Shown here: positions 1-64,000 of the stretch, in pieces
How positions within the stretch are numbered: the stretch's first letter is position 1
How the letters are laid out: each line of letters opens with the position of its first letter
Source of the DNA: Geobacter sp. AOG1
Lineage (GTDB): Bacteria > Desulfobacterota > Desulfuromonadia > Geobacterales > Geobacteraceae
Direction of reading: 5' to 3'
Assembly (NCBI RefSeq): GCF_019972315.1
Contig: NZ_BLIZ01000001.1
Coordinates: 1,500,513 to 1,564,512 of the forward strand
DNA: 64,000 nt
Made by a program: the position numbers and the translations under genes
Notes under the pieces: generated by a model
What the model was told of the DNA's origin: nothing
What the model saw: the letters and a program-made list of their open reading frames with translations, nothing else
Database searches by the model: none

Positions 1-1255
1 GCCTGGTGACTTTCACCACCCGCCAGAAATCCAGGGCATCCCCCGGAGAGACCTCGAGGGGGCAGCGTCGTCCCCGGTGCAAACCCACGCCGCCGACAAG
101 ATGATCGAGAAAGCCGCGCAGCTTCCAGAGCCAGTCGGCATAGTACCAGCCCGATTCCCCGCCGATACTCATGACTGCCTTCCAGACTTCTCCCGGTGAG
201 GCGGCCAGGAGTATCTGCCGGGAGTCATTGTAAAAGGTTCCCCCCGCCCAGTTCGGGTCGCCGGGGGTGCTCCATTCGGCGGGGGGGACCTCCCCCGCAT
301 CGGTCCAGGAGCTTTCGATCTGATGTTGCCGGACCCGTTCCAGTGCCAGCCGGATAGCAAGCCGGCAGTCAAACAGTTCCTGCGGGATGAGTTCGCGGAT
401 ACGGAAGTCCTGGCAGACAACCTTGTTGCGCAGCCCTTCGGTCAAGGGCCTTGCTAGGACCGCTGGCACCGGCGTCAGCAGGTTTATCCAGAATGAACTC
501 AGCCGCGGGGTGAGGATGGGGAGCGCAATAATCAGCCGTTTCGGCAGACCGGCCTCCTCGGCGAAGATCTCCATGAGCTGCCGGTAGGTAACGACCTGAT
601 CCTGGCCGATATCGAAGGTTTCGCCGATGGCCTGTTCACATTGGAGGCAGCCGGTGAGGTAGCGGAGGGCGTTGCGGACGCCGATGGGCTGGCAGGGGAC
701 ATCGACCCAGCGTGGGGTGACGATTATCGGCAGTCGTTCCACGATATACCGGAGAATTTCGAAAGAGGCGCTCCCCGAACCGATGATCATGGCGGCCCGA
801 AGGACCGTTACCGGCACCTTGCCGCTGCGCAGGATGGCGGCGACCTCCGTCCGTGAGCCGAGATGTTCGCTCAGGGCTTCACCTTCCTCGCCCAGTCCGC
901 CGAGATAGATGATCTGGGTGAGCGCACAGGCTTCGGCCGCGGCGGCCATGTTGGAGGCGGCTTCCCGGTCGGCCAGGACAAAGTCCCCGTTCGTGTGGTT
1001 CATGGAGTGGACGAGGTAGTAGGCCGCGTTGCATCCCCGGCACGCTGCTACCAGGGAATCCCGGTCGAGAACGTCACCCTTCACGATCTCCAGATGCGGA
1101 TGCCCGGCCCAGGGCCGGCTGTCAATTTTGGCCGGGGTGCGGGCAAGAGCTCTGACCCGGTAGCCCTCCTCCAGCAGACGGGGAATCAGTCGGGCGCCGA
1201 TGTAGCCGGTGGCTCCGGTAACCAGGATGATGGGGGGGGTGTCAATGAGGGTCAT
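1..1255 (-). CDS. SDR-fold NAD(P)-binding protein with DUF2867 C-terminus (partial, runs off left edge)
   Basis: Reading leftwards from the ATG at 1255, 418 codons are visible and no stop is reached. The N-terminus carries an extended-SDR Rossmann motif (VTGATGYIGARL, about residues 12-23), then YYLVHSM and YLGGLGEEGE. The last visible residues (PGDALDFWRVV) fit the DUF2867 domain that ends proteins of this family, so roughly 60-80 residues are probably missing. It is divergent from, and paralogous in its N-terminal half to, the gene at 1485; the two share a 229-bp control region. The fold implies an NAD(P)-dependent reductase or epimerase. The substrate cannot be read from sequence. Confidence 0.85.
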   Translation of the reverse strand, partial: MTLIDTPPIILVTGATGYIGARLIPRLLEEGYRVRALARTPAKIDSRPWAGHPHLEIVKGDVLDRDSLVAACRGCNAAYYLVHSMNHTNGDFVLADREAASNMAAAAEACALTQIIYLGGLGEEGEALSEHLGSRTEVAAILRSGKVPVTVLRAAMIIGSGSASFEILRYIVERLPIIVTPRWVDVPCQPIGVRNALRYLTGCLQCEQAIGETFDIGQDQVVTYRQLMEIFAEEAGLPKRLIIALPILTPRLSSFWINLLTPVPAVLARPLTEGLRNKVVCQDFRIRELIPQELFDCRLAIRLALERVRQHQIESSWTDAGEVPPAEWSTPGDPNWAGGTFYNDSRQILLAASPGEVWKAVMSIGGESGWYYADWLWKLRGFLDHLVGGVGLHRGRRCPLEVSPGDALDFWRVVKVTR

Positions 1256-1289
1256 GGAAGGTCCTTGTGGGAGTGGAATGTCACTCTGA

Positions 1290-1317
1290 CGTCACGTGTG
1301 ACGCAATTTACAAATTG
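1290..1317. promoter_or_regulatory. Two abutting 14-bp inverted repeats in the divergent intergenic region
   Basis: CGTCACGTGTGACG (1290-1303) and CAATTTACAAATTG (1304-1317) are each perfect inverted repeats with 6-bp arms and a 2-bp spacer, and they touch with no gap. They lie between two divergently transcribed paralogues. That is the expected position for a dimeric regulator that controls both promoters. The regulator is unknown. Confidence 0.5.
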
Positions 1318-1319
1318 TT

Positions 1320-1348
1320 TCGACAAAAACATTGTAACCGATTATTAG
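1320..1348 (+). promoter_or_regulatory. Possible sigma70-type promoter for the gene at 1485
   Basis: TCGACA (1320-1325), a 17-bp spacer and TATTAG (1343-1348) form a moderate sigma70-like match just downstream of the paired inverted repeats. It implies a leader of about 130 nt before the ATG at 1485. The match is weak enough that it could be chance. Confidence 0.3.
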
Positions 1349-1484
1349 GGGAAATCGCTAACTTCATGAGTCACCTTGTCGGGATAGTACATGGCAGAGG
1401 CAATGAAACGGTTGCTTCCTGCCTCCCCTCTTGTGTTATTGCCAGATGGTGTACAATTATCGGTAGGCTGTTACGGGAGGGGAG

Positions 1485-2396
1485 ATGGAGCGAGACGAAG
1501 GGATCGTTCTCGTTACCGGCGCAACGGGATTCATCGGCCGGCGGTTGGTCCGGAGACTCGTCGCCGAAGGGTTCAGGGTGCGCTGCCTGGTGCGTCGTCC
1601 CGATGCGGACCTGCCGGATGGAGTCGAGCTCGTGACGGGGGACCTGCTGGAGCGGCGGACCCTCGGCCCTGTGCTGGCAGGCATTGACACGGTCTACTAC
1701 CTGGTTCATTCCATGGCCGGCGGCAGGGCCGGCTTCGAGCGGCGGGACCGGGAGGCGGCGGGGAATTTCGTGACGGCCGCGGAACGGGCCGGTGTGCGCC
1801 GGGTCATCTTTCTCGGCGGTCTGGGGGAGAGGGGAGAGAATCTTTCTGAGCACCTGGCGAGCCGTCTGGAGGTTGCGCAGATCCTGCAGGCTGGACGGTT
1901 CAGGACCACCTTCCTCCGGGCCGCCGTCATCATCGGTGCTGGCGGGGCTTCCTATGAAATGGTGAAGGGGCTGGTGGAACGCCTGCCGGTCATGATCACG
2001 CCGCGCTGGGTCTCCACCCTCTGCCAGCCCATTGGGGTGGGGGACGTGATCGCCTACCTGGTCGGCTGCCTCAAGGATGAGCGGACTGCCGGGGGGACGT
2101 TCGAGATCGGCGGTCCGGAAATCCTCTCCTACCGGGAGATGATGGAGCGGTTTGCCCGGATCGAAGGTCGACCATGTTTCATCGTGCCGGTCCCCTTTCT
2201 CACCCCCAAGCTCTCCTCCTACTGGGTGGGACTGGTTACCCCGGTCAGGCCGTCCATCTCCATGCCGCTCATCGAGGGGGTACGCAACGAGGTCGTCTGT
2301 CGGGAAGAGCGGATCAGGGAGCTTCTTCCCCTTCCGCTCACCTCCTACGACGAAGCGGTGAGGATTGCCCTTGCGGAAGAGGCGAAAACCGCTTAG
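1485..2396 (+). CDS. NAD(P)H-binding extended SDR protein
   Basis: 303 aa. The Rossmann dinucleotide motif VTGATGFIGRRLVRRL starts at about residue 9, followed by YYLVHSM (about 72) and FLGGLGERGE, the same block pattern as the divergent gene at 1-1255. Unlike that paralogue it has no DUF2867 tail; it ends soon after the SDR fold, like single-domain NmrA or atypical-SDR proteins. The ATG follows a GGGAGGGGAG ribosome-binding site. ElbB follows 53 bp downstream on the same strand and may be cotranscribed. Predicted cytosolic oxidoreductase or quinone/nucleotide-sugar-type enzyme; substrate unknown. Confidence 0.85.
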   Translation: MERDEGIVLVTGATGFIGRRLVRRLVAEGFRVRCLVRRPDADLPDGVELVTGDLLERRTLGPVLAGIDTVYYLVHSMAGGRAGFERRDREAAGNFVTAAERAGVRRVIFLGGLGERGENLSEHLASRLEVAQILQAGRFRTTFLRAAVIIGAGGASYEMVKGLVERLPVMITPRWVSTLCQPIGVGDVIAYLVGCLKDERTAGGTFEIGGPEILSYREMMERFARIEGRPCFIVPVPFLTPKLSSYWVGLVTPVRPSISMPLIEGVRNEVVCREERIRELLPLPLTSYDEAVRIALAEEAKTA

Positions 2397-2449
2397 AATT
2401 ACTCCACTTAATCAGTCCAGTCACTCTTTCAATCGAACAGGAGGAGCGT

Positions 2450-3106
2450 ATGAAGAAAAAGATCGGTGTGGTGCTTTCGGGGTGCGGGGTGTATGACGGC
2501 AGCGAGATCCATGAGGCGGTCTTTACCCTGCTCGCCATCGACAGGAACGGCGCGGAGGCGGTCTGCATGGCTCCCGATCTTGCGCTGGACGAGGTGAACC
2601 ACCTGACGGGGGAAGCGACCGGCGCCAAGCGCAACGTGCTGGTGGAATCGGCCCGGATCGCCCGCGGCAAGATCCGCAATATCGGCGAGGTCAAGGCTGG
2701 CGACCTGGACGCGGTCATATTCCCCGGCGGGTTCGGGGCGGCCAAGAACCTCTGCAACTTTGCCATGAAGGGAGCAGAAGCGACCATCCACCCCGAGGTG
2801 GCCCGGCTGCTGCGGGAGATGGCGGCGGCGAAGAAGCCGATCGGGGCCATCTGCATTGCCCCTGCCCTGGTGGCGGCCACCCTGGGGAAGGAGTATAAGC
2901 CGAAGGTGACCATCGGCACCGATGCCGGCACCGCCGCGGCTATCCAGCAGACGGGGAGCGAGCACGTGCAGTGTCCGGTCACCGAGTTTGTAGTGGACAC
3001 GGCGAACAAAATTGTTTCGACCCCTGCCTATATGCTGGCTGAACGGATTTCCGAGACGGCCGAGGGGATCGAGAAGACGGTCAAGGCGGTGATCGGGCTC
3101 ATCTGA
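2450..3106 (+). CDS. elbB: Isoprenoid biosynthesis glyoxalase-type protein ElbB (DJ-1/PfpI superfamily)
   Basis: 218 aa starting at MKKKIGVVLSGCGVYDGSE. The start is fixed by an AGGAGGAG site ending 5 bp before the ATG; an in-frame upstream extension would overlap the previous gene in another frame and is rejected. VVLSGCGVYDG at the N-terminus and the nucleophile elbow AICIAPALVAATLG (about residues 132-145, with Cys) match ElbB of the class I glutamine-amidotransferase/DJ-1 fold. ElbB has been linked to isoprenoid and lycopene yield in E. coli and has weak glyoxalase activity; its physiological role is unsettled. Cytosolic. Confidence 0.9.
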   Translation: MKKKIGVVLSGCGVYDGSEIHEAVFTLLAIDRNGAEAVCMAPDLALDEVNHLTGEATGAKRNVLVESARIARGKIRNIGEVKAGDLDAVIFPGGFGAAKNLCNFAMKGAEATIHPEVARLLREMAAAKKPIGAICIAPALVAATLGKEYKPKVTIGTDAGTAAAIQQTGSEHVQCPVTEFVVDTANKIVSTPAYMLAERISETAEGIEKTVKAVIGLI

Positions 3107-3175
3107 GGGGTTCGAGGATGCGGTAAAGGGAGGGCTTTTTTTCCTTTTCTATTTCGGCTGGTTGTGAACTAGGAC

Positions 3176-3204
3176 TTGTCAAACGAAGGGTACTGGTTTA
3201 AAGT
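3176..3204 (+). promoter_or_regulatory. Sigma70-type promoter for the outer-membrane barrel gene
   Basis: TTGTCA (3176-3181), a 17-bp spacer and TAAAGT (3199-3204) give four or more matches in each hexamer. The predicted start lies about 40 bp before the ATG at 3252, with AGGAGG between. Confidence 0.5.
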
Positions 3205-3251
3205 TTTCCAACGCATGCAGCTAAAGTTCAATAATTCAGGAGGACTACACT

Positions 3252-3851
3252 ATGAAGAAAATCTGTTTGCTGGCGTGCCTGGTCTTTGTTTTCACGATGG
3301 TCTCCGGTACTGCCATGGCCGATGTCATCAAGGGGAAGGTAGGGGTTACCGGACGACTCGGCTTTGACATACCGGGCGATGGGGTGTTTTCGCAAAATTC
3401 CACCTTGAACGATTACCGGGCAAATGCCGGGGTCATCTTCGGTGGCGGCTTTCTCTACGGGCTTGACCAGAACTGGGCTGCCGAACTCGACATCACCAAT
3501 ACTCGTTTCGACGTGGACCATTTCCAGGGAGGCAACCCCTCGGCAAGCATCGTCAACATCAGTCTGGGGACACAGTACCGCTTCATCCCCCAGGAAAAGC
3601 TCGTTCCCTACATCGGGTTTGGACTCGATGTCCTGCTCAACGATCTGGACGGCTACGATGTGGATACGATAGCGGCGGGCCACGTTGCCGGCGGTGTTGA
3701 CTACTTCCTCCTCAAGAACCTTGCCCTCAACGCGGAGGCGAAAATAGTCGCCGGTCCGGAAGCGGATATCGATCTAAATGGCCGGCGGGTGGGACGGTTC
3801 AGTACCACGAACTTTTCCACCACCTTCGGGGTCCGCTTTTTCTTCAACTGA
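3252..3851 (+). CDS. Small outer-membrane beta-barrel protein with signal peptide
   Basis: 199 aa. Residues 1-23 form a clear signal peptide (KK, hydrophobic core, cleavage after AMA). The mature part alternates polar and hydrophobic residues with Gly/Asn/Asp turns, and ends FGVRFFFN, a terminal aromatic suited to BAM-dependent insertion. The length and patches such as LVPYIGFGLDVLLND resemble the OmpA-like/OmpW eight-stranded barrel proteins (outer membrane protein beta-barrel domain). Preceded by AGGAGG and its own promoter and followed by a strong terminator, so monocistronic. Function unknown; likely a porin-like or structural protein of the outer membrane. Confidence 0.8.
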   Translation: MKKICLLACLVFVFTMVSGTAMADVIKGKVGVTGRLGFDIPGDGVFSQNSTLNDYRANAGVIFGGGFLYGLDQNWAAELDITNTRFDVDHFQGGNPSASIVNISLGTQYRFIPQEKLVPYIGFGLDVLLNDLDGYDVDTIAAGHVAGGVDYFLLKNLALNAEAKIVAGPEADIDLNGRRVGRFSTTNFSTTFGVRFFFN

Positions 3852-3872
3852 GCCTACTGTGTCCCTTCACCC

Positions 3873-3901
3873 AAGGCGGCCTCCATGGCCGCCTTTTTTT
3901 A
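3873..3901 (+). terminator. Rho-independent terminator after the barrel gene
   Basis: GGCGGCC (3875-3881), a 5-nt loop and GGCCGCC (3887-3893) form a perfect GC stem followed by seven T residues (3894-3900). Confidence 0.9.
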
Positions 3902-4271
3902 TATTCGAGACTCTTGCAATGACATCCAGGGGGACTATTGTCCGTAGTTTACCGCGGCACATCCCGCAGTCCTGAATATCCTGCATGAATCTTTTGCAGA
4001 AATGCATAAAGATTGACCAGAGTTTTGCATGTGTGCAAACCTGTGCACAGGTTGACGTGGGACTGTAACTTCGGGAGCGAGGAGCTGCTGTCGGTGAAAA
4101 ACAGCTGCAACGTGCTGTGCATAATCTTTATGTGCAGTATAATTATTATGTGCATCAAGCACCGGTGACCCCCTGTTCTCAGTCGGCACGATTTATGTAC
4201 AAGAGAAAATATCTCTACGTTTTTTTCGCAGGTGGCGAAGGGAGCGACAAGCTGACAGCGAGGTGAATGGT
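3902..4271. other. Gene-free, AT-richer intergenic region dense in palindromes
   Basis: No convincing reading frame is seen here. The stretch contains TTTGCA-TGTG-TGCAAA (4024-4039), a perfect 16-bp palindrome AACCTGTGCACAGGTT (4038-4053), and a 10-bp inverted pair CATAAAGATT (4005-4014) / AATCTTTATG (4123-4132) that encloses them. TTATGTGCA occurs again near 4144. This density suggests either several operator sites or a structured small RNA. Nothing identifies which. Confidence 0.5.
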
Positions 4272-4709
4272 ATGGACACCCGGACAATTGACGAAGCCAT
4301 TGACAAGTATGTTCATGAACGGATGGAGAAGGGGAAGCAGAAGGCGAGCGAACGGTTTCTCGCGTACGCCTACCTGCGGCACGGGGGGGATGAATTTCGC
4401 GAGTTCATGAAAAAGGTTGGCGGTCTTTCCCGCTACTACATGGACTTCCTCAGGGTGATGGAGAACCCCTTTCGCGGGCCGGAGATGGCGTGGCTTGCTT
4501 CCATGCTGGTTATAGGCGCATTCAGCTGCTACCTCATGAGTGTTGATGATGAACAGTTGCTGGGAATATGCGTATTTGCGGGAACCATCGTGCATGGCGG
4601 GGCGCTGATCCGTCTGGTGGCGAAGAAGTGGAGCGATGTCGGGGTGATGATCGCCATCTACCGGGAGATCGCGGAGATCGCGGACAGCGAGGCTTCCACT
4701 CCGGCTTGA
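4272..4709 (+). CDS. Small membrane protein of unknown function
   Basis: 145 aa from the ATG at 4272, six bases after AGGTG. A GTG at 4263 would add three residues but overlaps that ribosome-binding site. The first 75 residues are charged and helical (DEAIDKYVHERMEKGKQKA). They are followed by two hydrophobic segments (about 76-93 and 101-121, for example LLGICVFAGTIVHGGALI) and a short charged tail. I recognise no family. Predicted inner-membrane protein with a cytosolic N-terminal domain. Flanked by the palindrome-rich region upstream and a terminator downstream, so it is transcribed alone. Confidence 0.75.
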   Translation: MDTRTIDEAIDKYVHERMEKGKQKASERFLAYAYLRHGGDEFREFMKKVGGLSRYYMDFLRVMENPFRGPEMAWLASMLVIGAFSCYLMSVDDEQLLGICVFAGTIVHGGALIRLVAKKWSDVGVMIAIYREIAEIADSEASTPA

Positions 4710-4734
4710 CGGGAAAATAATACAGGCAGAACAG

Positions 4735-4766
4735 GAAAAAAGGCGACCATCTGGCCGCCTTTTTTT
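4735..4766 (+). terminator. Rho-independent terminator, possibly bidirectional
   Basis: A run of A residues, GGCGACC, a short loop, GGCCGCC and seven T residues (to 4766). The A-tract/T-tract symmetry means it could serve both the plus-strand gene ending at 4709 and the convergent minus-strand gene ending at 4799. Confidence 0.85.
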
Positions 4767-4798
4767 GTCGCCTCGCCGGCATTACCGCAGAGACATGG

Positions 4799-6052
4799 TC
4801 AATGGGAATCCTTCAGGTTGAAGACCGGCAGGATTCGGGTGATACCGAAGAAGAGAACGAACGGTGTGATGGCCACGAACATGGCGCCGAACAACCCTTC
4901 CTTGAAAAGTTCCATGGTCTCGGGCCAGATGGGGAGACGGTACTCCATGAAGCCGGCGAAGGATGAAGAGAATGCCTGCCCGCCGATGACCACGTTCCAG
5001 CGCATCATGAAGACCCCCATCAGGACCAGCAGGGAGCAGAACACCACTCTCTTGAGCGAGAGGCGGGGGAGGAGCAGCAGGACGAACGGCAAGGCATTGC
5101 CGCAGCCGTACTGAAGGACGAATATCTTGAAGAAATCCTTGTCGTAAATGACGCTTCGGAGGATGTCCCAGGACTTCAGTGCCGTATAGCCGCGGAAGAC
5201 GAGGTCGAGGATTTCCAGGGTAATGGCGAGGACCAGAAACATGAGGAGGTACTTGCTGGTCATGGTGACGACCTGAACCTCGGCGCTCTTCAGTTCGTCC
5301 GTAGACGGGAGCCAGGGTTTCTGCTGGCGCTTTCGGGCGGATATCATTTTCCGCAGTTCCATGGTGACGGTATAGGTGACGATGCAGAGGGCAATGCCGG
5401 AAACGACTGCCGAGCAGATGAAGATCACCGGCATGAGCGGCGTCATCCAGAGGGCGTTTGCCTTGACCGAGCCAAAGATGAAGCCGGCGTAGCCGTGGAG
5501 GAAGCAGGCGACGGGGATGCCAATCCCGGCCAGGATCTTCACCGCCTTTTCGTCCTTTTCCCGGGCTTCATGACTGATATCCCAGGCCCCCATGATGAGG
5601 ATGCGGTAGATGAGATAGAGAATCCCTTCCCAGAGGCCACGTTCCCTTTTTTCGCCGAGAGTCGTAGCGGTTTCCACGAAGTAGGCACGATAGACGAACC
5701 AGATCTCCGACGCGACGATCAGGGCGTAGGTGGTGAAGACGATGCCGAAGGCGGCAATAGCCGAGGTGAAATGGGGGGTCATCATGACTTCGATACCCCG
5801 CTGGGGCTGCTGGAGGTGGAGCATGAGGGGCATCATCGCCACCGGCAGGAGGGCGAAGGAAAAGACCAGGGAAAAGCGGGCGATCTCCTTCAGCTGCTTG
5901 ACGCCGAACACGTGATAGAGAGAGGAGAGGACGAAGGCCCCCGCAACGAGACCGGTCATGAAGGGGTACATGACGATCTGGATGGTCCAGTAGATGTACT
6001 CGTTGGGATAGCAGAAAAACTCCTTGATGGTCCAGGCTTCACCATGCACCAT
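4799..6052 (-). CDS. cbcU: NrfD/PsrC-type membrane subunit of a menaquinol oxidoreductase (Cbc4-like CbcU)
   Basis: 417 aa with about ten hydrophobic segments in the NrfD/polysulfide-reductase PsrC pattern (IYWTIQIVMYPFMTGLVAGAFVLSSLYHVFG near the N-terminus). This subunit anchors the complex in the inner membrane and carries the quinone site. It is the last gene of a three-gene set: two bases separate it from the FeS gene, whose 3' end holds its GGAGGTG ribosome-binding site. The cytochrome / FeS / NrfD set and order match Geobacter Cbc4 (CbcS, CbcT, CbcU). I assign these symbols by architecture, not by alignment. Confidence 0.85.
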   Translation of the reverse strand: MVHGEAWTIKEFFCYPNEYIYWTIQIVMYPFMTGLVAGAFVLSSLYHVFGVKQLKEIARFSLVFSFALLPVAMMPLMLHLQQPQRGIEVMMTPHFTSAIAAFGIVFTTYALIVASEIWFVYRAYFVETATTLGEKRERGLWEGILYLIYRILIMGAWDISHEAREKDEKAVKILAGIGIPVACFLHGYAGFIFGSVKANALWMTPLMPVIFICSAVVSGIALCIVTYTVTMELRKMISARKRQQKPWLPSTDELKSAEVQVVTMTSKYLLMFLVLAITLEILDLVFRGYTALKSWDILRSVIYDKDFFKIFVLQYGCGNALPFVLLLLPRLSLKRVVFCSLLVLMGVFMMRWNVVIGGQAFSSSFAGFMEYRLPIWPETMELFKEGLFGAMFVAITPFVLFFGITRILPVFNLKDSH

Positions 6053-6054
6053 GA

Positions 6055-6840
6055 CTATTTCACCTCCCTGGAAAGACCGACATAGAATACCTGGGGCTTG
6101 GTTCCGTACTCTTCCTTGAGGACTCCGACCCGTTCGGTCATGATGACCTTGGTCACCGGGTCATTGGGGTTTTTCAGATTGCCGATACGCCGCGCGCCGA
6201 AGGGACAGGCATCCACGCAGGCGGTTTTCATCCCCTTGGAAATGCGGTGATAACAGAAGTTGCACTTTTCCGCCACATGATACACAGGATGGAAGAAGCG
6301 GACGCCGTAGGGGCACCCCATGATGCAATAGCCGCAGCCGATGCACCAGGAGCGGTCGACGAGTACCACGCCGTCGGCGGTCTGGTAGGTGGCCCCCACC
6401 GGACAGACCTGGACGCAGGGGGGATTGTCGCACTGGTTGCAGAGCTTGGGTACGAAGAAGGCTTTCTCGATATCCTCGTTGCGGACCTCAGTCTGGTGTT
6501 CCACGCCTTGGTCGATCTTCGGCGTGGTAAACCCGTCCCGTCCCCCCTTGGGGGAATCGATGTAGGTCTTGCCGTCCCGGGCTACGATGTAGCGTTCCAC
6601 CCAGGTACGGGTAACGTTGGCGTCGTAGGGGATTTCGTTCTCGATCTTGCACGCCTTGACGCAGAAGCCGCATCCGACGCATTTGTGGGTGTCAACCAGG
6701 AAGGCCCAACGGGTCGGAGACGGATCGTTCTTTTCCGCCAGAAGCCTTTTGGGGTCGAACAGTTCCAGGGCCGACAGGGGAATGGCCATCCCTCCCGCAA
6801 TGAGGAGGGCTTTTTTACAGAAATCGCGCCGGTCGATCAT
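6055..6840 (-). CDS. cbcT: Periplasmic 4Fe-4S dicluster-type ferredoxin subunit with Tat signal (Cbc4-like CbcT)
   Basis: 261 aa from MIDRRDFCKK. The start lies in an ATGA overlap with the stop of the cytochrome gene. The twin-arginine motif DRRDFCK followed by a hydrophobic stretch indicates folded export to the periplasm. Four cysteine groups are visible: CVGCGFCVKAC (from residue 54), CNQCDNPPCVQVC, CIGCGYCIMGC and CNFC...CVDAC, enough for four [4Fe-4S] clusters as in NrfC, PsrB and DmsB-type proteins. It would pass electrons between the NrfD-type quinol site and the tetraheme cytochrome. Confidence 0.9.
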   Translation of the reverse strand: MIDRRDFCKKALLIAGGMAIPLSALELFDPKRLLAEKNDPSPTRWAFLVDTHKCVGCGFCVKACKIENEIPYDANVTRTWVERYIVARDGKTYIDSPKGGRDGFTTPKIDQGVEHQTEVRNEDIEKAFFVPKLCNQCDNPPCVQVCPVGATYQTADGVVLVDRSWCIGCGYCIMGCPYGVRFFHPVYHVAEKCNFCYHRISKGMKTACVDACPFGARRIGNLKNPNDPVTKVIMTERVGVLKEEYGTKPQVFYVGLSREVK

Positions 6841-7310
6841 CGTTTCGCCTCCAGTTTGGGGTTGTGGGGATAGTGGCAGAGGACACATTCCGCTTCCGGG
6901 TGGTGGGTTTCTGGGGTTATGCCGCGAATTGCGCCCCTGCCGCTGCCATTGTACGGGAGGCGGGCATGACAGCGGATGCAGAGATCCCGATGGCGGTCGA
7001 TAGTAAGGGTCGGCGGGTCGTCCGGATGGTCCAGCGCCGGGCCATGACAGTTTTCACACTGGATGGCGGCGTGGGGGGATTGCCGGAGGTCATCATACTT
7101 GTCCTGGTGGCACTCCTTGCAGTAATCCATGGTCTTATACTTTACCTTGACCGCTTTCCAGTCGGCTTCGTTCCCCTTGCGGTGCCACCCGTACATATAG
7201 CCCCGCTCGCCAATGCCGAAATCCTTTGGTACGAGGATGGCTTTGGCCAACATTACCAAAACGATGACCCCGAGTACGATGTAGAGCGGCCGCCAGACAT
7301 GACTCTTCAC
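6837..7310 (-). CDS. cbcS: Membrane-anchored tetraheme c-type cytochrome (Cbc4-like CbcS)
   Basis: 157 aa. One N-terminal hydrophobic helix (IVLGVIVLVMLAKAILV) anchors a periplasmic domain with four CXXCH sites: CKECH, CENCH, CIRCH and CVLCH. A histidine-rich tail (THHPEAECVLCHYPH) could supply distal heme ligands. The size is close to the NapC/NirT and NrfH families, though the spacing differs. First gene of the operon, overlapping the FeS gene by 4 bp. Likely links menaquinol oxidation to periplasmic electron carriers in extracellular or periplasmic respiration; direction and partner are inferred. Confidence 0.88.
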   Translation of the reverse strand: MKSHVWRPLYIVLGVIVLVMLAKAILVPKDFGIGERGYMYGWHRKGNEADWKAVKVKYKTMDYCKECHQDKYDDLRQSPHAAIQCENCHGPALDHPDDPPTLTIDRHRDLCIRCHARLPYNGSGRGAIRGITPETHHPEAECVLCHYPHNPKLEAKR

Positions 7311-7430
7311 GCATGTACCTCCCCTGTAAAGATATCCTGGTGCGCGCGCCCAAAAGCCGGTCGGGAGCCAGGAGGTGTAACAAATCTATCAGCTAAAGCC
7401 GCAATTACAACGGCTGCGGGAAATCTTATA

Positions 7431-7549
7431 CCAATTTCAGATCAAGGCGCTATCTGCGCTGGCTCGTCTTCGGCTCCTCAACGTACTGTCCGTACGCCTG
7501 CGTCGCCTCAATCCTCGCCGCCTTGATTTCATCCTTGATCTGAAATTGG
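7431..7549. repeat. 3'-flanking palindromic element, copy A
   Basis: A 17-bp perfect inverted repeat, CCAATTTCAGATCAAGG (7431-7447) and its complement (7533-7549), encloses a degenerate core CGTAC-N5-GTACG (7482-7496). It begins 3 bp after the stop of the DUF2339 gene on the minus strand. Its reverse complement follows the same block order as the copies at 18331, 25913 and 46028 (AAGGCGGCGAGGAT, core, GAGCCGAAGAC). Confidence 0.75.
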
Positions 7550-7551
7550 TG

Positions 7552-9396
7552 TTATATTCCTTGCCCCGCTTTCCCACCGTTGGTGGTTGTTGTGTCGCTC
7601 CGCGCGGCCCCCTTCTGCCAGCGTCCCAGGGCGATGGATTCGATGGCCGCTGCCAGGCCGAAGGCGAAGACGCTCAGCACCAACGGCATGCCGTGCGTGC
7701 CGAGAAGGTCGTAGAGGAAAACTTTCACCGCGCCGATGACGGTTACCAGGATGGCGACGTTGCGGATTTCCCTGTTGTTGCGACGCACGGCAAACAGCAT
7801 GAGGCCGGCGGCCGCGCTGGTAATAAGGATGGACTGGGCGCAGCGGAATGAATTGTTCACCTCCCCCGGAAGCATGACGATAATCTGGTAGATGACGTCC
7901 CTCAGCATGAAGAATCCGGTAGCCAGGGCCGCGAGCAGAAGCGCGACCGCGCTGTGGTCCCGTTGGTCGAAGCGTGAGAAGAAAGGGACTGTCGCGGAGG
8001 GAGCCGACCTGCGGGCCAGCTGGTAATGGAACAGGCTACAGACGGCGGCCAGACCTGCGGGGATGGCCAGCAGAAAATCGACACCTGCCGGACGGCTGCC
8101 GGTCAGGAAAATGGTCAACGCCACGGCGGGGTAGATCTGCAGCAGGTAAGAAATGACCCGGGTCCCCCCATTCTGCCATTTGCCCGAAATGATCATGAGG
8201 AAGAAGCCCGCTATCGATAGTGCCGGCAATGACAAGGGAAAGCTGCCGGATGCAGCGGGAAGGGCGAACGCCAGAAGGGTCGCACCGGCAAGAATGAACG
8301 CGTTTTCCCCCCTTCCCCCGGCCGTGTGCCGTCTGACCAGCCATGCCGCCAGCGAGAATTGGACGACCGCCGTGGCGATTCCCACCCATCCGAGCAGATG
8401 CTTGCTTCCCCCCCACGCGTTTACCACGTAGTATGAGTTGGCATACATGAGTGTCACATTGATCAGGGGAAGAAAGAAATCGAATCGGGATATCTTTTCA
8501 CTACCGGCGCGAACGATTCCCGTCAGCGCGATCCCGGCGAAGGTGACGGTTAAAATGGCGAGCACCGGGAAGAACCAGGAGAGCGCCAGTGCTTCCGGCA
8601 TCTGGTCGTGGCGTGCCAAGGGGAGCGTGAGCTTGAACGACCAGAGATAGAGCATCAGCATGCTCACCGCAAGAACGATCCAGCGGAGCCAGGAGCAGCG
8701 TTTCAGGCTGGTGGCAAAGAAGCCGAGCAGGTTGGCGGTCCAGAGAATCATGGCCAGGTAGGGGAAAAACGGGTTGGGGTAGTCGATTGCGGCGCCGGCC
8801 AGGCACATGCCGAGGGTCCCCACCGAGATAGGGACGAAGGCGGTGTAGCGGTAGCTGATCACCGCCATGGCCATGCCGGTTGCCATGAGTGTCAGGTAGG
8901 CGGGCACCAGGGGGAGGGACTGGAAGCGGGTATGGGTTTCCACCACGATCAGCGCCATGAGCGCTGCGCCGCAGGCGGCGAACACCGGTGCCAGTGGGCT
9001 TCCCTTGCCGTATTTGTACCAGCCGACCATCATGAGGATAGTCGCGTATGCCATGCCGAGAATCGAGCCGAGCAGGGTGTTGATGATGTTGTTGTCGGTG
9101 ATGGTCCGGAGGATGAGCGCCACCACGAGGAGGAAGCAGAGTGTGGAGAGGCGGGGGAGGAGAGCGGTCTTGCCGGCCCAGCTGAGAATCTCCTCGGTCA
9201 CTTCGTCGGGGGCGTCAGCCGAATGCCCGACCGGCTGGGTGGTCACGGTGGCGGGTTTCAAGGAGGGCGGGTGAACGACCGGAGTCGTTGTTGGCGTCAC
9301 GGCCAACCGGGCGGCCAACTGCTCCACCGTTGCCGTCAGAGCATGCACCTGGGCGGCCAGCTGTTCGACCCTTTTTTCGAGCGTGTCGTCTGCCAT
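7552..9396 (-). CDS. DUF2339 family polytopic membrane protein
   Basis: 614 aa from the ATG at 9396, which follows GGAGGGAAACC; a start 7 codons upstream has no such site. Residues 1-35 form a heptad-like coiled coil (LEKRVEQLAAQVHALTATVE), then a Thr/Pro linker. The rest is almost entirely hydrophobic, about 18-20 segments, the layout of DUF2339 predicted membrane proteins. Function is not known for the family. Its 3' end abuts palindromic element copy A, and its 5' side faces an AT-rich island. No neighbour suggests a pathway. Confidence 0.85.
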   Translation of the reverse strand: MADDTLEKRVEQLAAQVHALTATVEQLAARLAVTPTTTPVVHPPSLKPATVTTQPVGHSADAPDEVTEEILSWAGKTALLPRLSTLCFLLVVALILRTITDNNIINTLLGSILGMAYATILMMVGWYKYGKGSPLAPVFAACGAALMALIVVETHTRFQSLPLVPAYLTLMATGMAMAVISYRYTAFVPISVGTLGMCLAGAAIDYPNPFFPYLAMILWTANLLGFFATSLKRCSWLRWIVLAVSMLMLYLWSFKLTLPLARHDQMPEALALSWFFPVLAILTVTFAGIALTGIVRAGSEKISRFDFFLPLINVTLMYANSYYVVNAWGGSKHLLGWVGIATAVVQFSLAAWLVRRHTAGGRGENAFILAGATLLAFALPAASGSFPLSLPALSIAGFFLMIISGKWQNGGTRVISYLLQIYPAVALTIFLTGSRPAGVDFLLAIPAGLAAVCSLFHYQLARRSAPSATVPFFSRFDQRDHSAVALLLAALATGFFMLRDVIYQIIVMLPGEVNNSFRCAQSILITSAAAGLMLFAVRRNNREIRNVAILVTVIGAVKVFLYDLLGTHGMPLVLSVFAFGLAAAIESIALGRWQKGAARSDTTTTNGGKAGQGI

Positions 9397-9750
9397 CTGG
9401 TTTCCCTCCATGTGCACCGTCCGTGGAGTGGACGAGGGGGTCGCTGTGGCTGGGTGGTGTTACATTGTCAAATTCTTTAGCAATAAAACACAATCTATTA
9501 TTATATTTAATATGTTGTTTTTAACATTAATAAAATCATAACAATCCGTAATTAAACATGTTTATTATATAACATCTTTTTATTGCTTTGACTACTAGGA
9601 AATCGTTTTATGTCGATTTTGGGTAGAACGGTCGGGATCTTAGGTTGGGGAAAAAAGAGGGGGGTGCAGGAGATGAAACGATCCGGAGCGAGTGGTTGCC
9701 GCCGGTGACGGGGTTGAGGTGTGGTGGTCACTACCTGTGGCTGGCAGGCG
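9397..9750. other. Gene-free region with an AT-rich island
   Basis: Lies between the start of the DUF2339 gene and the 3' end of the carbonic anhydrase gene, both on the minus strand. About 9465-9600 is strongly AT-rich (runs such as TTATTATATTTAATATG), in sharp contrast to the flanking coding DNA, and contains an imperfect inverted repeat around 9509-9532. It probably holds the minus-strand promoter for the DUF2339 gene, but no hexamer pair is good enough to name. Confidence 0.5.
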
Positions 9751-10350
9751 TTAACGGTTTTTCTCGGTTTTGACGATCTTGATCTCCCCCGTCTGCATGT
9801 CATACACCCAGCCGTGGAGGTTGAGATTTTTCCCCTTCATGGCGTTTCTGACGAAGGGATACTCCTGGAGGTGCTCCAGCTGGAGGCGGACATTTTCTTC
9901 TACTATCAGTTCCATCCGCTTCTCCGTAGGTATCTCGATGTGGAGGGCGCGCAGTTTTTCGTCCACCCTCTCCTTGGCCTTGTAGGCATTGATCAGCCAG
10001 ATGGGGATGTACTTGTCGTCGCCGTTATCTTCGTCGAGGGCGGCGATCCCGCCGCAGCCATAGTGGCCGCAGATGACGATATCGGGGATCTTCAGGTGAT
10101 TGATGGAGAATTCCAGAACCGCTGACAGGTTCCAATCGTTGGTGGCGACGATGTTCCCCACGTTTCTGTGGGTGAACACCTCTCCGGCCCTGGTCTGGGT
10201 GATGGTGTTGACCGGCACCCGCGAATCGGAACAGCCGATCCAGAGGACGGTCGGCTTCTGGTCCTTGGCGAGGGAGGCGAAGAATGCCTTTTCCTTCTCG
10301 AACGTCTCGGCGACGAACCGCTTGTTCCCTTCCAGCAGGGTAGTAATCAT
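9751..10350 (-). CDS. can: Beta-class carbonic anhydrase
   Basis: 199 aa from MITTLLEGNKRF; an in-frame upstream extension lacks conservation and lies in untranslated sequence. The zinc-site motif CSDSR (about residues 40-44) and the HYGCGG motif (about 96-101, supplying His and Cys) are intact, as are the Asp/Arg pair of the active site and GEVFTHRNVGN. It interconverts CO2 and bicarbonate in the cytosol, supplying carboxylases and pH control. The gene stands alone on the minus strand. Confidence 0.95.
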   Translation of the reverse strand: MITTLLEGNKRFVAETFEKEKAFFASLAKDQKPTVLWIGCSDSRVPVNTITQTRAGEVFTHRNVGNIVATNDWNLSAVLEFSINHLKIPDIVICGHYGCGGIAALDEDNGDDKYIPIWLINAYKAKERVDEKLRALHIEIPTEKRMELIVEENVRLQLEHLQEYPFVRNAMKGKNLNLHGWVYDMQTGEIKIVKTEKNR

Positions 10351-10517
10351 GGCATACCCCCTTGCGCGCCCGTGATGAAGGAAGTGTACTACACCACGAA
10401 GGCGCGGCAAGGGGAGGTGCCAATAATTTAGCACGTTGTTTTAAAGGAAATCGGGTTTCAGATAATCACCAGCCGACGAAGAGTCTACGAAATGGGCGCT
10501 GAAATAGGGCGTTGTGG

Positions 10518-10808
10518 TCAGCCGGCGTAGTCGACTGCCGCGGATGCTGCCGTGACGCTCTTCATGTAGGGGAGGATTTCCCCTTCGTGGTAGGGGTGGA
10601 CCTGGTAGGCCTGCAGGTCCTCCAGGGAGTCGAAGCGGGTCACGAGGGCCAGGTCGTAGGAGCGTTCCGAGCGGATGACGTCAATCCCCACCTCCAGGTG
10701 GCGCAACTGGGGAACCTTGCCGTTCATGCTGAGAAGCTTCTCTTTCGTTGCGGCCAGGTTGGCGGCGGACTGGTCCTTGAGGCGGAAGAAGACGATGTGG
10801 GTAATCAT
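10518..10808 (-). CDS. Dabb family (stress-responsive alpha/beta-barrel) protein
   Basis: 96 aa. MITHIVFFRLKD at the N-terminus and VDYAG at the end are hallmarks of the Dabb dimeric alpha/beta-barrel family. HPYHEGEILPYMKSV (about 71-85) carries the conserved histidine. The start has AAAGGAG seven bases upstream. Such proteins form ferredoxin-like dimers; some have cyclase or stress roles, but most bacterial members, including this one, have no assigned reaction. It sits alone between carbonic anhydrase and ehrS. Confidence 0.85.
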   Translation of the reverse strand: MITHIVFFRLKDQSAANLAATKEKLLSMNGKVPQLRHLEVGIDVIRSERSYDLALVTRFDSLEDLQAYQVHPYHEGEILPYMKSVTAASAAVDYAG

Positions 10809-10907
10809 GGGAAACTCCTTTACGGTTGGTTTGGTCGTATGACGGGCGCACCATACCCCGGCCGGGGCGGCACTGTCAAGCGATGTATGGGGCTGTTTCT
10901 CCTGAAT

Positions 10908-10959
10908 CCGTAAGGGACACGCGGGCACATTCGCTCCACGAAACACTCACCCCTTACGG
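10908..10959. repeat. Inverted repeat overlapping the ehrS stop codon
   Basis: CCGTAAGGG (10908-10916) and CCCTTACGG (10951-10959) are perfect 9-bp complements 34 bp apart. The right arm includes the ehrS stop codon. It could act as a weak terminator for the ehr operon, although no T-tract follows on the minus strand. Confidence 0.4.
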
Positions 10960-11778
10960 AAGGTTATCTTCCAGTCGTCCGAGCATCCGGAGCAGGCCAT
11001 CGAGGATAGTGATGGGGTGGGGTGGGCAGCCGGGGATGTAGAGGTCCACCGGCAAGAGGCTATCCACGCCGTTATGAACTTCGGGTGAATCCATGAACGG
11101 ACCGCCGTTGATGGCACAGGCGCCGCAGGCGATGACCAGCTTCGGCTCCGGAACCGCCGCATATGTTGTCAAGAGCGCCTCCCGCATGTTTGCCGAAACC
11201 GGCCCGGTGACGAAAATTCCGTCGGCGTGACGCGGACTGGCGACGAACTGGATGCCGAAGCGTCCCAGGTCGAAGCCGACCGTGCTGAGCACGTTGGTAT
11301 CCGCTTCGCAGGCGTTGCACCCCCCGGCCGACACCTCCCGCAGCTTCAGCGACCGTCCGAAGAGCCCCCGCATCTTGGCGTCCAGCTTCTGGGCCAGCTT
11401 CCGCTCCATCCCTGCCGCGACAATCAGATCCTCCCGCCGGCTGGCGGCCAGCCGGGCTTCATTGCTGAACGAGACCGCCCCATGGGGGCACGCCGTGGCG
11501 CATTCGGGGCAGAACAGACACTTCCCCATGTCCAGAGACAGAGTGCCTTCCTGGTTATTATTGCCTTCCCGGTTCCGGGTCCCAGGTCCCGAGTCCCGAG
11601 TCCCGGAAGTTACCGCCCCATAAGGGCAGGCATCAACACAGAGCCGGCAGTCGGGGGGACAGCGTTCCGGCGCAAGGAGCGGATACCCCCGGAACATCTC
11701 CGGCAGCACCGCCGGCTCCGCCGGGTACTTGATTGTCCGGTGTTTCTGGTGGATGCGGGCGAGGATGGCTTTGAACAT
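10954..11778 (-). CDS. ehrS: Small subunit of Ech-hydrogenase-related complex (NuoI-like ferredoxin fused to NuoB-like domain)
   Basis: 274 aa. Residues 40-51 (CPPDCRLCVDAC) and 87-97 (CLFCPECATAC) bind two [4Fe-4S] clusters, as in HyfH/NuoI. Residues 150-270 form a NuoB/HyfI-type domain with GGCNACEAD (C154, C157), CGAC (C218, C221) and PGCPPHP (C251), which coordinate the N2-like cluster. This is the electron-transfer arm that docks on EhrL. It is the last gene of the ehr operon but is separated from ehrL by a cassette array. Residues about 57-80, between the two ferredoxin motifs, are a low-complexity insert encoded by GTCCCGA-type heptamers. The Ehr name rests on domain content. Confidence 0.85.
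   Translation of the reverse strand: MFKAILARIHQKHRTIKYPAEPAVLPEMFRGYPLLAPERCPPDCRLCVDACPYGAVTSGTRDSGPGTRNREGNNNQEGTLSLDMGKCLFCPECATACPHGAVSFSNEARLAASRREDLIVAAGMERKLAQKLDAKMRGLFGRSLKLREVSAGGCNACEADTNVLSTVGFDLGRFGIQFVASPRHADGIFVTGPVSANMREALLTTYAAVPEPKLVIACGACAINGGPFMDSPEVHNGVDSLLPVDLYIPGCPPHPITILDGLLRMLGRLEDNLP
11572..11606. repeat. Five tandem GTCCCGA-type heptamers inside ehrS
   Basis: GTTCCGG-GTCCCAG-GTCCCGA-GTCCCGA-GTCCCGG in unbroken 7-bp register. On the coding strand they encode the Ser/Gly/Thr/Arg-rich insert in EhrS. Similar heptamer tracts occur between hisB and hisH and between murB and ddl, so this looks like an intergenic repeat class that has entered a gene. Confidence 0.8.
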
Positions 11779-11801
11779 GGTGTGTTCCTGTTGATACGTG
11801 T

Positions 11802-11862
11802 GTTTGACGTCGTAGGGGCGCCCCAGCGCGTCAGCGTCTGTGTGCCGCCGCCCTGGTTGAAA
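11802..11862 (-). repeat. Degenerate attC-like site after the acetoacetate-decarboxylase-like cassette
   Basis: On the minus strand, TTTCAAC (11862-11856) follows the stop codon by one base and GTCAAAC (11808-11802) closes the site, 61 bp in all. Inside, AGGGCG can pair with CGCCCCT leaving one bulged base, and CAGaCGC can pair with GCGCTG. The R' box is one base off GTTRRRY, as expected for a decayed terminal site. Confidence 0.5.
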
Positions 11863-11863
11863 C

Positions 11864-12682
11864 TTACTTTTTCCCTTGTTTCAGATAGTCATAGATAACT
11901 TCGCCATAATCCACCGCTCCGTCTATGACCATATATTCCGCCTTCATAATCTCCACTACGGGAATGCTGCTCAGCGGATCGACACTAGACCCGCCCAGTT
12001 GCAATGTTGCTTTCCCCTTGTATAGCTCCTTCAGCGTGGTTTTCTGCATAAACGACGTCAGCTGCATGACATCGGGCGGGTCATTCTTCCTGACAGACGG
12101 AATGTACTTGAGGTTATACCTGGCCCTCGGGGGGCGTTGGACAACCGGCTCAACCTTCTCGCCTTTTTGGAAAGTCGCTTGCAGCAGCATTACGCCAAGC
12201 CGCTCCATGGTTACCGTTATCTTGCTCTGGTCTTCCACCATGGCAATGTCGGCCTCCTTCTTCGGGAAGCCCCAGATCTCCCGGCCGCTGATGGCTGGCG
12301 CGGTCTTGTTGAGGTAGAGAACGAGCGAATAACCGCCAGACCGTTTTTCGAAGTTCACCGGCACGACAAAACCGGCCTCCAGGTACGATTCGCCCTTGAA
12401 AAGTAGCTCGCCGTTCTGGTAGTCCGGGGTATTGAAGCGGCCAATGTAAAGTGATACGAGATTGTCCTTGTTCGGCGTCAACGGCTTGGGGACCAATTTC
12501 TGCAGAGCCTCGGCTGTGGTCTTGAAGGTAATTGATACCAGTTTTGAATCGTGGTATGTGCGCGGCGGAGTGCCGTATTCCGGCGCGAACAGCGGCATGC
12601 TGAAATCGGCAGCACAACATGCCTGGGTTGCGGCTGAGAAGAGGAAAAATCCAACCAGATTGGCCAAAAGTCTTCTTAGCAT
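11864..12682 (-). CDS. Exported acetoacetate decarboxylase-like protein (cassette gene)
   Basis: 272 aa. Residues 1-25 are a signal peptide (MLRRLLANLVGFFLFSAATQACCAA split by a short polar start), unusual for this family. The core has GREIWGFPKKEADI (about 132-145), which keeps the adjacent lysine pair that forms the Schiff base in acetoacetate decarboxylase, plus LYIGRF and an ADC-like beta-cone pattern. It may decarboxylate or cyclise a beta-keto acid in the periplasm; the substrate is unknown. AAAGGAG lies before the start. The stop is one base before a TTTCAAC box and the 5' junction is GTTGAAA, marking it as a cassette. Confidence 0.8.
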   Translation of the reverse strand: MLRRLLANLVGFFLFSAATQACCAADFSMPLFAPEYGTPPRTYHDSKLVSITFKTTAEALQKLVPKPLTPNKDNLVSLYIGRFNTPDYQNGELLFKGESYLEAGFVVPVNFEKRSGGYSLVLYLNKTAPAISGREIWGFPKKEADIAMVEDQSKITVTMERLGVMLLQATFQKGEKVEPVVQRPPRARYNLKYIPSVRKNDPPDVMQLTSFMQKTTLKELYKGKATLQLGGSSVDPLSSIPVVEIMKAEYMVIDGAVDYGEVIYDYLKQGKK

Positions 12683-12699
12683 ATTATGTTCTCCTTTTG

Positions 12700-12739
12700 T
12701 TTCAACGTCACAAGCCTGACCAGCGGGCGGTCACATGAA
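12700..12739 (-). repeat. Half of an attC-like site, truncated by a hairpin element
   Basis: Read on the minus strand, TGACC-GCCCGCT-GGTCA forms the central hairpin, followed by GCTTGTGAC and the junction GTTGAAA (12706-12700). The expected R'' partner TTCCAAC, predicted from the next cassette start, is missing. In its place is the inverted-repeat element at 12744-12813. Confidence 0.55.
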
Positions 12740-12743
12740 TAAG

Positions 12744-12813
12744 GGGGTCAGGGCTCAACTCTCAACACATACTGACTGAATCTGTCTCTTGTTAATGGTT
12801 GAGACCTGACCCC
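12744..12813. mobile_element. 70-bp hairpin element, MITE- or REP-like
   Basis: GGGGTCAGGGCTCAAC (12744-12759) and GTTGAGACCTGACCCC (12798-12813) are inverted copies with one mismatch, and pairing continues imperfectly inward (CTCAACA / TGTTAATG). The AGGGGTCAGGTCTCAAC end is of the kind found flanking REP-associated tyrosine-transposase (IS200-like) elements. No transposase is present, so it would be a non-autonomous copy. It lies within what should be an attC site. Confidence 0.6.
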
Positions 12814-12842
12814 TCTATGTTCCTTCCAGCTGGATGATCCTG

Positions 12843-13298
12843 TCAGCTCTTGATTATTCCTCTTTTTCGCCCTGGTATAAACCATGTGAATAGTAGCGCC
12901 TCTATGATCATCCTCAGCTTTTGACCTGCTGTATATTGCATCTCGACTCCCTCGTCGTCGATGCTGCTTTCAAGAAAATTCGAAATGATTTCTTTCGTGC
13001 GATCATGATCTTCCGGTGCAACCATAATCGTTTTCTTGTTGACTAGATCGATCTGCGGACCAACGCGCATGGAGCCAAAATAATCGTTTAACACAAAGTA
13101 GCGAATCTCGTCCGCATCCAGTAGGCCGCGAATCATTGAGAGCTCAAGTTCATCATTAGGAGAATAGAGGGCTATTGGTGGCTCCTCCGGTTTCTCGTCA
13201 TTCTCTGGTGGAGGCGGCTCATGTACAAGATTGCTGTCGCAGTCAGAGCATTTTGAAAAGCCGTCACGATATTCAGTTCCACATCTTGGGCAAAACAT
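12843..13298 (-). CDS. Zinc-ribbon plus DUF2007 protein (cassette gene)
   Basis: 151 aa. An N-terminal zinc ribbon CPRCGTEYRDGFSKCSDC (residues 3-20) is followed by a Pro/Glu-rich linker and a DUF2007-type domain (about 42-108: IALYSPNDELELSMIRGLLDADEIRYFVLND). The C-terminal segment (LRMIIEALLFTWFIP) may touch the membrane. DUF2007 is often described as a putative signal-transducing domain; no reaction is known. Codon use looks more AT-rich than in the ehr genes, consistent with acquisition. The cassette begins at the GTTGGAA junction (13321-13315). The attC that should follow the stop codon is broken by a hairpin element. Confidence 0.8.
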   Translation of the reverse strand: MFCPRCGTEYRDGFSKCSDCDSNLVHEPPPPENDEKPEEPPIALYSPNDELELSMIRGLLDADEIRYFVLNDYFGSMRVGPQIDLVNKKTIMVAPEDHDRTKEIISNFLESSIDDEGVEMQYTAGQKLRMIIEALLFTWFIPGRKRGIIKS

Positions 13299-13314
13299 CT
13301 CGATTTACCTTTTC

Positions 13315-13374
13315 TTCCAACGTTCAAGCTGAGGCACGCGGCGAAGCCGCGTTGCCTCTGGAGGATTGTTGGGT
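13315..13374 (-). repeat. attC-like site, 60 bp, after the alpha/beta-hydrolase cassette
   Basis: On the minus strand: ACCCAAC (13374-13368, a perfect RYYYAAC R'' box), then an arm GAGGCAACGCGGC, a TTC loop, GCCGCGTGCCTC, GCTTGAAC, and GTTGGAA (13321-13315). The arms pair with one bulge, the length equals that of classical 59/60-base elements, and the polarity agrees with the gene it follows. The last base of the R' box deviates from GTTRRRY. Confidence 0.7.
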
Positions 13375-13433
13375 GTCAATTCTCCTCCATCCCTTTCGCC
13401 AAGCATAGCCCAAAGGGCAAACCCGCTCGACGC

Positions 13434-14345
13434 TTACGGCCTCGACAAAAAAGCTCGAACGGCTGTGATCGTGGCCGATGGCGCTTCCTCCATCAACCAG
13501 TGCCCGGCATTCTTGACAACGACTTCGGTCACATCCGTGGCAGCGTTGCGCATCACCACGGCTTCATTAGCGCCGAACGACTTTTCGCCGCCAACAGCCA
13601 ACACGGGGATGGTGAGCTTCGTTTTCATTGCGACCTTATTGTCCTCGGCATCCTGCCGGATAGTGTTGAACTGAGCGAAGGCCGCATGCATGGCACCTGC
13701 ACGCGCATAAAGCTTCGCGTAGTGTGCCCGAGTGGCTTCGTCTATTTTCGTGCGATCGCCCGCGAATTCGTTCCAGAAGCGGTCGAGATAGATGCGCTCG
13801 CGACCGGCAACGAGCCGCTCCGCGTCCGGGCCGCCGAAATCAAAATGCCACAAAGCAGGCAGACGCACGATGGAGTCCCAAGGTGGAATGCCGGGAACCG
13901 GTGCGTCCATCACTACGAGTTTCTCGGTCTTTTCAGGGTAGCGCACCGCATAGGCGTAGGCGACCATCGTGCCGATGTCGTGCCCGACAATCGCAGCTCG
14001 GTCGAGTCCGAGTGTGGTCAGCACAGAGCGGATATCAGCGGCCTGTGTGCGCTTGTCATAGCCGCCGGCTGGCAGCGACGAGAGCCCCATGCCACGCAAA
14101 TCGGGCACGACAACCGTGTGGTCACGTGCGAGGTCTGCCGCAAGCAGTACCCACATGTCGCCTGTATCGCCGAACCCGTGTAGAAGGACTACGGCTGGGC
14201 CTTTACCGCCGACGCGCACGTGAAGCGTCGCGCCATCGGTCTGGATTTCCTGTGTTCGGAACGAGGGTGGATACGGCTTAACCTGTGCTGCCACCGGCGA
14301 TGTCAGGACCAGTATGCCTAGCGTGCCTAGAAGGAATTTGAGCAT
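13434..14345 (-). CDS. Exported alpha/beta hydrolase, epoxide-hydrolase/haloalkane-dehalogenase type (cassette gene)
   Basis: 303 aa from MLKFLLGTLGILVLTSPVAAQ, a signal peptide with GGGAGAGA upstream. The oxyanion motif HGFGDTGDMW (about 54-63), the nucleophile elbow GHDIGT with Asp as nucleophile (about 122-127) and the late His in NAGHWLMEE are present. An aspartate nucleophile and the cap region point to the epoxide hydrolase or dehalogenase side of the superfamily and away from serine esterases. Periplasmic; substrate unknown. It sits between two attC-like sites, and its base composition is nearer the host than that of the other cassettes. Confidence 0.85.
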   Translation of the reverse strand: MLKFLLGTLGILVLTSPVAAQVKPYPPSFRTQEIQTDGATLHVRVGGKGPAVVLLHGFGDTGDMWVLLAADLARDHTVVVPDLRGMGLSSLPAGGYDKRTQAADIRSVLTTLGLDRAAIVGHDIGTMVAYAYAVRYPEKTEKLVVMDAPVPGIPPWDSIVRLPALWHFDFGGPDAERLVAGRERIYLDRFWNEFAGDRTKIDEATRAHYAKLYARAGAMHAAFAQFNTIRQDAEDNKVAMKTKLTIPVLAVGGEKSFGANEAVVMRNAATDVTEVVVKNAGHWLMEEAPSATITAVRAFLSRP

Positions 14346-14385
14346 CTTCTCTCCCATTGTTGATAGACCAATCGCCATTCTTCAT

Positions 14386-14456
14386 GCCCAACGGCTCGGC
14401 ACATGACCCGCCCGCCCAGTTTTTCGGGCGGTCGGCGTCGATGTGTCTTGTTGGAA
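14386..14456 (-). repeat. attC-like site, 71 bp, after the DUF4145 cassette
   Basis: On the minus strand: TTCCAAC (14456-14450), GACACAT, GACCGCCC, a loop, GGGCGG..GGTC, ATGTGCC and GTTGGGC (14392-14386, a perfect GTTRRRY R' box). Outer CCAAC/GTTGG and inner ACACAT/ATGTG and GACCGCCC/GGGCGG pairs give the bulged hairpin expected for attC. It lies about 50 bp after the stop codon. Confidence 0.7.
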
Positions 14457-14505
14457 CCATCGTCTTCCTTTTTGAAATTTGGAGCTTTGAACTCTTCCTT
14501 CTCCC

Positions 14506-15150
14506 TCACTTAGCACCATCACGTTTTTCGATAGCCGTTTTGGCACCACCCGGCAACGCGTCATACATCTCTTGAATCCGAGCCGGAAGGGAAATTCTGT
14601 ACTCAACAATCACATTCACTAACGGGAAGAGTTGCTCTGCTACCTGAGTGTCGTTCGCATCAAGTTGTCCTGGGTGTACGGCGTTGTTTCCCGTTACGCG
14701 GACAACATCTAGCGCTTGCTGAATCTGTTGTGGTAGCCCTAAAGCAACGAGCCCAGCTATATCCTCGTTGATGTTTTTACCGGTTTGTCCTAAATGAACC
14801 ATGAGTTTTTGAATAGCAAGCCGAAGCAGGGCTGCAGCGCCACGGGGTGACTTTGTATAGATTCGAGCCGCTTCTTCATAATCTGATTGTACTTCCGCGG
14901 GCATATCAGGATTCGGTCTTGGAGCATTTCCTCTGTCAGGGAAAATATATGTGTCGCCGACCCATAGACAGTTGCTCCCACAGTTTTCGCATCGAGTAAC
15001 TCTCAAAGGTGCTATTTCGACATGTGATTCGGGGTAGACGCCTTGGCTGGCCTTATCGAGTTCGTAGCCCCATTTGTATTGGCGGGCAAGTACACCGCAG
15101 TGTGGACACGTAAAAGACTTGTGGTGAATGCTTGGAGCTATAAATTTCAT
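14506..15150 (-). CDS. Zinc-finger plus DUF4145 protein (first cassette gene)
   Basis: 214 aa. CPHCG (about 15-19) and CENCGSNC (about 54-61) make a split zinc finger. Residues about 95-205 match the DUF4145 pattern (SPRGAAALLRLAIQKL and VTGNNAVHPG), a HEPN-like helical domain often attached to restriction or other defence enzymes. No nuclease or helicase domain is fused here. GAGGTAACAG precedes the ATG. The cassette starts at the GTTGGAA junction 24-30 bp upstream and looks less GC-rich than its surroundings. A defence or nucleic-acid-binding role is possible but unproven. Confidence 0.8.
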   Translation of the reverse strand: MKFIAPSIHHKSFTCPHCGVLARQYKWGYELDKASQGVYPESHVEIAPLRVTRCENCGSNCLWVGDTYIFPDRGNAPRPNPDMPAEVQSDYEEAARIYTKSPRGAAALLRLAIQKLMVHLGQTGKNINEDIAGLVALGLPQQIQQALDVVRVTGNNAVHPGQLDANDTQVAEQLFPLVNVIVEYRISLPARIQEMYDALPGGAKTAIEKRDGAK

Positions 15151-15180
15151 CTGTTACCTCGTGTTATTTGGACTTCCAAC

Positions 15181-15347
15181 TAGTTGTTAGTAGGTTTCCC
15201 TATAAAAGTAACTTGTTTCTTTTATAGGTAATTTATCCCTTTTATAGGTAACCTGATTGATTACTTATATGAGTAATTTCTGCATCCAGAAATTCAGCAG
15301 GAATTCTCGCCCCCAGCACATCTTCGCCAGCAGTTGCCACGTTGCTG
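15181..15347. repeat. Repeat-rich, AT-rich spacer between ehrL and the cassette array
   Basis: CTTTTATAGG occurs twice in direct orientation (15219-15228, 15239-15248) and once inverted (CCTATAAAAG, 15199-15208). Two further inverted repeats follow: ATTACT..AGTAAT (about 15260-15276) and AATTTCTG-CATC-CAGAAATT (15275-15294). No gene is present. This is the 5' edge of the array, where an attI-like or secondary recombination site would be expected, but it does not resemble known attI sequences. Confidence 0.6.
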
Positions 15348-16868
15348 CTACAGATCGAACCCGCAGTACGACAGGTTGAAGCTCTTGTTGCAGAGGGGGA
15401 AGTCGGATATCTGCTCGTTTCTGAGGGCCAGGGAGAGGCCGGTCCAGTTGTGGAACGACGGGTCGGTGACCTTGTAGCGGGCGAAGCGCCCCGCCGCGTC
15501 GGTGATGGCGACGTGGCAGATCTCGCCCCGCCACCCTTCGGTCAGGGCCACTGCCACCATGCCACCGCCCGGCGGCTTCAGGTCGGTGCGGATATCCTTG
15601 CCGGGGAGCTGGCGCAGCTGTTCGGCGAGGAATTCAAGGGATTTTTCCGCCTCCATCCAGCGGACCAGGGTGCGGGCGTACACGTCGCCGGTGGGGGCGG
15701 TCACCACCGGTATCTGGCTCATCCGGAAGATGCCGAAGGGGTGGTCGCGGCGCACGTCGCGGTTGAGGCCACAGGCCCGGGCGGCCGGACCCACCAGCCC
15801 GATCTCCCGTGCCGTTTCGGTATCCACCCGGCCGGTCCCTTCGAACCTGGCCATGACCGACGGCGAATTCCAGAGGAGATCCACGGCGCCGGTGAGATCT
15901 TTCCTGGCCGCGTCGAGGCGGGCAAGAAGGTCGTCCTGTTGTGTGTGGCTGCAGTCGAAGCCGACCCCGCCGGGACGGATGAGCCCCCGGCCGAAGCGGC
16001 TGCCGCAGAGGACCGCGCTCATGTTCAGGAAGTCTCCCCGGATACGGCCGCAGTAGGATGCGGTGGGGAGGTAGCCGACGTCGCCGGCCAGCGCCCCCAG
16101 GTCGCCGGTGTGGTTGGCGAGCCGCTCCAGTTCCAGAGCGATGCCGCGCAGCACCTCGGCCCGGGCCGGCACCGGCATGCCGCCGAGGGCTTCAAGTACC
16201 ATGCAGTAAGCCTGGGTGTGGCCGACGGTGGTGTCCCCGGCGACGGTTTCCATCCGGTAGAGGGTGCGGGGGTGGGGGCCGCCCGCGAGTCCCGCCTCGA
16301 TTCCCCGGTGCTGGTAGCCGAGGGATATCTCCAGGTTGAAGACCTCCTCGCCGTGGCACTGGAAGCGAAAATGTCCCGGCTCGATGATGCCGGCGTGGAC
16401 CGGGCCGACCGCCACCTCGTGGACCTCCTCCCCCTCCACCCGGTAGAAATCCATGACGCCCGGGAGAATCGGTTCCCCCTCTTCCCGTCCCCACGCATCG
16501 TGCCCCGGCCGGAAAGAGCGGTGGAAACGGACCGGCTTGAGCCCGGGGTGGCCGTCGGGGAGAAGCCCTGTCTCTTCGGCGATCTCCCGCTCGAACAGGT
16601 GGAGTTGGGGGATGAGTCGGGTGAGGGAGGGGACGGCGTTGCCCTTGACCGTGGTCGCCATGATCCCCAGGAGCCCTTTCTTCTTGTAGGCGAGAATGGC
16701 ATAGAGATTGACCGTCTCGCCGGCCGAAGCCCCGAAGTAGGAGGAGACCCGCCAGCCGCCGTCGACGGCGTCGACGAGCTTCTGCAGAAAATCGTCGGTG
16801 GCAAGGAAGGGAATTTCCGTTAGGGGAAAGGCCTGGCCGTTATGGAAGGTGCGCAGGGACTCGGTCAT
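15348..16868 (-). CDS. ehrL: Large subunit of Ech-hydrogenase-related complex (NuoC-NuoD-like), NiFe ligands lost
   Basis: 506 aa. Residues about 10-140 resemble the NuoC/30-kDa domain; from about 150 on the NuoD/hydrogenase large-subunit fold is clear (GPVHAGIIEPGHFRFQ, GYQHRGIEAGL). In the L1 motif position, where NiFe enzymes read RICGIC, this protein reads METVAGDTTVGH (206-217), so both cysteines are absent. The C-terminus keeps CNKSFNLSYC. It should not bind a NiFe centre and is the catalytic-position subunit of an Ehr complex, likely reacting with an unknown donor or acceptor. ATGA overlap with ehrD upstream; its docking partner EhrS lies 3.6 kb away. Confidence 0.88.
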   Translation of the reverse strand: MTESLRTFHNGQAFPLTEIPFLATDDFLQKLVDAVDGGWRVSSYFGASAGETVNLYAILAYKKKGLLGIMATTVKGNAVPSLTRLIPQLHLFEREIAEETGLLPDGHPGLKPVRFHRSFRPGHDAWGREEGEPILPGVMDFYRVEGEEVHEVAVGPVHAGIIEPGHFRFQCHGEEVFNLEISLGYQHRGIEAGLAGGPHPRTLYRMETVAGDTTVGHTQAYCMVLEALGGMPVPARAEVLRGIALELERLANHTGDLGALAGDVGYLPTASYCGRIRGDFLNMSAVLCGSRFGRGLIRPGGVGFDCSHTQQDDLLARLDAARKDLTGAVDLLWNSPSVMARFEGTGRVDTETAREIGLVGPAARACGLNRDVRRDHPFGIFRMSQIPVVTAPTGDVYARTLVRWMEAEKSLEFLAEQLRQLPGKDIRTDLKPPGGGMVAVALTEGWRGEICHVAITDAAGRFARYKVTDPSFHNWTGLSLALRNEQISDFPLCNKSFNLSYCGFDL

Positions 16869-18298
16869 GGCCGCAGTTCCAGGAGCGCCGCGGCATCCAT
16901 GAGAAGTCGTCGAAGCGGTTCGGGGAGCCAGAGCCCGAGCATGAGCACGAGGAGCATGGTGGCCAGCGGGGGGCCAACGGTGAGGAGCCGGTCCCGGTAG
17001 GGGGTCCGGACCGTCTCCGCAGGTTCTTCTCCGGAAACGAGAGGGAGGACGGTGGAGGCCATACCGATGAAGATTACCGCCAGGAAGAGGAGGAACAACC
17101 CGCCGCTCACGTTTCTTCCCTGGATGAAGGCGCTGCTGACGATGGAAAATTCACTGAGGAACGGTGAAAACGGCGGCGAGCCGGTGATGGCGAAGAATCC
17201 GGCGAGGAACAGCCCCCCTGACCAGGGGAGCCGCCGCAGGACCCCTTTTACCTGGCTGGTGTTCTTGCTGTTGTAGGAGCGGTGGATGTTGCCCGACGAG
17301 AGGAAGAGCACTCCCTTGGTGAGACCGTTGTTGATGACGTGGAACAGGGCGCCGAACAGGGCCCCCTTCCCCAATCCCAGGGCAACGGCCAGTATCCCCA
17401 CGTGCTCGACACTGGAATAGGCGAGCATCCGTTTGAAATCGGACTGGTTTACCATGAAGACGGCGGCGAATCCCATGGAAATGAGCCCCATGATCAGAAG
17501 GGTATCGAGGAAGAAACCGGCATTACCGGAGGCAGTGCAGATCTGGTAGATCCGGGCGATGCCGATGAAGGCGCAGTTCACGAGCCCTCCCGCCAGAAGC
17601 GCTCCCACGAGTCCCGGTGCCTCGCCGTAGGCGTCAGGCTTCCAGGTATGGAGCGGCGCCAGCCCCATCTTGGTGCCGAAGCCGACCAGCAGGAAAATAA
17701 AGGCTGCCTTGAGCCAGTCGGGTGAGAGCTTGCGGGCCGAGGAGATGAGCGGCTCCAGGAGCAGGGTCGGTTCCTGGCCGGCGACGATGGTGGAGTAGGC
17801 AAGAAAGAAGAGCCCCATGAGGGCGAGGGCGATCCCCACGGAGCAGATGAGCATGTACTTCCAGGTAGCCTCGATGGAACGGGCGTTCCGGTTGAAGTAG
17901 ATGAGGGGGGCCATGGAGACGGTGGTGGTTTCTATGGCCACCCAGAGGAGCCCCAGGTGGTGGGCCGCGCAGACGAGTGACATGGCGGAAAGGCAGATGA
18001 GGAGCCCCGCGCAGAGCACGCGGTTGCTCCGCTCCCGGCGGTAGCCAAGATAGCCGACGGCGTAGACTGCGCAGACCAGGAACAGAACACTGATGCCGAG
18101 AAGTACCACCTTTCCCAGCGCATCCAGGTGTATCCAGTCGTTGGGTGAGGGGGGCGGAGTGAGGAGCAGCGCGTCGACGGTCAGGGCGGTATGGAGCACA
18201 CCGAACAGCGGCAACAGCAACGGCCGCAGCCGGTCGCCGGGGATGAGCCAGGCGATGAGGGCGCCTGCAAGAGGTAACATTATGAGAGAATACAACAT
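16865..18298 (-). CDS. ehrD: HyfF/NuoN-like antiporter-type membrane subunit of the Ehr complex
   Basis: 477 aa, about 13-14 membrane segments. Antiporter-family marks are present: a Glu in LLWVAIETTTVSMAPLIYF, a Lys in GFGTKMGLAPLHTWKPDAYGEAPGLVGALLAGG, and HVGILAVALGLGKGALFG later. Such subunits translocate protons or sodium in Complex I, Hyf and Ech. The gene overlaps ehrL by 4 bp. Upstream, a copy of the palindromic element separates it from ehrC, so it may have a processed or separate 5' end. HyfF-like assignment is by position and length. Confidence 0.85.
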   Translation of the reverse strand: MLYSLIMLPLAGALIAWLIPGDRLRPLLLPLFGVLHTALTVDALLLTPPPSPNDWIHLDALGKVVLLGISVLFLVCAVYAVGYLGYRRERSNRVLCAGLLICLSAMSLVCAAHHLGLLWVAIETTTVSMAPLIYFNRNARSIEATWKYMLICSVGIALALMGLFFLAYSTIVAGQEPTLLLEPLISSARKLSPDWLKAAFIFLLVGFGTKMGLAPLHTWKPDAYGEAPGLVGALLAGGLVNCAFIGIARIYQICTASGNAGFFLDTLLIMGLISMGFAAVFMVNQSDFKRMLAYSSVEHVGILAVALGLGKGALFGALFHVINNGLTKGVLFLSSGNIHRSYNSKNTSQVKGVLRRLPWSGGLFLAGFFAITGSPPFSPFLSEFSIVSSAFIQGRNVSGGLFLLFLAVIFIGMASTVLPLVSGEEPAETVRTPYRDRLLTVGPPLATMLLVLMLGLWLPEPLRRLLMDAAALLELRP

Positions 18299-18330
18299 TG
18301 ACTTATCCTTGATTTCTCAGGTGCTTACTT

Positions 18331-18448
18331 GAAATGTGGATTTTTTGCAAGGTCAAGGCGATCAAGGGATGACACGGAGACGTAGCAGCGCTACGTCGCA
18401 CAAGGAATCCCGAAGATCAACGCAGAGATTGCGGAAAAGCCGCATTTC
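18331..18448. repeat. 3'-flanking palindromic element, copy B
   Basis: GAAATG (18331-18336) and CATTTC (18443-18448) bound the element. Its core is ACGTAGC-AGC-GCTACGT (18380-18396). On the minus strand it starts one base after the ehrC stop codon, within the ehr operon. About four fifths of its bases match copy G at 46028 in the same order. Confidence 0.8.
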
Positions 18449-18449
18449 A

Positions 18450-19088
18450 CTATTCTTTCAGCGTAGTCAGGCGCGATGTGTCGATAGACGAAAACTCACG
18501 GCTGATGTGGTTGATGATGATTCCCATGACGAAAATGCCGACCAGCAGGTCGAGGAGCGCCCCCGCTTCCACCATGACCGGCATTGCTTCGGTCAGGAGC
18601 AGACCGAATATGAAGATGCCGTTTTCCAGGACAAGGTAGCCGATAACCTGGGTGATTGCCTTGCGCCGGGTGGTGAGAACGAGAAATCCGGTCAGCACTG
18701 TGGCTACGGATGCGGGAACGAACAGGAGCCCTTGGTGCGCCGGCGCCAGCGGCAGCTTCTCCGCGAAAACGAAGGCGAATGCCGTCAGGAGCGCGCCAAT
18801 TATGAGGGTTGTGACGTAGCCGACAAACGGCTCCGTTTCCCGGCGGATCTCTGCCTTGCGGACGGCGCCGGTGAGGAGCCAGGGGATGAGAAGCCCTTTG
18901 GCGAGGATGATGCCGACCATGATGGCCAAAAGGTGCCAGGAGAAGGGGTGGATAAGCCACGGAAGGAGGCCGAGGACCACCCCCTGGGCCGCGACGGCGC
19001 GGATGGCGAGGGCTATCCGACTCGAACCGAGGACGGCAAAGTTGATGAGCATGACGAGCACGAGGAGTTGGTCGGCAAAGGAACTCAT
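18450..19088 (-). CDS. ehrC: HyfE-like membrane subunit of the Ehr complex
   Basis: 212 aa with six to seven hydrophobic segments (LLVLVMLINFAVLG at the start, LLDLLVGIFVMGIIINHIS near the end). The C-terminal half has NuoK-like spacing (LVLENGIFIFGLLL, with a membrane Glu), typical of HyfE. Starts 6 bp after the ehrB stop with GAGGTAAG upstream. In group 4 hydrogenases this subunit sits between the NuoH-like and antiporter-like modules. Its 3' end abuts palindromic element copy B. Confidence 0.85.
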   Translation of the reverse strand: MSSFADQLLVLVMLINFAVLGSSRIALAIRAVAAQGVVLGLLPWLIHPFSWHLLAIMVGIILAKGLLIPWLLTGAVRKAEIRRETEPFVGYVTTLIIGALLTAFAFVFAEKLPLAPAHQGLLFVPASVATVLTGFLVLTTRRKAITQVIGYLVLENGIFIFGLLLTEAMPVMVEAGALLDLLVGIFVMGIIINHISREFSSIDTSRLTTLKE

Positions 19089-19094
19089 GAATTC

Positions 19095-20003
19095 TTACCT
19101 CAACATCAGGAGCATGGCGAAGGCGGAAAGGATAGTGGCGGCCACGAGCATCTGCGGGATGCGGATCAGCTTGAGACGCGCCATGATCGACTCCACGACT
19201 CCGATGACTATAGCGAGAAGTATCATCGTACCGATGAAGACCACCCAGTCCACAGGACTGACACCGGTCTTGAAGGGTAGCGCTACCTGGATGAAAAAGG
19301 CCCCGAGTACGAACAGCTTGAGGGCCGCGCCATAGAGAATATAGCCGAAGGCGGGACCGCTATGGTCCAGCACCATCACCTCGTGGACCATGGTCAGCTC
19401 CAGGTGGGTGTTCGGGTCGTCGAAGGGTATGCGGCAGTTCTCCGCCAGCAGGATGATGAACAACCCGCCGGTCAACAGAAGCATGGCCGCGCCGGTGCCG
19501 AGCCAGTTGCCAGCGGCGGCCCGGGTGAGCATGTTGGTGAGGGAGAGGGAGCCGGTGAGCCGGGCTAACACAACCAAGGCGAAGAAAAGGGTCGGTTCGG
19601 CCAGGCAGGAGAAGGTTGCCTCCCGGGCCGCCCCCATCCCCTCGAAGCTGGAGCCGGTGTCCAGCGCTGCTGCCATGGTGAAGAAACGTGCCAGTCCGAA
19701 AAGGTAAGCGAACAGGATCATGTCGCCGGTGAAGGCGAGCGGGGCGGGGTGGTTGCCGAGGGGGATGAGAAGCGCTGCCGTTGCAATTGCGGCAAGGGTG
19801 ACGACCGGCCCGGCCCGGAATACCCAGGTGGTGGTGCCGCTGAACACCGACCCCTTGCGCAGCAGCCGAAGGATGTCGTAATAGGGCTGCAGGTAGGGCG
19901 CACCGGTCCGCCCGGCGAACACCGCCTTGGTCCGGGCGATGATCCCGAGCAGGAGCGGCGGCATGAGGATAATGAGGAGCAGGTGGACGACGATGTCGGT
20001 CAT
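19095..20003 (-). CDS. ehrB: HyfC/NuoH-like membrane subunit of the Ehr complex
   Basis: 302 aa from MTDIVVHLLL; an in-frame extension upstream is unlikely since it runs through intergenic DNA. About eight membrane helices. GRTGAPYLQPYYDILRLLRK (about 37-56) and the acidic FDDPNTHLELTMVHEV (about 200-215) are strong marks of HyfC/HycD/NuoH, the subunit that couples the peripheral arm to the antiporter modules and forms the quinone-like cavity in Complex I. Follows ehrA by 90 bp. Confidence 0.9.
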   Translation of the reverse strand: MTDIVVHLLLIILMPPLLLGIIARTKAVFAGRTGAPYLQPYYDILRLLRKGSVFSGTTTWVFRAGPVVTLAAIATAALLIPLGNHPAPLAFTGDMILFAYLFGLARFFTMAAALDTGSSFEGMGAAREATFSCLAEPTLFFALVVLARLTGSLSLTNMLTRAAAGNWLGTGAAMLLLTGGLFIILLAENCRIPFDDPNTHLELTMVHEVMVLDHSGPAFGYILYGAALKLFVLGAFFIQVALPFKTGVSPVDWVVFIGTMILLAIVIGVVESIMARLKLIRIPQMLVAATILSAFAMLLMLR

Positions 20004-20093
20004 GAAGCGCTCACATCTCGTTTGCCGTTTATGAGGCACGGAGTTTGTCGTGCAGTTAACTCGAAATTCATAATTCAAAACTCATGACTGCTG

Positions 20094-22076
20094 TTAATAC
20101 GCCCATATAAGTAGCACTACCAGGGTGACGAAGGTGTAGAGGATGTAGAGGTGGAGTTGTCCATGCTGCAGCCTCCTGAGTTGGGCAAGCCGGTCGTTGG
20201 CGAGGCGCAGGACCGGCATGAACACATGTTCCAGCATGGTCTCCGGCACGTGGCTGGCAAAGCGGGCCGGGCCGGGGAGCGGTTCTTTCATGGCCGGGGA
20301 GGTCACGTGGGGGTGGAGGATGCCTGCAAAGGTCTTGACCAGCAGTTCCGCAAAGGAGGATGCGGTGTACTGCATGCGGGGCGTGGGGCGGAGGTAGCCG
20401 CAACCCCAGGTGACGCCGGCGGAGACCGGCTCCGCCTTGAGACGGCCGATGAAGTGTGCCGCAACGCCGCCGGCAAGGCAGATCTGAACCAGTCCCATGA
20501 TGGTGATCCAGCCGAGAGGTGCGGCGGCGGTGAGAGCCGGTCCCGTCATGCCGACGGCCGGTTGCCATGAGTGCACCGCCCCGGCCAGCGGGCCGGCCAT
20601 CATCCGGGGGAAGATCCCTATCCCCATACAGATGGTTGCCAGGAGGGCCATGGGGGCCAGCATGACCCTCACCGCCTCGTGGCCGTGGGCAGCCTCCTCC
20701 GCCCGGGGTACCCCGAGAAATGCCACCCCGTAAACCTTGATGAAGCATGCCACCGCCAGCCCCCCGATCAGAGCGAGGGCCGGAGCTGACAGCGCCAGGA
20801 ACGCCACGGCGGTACCCCCTTCACCCAGGATACCGGAGAACAGCCCGACGTAGATGAGAAATTCGCTGACAAAACCGTTCAGGGGGGGAAGCCCGCAGAT
20901 CGCCACCGCTCCCACGAGGAAAAAGGCGGCGGTGTAGGGCATGCGCCGGGCAAGCCCCCCCATCAGGTCAATCTCACGGGTTCCCGTGGCATGGATTACC
21001 GCGCCGGCGGCAAGAAAGAGAAGCGCCTTGAAGGTCGCGTGATTGAGCACGTGCAGGAGCGCCCCGGCCATGCCGAGGAGAATCAGGATCGTATTTCCCA
21101 CGGCCTGGCCGATGAGTGCCACGCCGATCCCCATGGCGATGATACCGATATTCTCGATGCTGTGGTAGGCAAGGAGACGCTTCAGGTCATGCTGGCCTAT
21201 GGCGAAGGCGACTCCCGCCACGCCGGAAATGATCCCTATGACGAGCACGGTTATTCCCCACCAGAGCGGGATGTTATGGAACAGGGAGAGGCTCCTGACC
21301 AGGCCGTAGATGCCCATCTTGATCAGGACCCCCGACATGAAGGCAGAGATGTGGCTCGGGGCATTGGCGTGGGCCGACGGGAGCCAGATGTGGAGCGGCA
21401 TGAGCCCCGCCTTGAGGCCGAAGCCGAGGAGGGCGGTGACGAATATCCCGGTGGCCAGGGGGGTTGCGGCATTGAGAGAACCGGCGGGAGGGAAGAGAAA
21501 CGAACCGGCGGCGCCCTGCAGGAGCGAAAACATGGCGAACAGGGAGAGGGTGCCGAGATGGGTGGTGATCAGATACAGGGTGGCCGCTTCGCGTACGTCG
21601 GCTTTTTCGTCCTCCGTGCTGAGCAGGAAGTAGCAGGAAAGGGCCATCACCTCCCAGGCCATGAGGAACAGCACGCCGTTTCGGGCCGTGACGAGGAGGG
21701 CCATGGCGGCGGTCAGCAGGCCGAAAAAGAAGGTGATCCGGTGCACGGTCGCAGGGTTGTCGGCCGCCGGCCAGTAGCCGGTGGCGTAGACGGCGCAGCA
21801 GCCGGAAATGGCGAACACCACAAGGAGGAATATCGCTCCAAGGGGGTCGACGCCGATCTCGCAAGGGCCGAAGGGGAGGCTCCAGGCGATACCGTATATC
21901 TCGGTACGTCCGGAGCCGAGGGTGGTAATGGCACCGGCCAGGCCGATCAGGCTGCCGAGGACAAGGATGGCGGTGGCCAAGTTCTGCCCAAGGGTACGGT
22001 TGCGGAGAAACAGTGCCGGTATCCCCGACAGGGCGGTCATCAGGATGGCGGCGATGATGAGGTTGCCGGCGGTCAT
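20094..22076 (-). CDS. ehrA: HyfB/NuoL-like antiporter-type membrane subunit of the Ehr complex
   Basis: 660 aa from MTAGNLIIAAILMT; the start overlaps the stop of the regulator gene by 4 bp (ATGA). About 16 membrane helices. LFLMAWEVMALSCYFLLS holds the conserved Glu, and GFGLKAGLMPLHIWLPSAHA the conserved Lys and His of proton-pumping antiporter modules. The C-terminus extends beyond the core (HLYILYTFVTLVVLLIWAY is a terminal helix), as in HyfB. Ion translocation in the Ehr complex is inferred from homology. Confidence 0.9.
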   Translation of the reverse strand: MTAGNLIIAAILMTALSGIPALFLRNRTLGQNLATAILVLGSLIGLAGAITTLGSGRTEIYGIAWSLPFGPCEIGVDPLGAIFLLVVFAISGCCAVYATGYWPAADNPATVHRITFFFGLLTAAMALLVTARNGVLFLMAWEVMALSCYFLLSTEDEKADVREAATLYLITTHLGTLSLFAMFSLLQGAAGSFLFPPAGSLNAATPLATGIFVTALLGFGLKAGLMPLHIWLPSAHANAPSHISAFMSGVLIKMGIYGLVRSLSLFHNIPLWWGITVLVIGIISGVAGVAFAIGQHDLKRLLAYHSIENIGIIAMGIGVALIGQAVGNTILILLGMAGALLHVLNHATFKALLFLAAGAVIHATGTREIDLMGGLARRMPYTAAFFLVGAVAICGLPPLNGFVSEFLIYVGLFSGILGEGGTAVAFLALSAPALALIGGLAVACFIKVYGVAFLGVPRAEEAAHGHEAVRVMLAPMALLATICMGIGIFPRMMAGPLAGAVHSWQPAVGMTGPALTAAAPLGWITIMGLVQICLAGGVAAHFIGRLKAEPVSAGVTWGCGYLRPTPRMQYTASSFAELLVKTFAGILHPHVTSPAMKEPLPGPARFASHVPETMLEHVFMPVLRLANDRLAQLRRLQHGQLHLYILYTFVTLVVLLIWAY

Positions 22077-22762
22077 CGGTTCCCCTTCGGCAAGTCGGCT
22101 TCGATCCCTGCGATAGTTGCCATGATCTCGGCCGCATCGGCCCGCCGCCGCAGAACATCCTGAAACCGCTCGTCCCGCAAGGCATAGGCGAGCTTCGCCA
22201 GGAGATGGAGGTGGGTCTTGACCGTGGGGCTCACCAGGGTGAAGAGGGTCTGGACCGGCAGGGAGTCGAGGGCTTTGAAATCGATCGGCTGGGCAAGAAA
22301 ACAGAGGGTGACGAGGGGAGCCGTTACGTGGAGAAGGATCGGGTTGCGGACATGGGGGATGGCGATGCCGTTGCCGATGGCGGTGGTGCCGAGTGCTTCC
22401 CTGGCCAGCAGGACCTGGAGGAGAAAGTCGGGATCGACCTGGGGGGGGAGTTTGAGGAGGGCGACGACTTCCCTGAGGACGTTCGGTGGATCTCCTCCCG
22501 GAACATCGTAGTGGATTCCCCCCGCCTCGAGGGCTTCGGAGAGGGTGGGGAGTGGCTCTCCCTCCTCTTCCAGTGTGGCGGCGAATATCTCGGGGGAGAC
22601 CTTGATGTTGTGCTCCGTCGCCCATTCCAGGAGGTCCACCCGGTTGAGACGGAGTTGATCGCTCATCTTGCTGGCGGTGAGCCCTTCCTTCCGTATCCAG
22701 TTGTGGACGGTTTTTTCATCCACCTGGAGCAGTCTGGCTGCTTCTGCTACGGAGAGGAGCAT
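22073..22762 (-). CDS. HTH (excisionase/MerR-type) - PTS EIIA fusion, likely regulator of the ehr operon
   Basis: 229 aa. Residues 1-55 form a winged-helix DNA-binding module (LLSVAEAARLLQVDEKTVHNWIRKEGL, then SDQLRLNRVDLLEW). Residues about 75-225 are a PtsN/EIIA-Ntr-type domain with the phosphoryl site IGNGIAIPHVRNP (His near 140). First gene of the ehr operon, overlapping ehrA by 4 bp and about 90 nt downstream of a near-consensus promoter. A phosphorylatable transcription factor that links PTS-Ntr state to ehr expression is the simplest reading; the target is not shown by sequence. Confidence 0.85.
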   Translation of the reverse strand: MLLSVAEAARLLQVDEKTVHNWIRKEGLTASKMSDQLRLNRVDLLEWATEHNIKVSPEIFAATLEEEGEPLPTLSEALEAGGIHYDVPGGDPPNVLREVVALLKLPPQVDPDFLLQVLLAREALGTTAIGNGIAIPHVRNPILLHVTAPLVTLCFLAQPIDFKALDSLPVQTLFTLVSPTVKTHLHLLAKLAYALRDERFQDVLRRRADAAEIMATIAGIEADLPKGNR

Positions 22763-22861
22763 TGGGAACCCCCATGGTTAACTGGTGCGGTCTGACGGAG
22801 ACATTTTCCCGTCAGCGCTTAACAGGGTGGCGGGAACAGTGCAGGGTCGCGATAGAACGGG

Positions 22862-22890
22862 ATTATATGCCGACGCATTGCATCCGTCAA
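22862..22890 (-). promoter_or_regulatory. Near-consensus sigma70 promoter of the ehr operon
   Basis: On the minus strand TTGACG (22890-22885), a 17-bp spacer and a perfect TATAAT (22867-22862). Transcription should start near 22855, giving a leader of about 90 nt that contains a 7-bp hairpin before the HTH-EIIA gene. Confidence 0.8.
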
Positions 22891-23015
22891 CTGATTAATC
22901 CGGATATGCCATGGCAAGGTTTTTCACTAGTTCTAGAAGTTCACACGTCATCGGGGCTTTTCGTCGGAGCCGGTCATATGGCTCCCCCCGGTGGGACTGT
23001 GCCGCATAAATTCTG

Positions 23016-23044
23016 TTGACAAACCACACAAGAGCGGTTAATAG
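23016..23044 (+). promoter_or_regulatory. Sigma70 promoter of rho
   Basis: Perfect TTGACA (23016-23021), a 17-bp spacer and TAATAG (23039-23044). Start near 23051, so rho has an untranslated leader of about 220 nt. Confidence 0.75.
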
Positions 23045-23269
23045 ATTAACTATCCTCGCAAAAATCATGTCGGCTGTTTCTATTCAATTCTATCGCCATC
23101 CCGACCCTTTTTAACGGTACCCGAGCCCAAGAACTTCGTACGATACAATTTCAGTGAACATTCATGCCAGGATATATCCCCTCGGACGCCATGCCGTGCC
23201 CATCCAAAAAACTGCCACTTCCCCCATTTCCAGCATAGATTGCCCCAACTGCATCAACCAGGAGAACCG

Positions 23270-24517
23270 ATGAACCTACAGGAACTGAAAAACAAGAAGA
23301 TCAGCGAGCTTACTGCAATTGCCAAAGGGCTCAACATCGAAGGGGCATCCAGTCTGCGCAAGCAGGACATGATCTTCGCCATCCTCAATGCCCAGACCGA
23401 GAAGAACGGGATGATCTTCGGCGAGGGGGTGCTGGAAACCCTTCCCGACGGTTTTGGTTTCCTCCGGGCGCCGGACTATAACTATCTTCCCGGCCCCGAT
23501 GACATCTACGTATCTCCCAGCCAGATTCGCCGCTTCAACCTCCATACGGGCGACACCGTCTCCGGCCAGATACGCCCACCCAAGGAGGGGGAGCGCTATT
23601 TTGCCCTCCTCAAAGTGGAGACGGTCAATTTCGAACCGCCCGAGGTGGCGCGGGACAAGATTCTCTTCGATAACCTCACCCCGCTCTATCCCGATGAGAA
23701 GCTGAAACTGGAAACCGCTCCCGATAACATGCCGATGCGGGTCATGGAACTGATCTCCCCCATCGGCAAGGGACAGCGCGGACTCATCGTCGCTCCTCCC
23801 CGAACCGGCAAGACCATGCTGATTCAGAACATTGCCAACTCCATCGCCGAAAACCATCCGGAAGTCTACCTCATCGTCCTCCTCATCGACGAGCGGCCGG
23901 AAGAGGTGACCGACATGCAGCGGTCGGTGAAGGGTGAGGTGGTTTCCTCCACCTTCGACGAACCGGCAACCCGTCACGTGCAGGTGGCGGAGATGGTCAT
24001 CGAGAAGGCGAAACGGCTCGTGGAGCACAAACGGGACGTGGTGATCCTGCTCGACTCCATCACCCGCTTGGCCAGGGCCTACAATACCGTTATCCCCCCT
24101 TCCGGCAAGATACTCTCCGGTGGGGTCGATTCCAACGCCCTCCACAAGCCGAAGCGCTTCTTCGGCGCGGCCCGTAACATCGAAGAGGGGGGGTCCCTCA
24201 CCATCATCGCTACCGCCCTCATCGACACGGGGAGCAAGATGGACGAGGTCATCTTCGAGGAGTTCAAGGGGACCGGCAACATGGAGGTCCATCTGGATCG
24301 GAAGCTGGTGGAGAAGCGGACCTTCCCGGCAATCGATATCAACAAGTCCGGTACCCGCAAGGAAGAGCTCCTCATCGAGAAGAGCTCCCTCAACCGTATC
24401 TGGATCCTCCGCAAGGTGCTCCACCCAATGAACGTTGTGGACAGTATGGAATTCCTCCTTTCCAAGCTGGCGGAGACCAAGGGGAACCAGGACTTCCTCG
24501 ATTCCATGAGCAAATAG
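23270..24517 (+). CDS. rho: Transcription termination factor Rho
   Basis: 415 aa from [21 protein letters not shown], with AGGAGAACC upstream. The N-terminal Rho-N helical domain is followed by the cold-shock-like RNA-binding domain ([14 protein letters not shown], about 55-68). The RecA-like motor follows, with Walker A in [14 protein letters not shown], the Walker B region [14 protein letters not shown] and the Q-loop [19 protein letters not shown]. Length and domain order are normal. It is a hexameric ATP-dependent RNA translocase acting on nascent transcripts. The gene is followed directly by palindromic element copy C. Confidence 0.98.
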
Positions 24518-24658
24518 TTTCCATCCGGAAACGGTTTTTTTTCCGCCCTGGCGGTGTCAACCATCGGGTTTGCTTGTGCGGCGTACCGACGTACGCCTCC
24601 GCGCAACCCCTCGTTTTCCTTGCCAGGACGAAAAACTCCTCGTTTCCGAATTGGAAAC
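24517..24658. repeat. 3'-flanking palindromic element, copy C
   Basis: GTTTCC (24517-24522, overlapping the last base of the rho stop) pairs with GGAAAC (24653-24658). Inward, GGTTTTTTTTCCGCCCTGGC pairs imperfectly with GCCAGGACGAAAAAC. The core is GGCGTAC-CGAC-GTACGCC (24580-24597), perfect in both 7-bp arms. Confidence 0.8.
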
Positions 24659-24745
24659 CGATATGTCTCATCCGGAGTTTCCGGATGGGCACAATAGCCC
24701 GCTGGTGAGCATTTCCCGCCAAGGGTGTGACGGGCGAAAAATGTC

Positions 24746-24774
24746 TTGAAAAAATAAGTCGATAGTGCTACTTT
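24746..24774 (+). promoter_or_regulatory. Sigma70-type promoter of rpmE
   Basis: TTGAAA (24746-24751), 17-bp spacer, TACTTT (24769-24774). Start near 24781, about 55 nt before the rpmE ATG. Confidence 0.6.
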
Positions 24775-24836
24775 TAGACCTTTCGAATGACCGAATAATG
24801 ATACCGCCGGCACTTGCCCGGTGTAAGGAGGCAGAG

Positions 24837-25034
24837 ATGAAAGAAGGAATTCACCCCAAGTATGAAGAAGTGACCGTCAAGTGCCTGTGCGGCAACACGT
24901 TCCAGACCCGTTCCACCAAGCCGGAGATCAGCACCGAGATCTGCTCGGCCTGCCATCCGTTCTTTACCGGCAAGCAGAAGCTGATCGACACCGCCGGCCG
25001 CGTCGAGAGATTCAAGAAGCGCTACGGAATGTAA
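24837..25034 (+). CDS. rpmE: 50S ribosomal protein L31, zinc-binding form
   Basis: 65 aa from [19 protein letters not shown]. The start is set by TAAGGAGG seven bases upstream. CLC (about 16-18) and CSAC (about 37-40) supply the four zinc-binding cysteines of the C+ type L31, which E. coli replaces by a zinc-free paralogue under zinc starvation. [23 protein letters not shown] is the conserved C-terminus. It has its own promoter and terminator. Confidence 0.97.
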
Positions 25035-25060
25035 GCACCCCCGTGGGGTGACAGGTTTGG

Positions 25061-25106
25061 TAAGGGGATTTTGTCGCTGGCGAAATCCCCTTATTGTTTT
25101 TTCTGC
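25061..25106 (+). terminator. Rho-independent terminator after rpmE
   Basis: TAAGGGGATTT (25061-25071) and AAATCCCCTTA (25083-25093) form a perfect 11-bp stem, followed by TTGTTTTTTC. Confidence 0.9.
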
Positions 25107-25197
25107 CCCCTTGTTTGCGGCGGGATGCCATTTTGGCTGTTGTCTTGACCCCGCAGGATATGCGATACTGCCCCATTAATCCTTTCGAGGAGTCGGC

Positions 25198-25887
25198 GTG
25201 AAAGTTGCCCTTCTGCAGCATACCCCCGAGCCGGAACTGACGGTGGCCCTGGCGGCCCGGCTCTGCTATTCCCCCGCGGACATCGACGAACTGAAGCAGA
25301 AGCTGGGGAGTGCCGACATCGAGGCATTTCTCGACAAGATCATGTCTCTCGGCCACCAGTCGGTGCTGGAGCATGCGTCATTCACCTTCGGCATCGAGGG
25401 GATATCCCGTGTCACGTCCCACCAGTTGGTGCGCCACCGGGTCGCCTCCTACTCCCAGCAGTCGCAACGTTATGTCTCCCACAAGGAGCGATTCTGCGCG
25501 GTCATCCCCCCCACCATCGCCGAACGTCCGGAACTGCTGATCCGGTTCGAAGCCCAACTGCAGGCGCTCCACCAGGCTTACGGCGAAATGGTTGAGGCGG
25601 GAATCCCCGCGGAGGACGCCCGTTACCTCCTTCCCAACGCCACGGAAACCAAGATACTGGTCACCATGAACGGGCGGGAACTGCTCCATTTCTTCGAGCT
25701 TCGCTGCTGCGAGCGGGCACAGTGGGAGATCCGGGCCATGGCGGTGGAGATGCTAAAACTGGTGAAGGCCGTTGCGCCGACCATCTTCCGGGATGCAGGC
25801 CCCGGCTGCCTCACGGCCCCCTGCCCGGAGGGGACCATGACCTGCGGGAAGATTAAGGAAGTCCGAGATAGGTTTCGCTCCCTTTGA
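25198..25887 (+). CDS. thyX: FAD-dependent thymidylate synthase
   Basis: 229 aa with a GTG start; CGAGGAG lies six bases upstream. The ThyX signature RHRVASYSQQSQRY (about 80-93) is intact, as are the FAD-contact histidine region LGHQSVLEHASFTF and LPNATETKILVTMNGREL. It converts dUMP to dTMP with methylene-tetrahydrofolate and reduced flavin, replacing or complementing ThyA. Cytosolic tetramer. Element copy D begins 26 bp after the stop. Confidence 0.97.
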   Translation: MKVALLQHTPEPELTVALAARLCYSPADIDELKQKLGSADIEAFLDKIMSLGHQSVLEHASFTFGIEGISRVTSHQLVRHRVASYSQQSQRYVSHKERFCAVIPPTIAERPELLIRFEAQLQALHQAYGEMVEAGIPAEDARYLLPNATETKILVTMNGRELLHFFELRCCERAQWEIRAMAVEMLKLVKAVAPTIFRDAGPGCLTAPCPEGTMTCGKIKEVRDRFRSL

Positions 25888-25912
25888 CGTGTAATCGCAG
25901 TGTATTAGAACG

Positions 25913-26051
25913 GAAACGTAGATTTTTCGCAAGCTCAAGGCTGTCGAGGGCTTGCACGGAGGCGTAGTACCCGCAAATCGGGCATAAACAGCGCTACGCC
26001 GCACACGCAGGGCCGAAGACTTACGCAGAGATTGCGGAAAAGCTGCGTTTC
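25913..26051. repeat. 3'-flanking palindromic element, copy D (with internal insertion)
   Basis: GAAACG (25913-25918) pairs with CGTTTC (26046-26051). The core arms GGCGTAG (25961-25967) and CTACGCC (25994-26000) are 26 bp apart instead of about 5, because a segment containing CCCG-CAAAT-CGGG interrupts the loop. Flanks such as GAGATTGCGGAAAAGC are shared with copy B. Confidence 0.8.
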
Positions 26052-26071
26052 TCGGTGCCCATGAGGAAGAC

Positions 26072-26989
26072 ATGTCCAAAATTAACATCGGCGGTCAGGC
26101 TGTCATAGAAGGGGTCATGATGCGCGCCCCCCGCTCCTTGGCCATCGCCGTCCGTCGCCCCACCGGCGACATTGTCGTCAAGAGGGAAGAAGTCATCCCC
26201 TTGTCGGAGCGTTTTCCCATCGTGAAGCTTCCCGTCGTGCGGGGGGCGGTGGCCCTTTTTTCGTCACTCATAACCGGGATCAAGGCGCTCAACTTCTCCG
26301 CCAATGAGGCGATGGTCGAAGAGGAGAAGGAGGGGGAAGAGAAGCAGGAGCTTTCGTCCTGGGCCATGGCGGGGACCATGGCGGTAGCGTTCGGCTTCGG
26401 TATCCTTCTCTTCTTCATTCTCCCCCTCTACGTGACCAAGCTCCTCACCCCCATCATCGGCACCTCCAACATCGTCTTCAACCTTGTGGACGGCGTCATC
26501 CGGGTGGCGGTATTCCTCCTCTACATCTTTGCCATTTCCCGGATGAACGACATCCAGCGGGTCTTCCAGTACCACGGTGCGGAGCACAAATCGATCTTCG
26601 CCTTCGAAGCGGGGGATGCACTGACGGTGGAGAATGTGCGCAAGTACAGCTGCCTCCACCCTCGCTGCGGAACGAGCTTTCTCCTGATCGTCATGCTGGT
26701 GAGCATCGTGGTCTTTTCCCTGATTCCCAAGCTCTGGCCCTTCTACCTTAAGGCCGGCTCCCGGATCGTGCTCCTCCCCCTCATCGCGGGGCTTTCCTAT
26801 GAACTCTTGAAATGGAGCGCCAAAAACGACCAGTCTCCCATCGTCAGGCTTCTTATCGCCCCGGGGTTGGGGCTGCAGCGACTCACCACCCGCGAACCGG
26901 ACGACAGCCAGCTGGAAGTGGCGATCCGCTCCATGGAAGAGGCGCTGGCGGTGAATGCGGGATTCAAGGATGACCGGCTGGTGATCTGA
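26072..26989 (+). CDS. DUF1385 family membrane protein
   Basis: 305 aa. MSKINIGGQAVIEGVMMRAP is the diagnostic N-terminus of DUF1385. Four hydrophobic segments follow (about 105-130, 143-165, 207-227, 230-250), with HGAEHKSIFAFE and RCGTSFLL between them carrying conserved His and Cys. The function is not established; in Firmicutes and Deltaproteobacteria the gene is often found beside rpmE, prfA and prmC, as here. Inner membrane. Confidence 0.9.
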   Translation: MSKINIGGQAVIEGVMMRAPRSLAIAVRRPTGDIVVKREEVIPLSERFPIVKLPVVRGAVALFSSLITGIKALNFSANEAMVEEEKEGEEKQELSSWAMAGTMAVAFGFGILLFFILPLYVTKLLTPIIGTSNIVFNLVDGVIRVAVFLLYIFAISRMNDIQRVFQYHGAEHKSIFAFEAGDALTVENVRKYSCLHPRCGTSFLLIVMLVSIVVFSLIPKLWPFYLKAGSRIVLLPLIAGLSYELLKWSAKNDQSPIVRLLIAPGLGLQRLTTREPDDSQLEVAIRSMEEALAVNAGFKDDRLVI

Positions 26990-26998
26990 AAATCATGT

Positions 26999-27028
26999 GA
27001 CTCATAGGACGCGTAGGTCCCATGAGTC
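26999..27028. repeat. Inverted repeat between the DUF1385 gene and prfA
   Basis: GACTCATAGGAC (26999-27010) and GTCCCATGAGTC (27017-27028) pair with one mismatch across a 6-bp loop. No T-tract follows. Possible mRNA hairpin. Confidence 0.5.
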
Positions 27029-27063
27029 CTATCGATGTTACAGTTATTGTTAAGGATTTCATG

Positions 27064-28131
27064 ATGTTTGACAAAATAGAAGAACTGGAACGGCGCTACC
27101 AGGAACTGGAAGCGCTTCTCTCCGACCCGGCGGTCATCGCCAACCAGCCTGAGTTTCGCAAGTTCTCCCGGGAACACGCCGACCTCACCGAGTTGGTGGC
27201 GGCCTACCGTCGCTATCGGAAGGTGCTGGCCGAGCTGGGCGAGAACCGTGAACTGCTGTCCGACCCGGACATGAAGGGGATGGCCGAGGAAGAGATGGCC
27301 TCTCTCCAGGAAGAACGGGAACGGCTCGAAGGGGAGATCAGGCTGCTACTCCTCCCCAAGGATCCGAACGACAGCAAAGGGGTCATCCTGGAAATCCGCG
27401 CCGGTACCGGTGGCGACGAGGCGGCCCTGTTCGCCGGCGACCTGTTCCGCATGTACAGCCGTTTTGCCGAAACGAACCGCTGGCGGGTCGAGGTGATTTC
27501 CGCATCCGAATCGGAGAAGGGGGGCTTCAAGGAGGTCATCGCCTCGGTGGAGGGGGACGGCGTCTACTCCAAGCTCAAATACGAATCGGGGACCCACCGG
27601 GTCCAGCGGGTTCCGGAAACAGAGGCCCAGGGGCGCATCCATACCAGCGCCTGCACAGTGGCCATCATGGCCGAAGCGGAGGATGTGGACATCGACATCA
27701 ATCCCGCCGACCTGAAAATCGACGTCTATCGCTCCTCCGGCGCCGGCGGCCAGCACGTCAATACCACCGACTCGGCGGTCCGTATCACCCACCTTCCCAC
27801 CGGAACGGTGGTGGCCTGCCAGGAAGAGCGGAGCCAGATAAAGAACCGGGCTAAAGCGATGAAGGTCCTCAAGACCCGTATCCTGGACACCATGAGCCAG
27901 GAGCAGAACGCCAAACTTGCCGCCGAACGGAAACAGCAGGTGGGGTCCGGTGACCGGAGCGAGCGGATTCGCACCTACAACTTCCCCCAAGGGAGAATGA
28001 CCGATCATCGCATCGGCCTGACCCTCTACCGGCTCGATGCCATCATGGCAGGGGATATCGGCGAAATTGTCGATGGGCTCAGGGCATACTACCAGATGGA
28101 GGCGCTCAAACAGCAGAGCGAAGCAGCCTAA
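27064..28131 (+). CDS. prfA: Peptide chain release factor 1
   Basis: 355 aa from [18 protein letters not shown]. The ATG at 27064 lies seven bases after AGGA; an ATG one codon earlier is equally in frame. The N-terminal coiled domain, the PCRF domain and the peptidyl-hydrolysis motif [20 protein letters not shown] (about 226-245) are complete. It releases peptides at UAA and UAG. The prmC gene, whose product methylates the GGQ glutamine, follows 61 bp downstream, a classic pairing. Confidence 0.97.
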
Positions 28132-28192
28132 TAACCCAGCGCGGAGTCTTGAAAGACTTTTCCTTCCGTTCTTCCGCGCTTCCGAGCTCCTG

Positions 28193-29050
28193 ATGACAAG
28201 TCAAAACGAAACCTGGACGGTCCTGAAGGTCCTGACCTGGACCAAGGGGTATCTGGCGGAGAAAGGGGTGGAGAACGCCCGCCTGGAGGCGGAGTGGCTC
28301 CTCTGCGGGGTGCTCGACCTGGATCGGGTGGGGCTCTATCTTAATTTCGACAAACCGCTGACCGAGCCCGAACTGGCCCGGTTTCGGGGAATGGTGGCGC
28401 GGCGGGCACGCCGCGAACCGCTCCAGTACATTCTCGGCAGCCAGGAGTTCATGGGGATCGATTTTGCGGTAACACCTGCGGTGCTGATCCCCCGCCATGA
28501 TACCGAGGTGCTGGTGACGGAGACGATGCAACGGGCCGGTGAAGGGAGCCGGATTCTCGATATCGGTGTCGGGAGCGGCTGTATCGCCATTGCCCTGGCC
28601 AGGGCGCTTCCCCGAGCGGAGGTCATCGGGGTGGAGGCGTCGCCGGAGGCGCTGTCCCTGGCCGAGAAGAACGCCGAGACCCACGGTGTCCGGGTGACGC
28701 TCTTCGAAGGGTCGCTGTTCGAGCCGTTCCCGGGGGAGCGCTTCGACCTGATCGTCTCCAATCCCCCCTATATCCCGACTGCCGACCTGGAGACCCTGCA
28801 ACCGGAGGTGCGTGATTTCGAACCCCGCCAGGCCCTGGACGGCGGGACTGACGGTCTGGATTTCTACCGCATCATCATCCCGGCCGCGCCGAGTCACCTC
28901 AATCCCGGCGGCTGGCTCCTCCTTGAGGTGGGGATTGGCCAGTCGGAGCAGGTACAGGGGCTGTTGCAGAAGACCGGATCATTCACCGATATCTTCACCG
29001 CCAAAGACCCGAATGACATCGAACGGGTGGTGGGGGGAAGGCTAATGTAA
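28193..29050 (+). CDS. prmC: Release factor glutamine methyltransferase
   Basis: 285 aa from [21 protein letters not shown]. An N-terminal helical substrate-recognition domain is followed by a class I SAM methyltransferase fold: [16 protein letters not shown] (about 115-130) binds SAM and NPPYIP (about 184-189) positions the glutamine amide. It methylates the GGQ motif of RF1 and RF2. Its place directly after prfA supports the specificity. Confidence 0.95.
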
Positions 29051-29112
29051 GGGCGGCCCGCGTGGTCGCACGGGGGGGTACCCCACCGAATCAACAAAAC
29101 AGAGGTATTGCA

Positions 29113-30366
29113 GTGGACAAATTAATCATTAAAGGCGGCAAGAAACTCTCCGGTGAGGTTACCGTGAGCGGTTCGAAGAACGCCTCGCTCCCCATTTTCG
29201 TCTCCACCATTCTGGCTCCCGGCCGTAACGAAATCAGCAACGTGCCGTTCCTGCGGGACATCAACACCACCATAAAGGTGCTGGAGACCCTCGGAGCGGT
29301 GGTTGAAGGGAACGGCAACGTGGTCGGGATCGACACCACCAACGTAAACAACCACGAGGCCACCTACGAGCTGGTCAAGACCATGCGCGCATCCGTGCTG
29401 GTTCTCGGCCCTCTCCTCGCCCGGCTCGGTAAGGCGCGTGTGTCGCTTCCCGGCGGCTGTGCTATCGGCGCCCGACCGATTAACCTCCACCTGAAAGGGC
29501 TGGCCGCCCTGGGGGCGGACATCAACCTTACCCACGGATACGTGGAGGCAAAGGCGAAGCGTCTCAAGGGGGCGCGGATCAATTTCGACATCTCCACGGT
29601 CGGCGGTACCGAGCACCTCATGATGGCGGCCGCCACCGCCAAGGGGGAGACGATCCTGGAGAATGCGGCCCGCGAACCGGAGATCGTCGACCTGGCCCTT
29701 GTCCTGAACAACATGGGGGCAAAGATCGAAGGGGCGGGGACCGACACTATCAGGATCACCGGGGTGAACGAACTGGGGCCGGTCAGCCACCGGGTGATGC
29801 CGGACCGGATCGAGGCGGGGACGTTCATGATCGCGGCGGCTATCACGGGCGGCGACATCAGGATCCGCAACATGCAGCTGGAGCACCTGGATGCGCTGGT
29901 CTTCAAGCTGCAGGACGCCGGCGTGGAGATCATCAACAAGGACAACGTGGTGCGGGTCAAGGGGCCGCGGAAGATCAGGGGGGTCAACATCAAGACCCGT
30001 CCCTATCCGGGTTTCCCCACCGACATGCAGGCCCAATTTATGGCGCTCATGTGCCTGGCCGACGGCGCAAGCGTCATCAGCGAAAACATCTTCGAGAACC
30101 GGTTCATGCACGTCTCCGAGCTGATGCGCTTTGGTGCCGACATCACCGTCGAAGGGAACACCGCAACGGTAAAAGGGATAAAGAAGCTTTCCGGCGCCCC
30201 GGTCATGGCCACCGACCTGCGCGCCTCTGCCTGTCTCATCCTGGCGGGACTGGCGGCGGACAACACCACCGAGGTTTCCCGCATCTACCACCTGGACCGG
30301 GGGTATGAGTCTATCGAGAAGAAGCTGGCGGGGCTCGGCGCGGATATCGTGAGGGTGAAAGAATAG
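29113..30366 (+). CDS. murA: UDP-N-acetylglucosamine 1-carboxyvinyltransferase
   Basis: 417 aa with a GTG start ([26 protein letters not shown]). The loop [18 protein letters not shown] (about 111-128) holds the catalytic cysteine that fosfomycin alkylates, so the enzyme should be fosfomycin-sensitive in principle. The late Asp/Arg region [16 protein letters not shown] is conserved. First committed step of peptidoglycan synthesis; here apart from the dcw cluster and next to his genes. Element copy E follows its stop directly. Confidence 0.97.
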
Positions 30367-30500
30367 TTTTTACCGACCGGGAGCGAGATTTTGGCCAGAT
30401 CGTCGCCGGCCCGCAGAAGGTTTGCTGAGGCGTAGCAGCGCGACGTCGAAGCGGGGCTTCGAGGACACGGCGGCGATCTGGTCGGAAGGCCGCGTCCGTC
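30367..30500. repeat. 3'-flanking palindromic element, copy E (degenerate core)
   Basis: CCAGATCGTCGCCG (30395-30408) pairs with CGGCGGCGATCTGG (30468-30481) with one mismatch. The core GGCGTAGCAGCGCGACGTC (from 30429) is recognisable but decayed. Lies between the murA stop and the hisG start; outer limits are approximate. Confidence 0.65.
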
Positions 30501-30513
30501 TCTACGAGGATAT

Positions 30514-31152
30514 ATGACCGATTACATTACCATTGCCATTCCCAAGGGGCGGATCCTGCAAGAATCCGTGGCCCTCTTCAAGAAGATCGGGATCGACTGC
30601 GAGGAGCTCCTCTCCGACACCCGCAAGCTCATCTTCGAGAATCCGGTGCAGAAGATGCGCTACATGATCGTCCGGGCCACCGACGTTCCCACCTACGTGG
30701 AGTACGGCTGCGCCGACCTGGGGATCGTCGGCAAGGATACGCTTCTGGAGCAGGACAAGGACCTCTACGAGCCCCTCGACCTCAAGTTCGGCTACTGCCG
30801 GATGATGGTGGCGGAACCGGCGGAGCTTTCCCGCCATGACGATCCTGCCGGCTGGACCAACATCCGGATCGCCACCAAGTATCCCAACTTCACGGAAAAA
30901 TACTTCACCCGCAAGGGGGTGCAGGTGGAGATCATAAAGCTGTACGGCTCTATCGAACTGGCCCCCCTGGTGGGGCTCTCGGAGCGGATCGTCGACCTGG
31001 TTTCCACCGGCGAGACCCTGAAGCAGAACGGCCTGGTGGAGGTGGAGACCATCGCCGAAATCACCACCCGCCTCATCGTCAATCGGGCGAGCATGAAGAC
31101 GAAATACCAGCGGATCACGGAGATCATTGACGGTCTGGAGAAGCAGGTCTGA
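30514..31152 (+). CDS. hisG: ATP phosphoribosyltransferase, short form
   Basis: 212 aa. IAIPKGRILQESVALFKKIG at the N-terminus and LVGLSERIVDLVSTGETLKQNGL (about 150-172) are HisG signatures. The length is that of HisG-S, which lacks the C-terminal regulatory domain and in known cases works as a hetero-octamer with HisZ. No hisZ is visible in this window. First step of histidine synthesis; feedback control is expected to act through HisZ. Element copy F lies just downstream, before hisD. Confidence 0.96.
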   Translation: MTDYITIAIPKGRILQESVALFKKIGIDCEELLSDTRKLIFENPVQKMRYMIVRATDVPTYVEYGCADLGIVGKDTLLEQDKDLYEPLDLKFGYCRMMVAEPAELSRHDDPAGWTNIRIATKYPNFTEKYFTRKGVQVEIIKLYGSIELAPLVGLSERIVDLVSTGETLKQNGLVEVETIAEITTRLIVNRASMKTKYQRITEIIDGLEKQV

Positions 31153-31154
31153 CG

Positions 31155-31277
31155 CAGGTTGCTGAAAAGCAGCCATCTCGCCGCCGTCCTCGAACGCCGC
31201 GTCGTGCGGCGTAGCGCTGCTACGCCTCCTCCGGGCTTTCTGCGGGTGCGACGATCTGGCCGCTTTTGAGCAACCTG
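31155..31277. repeat. 3'-flanking palindromic element, copy F (best-preserved stem)
   Basis: The 21-bp outer arms (31155-31175 and 31257-31277) match with only two mismatches. The core GGCGTAGC-GCT-GCTACGCC (31208-31226) is a perfect 8+3+8 palindrome. It starts 3 bp after the hisG stop codon. Confidence 0.85.
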
Positions 31278-31313
31278 GAATTCCGAGATTCTTAACCCAG
31301 CAAAGGATAAGGC

Positions 31314-32603
31314 ATGAAATTTCTCCATATTCACGATGCCGATTTTGACGCCCAGTTTGCCGCCATCCTGGCCCGGGGGGAAGAGACCGGGCGGGAGGTG
31401 GAGCAGGTCGTCCTCGACATCATCGCTGCCGTCCGGGCACAGGGTGACGGGGCGCTCCTCGACTACACCCGGCGTTTCGACCGGCTGGAGGCGGGTTCCG
31501 TTGCTGAACTGGAGGTTACGGAGGACGAGTTCAACGAGGCATTCGCCCGGGTCGACGTCGCCGACATCGCGGCCCTCAAACTGGCGGTGGAGCGGGTGGC
31601 ACGCTTCCACGAAAAGCAGAAGCAGGAGACCTGGCTCTCCACGGAAGAGACCGATGTCCTCCTCGGCCAGATGGTGACGCCGCTGGAGCGGGTCGGCATC
31701 TACGTCCCCGGCGGTAAGGCGAGCTATCCGTCGAGCGTCATCATGAATGCGGTGCCGGCCAGGGTGGCCGGCGTCGGCGAGGTGATCATGGTTGCCCCGA
31801 CTCCGGGGGGGGAGATAAATCCCCACGTCCTGGTGGCGGCCCGGCTCTCCGGCGTCGACCGGGTCTTCCGCCTTGGCGGGGCCCAGGCGGTGGCGGCTCT
31901 GGCCTACGGCACGGCGACGGTTCCCCGGGTGGACAAGGTCACCGGCCCCGGCAACATCTACGTGGCGACCGCCAAGAAGCTGGTGTTCGGCCAGGTGGGG
32001 ATCGACATGATCGCCGGCCCTTCCGAAATCCTGGTCATCAACGACGGGAGCGGCACGCCGGCCCACATCGCCGCCGATCTCCTCTCCCAGGCGGAGCACG
32101 ACGAACTCGCCTCCTCCATCCTCATCACCACCGATCGTGGTTTCGGCGAGCGGGTGGCAGCGGAGGTGGAGCGGCAGCTGAAGGAACTGTCCCGGGAGAG
32201 CATTGCCCGGAAGTCGTGGGAAAGCTTTGGCGCGATCATCATTGCCGGGGGTCTGGACGAGGCAATCGCCTTTTCCAACCGGATCGCCCCGGAGCACCTG
32301 GAACTGGCGGTGGCCGACCCCTTTGCCATCCTCCCCCGGATAAAGAATGCCGGAGCCATATTCCTCGGACACTTCACCCCCGAGGCGGCGGGTGACTATC
32401 TGGCCGGACCCAATCACACCCTCCCCACCGGTGGCACCGCCCGCTTCTTCTCCCCCCTGTCGGTGGACGATTTCGTGAAGAAGTCTTCCATCGTCTATTT
32501 CAGCCAGGGGGGGCTCAACCGGCTGGGGAAAGACATCGTCCGGATCGCCGAACTGGAAGGACTGGAAGCCCACGGAAAATCTGTCAGCATTCGTTTGAAA
32601 TAA
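31314..32603 (+). CDS. hisD: Histidinol dehydrogenase
   Basis: 429 aa. PLERVGIYVPGGKASYPSSVIMNAVPA is the NAD/substrate loop (given here in part), GPSEILVI and DLLSQAEHDELASSILIT carry the zinc ligands Gln and His, and the C-terminal PEHLELAV and GPNHTLPTGG are conserved. It performs the last two oxidations from histidinol to histidine. Normal length; the following hisB begins 15 bp after the stop. Confidence 0.97.
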   Translation: MKFLHIHDADFDAQFAAILARGEETGREVEQVVLDIIAAVRAQGDGALLDYTRRFDRLEAGSVAELEVTEDEFNEAFARVDVADIAALKLAVERVARFHEKQKQETWLSTEETDVLLGQMVTPLERVGIYVPGGKASYPSSVIMNAVPARVAGVGEVIMVAPTPGGEINPHVLVAARLSGVDRVFRLGGAQAVAALAYGTATVPRVDKVTGPGNIYVATAKKLVFGQVGIDMIAGPSEILVINDGSGTPAHIAADLLSQAEHDELASSILITTDRGFGERVAAEVERQLKELSRESIARKSWESFGAIIIAGGLDEAIAFSNRIAPEHLELAVADPFAILPRIKNAGAIFLGHFTPEAAGDYLAGPNHTLPTGGTARFFSPLSVDDFVKKSSIVYFSQGGLNRLGKDIVRIAELEGLEAHGKSVSIRLK

Positions 32604-32618
32604 TTTCAGGAGGTGCCC

Positions 32619-33206
32619 ATGTCCCGCAAAGCCACCATCGAGCGCATCACCAGGGAAACCCAGATAAAGCTCACCCTCGACCTTGACGGCACGGGGGAAG
32701 CGAAAGTCTGCACGTCGGTGCCGTTTCTCGACCACATGCTCAACCTGTTCGCCCGCCACGGCCTGTTCGACCTGGCGGTCGAGGCGAAGGGGGACATCGA
32801 CATTGACTTCCACCACACGGTGGAGGACATCGGCATCGTCCTTGGCGAGGCGCTGAAAGAGGCCCTCGGCGACAAGCAGGGAATCCGTCGCTACGGCCAG
32901 GCAACGGTCCCCATGGACGAGACCCTGGCGAGCGTGGCGGTCGACCTGTCGGGGCGCCCCTGCCTGGTTTACAACGTGCGGCTCCCCAAGGTGAAGATCG
33001 GCGAGTTCGACGTGGAACTGGCCAAGGAGTTCTTCCAGGCCCTGACTAACCACCTGGCGGCCAATATCCATATCAACGTCATGTACGGCGACAATGTCCA
33101 CCACATTCTGGAAGCCTGCTTCAAGGCCCTGGCCCGGGCGCTTGACCAGGCAACCCAGGTGGACCCCCGGATCGCGGGGGTCATGTCGACCAAAGGGAAA
33201 TTATAA
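32619..33206 (+). CDS. hisB: Imidazoleglycerol-phosphate dehydratase
   Basis: 195 aa from [21 protein letters not shown] is seven bases upstream and a GTG two codons earlier lies inside it. [18 protein letters not shown] and [16 protein letters not shown] hold the metal-binding His/Glu residues, repeated as [24 protein letters not shown] in the second half. Monofunctional form, without the histidinol-phosphatase domain of enteric HisB. Confidence 0.97.
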
Positions 33207-33212
33207 CGGCGG

Positions 33213-33292
33213 GACCAGTGACCAGGGGCCAGGGATCAGTAAAGGCTCATAAGTTTGCTCGATCCCCGGTTCCCGGTTCCCGGTCCCCGAGG
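33213..33292. repeat. Paired heptamer tandems between hisB and hisH
   Basis: Four GACCAGT-like heptamers (33213-33240) and four CCCGGTT-like heptamers (33265-33292) lie 24 bp apart. The two tracts are roughly complementary (GACCAGG against the complement of CCCGGTC), so the 80-bp interval can fold back on itself. It ends 7 bp before the hisH start. Confidence 0.7.
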
Positions 33293-33299
33293 TTCTCAG

Positions 33300-33926
33300 A
33301 TGATTGCAATCATAGACTACGGCATGGGGAACCTCCGTTCCGTGCAGAAGGGGTTCGAGAAGGTCGGTTTCGAGGCGGTCGTTACCGCCGACCCCAAGGT
33401 GGTGCTGGAGGCGGAGAAGGTGGTCCTCCCCGGTGTCGGAGCGTTTCGCGACTGCATGCGAAACCTGGAGCAGGGGGGGTTCGTCGAGCCGATCCTCAAG
33501 GTAATCCGGGAGGGGCGCCCCTTCCTCGGCATCTGTGTCGGCATGCAGCTCCTGATGACAGACAGCGTCGAATTCGGCCTCTACCAGGGACTGAACGTCA
33601 TACCGGGGCATGTGCTCCGTTTTCCGGAAGGGATGGTGGAGAGCGGCGAGGAGTTGAAGGTCCCCCACATGGGATGGAACCAGCTCGCCATCCGTCGCCG
33701 GTCACCGATTTTCACCGGAATCGAGGAGGGGACCAACGTCTATTTCGTCCACTCCTACTACGAAAAACCGGACGATGAGTCGGTCGTGTCCGCAACCTCC
33801 GTGTACGGCATCGAGTTCTGCGCCTCCATCTGGAAAGACAACATCGTCGCCACCCAGTTCCACCCGGAGAAATCCCAGGAAGCCGGGCTGCGCATGCTCA
33901 AAAATTTTGGAGAGTTTACGTGCTAG
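33300..33926 (+). CDS. hisH: Imidazole glycerol phosphate synthase, glutamine amidotransferase subunit
   Basis: 208 aa from [20 protein letters not shown]. The class I glutaminase triad is visible: Cys in [11 protein letters not shown] (about 80), and His/Glu in [11 protein letters not shown] near 185. It feeds ammonia to HisF. The stop overlaps the GTG start of hisA by 7 bp. The heptamer repeats end 7 bp before the ATG, leaving only a weak GAGG as ribosome-binding site. Confidence 0.96.
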
Positions 33927-34657
33927 TCATACCAGCCATTGATCTGAAAGAAGGGAAATGCGTCCGCCTGGAACAGGGACTCATGGAAAAGGACACCGTC
34001 TTCTGCGACAACCCGGCGGAGCAGGCCAGGGAATGGGAGCGGCAGGGTGGGGAGCTGCTCCATATCGTCGATCTTGACGGGGCATTTGCCGGCGTGCCGA
34101 AAAACAGGGCCGCCATCGCTTCGATCATCTCGGCGGTTTCCATTCCGACCCAGCTTGGGGGCGGGATCCGTGACATCGAGACCATCGGGGCGTACCTCGA
34201 CCTCGGTCTCTCCCGGGTGATCCTCGGCACGGCCGCCCAGCGCAATCCTCAGCTCGTGGAGGAGGCATGCAGGCTTTTCCCCGGCCGGATTGTGGTCGGT
34301 ATCGATGCAAAGAACGGGATGGTGGCGGTGCAGGGGTGGGCCGAAGTGACCGGTGTCACCGCGGTGGATCTGGCGAAACGTTTCGAGGGGTACGGCGTGG
34401 CCGCCATCATCTACACCGACATCAGCCGGGACGGGATGATGCAGGGGCCGAACCTGGAAGCCACCAAGGCGCTGGCCGAGGCGATCACCATTCCGGTCAT
34501 CGCGTCCGGCGGCGTTTCATCCCTCAAAGATATCGAGAACCTCATGGCCATCGAACCGGCCGGCGTCACCGGGGTTATCACCGGCAAGGCCATCTATACC
34601 GGCGCCATCAGGCTGACCGAGGCGGTGGCGCTGACCAAAAACTATAAACCGAATTAA
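33920..34657 (+). CDS. hisA: Phosphoribosylformimino-5-aminoimidazole carboxamide ribotide isomerase
   Basis: 245 aa, GTG start inside the hisH 3' end (reading [20 protein letters not shown]). The catalytic Asp in [13 protein letters not shown] (residue 8) and the second Asp in [15 protein letters not shown] (about 130) are the acid-base pair of this TIM barrel. [11 protein letters not shown] and [12 protein letters not shown] form the two phosphate sites. Followed by 85 bp before hisF. Confidence 0.97.
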
Positions 34658-34728
34658 CAGGGATAATCAAAGGGTAGACTGGTTGATTCGGATTTATCCT
34701 GCATATCCAGCTCATTCTTGTTAATTGC
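34651..34728. repeat. hisA-hisF spacer with GAATTAACAGGGATA repeat and hairpin
   Basis: GAATTAACAGGGATA (34651-34665) recurs exactly at the murG stop codon (59161-59175). Here CAGGGATAATCAA can fold against TTGATTCGGATTTATCCTG downstream. Small dispersed repeat or processed hairpin. Confidence 0.45.
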
Positions 34729-34742
34729 CTTTAGAGGTCTTT

Positions 34743-35504
34743 ATGTTGACCAAGCGTATTATCCCCTGTCTCGACGTGAAAGGTGGCCGGGTCGTCAAGG
34801 GGGTCCAGTTCCTGGAACTTCGGGACGCCGGCGATCCGGTGGAGATTGCCGAGATGTACGACCGGCAGGGTGCGGACGAGCTGACCTTCCTCGACATCAC
34901 CGCTTCCTCCGATGCCCGGGATATCATCATCGACGTGGTGCGCCGCACCGCCGAGCGGGTCTTCATGCCGCTTACCGTGGGGGGTGGAGTGCGGTCGGTG
35001 GACGACATCCGCCGGCTTCTTAATGCCGGAGCGGACAAGGTCTCCATCAATACGGCGGCGATACACCGGCCCGACTTCGTGAGAGAGGCGGCGGAGCGGT
35101 TCGGTTCCCAGTGTACGGTGGTGGCTATCGACGCGCGCCGGGTGCCGGGAGAAGAACGCTGGGAAGTCTATACCCACGGTGGCCGCAATGCCACCGGGAT
35201 CGATGCCGTGGAATGGGCCCGGCGCATGGAGGAGTACGGCTCCGGTGAAATTCTCCTCACGAGTATGGACCGGGACGGGACCAAGGATGGCTACGACCTT
35301 CCCCTGACCCGGGCGGTGGCCGATGCGGTCAGCATTCCGGTCATCGCCTCCGGCGGCGTCGGCAATCTGGACCATCTCTACGACGGTTTCACCCAGGGGG
35401 GGGCGAGTGCCTGTCTGGCGGCCTCCATCTTCCACTACCGGGAGTACACCATCCACGAAGCGAAAGAGTATCTCAAGGGGAGAGGGGTGCCTGTCAGGCT
35501 GTAG
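34743..35504 (+). CDS. hisF: Imidazole glycerol phosphate synthase, cyclase subunit
   Basis: 253 aa from [20 protein letters not shown], with AGAGGTC upstream. The catalytic Asp in [13 protein letters not shown] (residue 11) and Asp in [14 protein letters not shown] (about 130) are present, with phosphate loops [15 protein letters not shown] and [16 protein letters not shown] barrel that uses ammonia from HisH to form imidazole glycerol phosphate and AICAR. Paralogous in fold to the adjacent hisA product. Confidence 0.97.
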
Positions 35505-35539
35505 CTCGGCCCCCACCCGGCAAACGATAGGAACATGCC

Positions 35540-35875
35540 ATGAACGAGTCACGCGACGATATCATCCAGAACGTGTACCAGGTTATCCAGGAGCGAAAGG
35601 CTAATCCTTCGGAGAAGTCGTATACCGCGTCACTCATGGCCAAGGGAATCGATACGATCCTCAAGAAGCTGGGTGAGGAGGCGACCGAACTGGTCATCGC
35701 CGGCAAGGGGGGCGTCAGGGACGAGATCGTCTACGAGACCGCTGACCTGATCTTCCACACCCTGGTGCTTCTTGGCCACTACGATATCCCCCCCGATGAA
35801 ATCTATGCCGAGTTGCGCCGCCGCTTCGGCCTCTCCGGCCTTGCGGAAAAGGCGGCCCGCGTTCCGGTAAAATAG
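35540..35875 (+). CDS. hisE: Phosphoribosyl-ATP pyrophosphatase
   Basis: 111 aa. SYTASLMAKGIDTILKKLGEEATELVIAGKG (given in part) contains the MazG-like EExxE metal motif, and DEIVYETADLIFHTLVLLG the second acidic cluster. It removes pyrophosphate in step two of histidine synthesis. Separate from the cyclohydrolase HisI, which is not in the window. Last gene of the his group; 36 bp after hisF. Confidence 0.95.
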   Translation: MNESRDDIIQNVYQVIQERKANPSEKSYTASLMAKGIDTILKKLGEEATELVIAGKGGVRDEIVYETADLIFHTLVLLGHYDIPPDEIYAELRRRFGLSGLAEKAARVPVK

Positions 35876-35927
35876 CCTGCCCGCCCCGATTCCGGATGGA
35901 ACCCAGCCCCAAAAGGGCAAATTTTTC

Positions 35928-35955
35928 TTGACTTTACGGGTAGCGATGCTACTAT
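35928..35955 (+). promoter_or_regulatory. Sigma70 promoter of the rpsU operon
   Basis: TTGACT (35928-35933), a 16-bp spacer and TACTAT (35950-35955). Start near 35962, giving a leader of about 75 nt. Confidence 0.7.
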
Positions 35956-36037
35956 GCGTATTCCGAAAAAATTACATACCGGCCTGACCTTTTGATTCAC
36001 TTGTTATAAATTTGCTAGAGGGGGGAGGGGAATATGA

Positions 36038-36235
36038 ATGCCGGGAGTAAAGGTAAAAGAAACTGAATCCTTTGAGCTTGCACTGAAGAAATTCAAGAAG
36101 CAGTGCGAAAAAGCGGGAATCCTTTCCGAAGTCCGTAAGCGTGAGCATTTCGAGAAACCGAGTATCAAGCGGAAGAAGAAGGCGATCGCCGCACGGAAGC
36201 GTGCGCTCAAGAAGCAGCGTAAAATGATGGATTAA
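36038..36235 (+). CDS. rpsU: 30S ribosomal protein S21
   Basis: 65 aa, [20 protein letters not shown] at the N-terminus and a Lys/Arg-rich C-terminus ([16 protein letters not shown]), the normal S21 pattern. A purine-rich GGGGGAGGGG lies upstream. An out-of-frame ATG four bases before the true start begins a 10-codon frame that overlaps the gene. First gene of the macromolecular synthesis group rpsU-yqeY-cvpA-dnaG-rpoD. Confidence 0.97.
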
Positions 36236-36246
36236 TCGAGGTTGGC

Positions 36247-36696
36247 ATGTCGCTCAAGGATCAATTGACCGAAGAGATGAAACTGGCCATGAAGGCCAGG
36301 GATGAACTCAGGCTCTCGGTCATCCGCCTGGTCCGCTCCGCGGTGAAGAACCGTGAAATAGACCAGAAGCGGGAATTGGACGACCAGGGGATCAACGAGG
36401 TTATCGCCTCGCTGGTCAAACAGCGCCGGGAATCGATCCGGATGTTCGGCGAAGCTGGCAGGGCCGATCTGGTGGCCAAGGAGGAGCAGGAGTTGCAGGT
36501 CCTCCTGGCATTCCTTCCCCGGCAGCTCGATCGCGAAGAAGTCGGGGAACTGGTCGCCAAGGCCATCGCCGCAAGCGGTGCACAGGGGCCGAAGGATATG
36601 GGGCTGGTGATGAAGGCCCTGCAATCCCAGGTCGCCGGACGTGCTGACGGGAAGATGGTCAGCGAAGTCGTCAGGGAGAAACTGGCCCAGGTGTAG
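36247..36696 (+). CDS. yqeY: GatB/YqeY domain protein
   Basis: 149 aa. SLKDQLTEEMKLAMKARDELRLSVIRLVRSA (in part) and FLPRQLDREEVGELV match the stand-alone YqeY family, related to the tail domain of GatB that contacts tRNA. A role in tRNA-dependent amidation is often proposed but not proven. It sits between rpsU and dnaG, as in many Deltaproteobacteria and Firmicutes, and is followed by a terminator-like hairpin. Confidence 0.93.
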   Translation: MSLKDQLTEEMKLAMKARDELRLSVIRLVRSAVKNREIDQKRELDDQGINEVIASLVKQRRESIRMFGEAGRADLVAKEEQELQVLLAFLPRQLDREEVGELVAKAIAASGAQGPKDMGLVMKALQSQVAGRADGKMVSEVVREKLAQV

Positions 36697-36738
36697 CCAC
36701 GCATCTCGTTTGACGACAGTCGTTTTTTGCAGTGCGGA

Positions 36739-36776
36739 GTAGGGGCATTTCACGGGAATGCCCCTACTTTTACTTT
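36739..36776 (+). terminator. Terminator or attenuator between yqeY and cvpA
   Basis: GTAGGGGCATT (36739-36749) and AATGCCCCTAC (36757-36767) form a perfect 11-bp stem followed by TTTTACTTTAC. The T-tract is interrupted, so partial readthrough into cvpA-dnaG-rpoD is plausible. Confidence 0.7.
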
Positions 36777-36799
36777 ACGGTTGCAATCGGGCACGGTAC

Positions 36800-37306
36800 A
36801 TGAACCTCATTGACATCCTTATCTGGGTTGTTTTGCTGGTCTTTGTGATCAAAGGGTTCATGAAAGGCCTGGTGCGCGAAGTCTGTTCTCTTCTCGGTCT
36901 GGTGCTCGGCGGCTGGGCCGCCTTCAAATACTATCCGTACCTTGCCGAATCGTTGCGGTCGGTCATCCGCGTTCCCCAGCACATTGCGCTGGTTCTTTCC
37001 TTCCTCCTCGTTTTTCTGGTCCTGGGGCTGCTCTTTTACCTGTTTGGCCACCTCCTCACCGTTGTTTTCAAGATCATGCTGCTTGGGGGGGTAAACCGGG
37101 TAGGCGGGGTGCTGTTTGGCCTGCTGGAGGGGGCCTTTCTCCTCTGCATGCTTCTCTATCTGGCGACCACCAAGCCGGTACCGGAACGGGTGAAGGGGTA
37201 CCTCCAGCATTCCCGGACCGCCCAGTCGTTCATTGCGTCGGGGCGCGAGATCGTAGCAGGCTGGGACAGTTCCAGGCATGCGGTACCTCAAGGGCGCGTC
37301 AAATAG
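36800..37306 (+). CDS. CvpA family inner-membrane protein
   Basis: 168 aa from MNLIDILIWVVLLVFVIKGFMKGLV, the CvpA family N-terminus. Four hydrophobic segments (about 2-22, 28-46, 63-88, 101-121) and a soluble tail. In E. coli CvpA is needed for colicin V production and envelope stress tolerance; here the role is unknown. The start sits just after the intergenic hairpin. An in-frame upstream ATG would place the N-terminus in that hairpin and is rejected. Confidence 0.88.
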   Translation: MNLIDILIWVVLLVFVIKGFMKGLVREVCSLLGLVLGGWAAFKYYPYLAESLRSVIRVPQHIALVLSFLLVFLVLGLLFYLFGHLLTVVFKIMLLGGVNRVGGVLFGLLEGAFLLCMLLYLATTKPVPERVKGYLQHSRTAQSFIASGREIVAGWDSSRHAVPQGRVK

Positions 37307-37389
37307 CCAGCGTTTCCGGAGCTGCTGAACGTACGGTTTAGCGCCCTGTTTGTGGACAGGTGGTACAGGGCGGGGAGATAAGATTCGCG

Positions 37390-39147
37390 ATGTCGATGAT
37401 CCCAGACGATAAGGTGAGGGAGGTGCGTGAGCGTGCCGCCATTCTCGATGTGATCTCGGACTACGTGAATCTACGCAAGTCAGGAGCGAATTTCCAGGGG
37501 ATTTGCCCGTTTCATGGCGAAAAAACACCGTCATTCAACGTCAATCCGGCCCGGGAAATATTTCACTGTTTCGGTTGCGGCGTCGGTGGAAACGTCTTCA
37601 CCTTCATTATGAAGATTGAGGGGCTCACCTTTCCCGAAGCGGTCAAATTTGTGGCCAAGCGGGTCGGCGTGGTGATCGAGGACCGTCCCCTTACGGTGCC
37701 GGAGCAGAAACGGCAGGACGAGCGGGAACAGCTTTACCGGATCAACGAACTGGCGGCGCGCTTTTACCGTCGTGTGCTGCTGGAGGATGGAGCTGGTGAG
37801 GCGGGAAGGCGTTACCTGGAACGGCGTGGCGTTGACGCAGCCACCTCCGAGGCATACCGGCTCGGTTTCGCTCCCGATCGGTGGGACGGTCTGGCCCATT
37901 TCCTGCAACAGCAGCGGGTGCCCCTCCTCCAGGCTGAAAAGCTCGGCATTATCCGGCAACGGGAGGGTGGGGGCTATTACGATATCTTTCGGAACCGCCT
38001 CATTTTCACCATAGCCGATCCCCAGGGGCGCCCCATCGGGTTTGGCGGCCGGGTGCTGGATGATTCCCTGCCGAAATACATCAATTCACCGGAATCGCCC
38101 ATCTACCACAAGAGCGAGGTGCTGTTCGGTGTTGACCTGGCCCGCCAGCCCATGCGTGGCGAGGGGACGGCGATCATCGTTGAAGGGTATTTTGACCATC
38201 TGGCCCTCTTCCAGGCGGGGGTGAAGAACGTGGTCGCCACCTGCGGTACTGCGCTGACACCGGGGCACCTCAAGCTGCTGCAGCGCTATGCTGGTCGCTT
38301 CTACACGCTTTTCGATTCGGACAGCGCCGGCAAGAAGGCGACCTTTCGGGCGATGGAGCTCTTTCTCGGCGAGAATGTCCCCGCCAGCGTAGTTGAGCTG
38401 ACGGCAGGCGAAGATCCGGACAGCTTCCTGAAGAAAGAGGGGGCGGAAGCCTTTGCCGGCCGACTCAAGGCGGCGCGGCCGATCTTCGAGTATTTTTTTC
38501 GCGATCTGGTGCAGCACACCGATACCGGCTCGGTAGCGGGCAAGGTGGCGGTAATCGACCAGTTGACTCCCTTTTTGGCGAAGATTTCCAATCCGGTGGA
38601 GCGCGATCTCTACGTACGGGAGATTGCCCGGGTGCTCGGGATCGAAGAACGGGCACTCCTGCGCAAGCTCGGGAGGGGGCCGGTCACCACGGCCGACATG
38701 ACGCCGGTTCGGGGACAGCAGCGGGGAAGCCTCGGAAGCGAGGAAATGCTCCTGGCACTGATGGCAAAATTCCCGGAGGTTGCCGGCCGGGTGAGCGAAT
38801 ACGGTCCGGCGGGACTTTTTTCCCCGGCACATTTGCCGATTGCCGAGACCATCCTTGCCCAGCAGGAAACGGGCAATGCCGTTGACTGGGGATGTATCCT
38901 GGAGCAGATCGGGTCGCCCGAGGAGCGGAGCAGACTGGCGGCTCTCTTTGTCGCCGATGCCCATCTCGAGGAGATCGACCCCCATAAGGCATTCGACCAG
39001 TGCCTGCAGGCACGGGAGCGGGATTCCCTCAAGGGTCTGAAATCCCTGGCTCGGGAGCTGTCACAGCTGGATCCCGATTCACCGCGCTACCGTGAGCTGC
39101 TGGAGCAAATGGAAAGCTTGCGAAATAGAAAATCGCAATTATTATAG
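37390..39147 (+). CDS. dnaG: DNA primase
   Basis: 585 aa. The CHC2 zinc domain has CPFHGEKTPSF (C at about 40) and CFGCGVGGNVFTF (about 62-74). The catalytic core has GFGGRVL, the Toprim acidic residues EGYFDHLALFQAG and LFDSDSAGKKATFRAMELF, and a C-terminal helicase-binding domain follows. Start ATG at 37390; a second in-frame ATG two codons on is possible. It synthesises replication primers. Expected neighbour of rpoD. Confidence 0.96.
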   Translation: MSMIPDDKVREVRERAAILDVISDYVNLRKSGANFQGICPFHGEKTPSFNVNPAREIFHCFGCGVGGNVFTFIMKIEGLTFPEAVKFVAKRVGVVIEDRPLTVPEQKRQDEREQLYRINELAARFYRRVLLEDGAGEAGRRYLERRGVDAATSEAYRLGFAPDRWDGLAHFLQQQRVPLLQAEKLGIIRQREGGGYYDIFRNRLIFTIADPQGRPIGFGGRVLDDSLPKYINSPESPIYHKSEVLFGVDLARQPMRGEGTAIIVEGYFDHLALFQAGVKNVVATCGTALTPGHLKLLQRYAGRFYTLFDSDSAGKKATFRAMELFLGENVPASVVELTAGEDPDSFLKKEGAEAFAGRLKAARPIFEYFFRDLVQHTDTGSVAGKVAVIDQLTPFLAKISNPVERDLYVREIARVLGIEERALLRKLGRGPVTTADMTPVRGQQRGSLGSEEMLLALMAKFPEVAGRVSEYGPAGLFSPAHLPIAETILAQQETGNAVDWGCILEQIGSPEERSRLAALFVADAHLEEIDPHKAFDQCLQARERDSLKGLKSLARELSQLDPDSPRYRELLEQMESLRNRKSQLL

Positions 39148-39175
39148 ATATACGGATTTTTCAGGGGTGAAGTGA

Positions 39176-40939
39176 ATGGCCAAAAAAAATATGGATGAAG
39201 TCAAACAGCTGATCGACCTGGGCAAGGAAAAGGGGTTTCTCACCTACGATGAGGTGAACGACCTGCTTCCTCCCGATATCGTCTCGTCGGAGCAGATCGA
39301 TGACGTAATGAGCATGTTTGGCGAAATGGATATAGAAATCGTCGATTCTGCCCAGAAGGTCAAGATTCCCAAGGTCAAGCTCGACCTTGAGGAAGAAGAG
39401 GAAATGGAAGGGGAGCAGGAGGACATGGAGTTCGAGCCGGGAGCCCTCGGCCGGACCAGCGACCCGGTGCGCATGTATCTGCGGGAGATGGGGTCGGTGT
39501 CGCTTCTTACCCGCGAAGGGGAAGTGGAGATCGCCAAGCGGATCGAGGATGGGGAACGGGACATGGCGAGCGTCATCCTCAACACCCCGATCACCGTCAA
39601 GGAAGTGATCGCTCTCGGTGACAAACTGAAGAAATTCCAGATCAGCGCCGCTGAGATCAGCAAGGAAGTCGAAGAGGAAGAGCTGGAAGAGGATGAAGAG
39701 GATGTCCAGAAGATCCGCCTGCTTGCGGTAATCGACGAGATTGCCACACTGGACGCCCAGGCGGACCAGCTCCAGAACTCCCTCGAAAGCGGCTCCCTTG
39801 CCGCAAAGGAGCGGGACCGGCTTGCGGCCGAACAGCAGGAGATGAAGGCGAAACTTGCCGAATTGCTGAAATCCCTCCGCCTCAAGGACCGCCATATCGA
39901 AAAGATTGCCCAGCGGCTCAAGGAGCTGTCCTGGAAAGTTGACAAGGTCATGGCTGAAATCGCCGAACTTGAGCAGGAGACTCAGCTGCCCCACGCGGAG
40001 TTGGTGGCGGTTTTCGAGAAGCTCCACAAGAACGCCACCGAGGAAAAGCGCTCCCTCAAAAAGCTCGGCGGTGTTTCCCTGGATGATGCCAACAAGCTGG
40101 AGAAGCGGCTGCACGCAGCCGAAAAGAAACTGAAGAAGGTGGAGCAGGAGTCCGGTTTCCGGGCAACGGACCTTTCCACGGCGCTCAAGGCGATCGAGCG
40201 GGGTGAGGAGAAGGCCAAGCTGGCCAAGTCCGAACTGGTGGAGGCGAACCTGCGGCTCGTGGTCTCCATCGCCAAGAAGTATACCAACAGGGGGCTTCAG
40301 TTTCTTGACCTGATCCAGGAGGGGAACATCGGCCTGATGAAGGCGGTGGACAAGTTCGAGTACCAGCGTGGCTACAAATTCTCCACCTATGCCACCTGGT
40401 GGATCCGCCAGGCCATTACCCGTGCCATTGCCGATCAGGCCCGCACCATCCGGATTCCGGTCCACATGATCGAGACCATCAACAAGCTGATCCGCACCAG
40501 CCGGCAGCTGGTACAGGAGATCGGCCGGGAGCCCTCGCCGGAGGAGATTGCCGAACGGATGAGCCTGCCGCTGGACAAGGTACGCAAGGTCCTCAAGATC
40601 GCCAAGGAACCTATTTCACTTGAAACTCCCATCGGCGAGGAAGAGGATTCCCACCTCGGCGACTTCATCGAGGACAAGGGGGTGGTGTCGCCCCTGGAGG
40701 CGGTCATCAAGGCCAACCTCTCCGAGCAGACTTCCCGGGTACTTGCCACCCTCACTCCCCGCGAAGAGAAGGTTCTGCGTATGCGGTTCGGCATCGGCGA
40801 AAAAAGTGACCACACCCTGGAAGAGGTGGGACAGGATTTCGAGGTCACCCGCGAGAGGATTCGCCAGATCGAGGCGAAAGCGCTCCGTAAGCTCCGGCAT
40901 CCGAGCAGGAGCAAGAAGCTCAAGAGTTTCGTGGAATAG
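39176..40939 (+). CDS. rpoD: RNA polymerase sigma factor RpoD (sigma70)
   Basis: 587 aa. Region 1.1 is N-terminal. Region 1.2 reads [21 protein letters not shown] (about 97-117, in part), and a non-conserved region of about 170 residues rich in Glu/Lys follows. Region 2 has [20 protein letters not shown] and [20 protein letters not shown], and region 4.2 [20 protein letters not shown]. Complete primary sigma factor. Last gene of the rpsU-dnaG-rpoD group, with a strong terminator after it. Confidence 0.98.
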
Positions 40940-40956
40940 CACCCGCCATGCATTGC

Positions 40957-40994
40957 ACAAGGCCGCCCCGGGCAACCGGTGCGGCCTTTTTCTT
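40957..40994 (+). terminator. Rho-independent terminator after rpoD
   Basis: AAGGCCGC (40959-40966), an inner CCGG/CCGG pair, GCGGCCTT (40981-40988) and a TTTCTTCT tail. Confidence 0.9.
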
Positions 40995-41051
40995 CTCTTC
41001 AGTGACCGTTCTATATAACGGCAACCAGCGTCTCTTTCAAGGAGGAACGCC

Positions 41052-41336
41052 ATGAGAACACTCATTGTGCTGCTGACTACGTTGGCATTGTCTCTTCCCC
41101 TCGGGGCGTGGGGGGAACAGAAAGACACCTCCCGGGAGAAGGACCTTTGTCTCCTCTCCCAGGAGAACTGTGGCCCGCAACAGGATACCCTTCAGCAGAG
41201 AATTCGGCGGATCAAGGCGGAGATTGCCAAGGGGTCGAGCGTCTACACGGAGCAGGAACTCCGCCGGCTGAACGCCATGCTGCAGGATTACGAGTTCATG
41301 TATGACAGGCTCATGTTCGGGCCTTCATCACGCTAG
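41052..41336 (+). CDS. Small exported protein of unknown function
   Basis: 94 aa. Signal peptide at residues 1-21 (MRTLIVLLTTLALSLPLGAW), then a short helical domain with two cysteines about 7 apart (DLCLLSQENC) that could form a disulfide, and a coiled-coil-like stretch (TLQQRIRRIKAEIAKG, LRRLNAMLQDYEFMYD). I recognise no family. AAGGAGG precedes the ATG. Ends 13 bp before ybaK, perhaps cotranscribed. Confidence 0.75.
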   Translation: MRTLIVLLTTLALSLPLGAWGEQKDTSREKDLCLLSQENCGPQQDTLQQRIRRIKAEIAKGSSVYTEQELRRLNAMLQDYEFMYDRLMFGPSSR

Positions 41337-41349
41337 GAGAATATGTGCA

Positions 41350-41832
41350 ATGGCGAAGGAGAAGACCCCCGTCACTCCTGCTGTCCGCGCTTTGCGTGCC
41401 GCCGGCGTTGTCTTTACCGATCACCTGTATCACTATGAGGAAAAGGGGGGGACTGCTGTTTCCGCCCGGGAACTGGGGGTTGACGAGCACTGCGTGGTCA
41501 AGACCCTCATTATGGAAGACGATGCCAGGCAGCCGCTCATTGTGCTGATGCATGGCGACCGGCAGGTTTCCACCCGTGAACTGGCCCGGCAGATAGGGAC
41601 CAGGAGTGTTTCACCCTGTACGCCGGAAACTGCCCAGAAACATTCCGGGTATCTGGTGGGGGGGACCTCTCCCTTCGGTACCCGGCGCTCCATGCCAGTT
41701 TATCTGGAGGAGACGATCCTCGGGCTTCCCACGATCTACCTGAACGGGGGGAAGCGGGGGTATCTGGTGGGGATCGACCCACGGGAGATCGTAAGGCTCT
41801 TGAAGTCGATAGTGGTACGGGTAGCGATTTAA
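41350..41832 (+). CDS. ybaK: Cys-tRNA(Pro)/Cys-tRNA(Cys) deacylase YbaK/EbsC family
   Basis: 160 aa from MAKEKTPVTPAVRALRAAGV, with TAGGAGAA upstream. TPAVRALR, KTLIMEDDARQPLIVLMHGDRQVS and GYLVGGTSPFG are YbaK marks; the conserved Lys near 50 acts in trans-editing. YbaK hydrolyses Cys-tRNA(Pro) mischarged by ProRS. The sirtuin gene starts 11 bp downstream. Confidence 0.93.
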   Translation: MAKEKTPVTPAVRALRAAGVVFTDHLYHYEEKGGTAVSARELGVDEHCVVKTLIMEDDARQPLIVLMHGDRQVSTRELARQIGTRSVSPCTPETAQKHSGYLVGGTSPFGTRRSMPVYLEETILGLPTIYLNGGKRGYLVGIDPREIVRLLKSIVVRVAI

Positions 41833-41843
41833 GGAGGATTCGG

Positions 41844-42674
41844 GTGCCAAGGGATGAAAGGCTTGAAGCGGCTGCCGCCGCGATCAGAAAAGCCCGCGCA
41901 CTGGTCATAACGGCAGGCGCCGGGATGGGGGTGGATTCGGGACTCCCCGATTTCCGCGGTGACCGGGGATTCTGGAACGCCTACCCAATGTACGAGCGGC
42001 TCGGCCTGAGCTTTGTCGAAGCGGCCAATCCTGAACACTTTGAACGCGATCCCGCCTTCGGCTGGGGGTTCTACGGCCACCGCACCAACCTCTACCGGGA
42101 GACCGTTCCCCATGCCGGCTTCGGCCTCCTTCGGGGGTGGATCGACCGGTTCGGTCTCGATTATTTTGTCGTCACCTCCAACGTTGACGGCCAGTTCCAG
42201 AAGGCGGGCTTTGCCGAGGAGCGGGTACTGGAGGTGCACGGTTCAATTCACCATCTCCAGTGCACCCGCCCCTGCTGCGAGGCTATCTGGGACAACAAGG
42301 AGACAATTCCCATCGATATCGACACCATGAGGGCGCGCCACATTCCCGCCTGCATCCACTGCGGGGGGGTGGCCCGTCCCAATATCCTCATGTTCGGAGA
42401 CTGGAGCTGGCTTTCCGGCCGGACCCGGCAGCAGGAGCGGCACTTCGATGAATTCCTCACCGACAACCGGGAAGTACCACTGGCGGTTGTCGAACTGGGG
42501 GCAGGCACTGCAATCCCCACTATCCGCAGCCTCAGCGAGCGGCTCGGTAACCGGTACGGCGGAGCGGTCATCCGCATCAACCCCCGCGAAGCCCAGGTTC
42601 CCCCGCCGTTCATCTCCCTTTCCTGCGGCGCCCTCGAAGGGGTGCGCGGCATCGACGGGGTGCTGGCGTCATGA
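41844..42674 (+). CDS. SIR2-family NAD-dependent deacylase, divergent subtype
   Basis: 276 aa, GTG start with AAGGAGG upstream. NAD-binding block GAGMGVDSGLPDFRG (about 25-39), the catalytic His in EVHGS (about 131), and a zinc site of the CxxxC..CxxC kind (QCTRPCCEAIW, PACIHCGG). The usual TQNIDxLH motif is changed to TSNVDGQFQKAG, which replaces the Gln and His of classical sirtuins. Likely a protein deacylase or another NAD-consuming enzyme. Overlaps the next gene by 4 bp, hinting at a link to RNA modification or only an operon accident. Confidence 0.85.
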   Translation: MPRDERLEAAAAAIRKARALVITAGAGMGVDSGLPDFRGDRGFWNAYPMYERLGLSFVEAANPEHFERDPAFGWGFYGHRTNLYRETVPHAGFGLLRGWIDRFGLDYFVVTSNVDGQFQKAGFAEERVLEVHGSIHHLQCTRPCCEAIWDNKETIPIDIDTMRARHIPACIHCGGVARPNILMFGDWSWLSGRTRQQERHFDEFLTDNREVPLAVVELGAGTAIPTIRSLSERLGNRYGGAVIRINPREAQVPPPFISLSCGALEGVRGIDGVLAS

Positions 42675-43843
42675 CGGTCATCATCCGGCGCAGGGAGAGG
42701 GTGGTGTCGCCACCGGCGGAAGAGCTGCAGTTTTTTGCCACTACCGGCAAGGGGGTGGAGGGGGTGCTGGCGCGCGAGCTGGTAATGCTCGGCATGGGAA
42801 ACGTCAGCCAGGAGGCCGGCGGCGTCCGTTTCCGGGGGGGGATCGACGCTTGCTATCGCGCCAACCTCTGGCTCCGGACCGCCAATCGCGTTCTTCTGCC
42901 GCTGACCGAGTTTGCCTGTCAGAACCCGCAGGAGCTCTACGAGGGGGTGCGCACCATTGCCTGGGAGCGGTGGCTGACGCCGGATCTTACCCTGGCGGTG
43001 GACTGCAACCTGCGGGATTCGGCCATGACCCACTCCGGCTTCGTGGCGCTCAAGACCAAGGATGCCATGGTCGACCGGCTACGCGACCATTTCGGCCGCC
43101 GTCCCAGCGTGGACACGAAGGACCCGGACCTGCGGGTCAACGTCCACCTAGTGAAGAACCGCTGTACCATAAGTCTTGACACCTCTGGTGCGCCGCTCGA
43201 CCGGCGCGGCTACCGGCTGGCGCGCACCGAGGCGCCGCTGCGGGAAACCCTGGCGGCGGCACTGCTGGAGCTGACCGAGTGGGACGGCACGGTCCCTCTC
43301 GTGGATCCCATGTGTGGCTCCGGCACAATCCCCATCGAGGCGGCCCTCAAGGCGGGCCGGCGGGCGCCGGGGCTTTTTCGCCAGTTCGGTTTCGAGCGCT
43401 GGCCGACCTTCGATCGGACCCTCTGGCAACGGTTGCTGGGGGAGGCGCGGGATGAGGCTCTCGTCACGCTGCCGGTGCCGATCGTCGGATCCGACATATC
43501 GGCACGTGCCGTTGCCACCGCCCGTGAGAACTGCGAACGAGCCGGGGTTGCCGGCCTGGTCCAGCTGGCCCAGCGGGAATTGGCAGATTTCACTCCGCCG
43601 CCGGCGCCGGGCATCCTCCTCGTCAATCCCCCCTACGGACAGCGACTGGGGGAAGAGGAAGCGCTCAAGCCCCTCTACCGGCAGCTCGGTGATGTCATGA
43701 AGCAACGCTGCAAAGGGTACACCGCCTATATTTTCACCGGGAGCGCGGAACTCGCCAAGTGCGTGGGACTCAGGGCCACGCGACGGATCGTTCTGTTCAA
43801 CGGCCCCCTGGAATGCCGCCTCCTCAAGTACGACCTGTACTGA
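42671..43843 (+). CDS. THUMP-domain class I SAM-dependent RNA methyltransferase (RlmL N-half type)
   Basis: 390 aa. A THUMP domain (about 20-165: FFATTGKGVEGVLARELVMLG at its start, in part) is followed by a methyltransferase fold with LVDPMCGSGTIPIEAALKA (about 216-234), GSDISARAVATARENC and the catalytic LLVNPPYGQRLG (about 317-328). This matches the N-terminal, m2G2445-forming half of E. coli RlmL; the RlmK half is absent. Target 23S rRNA guanine is inferred. ATGA overlap with the sirtuin gene. Confidence 0.9.
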   Translation: MTVIIRRRERVVSPPAEELQFFATTGKGVEGVLARELVMLGMGNVSQEAGGVRFRGGIDACYRANLWLRTANRVLLPLTEFACQNPQELYEGVRTIAWERWLTPDLTLAVDCNLRDSAMTHSGFVALKTKDAMVDRLRDHFGRRPSVDTKDPDLRVNVHLVKNRCTISLDTSGAPLDRRGYRLARTEAPLRETLAAALLELTEWDGTVPLVDPMCGSGTIPIEAALKAGRRAPGLFRQFGFERWPTFDRTLWQRLLGEARDEALVTLPVPIVGSDISARAVATARENCERAGVAGLVQLAQRELADFTPPPAPGILLVNPPYGQRLGEEEALKPLYRQLGDVMKQRCKGYTAYIFTGSAELAKCVGLRATRRIVLFNGPLECRLLKYDLY

Positions 43844-43869
43844 CGGGACGCGACTGCTTAAAAAAAATC

Positions 43870-43898
43870 TTGACACGCACAGCCCAATAACATATTGT
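43870..43898 (+). promoter_or_regulatory. Sigma70 promoter of the tRNA gene
   Basis: Perfect TTGACA (43870-43875), a 17-bp spacer and TATTGT (43893-43898), ending 15 bp before the mature tRNA. Confidence 0.8.
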
Positions 43899-43913
43899 TA
43901 ACTTTCGCTTTGC

Positions 43914-43990
43914 GGGCCTATAGCTCAGTTGGCTAGAGCTACCGGCTCATAACCGGTCGGTCCCAGGTTCGAGTCCTGGTGGGCCCACCA
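43914..43990 (+). tRNA. tRNA with CAU anticodon, probably tRNA-Ile2 (lysidine type)
   Basis: 77 nt including an encoded CCA. The acceptor GGGCCTA pairs with TGGGCCC, the D loop has AGCTCAGTTGGCTAGAGC, the anticodon arm is ACCGG-CTCATAA-CCGGT, and the T arm CCAGG-TTCGAGT-CCTGG. CAU reads as Met or, when C34 becomes lysidine, Ile (AUA). The stem around CTCATAA resembles bacterial Ile2 more than elongator Met, but the call is tentative. Confidence 0.95.
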
Positions 43991-44066
43991 CCTAATTTAT
44001 CGGGATGATGTGGGGATGCCCATAAAGCGCTTGCGCAGATGCAAAAATACCCGTAAGGGAAAGAAC

Positions 44067-44100
44067 AAAGAGTGCACACCGTAAGGTTGCACTCTTTTTC
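44067..44100 (+). terminator. Rho-independent terminator after the tRNA
   Basis: AAAGAGTGCA (44067-44076) and TGCACTCTTT (44088-44097) form a 10-bp stem followed by TTC and T residues. It ends 12 bp before the next ATG. Confidence 0.85.
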
Positions 44101-44111
44101 TTTGGATCGTG

Positions 44112-45230
44112 ATGAATATCCCAAAAGTATCAGATGTTGTCGGAATCATTAATAAATTTGCCCCTTTTGCGACGGCGGAAGAGTGGGACAACGTCGGTCT
44201 CCAGGTGGGGGACTCCACCGCCCCGACGGAGCGGATCATGGTGTCCCTCGATCCGTGCCGGGAGGCGATAGAGGCTGCAATCCACCAGCAGTGCCGGCTT
44301 CTCCTCACCCACCACCCCTTCATTTTCAAGCCCCTCAAGCGTATCACCCTGAACGATCACCTCGGCAGCCTCATTTCCCACACAATCAAGCACGACCTGG
44401 CGGTGGTCTCCCTGCATACCAACCTGGATATTGCCGCCGGCGGGGTCAACGACCTGCTGGCACGGCGGCTCGGACTCGTAAGCTGCCAGCCGCTCAAGGT
44501 TACCGGCACGGAAGAACTGGTGAAACTCGCGGTTTTTGTCCCCCGGGGGCACGAGGAACGGGTGCTGGATGCCCTGTCCCGGTTCAGCAGCGTCATCGGC
44601 AATTACCGGGACTGCTCGTTTCAGGCGCCCGGAACCGGCACCTTCCGTCCCCTGGAGGGGGCCAAGCCGTTCATCGGCGAAATAGGGACGCGGCAGCAGG
44701 TGGAAGAAGTCCGGCTGGAGGTGCTGCTGCGGAAGGGAGACCTGGCATCCGCCCTCAATGCGCTTGTGAAGGCGCATCCCTACGAAGAGCCCGCATTCGA
44801 CCTCTATCCGCTCCTCAACAGGGGGGAATCCCATGGGCTCGGGCGGATCGGGGAGCTTGCGTCACCCATATCCCTGCGGGAATTCGCCGTGGCGGTCAAG
44901 GAGCGACTGGCGGCGGCCGGTGTCAGGATGGTCGGGGCAGCCGATCACGCGGTGAAAAAGGTCGCCGTCTGTGGCGGTAGTGGTGCATCACTGCTGCGGG
45001 AGGCCCATTTCCGGGGAGCTGATCTGCTTGTGACCGGAGATGTCAAGTACCATGAGGCGAGAGAGGCGGAGGATCTGGGTATAGCCCTGCTGGACGCCGG
45101 TCATTTTGCCACCGAGCGCCTCATGGTGGAGGGGGTCAAAGAACTGCTGGGAATCGAGCTGGGGAAAAAAGGATTTACGTCCACGGTAATGGCTTACGAG
45201 GGGGAGAGGGAACCGTTCAGTTTCATCTGA
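44112..45230 (+). CDS. Nif3-like dinuclear metal-centre protein (YqfO type)
   Basis: 372 aa from MNIPKVSDVVGIINKFAP (a GTG one codon upstream is possible). HHPFIFKPLKRI (about 62-73) and a late His/Glu pair (CGGSGASLL, TGDVKYHEA, LLDAGHFATE) form the dinuclear metal site of the Nif3/YbgI family. A central insert (about 120-225) is the PII-like domain of the long YqfO form. Often misnamed GTP cyclohydrolase I type 2; the reaction is unproven. The zinc-ribbon gene follows 59 bp on, a pairing common in this group. Confidence 0.92.
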   Translation: MNIPKVSDVVGIINKFAPFATAEEWDNVGLQVGDSTAPTERIMVSLDPCREAIEAAIHQQCRLLLTHHPFIFKPLKRITLNDHLGSLISHTIKHDLAVVSLHTNLDIAAGGVNDLLARRLGLVSCQPLKVTGTEELVKLAVFVPRGHEERVLDALSRFSSVIGNYRDCSFQAPGTGTFRPLEGAKPFIGEIGTRQQVEEVRLEVLLRKGDLASALNALVKAHPYEEPAFDLYPLLNRGESHGLGRIGELASPISLREFAVAVKERLAAAGVRMVGAADHAVKKVAVCGGSGASLLREAHFRGADLLVTGDVKYHEAREAEDLGIALLDAGHFATERLMVEGVKELLGIELGKKGFTSTVMAYEGEREPFSFI

Positions 45231-45289
45231 AAGGACCTCTCCCTTTTTATTACAGTCCATATTAAACGGGAAGAAAGGGGAGGCGGATT

Positions 45290-46009
45290 TTGCAAAAGAA
45301 TTTACAACTGCTTGGGGAACTGCAGAGGATTGATCTGAAGCTTGACGGACTGCAGGGGGAGAAAGAGGCGATGCTGGCCGAGATCGTCGCGCTGGAGGCG
45401 AAGGTGGCCGGTGCGCAGGCGGCGATTGCCGTAAAGAACGAGGAGTTTGCGGCGTTGGAGGCTGAACGGACCACGCTGGATGAGAACCTGGTGACGGAAA
45501 CCGAGAACATCACCCGTTCCGAGGCGCGGCTGAAAGAAATCAAGACCCAGAAGGAATATCAGGCCGTATCCAAGGAGATCAGCACTGCCAAAAAGCTCAC
45601 GACCGAACTGGAAGAGCAGATCCTGCAGAAGGGAGCCCAGGCCGAGGAGTTGCAGGCAGAAATTGCCAGTCAACAGGAGAACCTCCAGGCGCTCGAGCAG
45701 AATATTGCAGCCCAGAAGGGTGAGGTCGAGGAGCGGATTTCCGGCCTGGATTCGGGAATGGTAAAGGACATGGCTACCCGTGAAGCGATTGTGAAAGGGC
45801 TCCCCGTATCTGTCGTACGCCGCTATGCCAGGGTTCGGGAGCAACGGCGAGGATTGGCGGTGGTGGAGGCCAAGGACGGCTCCTGCCTCGGCTGCAACAT
45901 GAACCTTCCTCCCCAGCTCTACAATATGCTGTTCCGCGGCGACGAGCTCATCACCTGTCCCCATTGCCAGCGTATGCTGGTGCTGTCCCCGGAAATCGCC
46001 AACGGGTGA
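45290..46009 (+). CDS. Coiled-coil protein with C4-type zinc ribbon (DUF164 / CdsZ-like)
   Basis: 239 aa, TTG start nine bases after GGGGAGG. Residues about 5-175 are a long coiled coil rich in Glu, Lys, Leu and Ala. The C-terminus has CLGCNMNLPP (about 197-206) and CPHCQRML (about 225-232), the paired CxxC zinc ribbon of the DUF164 family. In Chlamydia the homologue CdsZ binds T3SS components, but most bacteria keep it for unknown reasons. Stop is 18 bp before element copy G and close to rnpB. Confidence 0.9.
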   Translation: MQKNLQLLGELQRIDLKLDGLQGEKEAMLAEIVALEAKVAGAQAAIAVKNEEFAALEAERTTLDENLVTETENITRSEARLKEIKTQKEYQAVSKEISTAKKLTTELEEQILQKGAQAEELQAEIASQQENLQALEQNIAAQKGEVEERISGLDSGMVKDMATREAIVKGLPVSVVRRYARVREQRRGLAVVEAKDGSCLGCNMNLPPQLYNMLFRGDELITCPHCQRMLVLSPEIANG

Positions 46010-46027
46010 TACACGGTTGTTTTGAAT

Positions 46028-46148
46028 TGAAGCGAGCAATTTTTCGTCAGGTCAAGGCGGTCGAAGGATGACGCGGAGGCGTAGCATTGCTACGCCGCAC
46101 AAGGAATCCTGAAGGCCAACGCCGAGATGGCGGAAAAGGGCCGCTTCA
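46028..46148. repeat. 3'-flanking palindromic element, copy G
   Basis: TGAAGC (46028-46033) pairs with GCTTCA (46143-46148). The core GGCGTAGC-ATT-GCTACGCC (46078-46096) is perfect. It lies between the zinc-ribbon gene and RNase P RNA and is closely similar to copy B across its length (for example GGTCAAGGCG, GCACAAGGAATCC). Confidence 0.85.
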
Positions 46149-46151
46149 CTG

Positions 46152-46530
46152 AGTTTGGCCGAAGTAGACCAGATGGCCGCTGCCTGTTTTACAGGGAGAG
46201 GAAAGTCCGGGCTCCACAGGGCATGGTGCTGGATAACGTCCAGCGGGGGTAACCCCAGGGAAAGTGCCACAGAGAGAAGTCCGCCCGTTTCGGCGGGTAA
46301 GGGTGAAAGGGTGAGGTAAGAGCTCACCGGGTCCGGCGGTGACGTCGGATGCCAGGTAAACCCCACCAGGAGCAAGGCCTAATAGGGAAGCGCTAAGGAC
46401 GGCCCGTCCGTGCTTCCGGGTTGGCTGCTTGAGGCCGTCGGCAACGGCGGCCCTAGAGGAATGGCCATCGCCCGGCGCCGGGTAACCGGCATCGGGAACA
46501 GAACCCGGCTTATGGGCTGCTTCGGCCAAT
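46152..46530 (+). ncRNA. rnpB: RNase P RNA, bacterial type A
   Basis: About 378 nt. The 5' TTTGGCCGAAGTAGACC and 3' CTGCTTCGGCCAAT pair as helix P1/P2. The conserved GAGGAAAGTCCGGGCTCC and, near the 3' end, GGGAACAGAACCCGGCTTAT form the P4 catalytic core, and AGGGTGAAAGGGTGAGGTAAGAGC is the J11/12 region (given in part). It processes tRNA 5' ends with RnpA. Ends are placed by pairing, within a few bases. Confidence 0.95.
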
Positions 46531-46548
46531 TAATTCTGCGGTAACGAT

Positions 46549-46575
46549 GGGGCGCTTCCGGGCGCCCCGCACTAT
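46549..46575 (+). terminator. Possible terminator after rnpB
   Basis: GGGGCGC (46549-46555), loop, GCGCCCC (46562-46568). No proper T-tract follows (GCACTATTTGG), so termination efficiency is doubtful. Confidence 0.4.
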
Positions 46576-46586
46576 TTGGAGCGTAC

Positions 46587-47150
46587 GTGACCGACGAGGA
46601 ACTCTGGCGCACCGGAATTGCAGCGCTGGCGCGGGAATATGGAGCATTGCCGCCAGCTTTGCGGGAGCGGATTGCGGAACTGGCGGCGCAAGTCAGGGAG
46701 AACAAACTGGCAATCCACGACTGCGTGACCGCCGTCAATGTCGGCGCCATTTGCGCCGACTGCCGGGGAGAGTGTTGCGCCCGGGGGAAGAACCACGTCA
46801 CCGTCGTTGACCTCCTGGTCTGCCTGGTGGAGGGGAGGGAACTGGTCGTCCCCCGTTTCGACCATGATCTCTGCCCCTACCTTGGTGAGAACGGCTGTCA
46901 GATGGCTCCTCCCTACCGTCCCTTCGCCTGCATCATCTTCAACTGCGACCGGGTGGAAGGACTCATGGAACCGTCGGAGAAGGAGCGGCTCTACGGGGCC
47001 GAGCGCCGACTCCGCGCGCTGTACGGCGAGTTCGAAAAACTGTTCGGTAAGCGATTCATGGCCGGTCTGCTCATCATCTGCGAGCGGGATCTGGTACGGC
47101 AGGGAGCCACGCTTCTCGGCGTGGGGAATGGGGAAGCAAGGGAGAACTGA
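46587..47150 (+). CDS. Cysteine-cluster protein, YkgJ-like
   Basis: 187 aa, GTG start with TTGGAGCG upstream. CADCRGECC (about 57-65), CPYLGENGC (about 97-105) and RPFACIIFNC (about 112-121) place about eight cysteines in the order seen in YkgJ-type proteins, which are thought to bind a zinc or FeS centre. Mostly helical otherwise. Not assigned a reaction. Its stop overlaps the next gene start by one base (TGATG), so the two are co-translated. Confidence 0.75.
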   Translation: MTDEELWRTGIAALAREYGALPPALRERIAELAAQVRENKLAIHDCVTAVNVGAICADCRGECCARGKNHVTVVDLLVCLVEGRELVVPRFDHDLCPYLGENGCQMAPPYRPFACIIFNCDRVEGLMEPSEKERLYGAERRLRALYGEFEKLFGKRFMAGLLIICERDLVRQGATLLGVGNGEAREN

Positions 47151-47497
47151 TGGCGACCGTAAACGATCTGGTGCTGGTTCACATTGACAACAAGCCGGGC
47201 TTCTATGCCCGCATCGAGGATATCGTTCCGGACGTGAAACCGGGATGGTGGCAGGTCCGCCTGCTGGTGCTCACCGTCCCGATCCAGGTTTTTACCTGGA
47301 TTCTGGACGAAAGCCAGGTGAGCGGCGCTCCCTACACCATGGGGGGAACGCCGGTCCGCCTGGAAAAGGTGGTAGCGCCTGCTGCGCCGGATAAGGAGAC
47401 GTCACCCGCTAGGCCGAGCCCTGCTGTTGTCGGCAAGTCGCCGAAAAAGGGTGGTGGTGCCAAGGTGGTGTCGCTGGCGGAGCGGAAGAAGAATTGA
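47150..47497 (+). CDS. Conserved small protein of unknown function
   Basis: 115 aa. Residues 1-80 look like a small beta-rich domain (DLVLVHIDNKPGFYARIEDI, WWQVRLLVLTVPIQVFTWIL). The C-terminal 35 residues are a disordered Pro/Ala/Lys tail. I recognise no named family; the context (after a YkgJ-like gene, before the dcw promoter) gives no role. Confidence 0.75.
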   Translation: MATVNDLVLVHIDNKPGFYARIEDIVPDVKPGWWQVRLLVLTVPIQVFTWILDESQVSGAPYTMGGTPVRLEKVVAPAAPDKETSPARPSPAVVGKSPKKGGGAKVVSLAERKKN

Positions 47498-47732
47498 AAC
47501 AATCTGGTATATTACGGTAGGTTGTGTTTTGACGTGAATGATCACGCGAGTCGGTGCGGGACGTTTGCGTTCTCGTGGAATCCCTTTAGACGTACCCCTT
47601 TTGTTGAATAAAGACGTCTAATTTTACTGCCGTTTTTGCACCCCCTTTTCCGGTGTTCCCACAACCTCCCTCCGTTCAGGTAACTCCTTAAAAAGACGTC
47701 GAAAAAATCTTTTTCTTTAGACGAATTTTACC

Positions 47733-47761
47733 TTGACATCTCCCTTGTTGCTTTGTATAGT
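47733..47761 (+). promoter_or_regulatory. Sigma70 promoter of the dcw operon
   Basis: Perfect TTGACA (47733-47738), a 17-bp spacer and TATAGT (47756-47761). Start near 47768, just ahead of the MraZ-type boxes. Confidence 0.85.
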
Positions 47762-47773
47762 TTGACCACTTGG

Positions 47774-47807
47774 TGGTAAATTGTGGTAAATTGTGGCAAG
47801 AAGTGCC
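47774..47807 (+). promoter_or_regulatory. MraZ-type operator boxes with exact 10-bp period
   Basis: TGGTAAATTG (47774), TGGTAAATTG (47784), TGGCAAGAAG (47794) and TGCC (47804) begin at exactly 10-bp steps and sit between the transcription start and the mraZ ATG. MraZ of E. coli binds TGGGN repeats spaced by 5 nt upstream of its own gene; here the box reads TGGTA/TGGCA. Autorepression of dcw is inferred. Confidence 0.75.
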
Positions 47808-47816
47808 GGGAGAGCC

Positions 47817-48284
47817 ATGTTCTGGGGCGAAAATCCAAGCACGATTGACGGTAAAGGGCGAACGAGCATTCCCGCGAAATTCAGGGAAGTGCTTGTTTCT
47901 GTCTTTGGTGACGAGCGTTTTGTCATTACCAAGGCGACCCCCGTCGATCTGGGTGATGGCACCTACGGCCGCGGCCTATCGGTTTATCCCGTTTCCGAGT
48001 GGAATGAACTGGAGCGAAAGATCAACGCCAACGAAGGAGGGCTTCCCACCTCCCAGTTGAATATTCTCAAGCGCCAGATACTGGGGGCAAAGGAAGAGTC
48101 CGCCACGGACAAGCTCGGACGGGTGCTGTTGACCCCCGCCCTTCGTCTCCATGCGGGGCTGGAGCGCGAGATTCTGTTTGTCGGCATGGGGAACCGCTTC
48201 GATATCTGGAGCAGGGAAATCTACCGCCGCGTTCTGGAGCAGGACGAGAAGAACTTCCCCGTTGACAATGCGCTGGGGATTTAG
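47817..48284 (+). CDS. mraZ: Transcriptional regulator MraZ
   Basis: 155 aa from [21 protein letters not shown]. Two tandem SpoVT/AbrB-like swapped-hairpin domains: [14 protein letters not shown] near 10 and [13 protein letters not shown] near 100. It represses the dcw operon from boxes directly upstream. The start was chosen over an upstream in-frame GTG that lies within the boxes. The rsmH GTG follows the stop with no gap. Confidence 0.96.
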
Positions 48285-49223
48285 GTGGATGACTTCGAGC
48301 ACATTTCGGTCATGCCCATCGAGGTGCTCCGCTATCTAACCCCCCGTCCCGGCGGGATATATGTGGATGGCACGCTGGGTGGTGCCGGCCATGCCCGGCA
48401 GATACTGGAAGCTTCCGCGCCGGATGGCATCTTGGTCGGGTTCGACCGGGATCCCGCGGCGCTGAAGGTTGCTTCCGAACGGTTGGCGGGATTCGGCGAA
48501 CGGGTCCATCTGGTCAATCGCAATTTCTCCGACATGGCGATCTCCCTCGCCGAGTTGGAGATAACCGGCATCGACGGTCTGCTCCTCGACCTGGGTGTAT
48601 CCTCCCACCAGCTCGATACGGCGGAGCGGGGATTCAGCTTCCAGCAGGACGCCCCCCTGGATATGCGGATGGACACCACGGCAGGGGAGACGGCCGCCGA
48701 CCTGGTGAACGGTCTGCCGGAGCGGGAACTGGAGCGGATCATCAAGGAATACGGGGAAGAGCGCTGGGCACGGCGGATCGCCCAATTCATCGTCACGGCC
48801 CGCGCCGCTGCCCCCATCGAAACGACCCTGCACTTGGTGGATGTCATCAAGGGGGCAATACCGAAAGCCAAATGGGAGGAGCGTCTTCATCCGGCCACCC
48901 GGACGTTCCAGGCACTGCGGATTGCCGTCAACGAAGAGCTGGCGAGTCTCGAACAGGGGCTTGCCGCCGGCCTGCAAATGCTGAACCCCGGAGGGCGTTG
49001 CGTGGTGATTTCGTTTCATTCCCTGGAAGACCGGATCGTCAAGCAGGGTTTCCGCCGTCTGGCCCAGGGGTGCATCTGCCCGAAAAACCTTCCCCTTTGC
49101 GTTTGCGGCCATACCCCGCAGCTGCGTATCCTGACTACTAAGCCGGTCATGGCCGGCGACAAGGAAGTCGACCATAATCCCCGTGCCCGCAGCGCAAGGC
49201 TGAGGGCGGCGGAAAAGCTGTAA
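48285..49223 (+). CDS. rsmH: 16S rRNA (cytosine-1402-N4)-methyltransferase
   Basis: 312 aa with a GTG start directly after the mraZ stop. [15 protein letters not shown] (about 25-39) binds SAM, and [32 protein letters not shown]-like [16 protein letters not shown] and [12 protein letters not shown] are conserved RsmH (MraW) blocks. It modifies C1402 of 16S rRNA in the P site. Standard second gene of dcw. Confidence 0.97.
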
Positions 49224-49244
49224 TAGATACCCAGGAGAATTTTC

Positions 49245-49580
49245 ATGTCGAACGCACGGGCAGTTTACAGCAAGGTGGCGGCCCCTCGCAAGCTGGAGGC
49301 GGTCTATGCGCATCGCTGGGACCTTTTCCCCTACCTCATGGTGGTGATGGTGCTCCTTACGCTGGTTGCCATCTTCCACGTCTGGTCACGGGTCAAGGTG
49401 ATCGACCTCAACCTGCAGCTGGCCGAGTCGAGCCGCACCCTGAAGGAGCAGCAGCAGGAGCAGAACCGGCTCACGCTGGAGGTCGCCTCCCTGAAAAACC
49501 CGGCACGGGTCGAGGTGCTGGCCAAGGGTGAACTGGGGATGGCGCTGCCAACGGAACAGCAGGTGGTGGTCGTTAAATGA
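49245..49580 (+). CDS. ftsL: Cell division protein FtsL
   Basis: 111 aa. A basic N-terminus, one membrane helix (YLMVVMVLLTLVAIFHVW, about 31-48) and a periplasmic coiled coil (NLQLAESSRTLKEQQQEQNR) give the bitopic FtsL shape. It bridges FtsQ-FtsB to FtsW-FtsI in the divisome. Its stop overlaps the ftsI start by 4 bp. AGGAG upstream. Confidence 0.92.
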   Translation: MSNARAVYSKVAAPRKLEAVYAHRWDLFPYLMVVMVLLTLVAIFHVWSRVKVIDLNLQLAESSRTLKEQQQEQNRLTLEVASLKNPARVEVLAKGELGMALPTEQQVVVVK

Positions 49581-51550
49581 TGGACCGCCGGGAAAAATGG
49601 ACAAAGGTCCGCATCAGGCTCATCGGGAGCCTGTTTGTCGGCGCCTTTGCCATCGTCTCGGCGCGTGCAGTCTACCTGCAAGTGGTCAAGAAAGACCAGC
49701 TTCTGAAGCTGGCGGAGAAGCAGCACCAGAAAATTGTCCAGCTTACTCCGGGTAGGGGGGATATCTACGATCGCAACAAGGCCCCCCTGGCGGTATCGGT
49801 GGAGATGGACTCCTGTTTTGCGGAACCGCGCAGCATCGAGGATATTCCCGCTGCGGCTGCCCATCTGGCCCCCATTCTCGGAGTCAGTCGCGACGAACTG
49901 CTGAAAAAGATGCGGGGGAGCAAGAATTTTGCCTGGTTGCAGCGTCAGGTGACACCGGAAACGGCCCAGAAGGTCCGCGACCTCGAGATCGAGGGGATCG
50001 GTTTCGTCAAGGAGAGCAAGCGCTTTTACCCCAACGCGGAGATTGCCGCCCATGTCATCGGCTTTACCGGCATGGATCCCGCCGGGCTGGAGGGGGTCGA
50101 ACTGAAATACAATTCCACCATCCTCGGCAATACCGGCTATCTCGTGACCGAGCGGGATGCGCTGGGGCGTGATGTGGCGCTCAAGGGGATGGTTGTGAAG
50201 AAGGCGTCCAAGGGGCAGAATGTTACCCTGACCCTGGACAAGAACATCCAGTATCTGGCGGAAAAGGAGCTGGCCAAGGCGGTTCTGGAAAGCCGCGCCA
50301 AGGCGGGGATCGCCCTGGTGATGGAACCGCAGACCGGCAAGATACTGGCGTTGGCCAACTACCCCAATTTCAATCCGAACTCGTACTCTAAATTCGGTCC
50401 GCAGCAACTGCGCGACCGGGCCGTCGCCGACAGCTTCGAGCCGGGTTCCACCTTCAAGGTTTTCCTTGTTGCCGCCGCCCTGGAAGAGAAGGTCGTTACC
50501 CCCCGTGATGGCTTCAACTGCGAAAACGGCAGTTACAACATCGGCGGGCGCACCATCCACGACACCCATCGTTATGGACGGCTCAGTGTGGCTGAGGTGC
50601 TCAAGTACTCGAGTAATATCGGCGCTGCCAAGATCGGGGCGCGCCTCGGTCCGGAGCGTCTCTACAACTACCTGCGAAATTTCGGCTTTGGCGAGCGAAG
50701 TGGTCTTGACCTCCCCGGCGAGGCGAGTGGCTACCTGCGAGGCCGTACCCAGTGGTTTGGGGTGGACCTTGCGACCATCTCCTTCGGTCAGGGAGTTTCG
50801 GCCAATGCGGTGCAGATTGCCACAGCCATCTCGGCGATCGCCAATGGCGGGGTCCTGATGAAGCCGTACGTAGTGGAAAAGATCAGCGACGATAACGGCA
50901 CAGTGCTCCAGCAGATGACCCCTCAGGTCCGGCAACGGGTCGTATCGCCGGAAGTGGCTCGTACCGTTGCCAAGATGCTGGAAGGGGTCACCCTCCCCGG
51001 AGGGACCGGCACAAATGCGGCAGTGGACGGTTACGGCGTCGCAGGGAAGACCGGCACCGCCCAGAAAGTCGATCCCGTCACCCACGGCTACTCGGTTGAC
51101 AAGCGGACCGCTTCCTTTGTCGGCTTCGTTCCCGTCGATAATCCGCGCCTGACCATCCTGGTTGTCGTGGACGAGCCGAAAACCAGCCCCTACGGTGGGG
51201 TGGTCGCAGCTCCGGCATTCCGGGCCATAGCGCAGCAATCTCTTTGCTACCTGAGGATTCCGCCTGAAAAAGAGCTGAAGAACAAGCCGGAGCGCATCGA
51301 GGTGAAGAGCCCGGCTGTCGAAGAGCAGCAAGCCATGGCGGCCGAAGGGACCATCGCGGAGGCGGGCGAAGGTGCGGTCATGCCCAATTTCAGGGGAATG
51401 AGCATGCGGCAGGTGATGCAGACCATGGAGAAGCGGGGGTTGAACGTAAAGCTGCTGGGGAGCGGCCGGGCCACCGAGCAGAATCCACCGCCGGGACGCC
51501 GGGTCGGGCCAAGTGAACCGGTCTGGATCAAGTTCGCCCCGGCGGCTTGA
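49577..51550 (+). CDS. ftsI: Septal peptidoglycan transpeptidase FtsI (PBP3) with C-terminal PASTA domain
   Basis: 657 aa. One N-terminal membrane helix, PBP dimer domain (GRGDIYDRNKAPLAVS), then the transpeptidase: SxxK in FEPGSTFKVF (about 298-301), SxN in YSSNIGAAK and KTG in AGKTGTAQK. A single PASTA domain closes the protein (about 600-655: VMPNFRGMSMRQVMQTMEKR, in part). PASTA repeats are more common in Gram-positive FtsI/SpoVD but occur in this lineage. Makes septal cross-links with FtsW. Confidence 0.96.
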   Translation: MMDRREKWTKVRIRLIGSLFVGAFAIVSARAVYLQVVKKDQLLKLAEKQHQKIVQLTPGRGDIYDRNKAPLAVSVEMDSCFAEPRSIEDIPAAAAHLAPILGVSRDELLKKMRGSKNFAWLQRQVTPETAQKVRDLEIEGIGFVKESKRFYPNAEIAAHVIGFTGMDPAGLEGVELKYNSTILGNTGYLVTERDALGRDVALKGMVVKKASKGQNVTLTLDKNIQYLAEKELAKAVLESRAKAGIALVMEPQTGKILALANYPNFNPNSYSKFGPQQLRDRAVADSFEPGSTFKVFLVAAALEEKVVTPRDGFNCENGSYNIGGRTIHDTHRYGRLSVAEVLKYSSNIGAAKIGARLGPERLYNYLRNFGFGERSGLDLPGEASGYLRGRTQWFGVDLATISFGQGVSANAVQIATAISAIANGGVLMKPYVVEKISDDNGTVLQQMTPQVRQRVVSPEVARTVAKMLEGVTLPGGTGTNAAVDGYGVAGKTGTAQKVDPVTHGYSVDKRTASFVGFVPVDNPRLTILVVVDEPKTSPYGGVVAAPAFRAIAQQSLCYLRIPPEKELKNKPERIEVKSPAVEEQQAMAAEGTIAEAGEGAVMPNFRGMSMRQVMQTMEKRGLNVKLLGSGRATEQNPPPGRRVGPSEPVWIKFAPAA

Positions 51551-51563
51551 GGAGTTGCTGACG

Positions 51564-51611
51564 ATGAAAAACCGTACCAACAGTTATCGAAAGAGGCCAC
51601 AATGCTGCTGA
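51564..51611 (+). CDS. Possible 15-codon leader peptide before murE
   Basis: ATG at 51564, preceded at 10 bases by GGAG, reads MKNRTNSYRKRPQCC and stops at 51611, overlapping the murE start (51602) in another frame. Translational coupling is possible. It may be chance: the frame is short and basic with no hydrophobic signal. Confidence 0.25.
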   Translation: MKNRTNSYRKRPQCC

Positions 51612-53125
51612 GTGAATTGCTTACATCGACCACACCGCTCGCAACGGGCGGCACCGTGGCACTGGAGATCCAGGGGCTGTGCTATGATTCCCGTCAGGTA
51701 AAGCCCGGGGGTCTCTTTTTCGCATTAAAGGGGGTGGCATCCGACGGTCATCGCTTCATAGATACCGCACTGCGTGCAGGTGCGGCGGCTGTGGTGCTGG
51801 AAGACGAAGCGTTCGCACCGGCAGGGGCGAGTTGGGTAAAAGTGGCCGATGCCCGGCTGGCCATGGCCAGAATGGCAGCCGTTTTTTACGGCAACCCGAC
51901 CGATGCCGTTCCCCTCATAGGTATCACCGGCACCAACGGCAAAACCACCACCACCTACCTGGTGGAGGCGATTCTTGCCGAGGCAGACATTCCTGCCGCC
52001 GTGCTTGGCACCATCAGCTACCGGTTCCGGGAGCGGATCATCCCTTCCTCCCACACGACACCGGAATCGGTGGACCTGCAACGGATGCTCCGGGATGTGG
52101 CGGATATGGGGGCGAAAAGCGTGGTGATGGAGGTTTCGTCCCATGCCTTGGAGCAACGCCGGGTAGACGGATGCCGGTTCGATGTCGGGGTCTTCACCAA
52201 CCTTACCCGGGATCACCTGGATTATCATCGCACCATGGAATCCTATCTGGCGAGCAAGCAGCGCCTCTTTGGCGAGTTGCTCGTTCCCGACCAGGTGAAA
52301 CCGAAACGGCGGGCGGTTGTCAACCTCGATGACAGCTATGGCAGCCAGGTGGCAGCGGTGACTGCCTGCCCGGTAATCGGCTACGGTCTTGGCGCCGCTG
52401 CGCAGGTGACGGCCAGGGATATCTCCTTTACCGTCGACGGCATCAGCGGCACGCTCGTGACGCCGGCCGGGGAAATTACCTTCCGGTCCGCGCTGCTCGG
52501 TCGCTTCAATCTCTACAACATCCTGGCGGCGGTTGGCGCCGGGGTGGCCCTCGATCTTCCGCTGACCGCCATCAGGAACGGCATCGAACGGCACGCCAGC
52601 GTTCCAGGAAGACTGGAGCGGGTCGCCAACGACCGGGGTGTTGCCTTGCTCGTGGATTACGCTCATACCGGTGACGCCCTTGAGAACGTGCTTCGCACGA
52701 TAACGGAGCTGGCCGAAGGGCGGATCATAACGGTCTTCGGCTGCGGCGGGGACCGTGACCGCGGGAAACGGCCAGTAATGGGGGAGATCGCCGGGCGGTA
52801 CAGTGATCTTGCCATCGTTACCTCCGATAATCCCCGTACCGAAGAGCCGGCTGCCATCCTTGCCGAGGTGCGTCAGGGAATCCTGCCGCTCGGTCTGCGG
52901 GAATACGCACCGTCCGAGGTAGCGGGGGGGATTACGGAAAAGGGCTTCTGCACCGTCGAAAACCGCCGTGAAGCTATCAAGCTGGCGGTCCGGCTTGCCC
53001 GTCCCCGTGATATCGTCCTTCTGGCGGGCAAGGGGCATGAGGATTACCAGATCATCGGTACGAAGAAACACCACTTCGATGACCGGGAAGAGGCCGCACA
53101 CGCCTTCGCCGAGATAGGGAACTAG
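51602..53125 (+). CDS. murE: UDP-MurNAc-L-alanyl-D-glutamate--meso-diaminopimelate ligase
   Basis: 507 aa. ATP loop [15 protein letters not shown] (about 110-124), carbamoylated-Lys region LTRDHLDYHRTMESY, and SDNPRTEEPAAIL, where the DNPR motif specifies meso-diaminopimelate, not lysine. Third cytoplasmic ligase of peptidoglycan synthesis. The start has AGAGG upstream. Confidence 0.97.
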   Translation: MLLSELLTSTTPLATGGTVALEIQGLCYDSRQVKPGGLFFALKGVASDGHRFIDTALRAGAAAVVLEDEAFAPAGASWVKVADARLAMARMAAVFYGNPTDAVPLIGITGTNGKTTTTYLVEAILAEADIPAAVLGTISYRFRERIIPSSHTTPESVDLQRMLRDVADMGAKSVVMEVSSHALEQRRVDGCRFDVGVFTNLTRDHLDYHRTMESYLASKQRLFGELLVPDQVKPKRRAVVNLDDSYGSQVAAVTACPVIGYGLGAAAQVTARDISFTVDGISGTLVTPAGEITFRSALLGRFNLYNILAAVGAGVALDLPLTAIRNGIERHASVPGRLERVANDRGVALLVDYAHTGDALENVLRTITELAEGRIITVFGCGGDRDRGKRPVMGEIAGRYSDLAIVTSDNPRTEEPAAILAEVRQGILPLGLREYAPSEVAGGITEKGFCTVENRREAIKLAVRLARPRDIVLLAGKGHEDYQIIGTKKHHFDDREEAAHAFAEIGN

Positions 53126-53127
53126 GG

Positions 53128-54531
53128 ATGTTCAAGGTCGAGGAAATAGCCCGGGCTACCGGCGGCACCATCAACGGATCGATGCCGGTCGAAGTCTTCG
53201 GCGTTTCCACCGATTCGCGGACGGTAAAGGCCGGCGAGTTGTTCATCCCCCTGCGTGGTGAACGGTTTGACGGCCACGATTATATGGATGCGGCGGTCGA
53301 GCGGGGATGTTCGGTGCTGCTGGCCGACACGACGTGGCTGGCAGAGCACCCGCTGCCTGCGGGAGTCTGCTGCATCGCCGTGGCTGATACCCTGCGCGCT
53401 CTTGGCGATTTGGCAGCGTTTTACCGGCGGCGTTTCTCCGTCCCGCTGGTCGGCGTGACCGGGAGTAATGGCAAGACCACTACAAAGGAGATGCTGGCAG
53501 CCATCCTTTCCCTTACCGGTGAAGGTCTCAAGACGAGTGGCAACCTGAACAACCTGATCGGCCTCCCTCAGATGCTCCTGCAGCTGACCCCCGCCCATCG
53601 CTGGGGGGTACTGGAGATGGGGATGAGCGAGCCGGGAGAGATTGCCCGGCTGGCGGAGATCACGGCCCCGCATGTCGGGGTTATTACCAACGCGTTTCCC
53701 GCCCACCTGGAAACCATGGGAAGCGTCGATGCGGTGGCTCGCGCCAAGGGAGAGCTGTTCATGGGCTTGGCGGAGGGCTCAGTTGCCGTTTACAACGCCG
53801 ATGATGCCCGCATTGCCGCACTGCCGGTCCCTGCCGGCGTAACGCGTCTGTCCTTCGGTCTGCACGGGGCGGACGTGACTGCCGTCCAGATCGAGGGGCG
53901 CGGCCGGCATGGCCAGCAGTTCGTCCTCCAGCTACCCGAAGCATCCATGACGGTCACCCTGAGGGCTTACGGCCGGCATAACATTTATAATGCCCTTGCG
54001 GCAGCGGCAGCGGCCGTTGCCCTGGGTATCGGCCCGGCGCTGATCCGCGAAGGGCTCGAGACCTTCACCCCCTACGACAAACGCTTCAAGGTGGAAGAGG
54101 TCGATGGCGTCGTCCTCATCGATGACAGCTACAATGCCAATCCTGCTTCCATGGCCGCGGCACTCGTGACCTTGCAGGAGTTGAAGGAAGAGGGGCGTGC
54201 CGTGGCGGTGCTCGGCGACATGCTGGAACTTGGAACGGATACCGGTCAGTCCCATCAGGATGTGGGGCGCCTGGCAGCCGGTTGTGTCGACCGCCTGTAT
54301 CTGGTGGGGGGGATGGCCGAGGTTGTTGCGTCGGGAGCCATAGCAGCAGGTCTTGCCGAGGAGCAGATCATCGTAGCTCCCACCCATGACAAGCTCATTG
54401 CCGACCTTGCGCGGAGAACGCTTCCCGGTGATGTCATTTTGGTCAAGGGGTCACGCGGCATGCGCATGGAGCGGGTAGCCGACGCCATCAGGAACAGCTT
54501 CGAAACTGCAGACGGGAAGGGGACAACCTGA
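53128..54531 (+). CDS. murF: UDP-MurNAc-tripeptide--D-alanyl-D-alanine ligase
   Basis: 467 aa, two bases after the murE stop. Mur ligase ATP loop [19 protein letters not shown] (about 108-126), NLNNLIGLP, and the C-terminal substrate block [15 protein letters not shown]. Adds D-Ala-D-Ala to complete the UDP-linked pentapeptide. Stop overlaps the mraY start by one base (TGATG). Confidence 0.97.
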
Positions 54532-55607
54532 TGCTTTACCATCTGCTCTATCCGCTGGCCTCCAGTGTCAAGCTGTTCAACGTGTTCAAATACCTCACCT
54601 TCCGGACCATCTACGCCATGATCACCGCCCTGATCGTCTCCTTCATCATCGGGCCATGGATCATACGAAAGCTGGAGGCGTTGCAGGCCCGTCAGGTAAT
54701 CCGGACCGACGGTCCCGAGTCCCACCTCAAGAAGGCAGGGACCCCTACCATGGGGGGGGCGCTCATCCTGACGGCAATCATCGTTCCCACGTTGCTCTGG
54801 GCAGACCTGCGGAACGTTTTCATCTGGCTGACCCTGCTGGTTATTGTCGGCTACGGCCTGATCGGTTTCGTCGACGACTACAAAAAGGTGGTGGAAAAGG
54901 ACCCGAAAGGGCTGTCACCGCGCCAGAAGATGTTCTGGCAGATACTCATTGCCGGTGCAGTGGGGATCATCCTCTATATGCTCCCCGGATTCTCCAGCGA
55001 GGTCTATTTCCCGTTCTTCAAGCGACTCCATCCCGACCTGGGGATAGTGTACATCGCATTCGCCACCATCGTCATCGTCGGGGCGAGCAATGCGGTCAAC
55101 CTGACCGACGGATTGGACGGCCTGGCCATTGGACCGGTGGCGCTTAATGCCGGAACCTATATGCTCTTCTGCTACATCGCCGGCAACGCGCGACTTTCCA
55201 ATTATCTGCAAATCCCCTATGTAGCGGGAAGCGGGGAACTGGCGGTACTATGCGGGGCGATGGTCGGGGCCGGCCTCGGGTTCCTCTGGTACAACTCCTA
55301 TCCTGCCGAGGTCTTCATGGGGGACGTGGGTTCCCTGCCGCTGGGTGGGGCCCTGGGGACCCTGGCGGTCATCACCAAGCAGGAGATCCTCCTGGTCATC
55401 GTCGGCGGCGTATTCGTGATCGAGGCGCTGTCGGTCATCTTTCAGGTAGGTTCGTACAAATACCGAGGCAAGCGGATTTTCCGGATGGCGCCGATCCACC
55501 ACCACTTCGAGCTGAAGGGGGTGGCGGAGCCGAAGATCATCGTCCGGTTCTGGATCATCACGATTATACTGGCGCTGGTGGCAATATCTACCTTGAAAAT
55601 GCGGTAA
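54531..55607 (+). CDS. mraY: Phospho-MurNAc-pentapeptide transferase
   Basis: 358 aa, ten membrane helices. [14 protein letters not shown] (about 64-77), [16 protein letters not shown], the catalytic [16 protein letters not shown] (about 185-200) and [10 protein letters not shown] (about 321-330) are all present. Transfers phospho-MurNAc-pentapeptide to undecaprenyl phosphate to make lipid I at the inner membrane. Confidence 0.98.
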
Positions 55608-55611
55608 CGTT

Positions 55612-56985
55612 ATGGATCTGAGAGGCAAAAACATCCTTGTTGTCGGTTTGGCCCGCACAGGTGTTGCGGTAGTCCGCTTCCTGGTCCGCCAGGGCGCACG
55701 GGTGACCGTTACCGACATGAAGGGAGAGGCGGAACTCTCTTCCTGGCTGGAGAAGCTTGCCGGCCTGCCGGTGGTGCTGGAACTGGGTAAGCATGACGAG
55801 GAGAGTTTCCGCACGGCCGACCTGATCGTGGTGAGCCCGGGGGTGCCGATGGATATCAAGCCGCTCCTGCTTGCCCGTGACGCGGGAAGGGCGATCGTGA
55901 GCGAAGTGGAACTGGCGAGCCGGTTCATCACTGCTCCCATCGCGGCCATTACCGGTACCAACGGCAAGACCACCACCACGACCCTGACGGGGGAGATATT
56001 CAAGGCGGCCGGCTTTGCCACCTTCGTCGGCGGCAACATCGGCAACCCCCTTATCGAAGCGGTGGAACCTGCATCCCCTGAAGCAGAGACAAATACGTAT
56101 GAGCGGGTGGTGGTGGAACTCTCCTCCTTCCAGCTGGAGGGGATCGAGCGGTTCCGGCCGCGGGTGGCGGTGCTTCTCAATATCACCGAGGACCACCTGG
56201 ACCGCTACGCCACGTTCCAGGAGTACATCGACGCCAAGGTGCGGATATTCATGAATCAGACTGGCGAAGATTTTGCGGTGCTCAATGTGGACGACCCGCT
56301 GGTCGCTGCCTGCGCAGATCGTCTGGCGGCGCGGGTGGTGCCGACGAGTCAGCGGCGGGAACTGCCGGAAGGGCTCTTCCACCGGGACGGTGTCATAACC
56401 TTCCGCTGGGAGGGACGGGAAGAGCGGTTTCCCACCGCTGGCTATCTTCTCCAAGGGGTCCACAACATCGAGAATATCATGGCCGCGCTGGCGACGGCGC
56501 TCCTCATGGGGTGCGACGCCGCTACCTGCCAGACTGCAATCACCGCATTCCGCGGCCTTCCCCACCGAATGGAACTGGTCCGGACGGTGAACGGGGTTCC
56601 CTGGTACGAAGACAGCAAGGCGACCAATGTGGGGAGCGTGGAGAAGGCGCTGGCCAGCTTCGAGAACATCACCCTCATCGCGGGGGGAAAGGACAAGGGG
56701 GGCTCCTATGCGCCCCTGGCGGAACTCGTCCGGTCCCGGGTGCGGCACATGGTGCTGATCGGCGAGGCAAAGGAGCGGATTGCCCGGGAACTGGGGGACC
56801 TGACCGACACGCACATGGCGTCATCCCTTGAAGAGGCGGTACAGGCGGCTGCGTCGTTGACTGAACGGGGAGGGGTCGTCCTCTTTTCCCCCGCCTGTTC
56901 CAGTTTCGACATGTTCCGTGACTACGAGGAGCGGGCCGAGCGGTACAAGGCGCTGGTTCGCGCGCTGGAGGAGAAACGGTGCTGA
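55612..56985 (+). CDS. murD: UDP-MurNAc-L-alanine--D-glutamate ligase
   Basis: 457 aa. N-terminal Rossmann domain ([18 protein letters not shown]), ATP loop [19 protein letters not shown] (about 112-130), [16 protein letters not shown] with the Lys-region, and late [20 protein letters not shown]-like [18 protein letters not shown]. Adds D-glutamate. Its stop overlaps the ftsW GTG start by 7 bp. Confidence 0.97.
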
Positions 56986-58085
56986 AGCAGATGGAGCGCT
57001 ACGACCTGGTGATCCTGCTGATGGCGGTTGCCCTCACCTGCTTCGGCGTGGTCATGGTCTATTCCGCGTCATCCATCATGGCGGCGAAAAAATTCCACGA
57101 TGGCTTCTTTTTCCTCAAGCGGCAGGGGCTTTACGCCCTGGTCGGATTCGGCATCATGGCCTTTACGATGACCGTGGACTATGAAAAATGGCGTCGCTGG
57201 GCGGTGCCGGGACTGCTGGGGTGCCTGGTGCTGCTGGTGCTGGTATTCGTACCGGGAATCGGCGGGACCGCCAAGGGGGCTTCGCGTTGGATCCGGCTCC
57301 CGGGCTTCAACTTCCAGCCATCGGAACTGGCCAAGATTGCCCTCATCGTCTACATGGCCTATTCCTTGGACAAACGGCAGGAGAAGGTAAAGTTCTTTGC
57401 CGCCGGCTTCCTCCCCTACATGGTCCTCCTGGCCGGACTGCTCCTCCTGCTCCTGAAGCAGCACGACCTGGGGGCGGCACTGACTCTCGGCATGGTGGCG
57501 ATTGTCATGCTGTTTGCCGCAGGCACGCGGCCCCGTTACATCCTCGGCATGGTGGTGCTGGCGCTGCCGTTCCTCTACTTTCTCGTCATGAACGTAGACT
57601 ATCGGCGCCGCAGGATACTTGCGTATCTCAACCCCTGGGAAGACCCCACCGATTCCGGCTTCCAGATCATCCAGTCGTGGCTCGCCTTCGGCAACGGCGG
57701 CATCCTGGGACAGGGTCTCGGCGAGGGGAAGCAGAAGCTCTTCTATCTGCCCGAAGCCCATACCGACTTCATCCTGTCCGTGGTGGGGGAGGAGCTGGGG
57801 CTCATCGGCGTGCTCATCATCGCCGCCATGTTCCTGCTCCTCGTCAGCAGGGGGGTACGGGTCGCGCTTCAGACCGACAACAATTTCGGCCGGTATCTGG
57901 CGTTCGGCATTGTCACCCTGCTGGGTATCGAGGCGTTCGTGAACATGGGAGTGGTGACCGGACTCCTTCCGACCAAGGGGCTGGCGCTGCCGTTCCTGAG
58001 CTACGGCGGCAGCTCGCTGCTGGTCACCCTGTTCGCGGTGGGGATTCTCCTCAATGTATCGTCGCGGATGCGGGGGACGCCATGA
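56979..58085 (+). CDS. ftsW: Septal peptidoglycan glycosyltransferase FtsW (SEDS family)
   Basis: 368 aa, GTG start inside murD. Ten membrane segments. [21 protein letters not shown] (in part), AGGTRPRY-like [27 protein letters not shown] and ESHTDFI-like [16 protein letters not shown] are SEDS hallmarks; the Asp of the latter loop is the catalytic residue. Works with FtsI. Four-base overlap with murG. Confidence 0.97.
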
Positions 58086-59167
58086 AACTGATCATTGCCG
58101 GCGGCGGGACCGGCGGGCATCTGTTCCCCGGCATAGCGGTGGCGGAGGAGTTCCTGGCCCGGGATAGTTCGAACGAAGTGCTGTTCGTCGGCACCGAGCG
58201 GGGGATCGAGGCCCGGGTGCTTCCCCGTCTCGGCTACCGGCTGGAACTGATCTCTGCTGCCGGTGTGCGGGGAAAGAGCGGCATTGCCCAGCTGGTCGGC
58301 CTTGCCAAGTTCATGCACGGCTATTCCCAGTCGCGGCAACTGCTCAAGAGCTACCGCCCCGACCTGGTGCTCGGCGTCGGCGGCTACGCTTCGGCCCCCA
58401 TGGTCCTGGCCGCCCGGGGAATGCAGCTACGCCGGTTCATTCACGAGCAGAACGCCATCCCGGGATTGACCAACAAGGCCCTGGCCCGGGTCGCCGAAAA
58501 GACCTTCATCTCCCTGGAGGAGGCACGGAAATTCTTCCCCGAGGGGAAGACCCTCCTGACCGGCAATCCCCTGCGGCGCCAGATTCTGGACGAAGTGGCA
58601 TCTGAGCAACCGGCTGTCGCGGATGAACGGTTCAACCTGCTGGTGTTCGGAGGGAGCCAGGGGGCTCGCAGCATCAACCGGGCGCTCGTCGCAGCCCTTC
58701 CCTACCTGGAGGCACTCCGTGGGGAGCTGGCCATAACTCACCAGACCGGCGAGAACGATTTGGTCGAGGTGCAGGAAGGTTATGAAAGGGCGGGGTTTTC
58801 AGCCGAAGTGGTTCCGTTCATCGACAACATGTCCGCCGCCTATCATCGGGCGGACCTGATTGTCTGCCGGGCCGGGGCGACCACCATCGCCGAGGTGACG
58901 GCCTGCGGCAAAGCGTGTCTCTTCATACCGTTTCCCCACGCCACGGACGACCACCAGCGCAGAAATGCCGAGGCGCTTCTCAAGGAGGGGGCCTGCTTCA
59001 TGTTGCTGGAGCATGAGCTCACTGGTGAGCGACTGGCACAGGAGATCAGCGGGCTGGTCAAAGACCGGGAACGACTGGCGGCAATCGGCAGAAACGCCCG
59101 CAGCCTCAGCCGCCTCGATGCGGCGAAGGTGATAGTGGATGAGATGCTGAAGGCAACGGCGAATTAA
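58082..59167 (+). CDS. murG: Lipid II synthase (UDP-GlcNAc transferase)
   Basis: 361 aa from [23 protein letters not shown]28 glycosyltransferase: the N-terminal Gly loop [11 protein letters not shown] (7-17), [12 protein letters not shown] (about 121-132), the UDP-binding [10 protein letters not shown] and [20 protein letters not shown]. Adds GlcNAc to lipid I on the cytoplasmic face. The start overlaps the ftsW stop by 4 bp. Confidence 0.98.
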
Positions 59168-59184
59168 CAGGGATACCCTGTTAA
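59161..59184. repeat. Hairpin at the murG stop with GAATTAACAGGGATA repeat
   Basis: TTAACAGGG (59164-59172), ATA, CCCTGTTAA (59176-59184): a perfect 9-bp stem with a 3-bp loop. The 15-mer GAATTAACAGGGATA is shared exactly with the hisA stop region at 34651. Confidence 0.7.
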
Positions 59185-59198
59185 ACGAGAGGTTCTGT

Positions 59199-60578
59199 AT
59201 GTACGGCAAAATAGAGAAAATCCACTTCGTCGGCATCGGCGGCATCGGCATGAGCGGCATCGCCGAAGTGCTCCTCAACTTGGGGTACAAGGTGTCAGGC
59301 TCGGACCTCCGGCAGTCGGAGATTACCGACCGGCTCGTCTCCCTCGGCGGCGAGATCTTCACGGGCCATGCCCGGGAGAACGTGGCCAACGTGGACGTAG
59401 TGGTGATCTCCAGCGCGGTCCACGACGACAATCCCGAGGTGGTTGAAGCGCGGGAGCGGCTCATCCCGGTCATTCCCCGGGCGGAGATGCTTGCCGAGCT
59501 GATGCGGATGAAGTACGGCATTGCCATCGCCGGCACCCACGGCAAAACCACCACCACCTCCATGGTCTCCACCATCCTCGGCTTTGCCGGGATCGATCCA
59601 ACCATCGTCATCGGCGGACGGCTCGATTCCATCGGGAGCAACGCCAAGCTGGGACAGGGAAAGTTTCTGGTGGCCGAGGCGGACGAGTCGGACGGCTCGT
59701 TTTTGAAGCTCTCCCCCACCATCGCCGTGGTGACCAATATCGATGCCGACCATCTGGATTTTTACAGCGGCATCGGCGAGATAAAAGATACCTTCGTGGA
59801 ATTCATCAACAAGATTCCTTTCTATGGTCTGGCGGTGCTCTGTCTCGACAGCACCAACGTGGCGGACATCATCCCCAAAGTGAAGAAGCGATTCTCCACC
59901 TACGGGCTTTCCAGTCAGGCCGACTTCCGGGCCAGCGACATCCGGCTGGCGGGGAACAGCACCTCCTTCGTCGCCCACTACCGGGGGGAGCGGCTGGGTG
60001 AAGTGTCCTTCAAGATGCCCGGCGCCCACAACGTGCTCAACGCCCTGGCCTGCATTGCCGTGGCCATGGAGCTCAACGTCCCCTTCGAGGTGATCCGGGA
60101 GGGGTTCCGGGATTTCGGCGGGGTGGGACGGCGTTTCCAGATCAAGGGGGAAGGGAAGGGGATCATGGTGGTGGACGATTACGGCCATCATCCTACCGAG
60201 ATCCGTGCCACCCTGGCGGCGGCCAAGGGTGGATGGGGGGAGCGGCGCCTCGTGGTGGCTTTTCAGCCCCACCGCTATACCCGGACCAAGGAGCTGTTCG
60301 ACGATTTCGTCAAGGCGTTTTACGATGCGGACGTGCTGGTTCTGACCGACATCTATCCGGCGGGCGAGCAACCGATCCCGGGGGTTACGGCAGAGGGGCT
60401 GGTTGCTAACATCAAAAAGCACGGCCAGAAGGATGTCACCTATATCGCCGATCGGGAAGCGCTGTGCGATCACCTGCTGCAGGTTCTGAAGCCGGGAGAC
60501 CTCTGTCTCACCCTTGGTGCCGGCAATCTCTGGCAGGTGGGAGAAAAGCTCCTCAAGCGGTTGCAGGAAGATCTTTGA
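59199..60578 (+). CDS. murC: UDP-MurNAc--L-alanine ligase
   Basis: 459 aa. [19 protein letters not shown] (11-29) in the N-terminal domain, ATP loop [19 protein letters not shown] (about 109-127), [14 protein letters not shown], and [10 protein letters not shown] (about 326-335). First amino acid addition to UDP-MurNAc. Follows murG after a 31-bp gap containing a hairpin; AGAGGTT upstream. Confidence 0.98.
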
Positions 60579-61483
60579 CAAGCGGGCTGGCGAGCCTCCT
60601 GCGGGAGAGGCTGCGCGGCCAGGTGCTCGAAAACGAGCTTCTGGCGCGGCATACCTCCCTGAAGGTGGGAGGGACGGCCGATATTTTCGCCGTTCCGGCG
60701 GACCGCGACGACCTCCAGGCACTGCTGGCAATCCTCTCGGAGCGGAAAACCCCATACCTGCTCATCGGCGGTGGGTACAACCTGCTGGTGCGGGATGGCG
60801 GCATCCGCGGGGTGGTCATCTCCCTGGCTCGGCTGACGGCCCTCGAACCGCTCCCCGGCAACCGTCTCGACGTGGAGGCAGGGGTTACCAACCGGCAGCT
60901 AGTGAGCTTCTGCCGGGAACGGGGACTGGCCGGAGCGGAGTTTCTCGCCGGCATTCCGGGGACCGTCGGCGGCGCCCTCGCCATGAACGCGGGGGCCCAC
61001 GGCGGGGCGATCCTGGAACTGGTAGTGAGTCTGACAACCCTGTGCCAGGGGAAGGTCGTCACCAGGGGGCGGACCGACCTCAATTACGGATACCGCCATC
61101 TGGAACTGGCCCCCGGCGAGATCATCCTCGGGGCAATGCTGCAACTGGCGACCGGAGACCCGGCTGCCCTTGCCGAGCGGATGGACGGTTACCTGGCCCA
61201 TCGCCGCCAGCACCAGAACGTCGGCTTTCCCAATGCGGGGTCGTTCTTCAAGAATCCTCCCGGCGAGCAGGCCTGGCGCCTCATCGAGCAGGCAGGATTG
61301 CGAGGGTACCGGGTGGGGGGAGCGCAGGTGTCCGAAGTCCACACCAATTTCCTCGTCAACACCGGCGGGGCGACGGCCGCAGATTTCCTCGAACTGGCAC
61401 GGATCATCAAGGTGCGGGTCAAGGAACAGTGCGGGGTGGAGCTTGCAGAAGAAGTGCGAATCGTCGGACAAAACGGGGACTAG
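60575..61483 (+). CDS. murB: UDP-N-acetylenolpyruvoylglucosamine reductase
   Basis: 302 aa from a TTG start (reading [16 protein letters not shown]) that overlaps the murC stop as TTGA; GCAGGAAG lies upstream. [16 protein letters not shown] binds FAD, GSGYNLL-like [32 protein letters not shown] and [10 protein letters not shown] (catalytic Ser in this last block) define MurB of the short, type II form. Reduces enolpyruvyl-UDP-GlcNAc to UDP-MurNAc. Confidence 0.96.
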
Positions 61484-61495
61484 GGACTGGGGAAT
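61475..61495. repeat. Three GGGGACT-type heptamers at the murB-ddl junction
   Basis: GGGGACT-AGGGACT-GGGGAAT in 7-bp register (61475-61495). The first heptamer supplies the murB stop region and the last overlaps the first possible ddl ATG, so the repeat is at the gene boundary. Confidence 0.6.
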
Positions 61496-61505
61496 GGTAC
61501 AACCT

Positions 61506-62441
61506 ATGACTGTGGAAGAATTAAAAACAAAGAAAATCGGCGTCCTCTTCGGCGGGCTCTCCGCAGAGCGTGAGGTGTCCCTGAAAAGCGGTGCCGCCGT
61601 CCATGGCGCGCTTCAGTCCCGGGGGTACCATGCCGTCACCATCGACGTCGGACGCGATCTGGCCCAGGCGCTGGAGCGGGAGCGGGTGGAGGTGGCGTTT
61701 ATCTGTCTTCACGGCCGTTATGGCGAGGATGGGGCGGTGCAGGGTCTGCTGGAGCTGATGGGGATTCCCTATACCGGTTCCGGTGTCCTGGCGAGCGCCC
61801 TGGCCATGAACAAGATATTCGCCAAGCAGGTCTTTGCCGCAAGCGGCCTGACCGTGGCCTCGTACCAGGTTCTGCGGCGTGGGGAGAAAGCGGACCTCGC
61901 GGGGCTTGGATTCGGCTTCCCCCTCGTGGTTAAGCCCTCCCAGGAGGGGTCGTCGGTTGGGGTAAGCATCGTTAAAAACGCGGAAAGCATGCCGGCGGCC
62001 CTTGCCGAGGCGTTTCGCTACGACGGGGAAATCCTCCTGGAACAGTTCATCAAGGGGCGGGAGATCCAGGTCGGCATCCTGGACGACCATGCCATGGGGG
62101 CCATCGAGATCGTGCCGAAGAACGAGTTTTACGATTTCGAGGCCAAGTACACGGAGGGGATGGCGGAACATATCTGCCCGCCGGTCCTTTCCCGGGAGGT
62201 ATACCGTAACCTGCTGGCACAGGGGGAGACGGCCCACCGTGCCCTCGGCTGTTCCGGGTACAGCCGGGTCGATTTCCTGGTGACCGAGGAGGGGGCGTGT
62301 TATCTCCTGGAAGTCAACACCCTGCCGGGGATGACTGCACTCTCCCTTCTGCCGGAAATTGCCCAGAAAGAGGCAGGGATCGCTTTCGGAGAACTGGTTG
62401 AGCGGATAGCCTGCGGCGCCGCTCTGAAAATAAACGGGTAG
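61506..62441 (+). CDS. ddl: D-alanine--D-alanine ligase
   Basis: 311 aa from [21 protein letters not shown]. An in-frame ATG four codons upstream (61494) is possible, since the repeat GGGG lies just before it. ATP-grasp fold: [35 protein letters not shown], and [21 protein letters not shown] with the Mg ligands. Makes D-Ala-D-Ala for MurF. Confidence 0.97.
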
Positions 62442-62465
62442 AAACAGCCCCTACAGTGACAAACT

Positions 62466-63287
62466 ATGCGTGACCTGCACAAAAAAAAACCGAGGGTGGC
62501 GCCGAAGAACCGGCTGAAGAAGCCGCCCCGGCCCCCCATAAACTTCCGGGCCATCTTCAAGAAGGTGTCCCGGGCCGGCGGTATCGTGCTGGCGGGTGCG
62601 CTGGTCGTGGTAATCGTCTACCAGGTTCACGGCGTGGTGTCCCGGACCACCTTTCTCCGCCTGGAGCGGATTGAAGTTTCCCCCCTCACCCGGCTGACAC
62701 GGGAGGAGGTCATCGACCAGGCCGGGGTGAAACCGGGCGACGGAATGCTCGGGCTGCGGTTGCGGCGCATCGGTGAGATGCTGGCGAAAAACCCCTGGGT
62801 CGAGAAGGTCAAGGTCCGGCGCTATTTCCCCCACACTCTGGCCATCGAGGTTGTTGAGCGGGAGCCGGTGGCGGTGGTCAACATGGGGTTTCTCTACTAC
62901 CTGGACAAGCGAGGCGATGTCTTCAAACCCCTCACTGTCGGTGACCGCCTGGATTATCCCGTCGTTACCGGTGTTACGGAGGACGATCTGAGCAAGGACC
63001 CCGCAGGGAGCAAGGCCGCACTTCAGGGGGCCATCGAATTGATGGGGGTGCTCGCCAAGGGGTCGGTGTTCCGGCTGACGGACGTGTCGGAGATCCATTT
63101 CGACAAGGGATTCGGGTATACCCTCTTCACGGCCCAGGGTGGGGTGCCGGTCCGGCTGGGAAATGGTTCCCACGGGGAGAAGCTGGCACGGCTGGCGAGA
63201 ATTTACGGAGACCTTCGGGCCCAGCTGCCCGGCCTGCAGTACATAGACCTGGACTACAACGACAAGATCATCGTGAAAAAGGGATAA
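62466..63287 (+). CDS. ftsQ: Cell division protein FtsQ
   Basis: 273 aa. A long Lys/Pro/Arg-rich cytosolic N-terminus, one membrane helix ([21 protein letters not shown], about 38-57), then the POTRA domain ([20 protein letters not shown], in part; [22 protein letters not shown]) and the FtsQ beta domain. Scaffolds FtsL/FtsB in the divisome. 24 bp after ddl. Confidence 0.94.
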
Positions 63288-63298
63288 GGGGGGTGGAT

Positions 63299-64000
63299 AT
63301 GACATCAGGGAGACGGGACAACATTATCGTAGGCCTCGACATCGGGACTACCAAGATCTGTGCCATCGTCGGCAACCTGTCGGAGGACGGACTCGACATC
63401 ATCGGTATCGGCACGAGTCCGTCGCGGGGATTGCGCAAGGGAGTGGTCATCAACATCGAGAGTACCGTGGCCTCCATCAGGAAAGCGGTGGAAGAAGCGG
63501 AACTCATGGCTGGCTGCGAGATCAAGTCGGTGTATGCCGGTATCGCCGGAGGACACATCAAGGGGTTCAACTCCCAGGGAATCATCGCCATCAAGAACCG
63601 CGAGGTGTCGCCGGAGGACGTGAAGCGGGTCATCGACGCCGCCAAGGCGATCGCCATTCCCATGGACCGGGAAGTGATCCACATCCTCCCCCAGGAGTTC
63701 ATCATCGACGACCAGGACGGCATCCGCGAGCCCCTCGGCATGAGCGGGGTCCGGCTGGAGGCCAAGGTGCACATCGTCACCGGCGCGGTGGCCAGCGCCC
63801 AGAACATCATCAAGTCATGCAACCGGGCCGGCCTTGACGTGGCCGACATCGTCCTGGAGCAACTCGCCTCTTCCGAGGCGGTCCTCTCCGCCGACGAAAA
63901 AGAACTGGGGGTGGCGCTGGTGGACATCGGCGGTGGCACCACCGACATCGCCATCTTCGTGGACGGCGCCATCAAGCATACGTCGGTCCTCTCCCTGGGC
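63299..64000 (+). CDS. ftsA: Cell division protein FtsA (partial, runs off right edge)
   Basis: 234 codons visible, no stop; FtsA is normally about 410 aa. Actin fold: IIVGLDIGTTKICAIVG (10-26) is phosphate loop 1, the 1C domain follows (SVYAGIAGGHIKGFNSQG), and LGVALVDIGGGTTDIAIFVDG (about 205-225) is phosphate loop 2. The membrane-targeting helix would lie beyond the window. Tethers FtsZ to the membrane; ftsZ is expected next. Confidence 0.97.
   Translation, partial: MTSGRRDNIIVGLDIGTTKICAIVGNLSEDGLDIIGIGTSPSRGLRKGVVINIESTVASIRKAVEEAELMAGCEIKSVYAGIAGGHIKGFNSQGIIAIKNREVSPEDVKRVIDAAKAIAIPMDREVIHILPQEFIIDDQDGIREPLGMSGVRLEAKVHIVTGAVASAQNIIKSCNRAGLDVADIVLEQLASSEAVLSADEKELGVALVDIGGGTTDIAIFVDGAIKHTSVLSLG

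Follow-up and report, generated by a model that had tools for sequence, protein, structure and literature searches.

How four unrelated genes came to stand inside the hydrogenase-like ehr operon of Geobacter sp. AOG1, and by what route they entered it, is the question raised by positions 11802-15180 of the window, the whole 64,000-nucleotide stretch of DNA analysed here. In the usual description an integron has a single attI next to a single integrase, and clusters of attC sites lacking an integrase (CALINs) are degraded integrons. A sequence-only reading had proposed a CALIN at this place. We confirm that 11802-15180 is a four-cassette integron array, all of it on the minus strand, and the explanation that we favour, with a probability of about 0.8, is that it forms an integrase-less integron platform, made up of an attI and four cassettes, which is one of six or seven in the genome and belongs to a kind that recurs in the Geobacteraceae. 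Comparison at the level of sequence establishes the attI architecture, the anatomy of the cassettes, the absence of intI together with a scar of it, and the unlike contents beyond the cut in two sister species.

A cassette array between ehrL and ehrS

The array is flanked upstream by an ehrL-like gene (15348-16868, minus strand; Pfam Complex1_49kDa), which is 94% identical to its copy in G. luticola, and downstream by an ehrS-like gene (10954-11778, minus strand; Pfam Oxidored_q6); of 71 relatives with an ehrS found downstream, 64 have it 8-236 bp behind ehrL. Four minus-strand open reading frames stand between them. Cassette 1 (14392-15179) consists of a DUF4145 gene (14506-15150; Pfam DUF4145) and attC1, cassette 2 (13321-14391) of an alpha/beta hydrolase gene (13434-14378; Pfam Abhydrolase_1) and attC2, cassette 3 (12706-13320) of a zinc-ribbon gene (12843-13298; Pfam DUF2007) whose attC is reduced to a half site, and cassette 4 (11808-12705) of an acetoacetate-decarboxylase-like gene (11864-12682; Pfam ADC, 190 bits) and the terminal attC4. 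Sites and genes share one strand, and the claimed agreement in polarity holds. The same four genes were sought between ehrL and ehrS in relatives, and their proteins gave no tblastn match (E≤1e-5) at the best 80 of 330 ehrL loci, with flanks of up to 6 kb, some shorter.

Two covariance models were used for the attC sites: R1, built on 11 attCs from related arrays with intI, chosen by hand among 16 seeds that looser hand-made finders had supplied (the other five aligned poorly and were dropped), and R2, from 52 attCs; the window was left out of both. The sole match in the window at E≤5 with R1 was attC1 (14386-14456, minus strand, 71 bp), which has the paired R''/R' boxes and bottom-strand hairpin of an attC and scored 61.5 bits (E 3.7e-12) with this model trained elsewhere and 59.6 bits with R2 (fold z -3.0). 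The terminal attC4 (11802-11862, minus strand) was marginal at 18.2 bits with R2 (E 0.0022 in 3.8 kb, 0.17 in 291 kb); its R' box, GTCAAAC, extends into the ehrS flank, and it has no stable fold, folding no better than shuffles (z 0.05). At attC2 (13315-13374, minus strand, 60 bp) the R boxes and the hairpin fit (fold z -4.4), but the inner part is unlike R2 and the match was not significant (9.4 bits, E 0.31 in 3.8 kb). The hairpins of the sequence-only reading were recovered by the models in part, one strongly, one marginally and one not significantly; two of the three sites tested, attC1 and attC2, fold better than shuffles. With filters off, R2 gave 21 matches up to E 10 in 11600-15400, the top three being the three proposed attCs, and with default filters the 958,345 bp of 79 ehr loci from other genomes yielded no match at E≤1. 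The half site of cassette 3 (GTTGAAA, its R' box; 12700-12706, minus strand) lies near an inserted 76-nt hairpin element (GGGGTCAGG..CCTGACCCC; 12741-12816, fold z -5.9) that sits at the expected place of the missing attC. A sub-threshold Rfam match to mir-27 for this element (scan of 9000-19000) was taken as chance. PMC9024848 gives the IntegronFinder 2 default as two or more attC sites, by which the array is a borderline CALIN, with one strong and one marginal match to the model.

The first bases of each cassette had been said to match the R'' box at its own far end, and this is borne out. The starts TTGGAA, TTGGGC and TTGAAA of cassettes 1, 2 and 4 face their own R'' boxes TTCCAAC, ACCCAAC and TTTCAAC with 4, 3 and 4 of four variable bases matching, against 2-3 in cross pairs. 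In related arrays 65 neighbouring attC pairs, taken from all 120 attC matches at E≤0.01 with neighbours 150-1100 bp apart, had a mean own-cassette match of 3.22 of 4 and 36 perfect matches (a subset of attC rows gave 59 pairs, mean 3.27); shuffled pairs averaged 1.70, and none of 5000 shuffles was as high. The two ends of a single attC matched at a mean of 1.61, with one perfect case in 114. A finder that required R'' and R' to match within one site missed the sites of the window, and is wrong in principle because each attC has its two ends in different cassettes. Matching to the own R'' is the mark of a circular intermediate. Together with the attC model and the Pfam assignments of the genes, it supports the claimed array between ehrL and ehrS. 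Among the arrays compared, the DUF2007 protein alone of the four has relatives, which are cassettes there as well (64.7% identity over 116 aa at locus L125, 61.9% over 105 aa at L278 and 30.6% over 85 aa at L019).

The attI-like leader and its junction

An attI-like site lies 70 bp behind ehrL at 15175-15277 (minus strand), where four 18-bp imperfect palindromes (15277-15260, 15252-15235, 15232-15215 and 15212-15195) are followed by CCTACTAACAACTAG^TTGGA. The cut is expected between 15180 and 15179 (G^TT). Read into the first cassette, the junction is CTAACAACTAG^TTGGAA, the same build as in the attIs beside true Geobacteraceae intI genes, with which the leader shares the 0/25/45/65-bp spacing and the core (TAAYAAC.AG^TT or close to it). 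The attI model R3 was made from 28 leaders, all from the 48 genomes searched and none from an ehr locus: 29 of 53 leaders had a clear register, defined by maximal palindromicity, and one (L240) was dropped as it lacks GTT. R3 found the ehr leader in the same register at 61.4 bits (E 3.8e-9) and that of G. luticola at 36.7 bits (E 1.7e-4); 79 other ehr loci gave no match at E≤1. The leader also resembles the one at 712 kb in the same genome (BLAST E 1e-7), the match ending a few bases from the junction. Across the alignment 80.2% of palindrome cells are paired, compared with 60.8% when shuffled and at most 46.2% when slid, and the covariation score is 0.543 against 0.270; the pairing leans upward, since palindromicity guided the choice of registers and the alignment takes in 28 selected from 53 leaders. 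The count of further pair types is unexceptional, being reached by 113 of 500 shuffles. The fair null is the spacing score, which was at least 22 in 35 of 53 leaders and in 20 of 960 random stretches; by spacing alone the ehr leader is not singled out, as four other places in the window tie with it at 22 of 36 pairs.

Comparison of the ehrL-ehrS junction with G. luticola, as the sequence-only reading had suggested, revealed the same site and the same junction with other genes behind it. Over 3,120 bp the two species share 91.6% identity as far as G^TT, similarity ending at +1 in AOG1 and -1 in G. luticola, and identity resumes at 86.4% beyond inserts of 3.37 kb and 2.56 kb, respectively. No blastn match (E≤1e-5) was found between the inserts, and none of the four AOG1 cassette proteins in the G. 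luticola ehr locus. The G. luticola insert had no R2 match at E≤10, so that it may hold decayed cassettes or material of another kind. At other platforms similarity ends at +2 to +11; for example, an intI-less platform compared between two genomes (G001 C11 and G002 C1) is 83.4% identical over 9,198 bp to +11 and mostly unlike thereafter. Differential loss from a longer ancestral array could be another source of unlike contents at one junction. The label CALIN is right as far as an integrase-less cassette array goes, and incomplete in that the upstream edge has the build of intI-adjacent attIs, which makes the locus an integrase-less platform and more than a CALIN.

No integrase had been noticed in the window, and none over the TIGR02249 cut-off was present elsewhere in the AOG1 genome either (best match 91.6 bits, cut-off 265), so that the intI adjoining attI that defines a complete integron is missing. 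The region at 2.903-2.908 Mb of AOG1 matches an intI-bearing platform of genome G002 on both sides with 33 bp of intI left between, which marks the 2.907-Mb platform as an intI scar. A full intI is encoded in the G. luticola genome, away from the ehr locus.

Platforms and a small gene across the Geobacteraceae

The AOG1 genome holds six or seven attI-like sites, and the family 105 matches in 34 of 48 genomes, against 21 intI genes. Many of these sites come after a small uncharacterised gene for a protein of about 117 aa, with 94 matches in 35 of the 48 genomes; the ehr platform is without it. In the best 48 of the 94 matches, 36 copies had no intI, and a same-strand attC followed downstream in 20 of these (19 of the 25 with at least 1.5 kb available) and in 6 of the 12 copies with intI; of the 16 intI-less copies without attC, 10 have less than 1.5 kb of sequence. 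No attC was found in the available stretch upstream, or on the other strand, of any of the 48.

The small protein reached no family cut-off in Pfam (DUF5710 only, below cut-off) or NCBIfam (a chance match), and gave nothing better than E 0.15 in PHROGs and no match among PDB sequences at E≤1. Its AlphaFold2 model (pLDDT 94, pTM 0.56) matched known folds at best with E 0.59 in Foldseek and Z 4.1 over 45-50 residues in VIA-align, too poorly to assign a fold, and DNA binding by it is a guess. One query against plasmid and phage collections gave no match at E≤1e-3. Among 198 genomes drawn from the phylum the gene occurred at E≤1e-15 in five, two of the same genus, two of another family of the order and one elsewhere in the class. 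Four small-gene loci from that other family have R3 matches, and the fifth locus, L284, has none; one locus (L281) carries intI and another (L282) an attC.

Our search of the open-access literature found nothing describing intI-less attI platforms in Geobacteraceae, and the portions of PMC8876359 consulted say nothing on the subject. In one Geobacteraceae subclade more than half of the strains are reported to carry complete integrons (PMC11434368), and G. metallireducens and G. lovleyi to have two or more intI genes apiece (PMC2426708).

Origin and precedents of integrase-less platforms

The most serious competing explanation, to which we assign a minor but real chance, is ordinary decay, each intI-less platform having once been complete and having lost its own adjacent intI, with no action in trans. 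Such loss did occur at the 2.907-Mb platform of AOG1, and one of the 36 intI-less small-gene copies (L241) retains a 53-aa intI remnant. It was, however, the only remnant that tblastn (E≤1e-3) found within 2.5 kb upstream of the 36, a count that weighs little because the search misses scars the size of that at 2.907 Mb (33 bp). The stronger point against decay is the ehr locus itself, where two species share an intI-free leader, with some 170-180 bp from ehrL to the cut, and have no cassettes in common, which argues that the contents changed without an intI in cis. Improbable by comparison is a chance secondary site of the attG type in the ehr operon with a coincidental likeness to attI: cassette insertions at attG have been reported (Loot et al. 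2024, via PMC12901181 and PMC12444791), and seven attC-bearing loci of AOG1 (L177, L178 and L180-L184) lack an attI match at E≤0.5, but the R3 match at ehr (E 3.8e-9) ends at the cut and the leader resembles the 712-kb one. A genomic island or phage-like insertion with hairpins mimicking attC, suggested by the three of four sites that are weak or broken by the model, is very hard to reconcile with the attC1 match (E 4e-12), the own-cassette matching, the relatives of one cassette protein in intI-bearing arrays and the break of similarity at G^TT.

On the platform reading, recombination of attI with attC at G^TT would have brought in the cassettes, and we infer that an IntI such as that encoded in G. 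luticola acted on the ehr platform in trans; the AOG1 array would now be frozen because intI has been deleted. A wider proposal, which we hold with modest preference, is that the Geobacteraceae have a distributed integron: a single integrase, or none once it has been lost, would act in trans on several attI platforms of the chromosome and exchange cassettes among them. Each platform would have tandem operators of its own and in many cases a small DNA-binding protein dedicated to it, and capture could proceed simultaneously at many loci, among them host operons such as ehr, whose transcription would express the cassettes. The weakest step is that the four palindromes might be operators for the protein of about 117 aa encoded upstream of many attIs.

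Like known CALINs, the ehr array has attC-bounded cassettes without a nearby intI, but at its head stands a recognisable attI whose leader of four palindromes is conserved. A lone attI-headed CALIN is less new given that in Shewanella prophage M16-3, where according to PMC9892861 a CALIN carries an attI of the type heading a complete integron in the same prophage. That is one case, in a prophage, adjoining a complete integron with intact intI, whereas across the Geobacteraceae a genome has several platforms in its chromosome, with palindromic leaders and the small gene. This many-platform pattern remains unreported in the open-access literature searched. The sedentary chromosomal integrons G001:C37 (G. 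luticola) and G002:C16 share attI core, leader spacing, attC type and a related cassette protein with the ehr array, which differs in having neither intI nor the small gene and in being one of several platforms per genome. Further parallels are the Xanthomonas CALINs away from the ilvD integron, which are intI-less clusters at a few recurrent chromosomal loci, and the loss of intI in Treponema phagedenis, intI having been lost or inactivated in some lineages; unlike at ehr, no attI is mentioned for these clusters in the excerpts of PMC12444791 and PMC3607928. Insertion at attG also places cassettes outside the main platform (Loot et al. 2024, via PMC12901181 and PMC12444791), but the ehr target resembles an integrase-linked attI.

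If a CALIN can have its own attI and turn over its cassettes with no integrase in cis, the capture of genes would be spread across the chromosome and would escape finders that lack attI detection outside class 1. From the analysis come a definition of attI for the whole family, by four spaced palindromes and a core, and a candidate accessory protein; the ehr array itself shows, in nature, cassettes lodged in an energy-metabolism operon. Placed between ehrL and ehrS and co-directional with the operon, the cassette genes may be expressed by read-through from the ehr operon or from a separate promoter; in a promoter scan of 11600-15400 no sigma-70-like site fell inside the attI-like leader, and five were found in all, against 2.6 expected.

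Cassette content and attC sites of the ehr array

The Geobacter sp. AOG1 genome is a single contig of 3,677,207 bp, of which the window is a part. The operon genes flanking the array encode Complex1_49kDa, Oxidored_q6 and Proton_antipo_M domains, and we take this operon to be the one named ehr. The 3.6 kb separating ehrL from ehrS are occupied by four minus-strand ORFs. Of 330 related ehrL loci the 80 best were compared; ehrS was found downstream in 71 and was absent there in nine, often because the contig ends. The intervening gap was 8–236 bp in 64 of the 71, 877–945 bp in six and 2,767 bp in one, Geomobilimonas luticola (L022; Geobacteraceae), the closest named relative in the ehrL scan with an EhrL 94% identical. 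By tblastn (E≤1e-5) none of the four cassette proteins was matched in any of these 80 loci, and judging from these comparisons the four-gene content is not ancestral, as the sequence-only reading had proposed.

Two attC models were built solely from intI-bearing arrays of related genomes (R1 from 11 sites, R2 from 52); short calibrations underlie their E-values and those of the leader model below. The best site, 14386–14456, lies on the minus strand as do the genes, which agrees with the polarity first proposed, and scored 61.5 bits (R1) and 59.6 bits (R2). The site at 11802–11862 was weaker (18.2 bits, R2), and that at 13315–13374 (9.4 bits) was non-significant alone, though its R boxes match and it folds into a strong hairpin (z −4.4). 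These were the top three among 21 listed matches in 3.8 kb, and the attC model returned zero matches at E≤1 over 79 other ehr loci (958,345 bp). Cassette 3 has just half an attC site, adjoining a hairpin element. This REP- or MITE-like, near-perfect hairpin of 76 nt (12741–12816, GGGGTCAGG...CCTGACCCC) occupies the place expected for that attC, and a simple pattern of its arm found no further copy in 14 own-genome loci or the rest of the window.

The rule that a cassette start matches the R'' box of its own attC proved sound. In 65 neighbouring-site pairs from related arrays, 3.22 of 4 variable bases agreed on average and 36 pairs were perfect, against 1.70 in shuffled pairs (0/5000 shuffles reached 3.22), while the two boxes of one attC agreed in 1.61 of 4 and perfectly in 1/114. 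The window cassettes matched their own R'' in 4, 3 and 4 of the 4 variable bases, and cross pairs in 2–3. When 168 array and platform loci were searched, the DUF2007 protein proved to have relatives that are cassettes in other arrays: at 64.7% between attI and the first attC of an intI-bearing integron (L125), at 61.9% in L278, an array without intI, and at 30.6% in L019, the integron of G. luticola. In the same loci the hydrolase had a single match, outside any array, and the ADC and DUF4145 proteins had none.

An attI-like leader and probable turnover of cassettes

By its sequence, the upstream edge of the array is an attI-like site. Conservation with G. luticola extends through the leader that separates ehrL from cassette 1 as far as the G of G^TT, and BLAST of this leader against the genus revealed a second one in the own genome at 712.6 kb, adjoining attC sites. 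Both carry the core TCAATAAYGAG^TTG, as do the leaders adjoining true intI genes in G. luticola and another Geobacteraceae genome (G002). The build was constant over 28 selected leaders: four imperfect palindromes of 18 bp at 0, +25 (26 in some), +45 and +65, then the core. Palindrome sequence differs among platforms with pairing kept in 80.2% of cells (shuffled 60.8%, slid 31.6–46.2%), and further pair types were unexceptional, 113/500 shuffles reaching the count. Because leader registers were picked for palindromicity, a fairer control than the 80.2% is the comparison with random stretches, in which a score of at least 22 of 36 pairs was reached by 35/53 leaders versus 20/960 stretches. A leader model trained with the ehr copies left out (R3) recovered the window leader at E 3.8e-9, its match ending at the cut, and that of G. 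luticola ehr at 1.7e-4, and gave no match at E≤1 over the 79 other ehr loci (958,345 bp). For this array, which lacks intI, the label CALIN is incomplete in view of the upstream edge. One precedent for a CALIN that has an attI of its own at its head was found in the open-access literature as available to us, in Shewanella prophage M16-3, which carries a complete integron next to it (PMC9892861).

Up to the cut, the own and G. luticola ehr regions share 91.6% identity over 3,120 bp, and past the inserts 86.4%, and blastn between the inserts gave no match (E≤1e-5). Since the common stretch contains no intI, the contents changed while no integrase was present in cis, and the simplest agent would be an IntI encoded elsewhere, as in G. 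luticola, acting in trans. The unlike contents could possibly stem instead from a longer ancestral array that lost different cassettes in each lineage. Another platform without intI gives a similar picture: contig 11 of G. luticola and contig 1 of G002 are 83.4% identical over 9,198 bp, up to +11, and past this point resemblance persists in stretches of 57 bp and 588 bp. In G. luticola the ehr insert (L022 7700–10240) starts at the same attI, contains other genes and yielded no attC at E≤10.

Platforms and integrases across genomes

R3 platforms were located in the own genome at 247.6, 712.6, 1515.7 (ehr), 2154.5, 2907.8 and 2925.6 kb, and weakly at 1726.8 kb (E 0.06); attC matches lie downstream of every one. 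G. luticola has six, G002 five and a weak sixth, and G003 six. The 48 family genomes, from which the 28 training leaders were also drawn, gave 105 R3 matches at E≤1e-4, which include at least two echoes and are spread over 34 genomes, and 21 intI genes in 18 genomes. R2 attCs were present in 43/47 genomes, some of them training sources; the own genome has 18 and contributed no training site. The search for an integrase elsewhere placed the own genome with G003, G006 and others that have several platforms without any intI. Seven own-genome loci (L177, L178, L180–L184) bear attCs with no attI match at E≤0.5 (L181 at 0.51); each is a candidate either for insertion of the attG type or for a leader that has become worn.

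The own genome has lost the intI that belonged to its platform orthologous to G002:C16. Its 2.903–2.908 Mb region aligns with that platform at 85.6% up to 2906793 and 92.2% from 2907265, and the interval G000:C1:2906793-2907265 (L175) holds a 33-bp piece of intI next to 432 bp of other DNA, whose short ORF presumably resembles a four-helix-bundle protein of the kind encoded by 23S rRNA intervening sequences. A small gene, palindromes, attI and attCs are retained, and the G. luticola intI platform has just 643 bp in common with this region (71.5%). With intI missing, we infer that the window array is frozen today. Loss of intI that leaves attCs stranded is described in Treponema (PMC3607928) and Xanthomonas (PMC12444791).

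A small gene upstream of attI sites

The small gene, of about 117 codons (alignment of 36 sequences), precedes many attIs and gave 94 matches in 35/48 genomes. In the accessible open-access literature, neither this gene nor the palindromic leader nor a chromosome with several attI platforms was found described. Among the best 48 of the 94 matches, 12 copies stand beside intI and 36 do not. When same-strand R2 matches (E≤0.01) no more than 6.5 kb downstream were counted as attCs, 6/12 intI-linked copies had one (6/10 with at least 1.5 kb of sequence), as had 20/36 copies without intI (19/25). All 120 counted attC matches were downstream on the strand of the small gene, 105 within 6.5 kb and 15 farther, and none was upstream in the 0.9–8.5 kb searched. 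An upstream intI remnant was detected by tblastn for 1/36 copies without intI, and the ehr platform has no small-gene copy in cis. As platforms differ in both palindrome and paralogue, our guess is that the protein binds the leader palindromes.

The 712-kb platform (L170) and its counterpart in G. luticola and G002 (L171/L172) have only about 245–260 bp in common, the small-gene end and the leader, so small gene and attI may form a module that has itself relocated from one locus to another. Several draft contigs (L226, L229, L234, L246, L248; L174, L243, L251) end 120–680 bases past the small gene, as might happen if platforms were repetitive and interrupted assembly.
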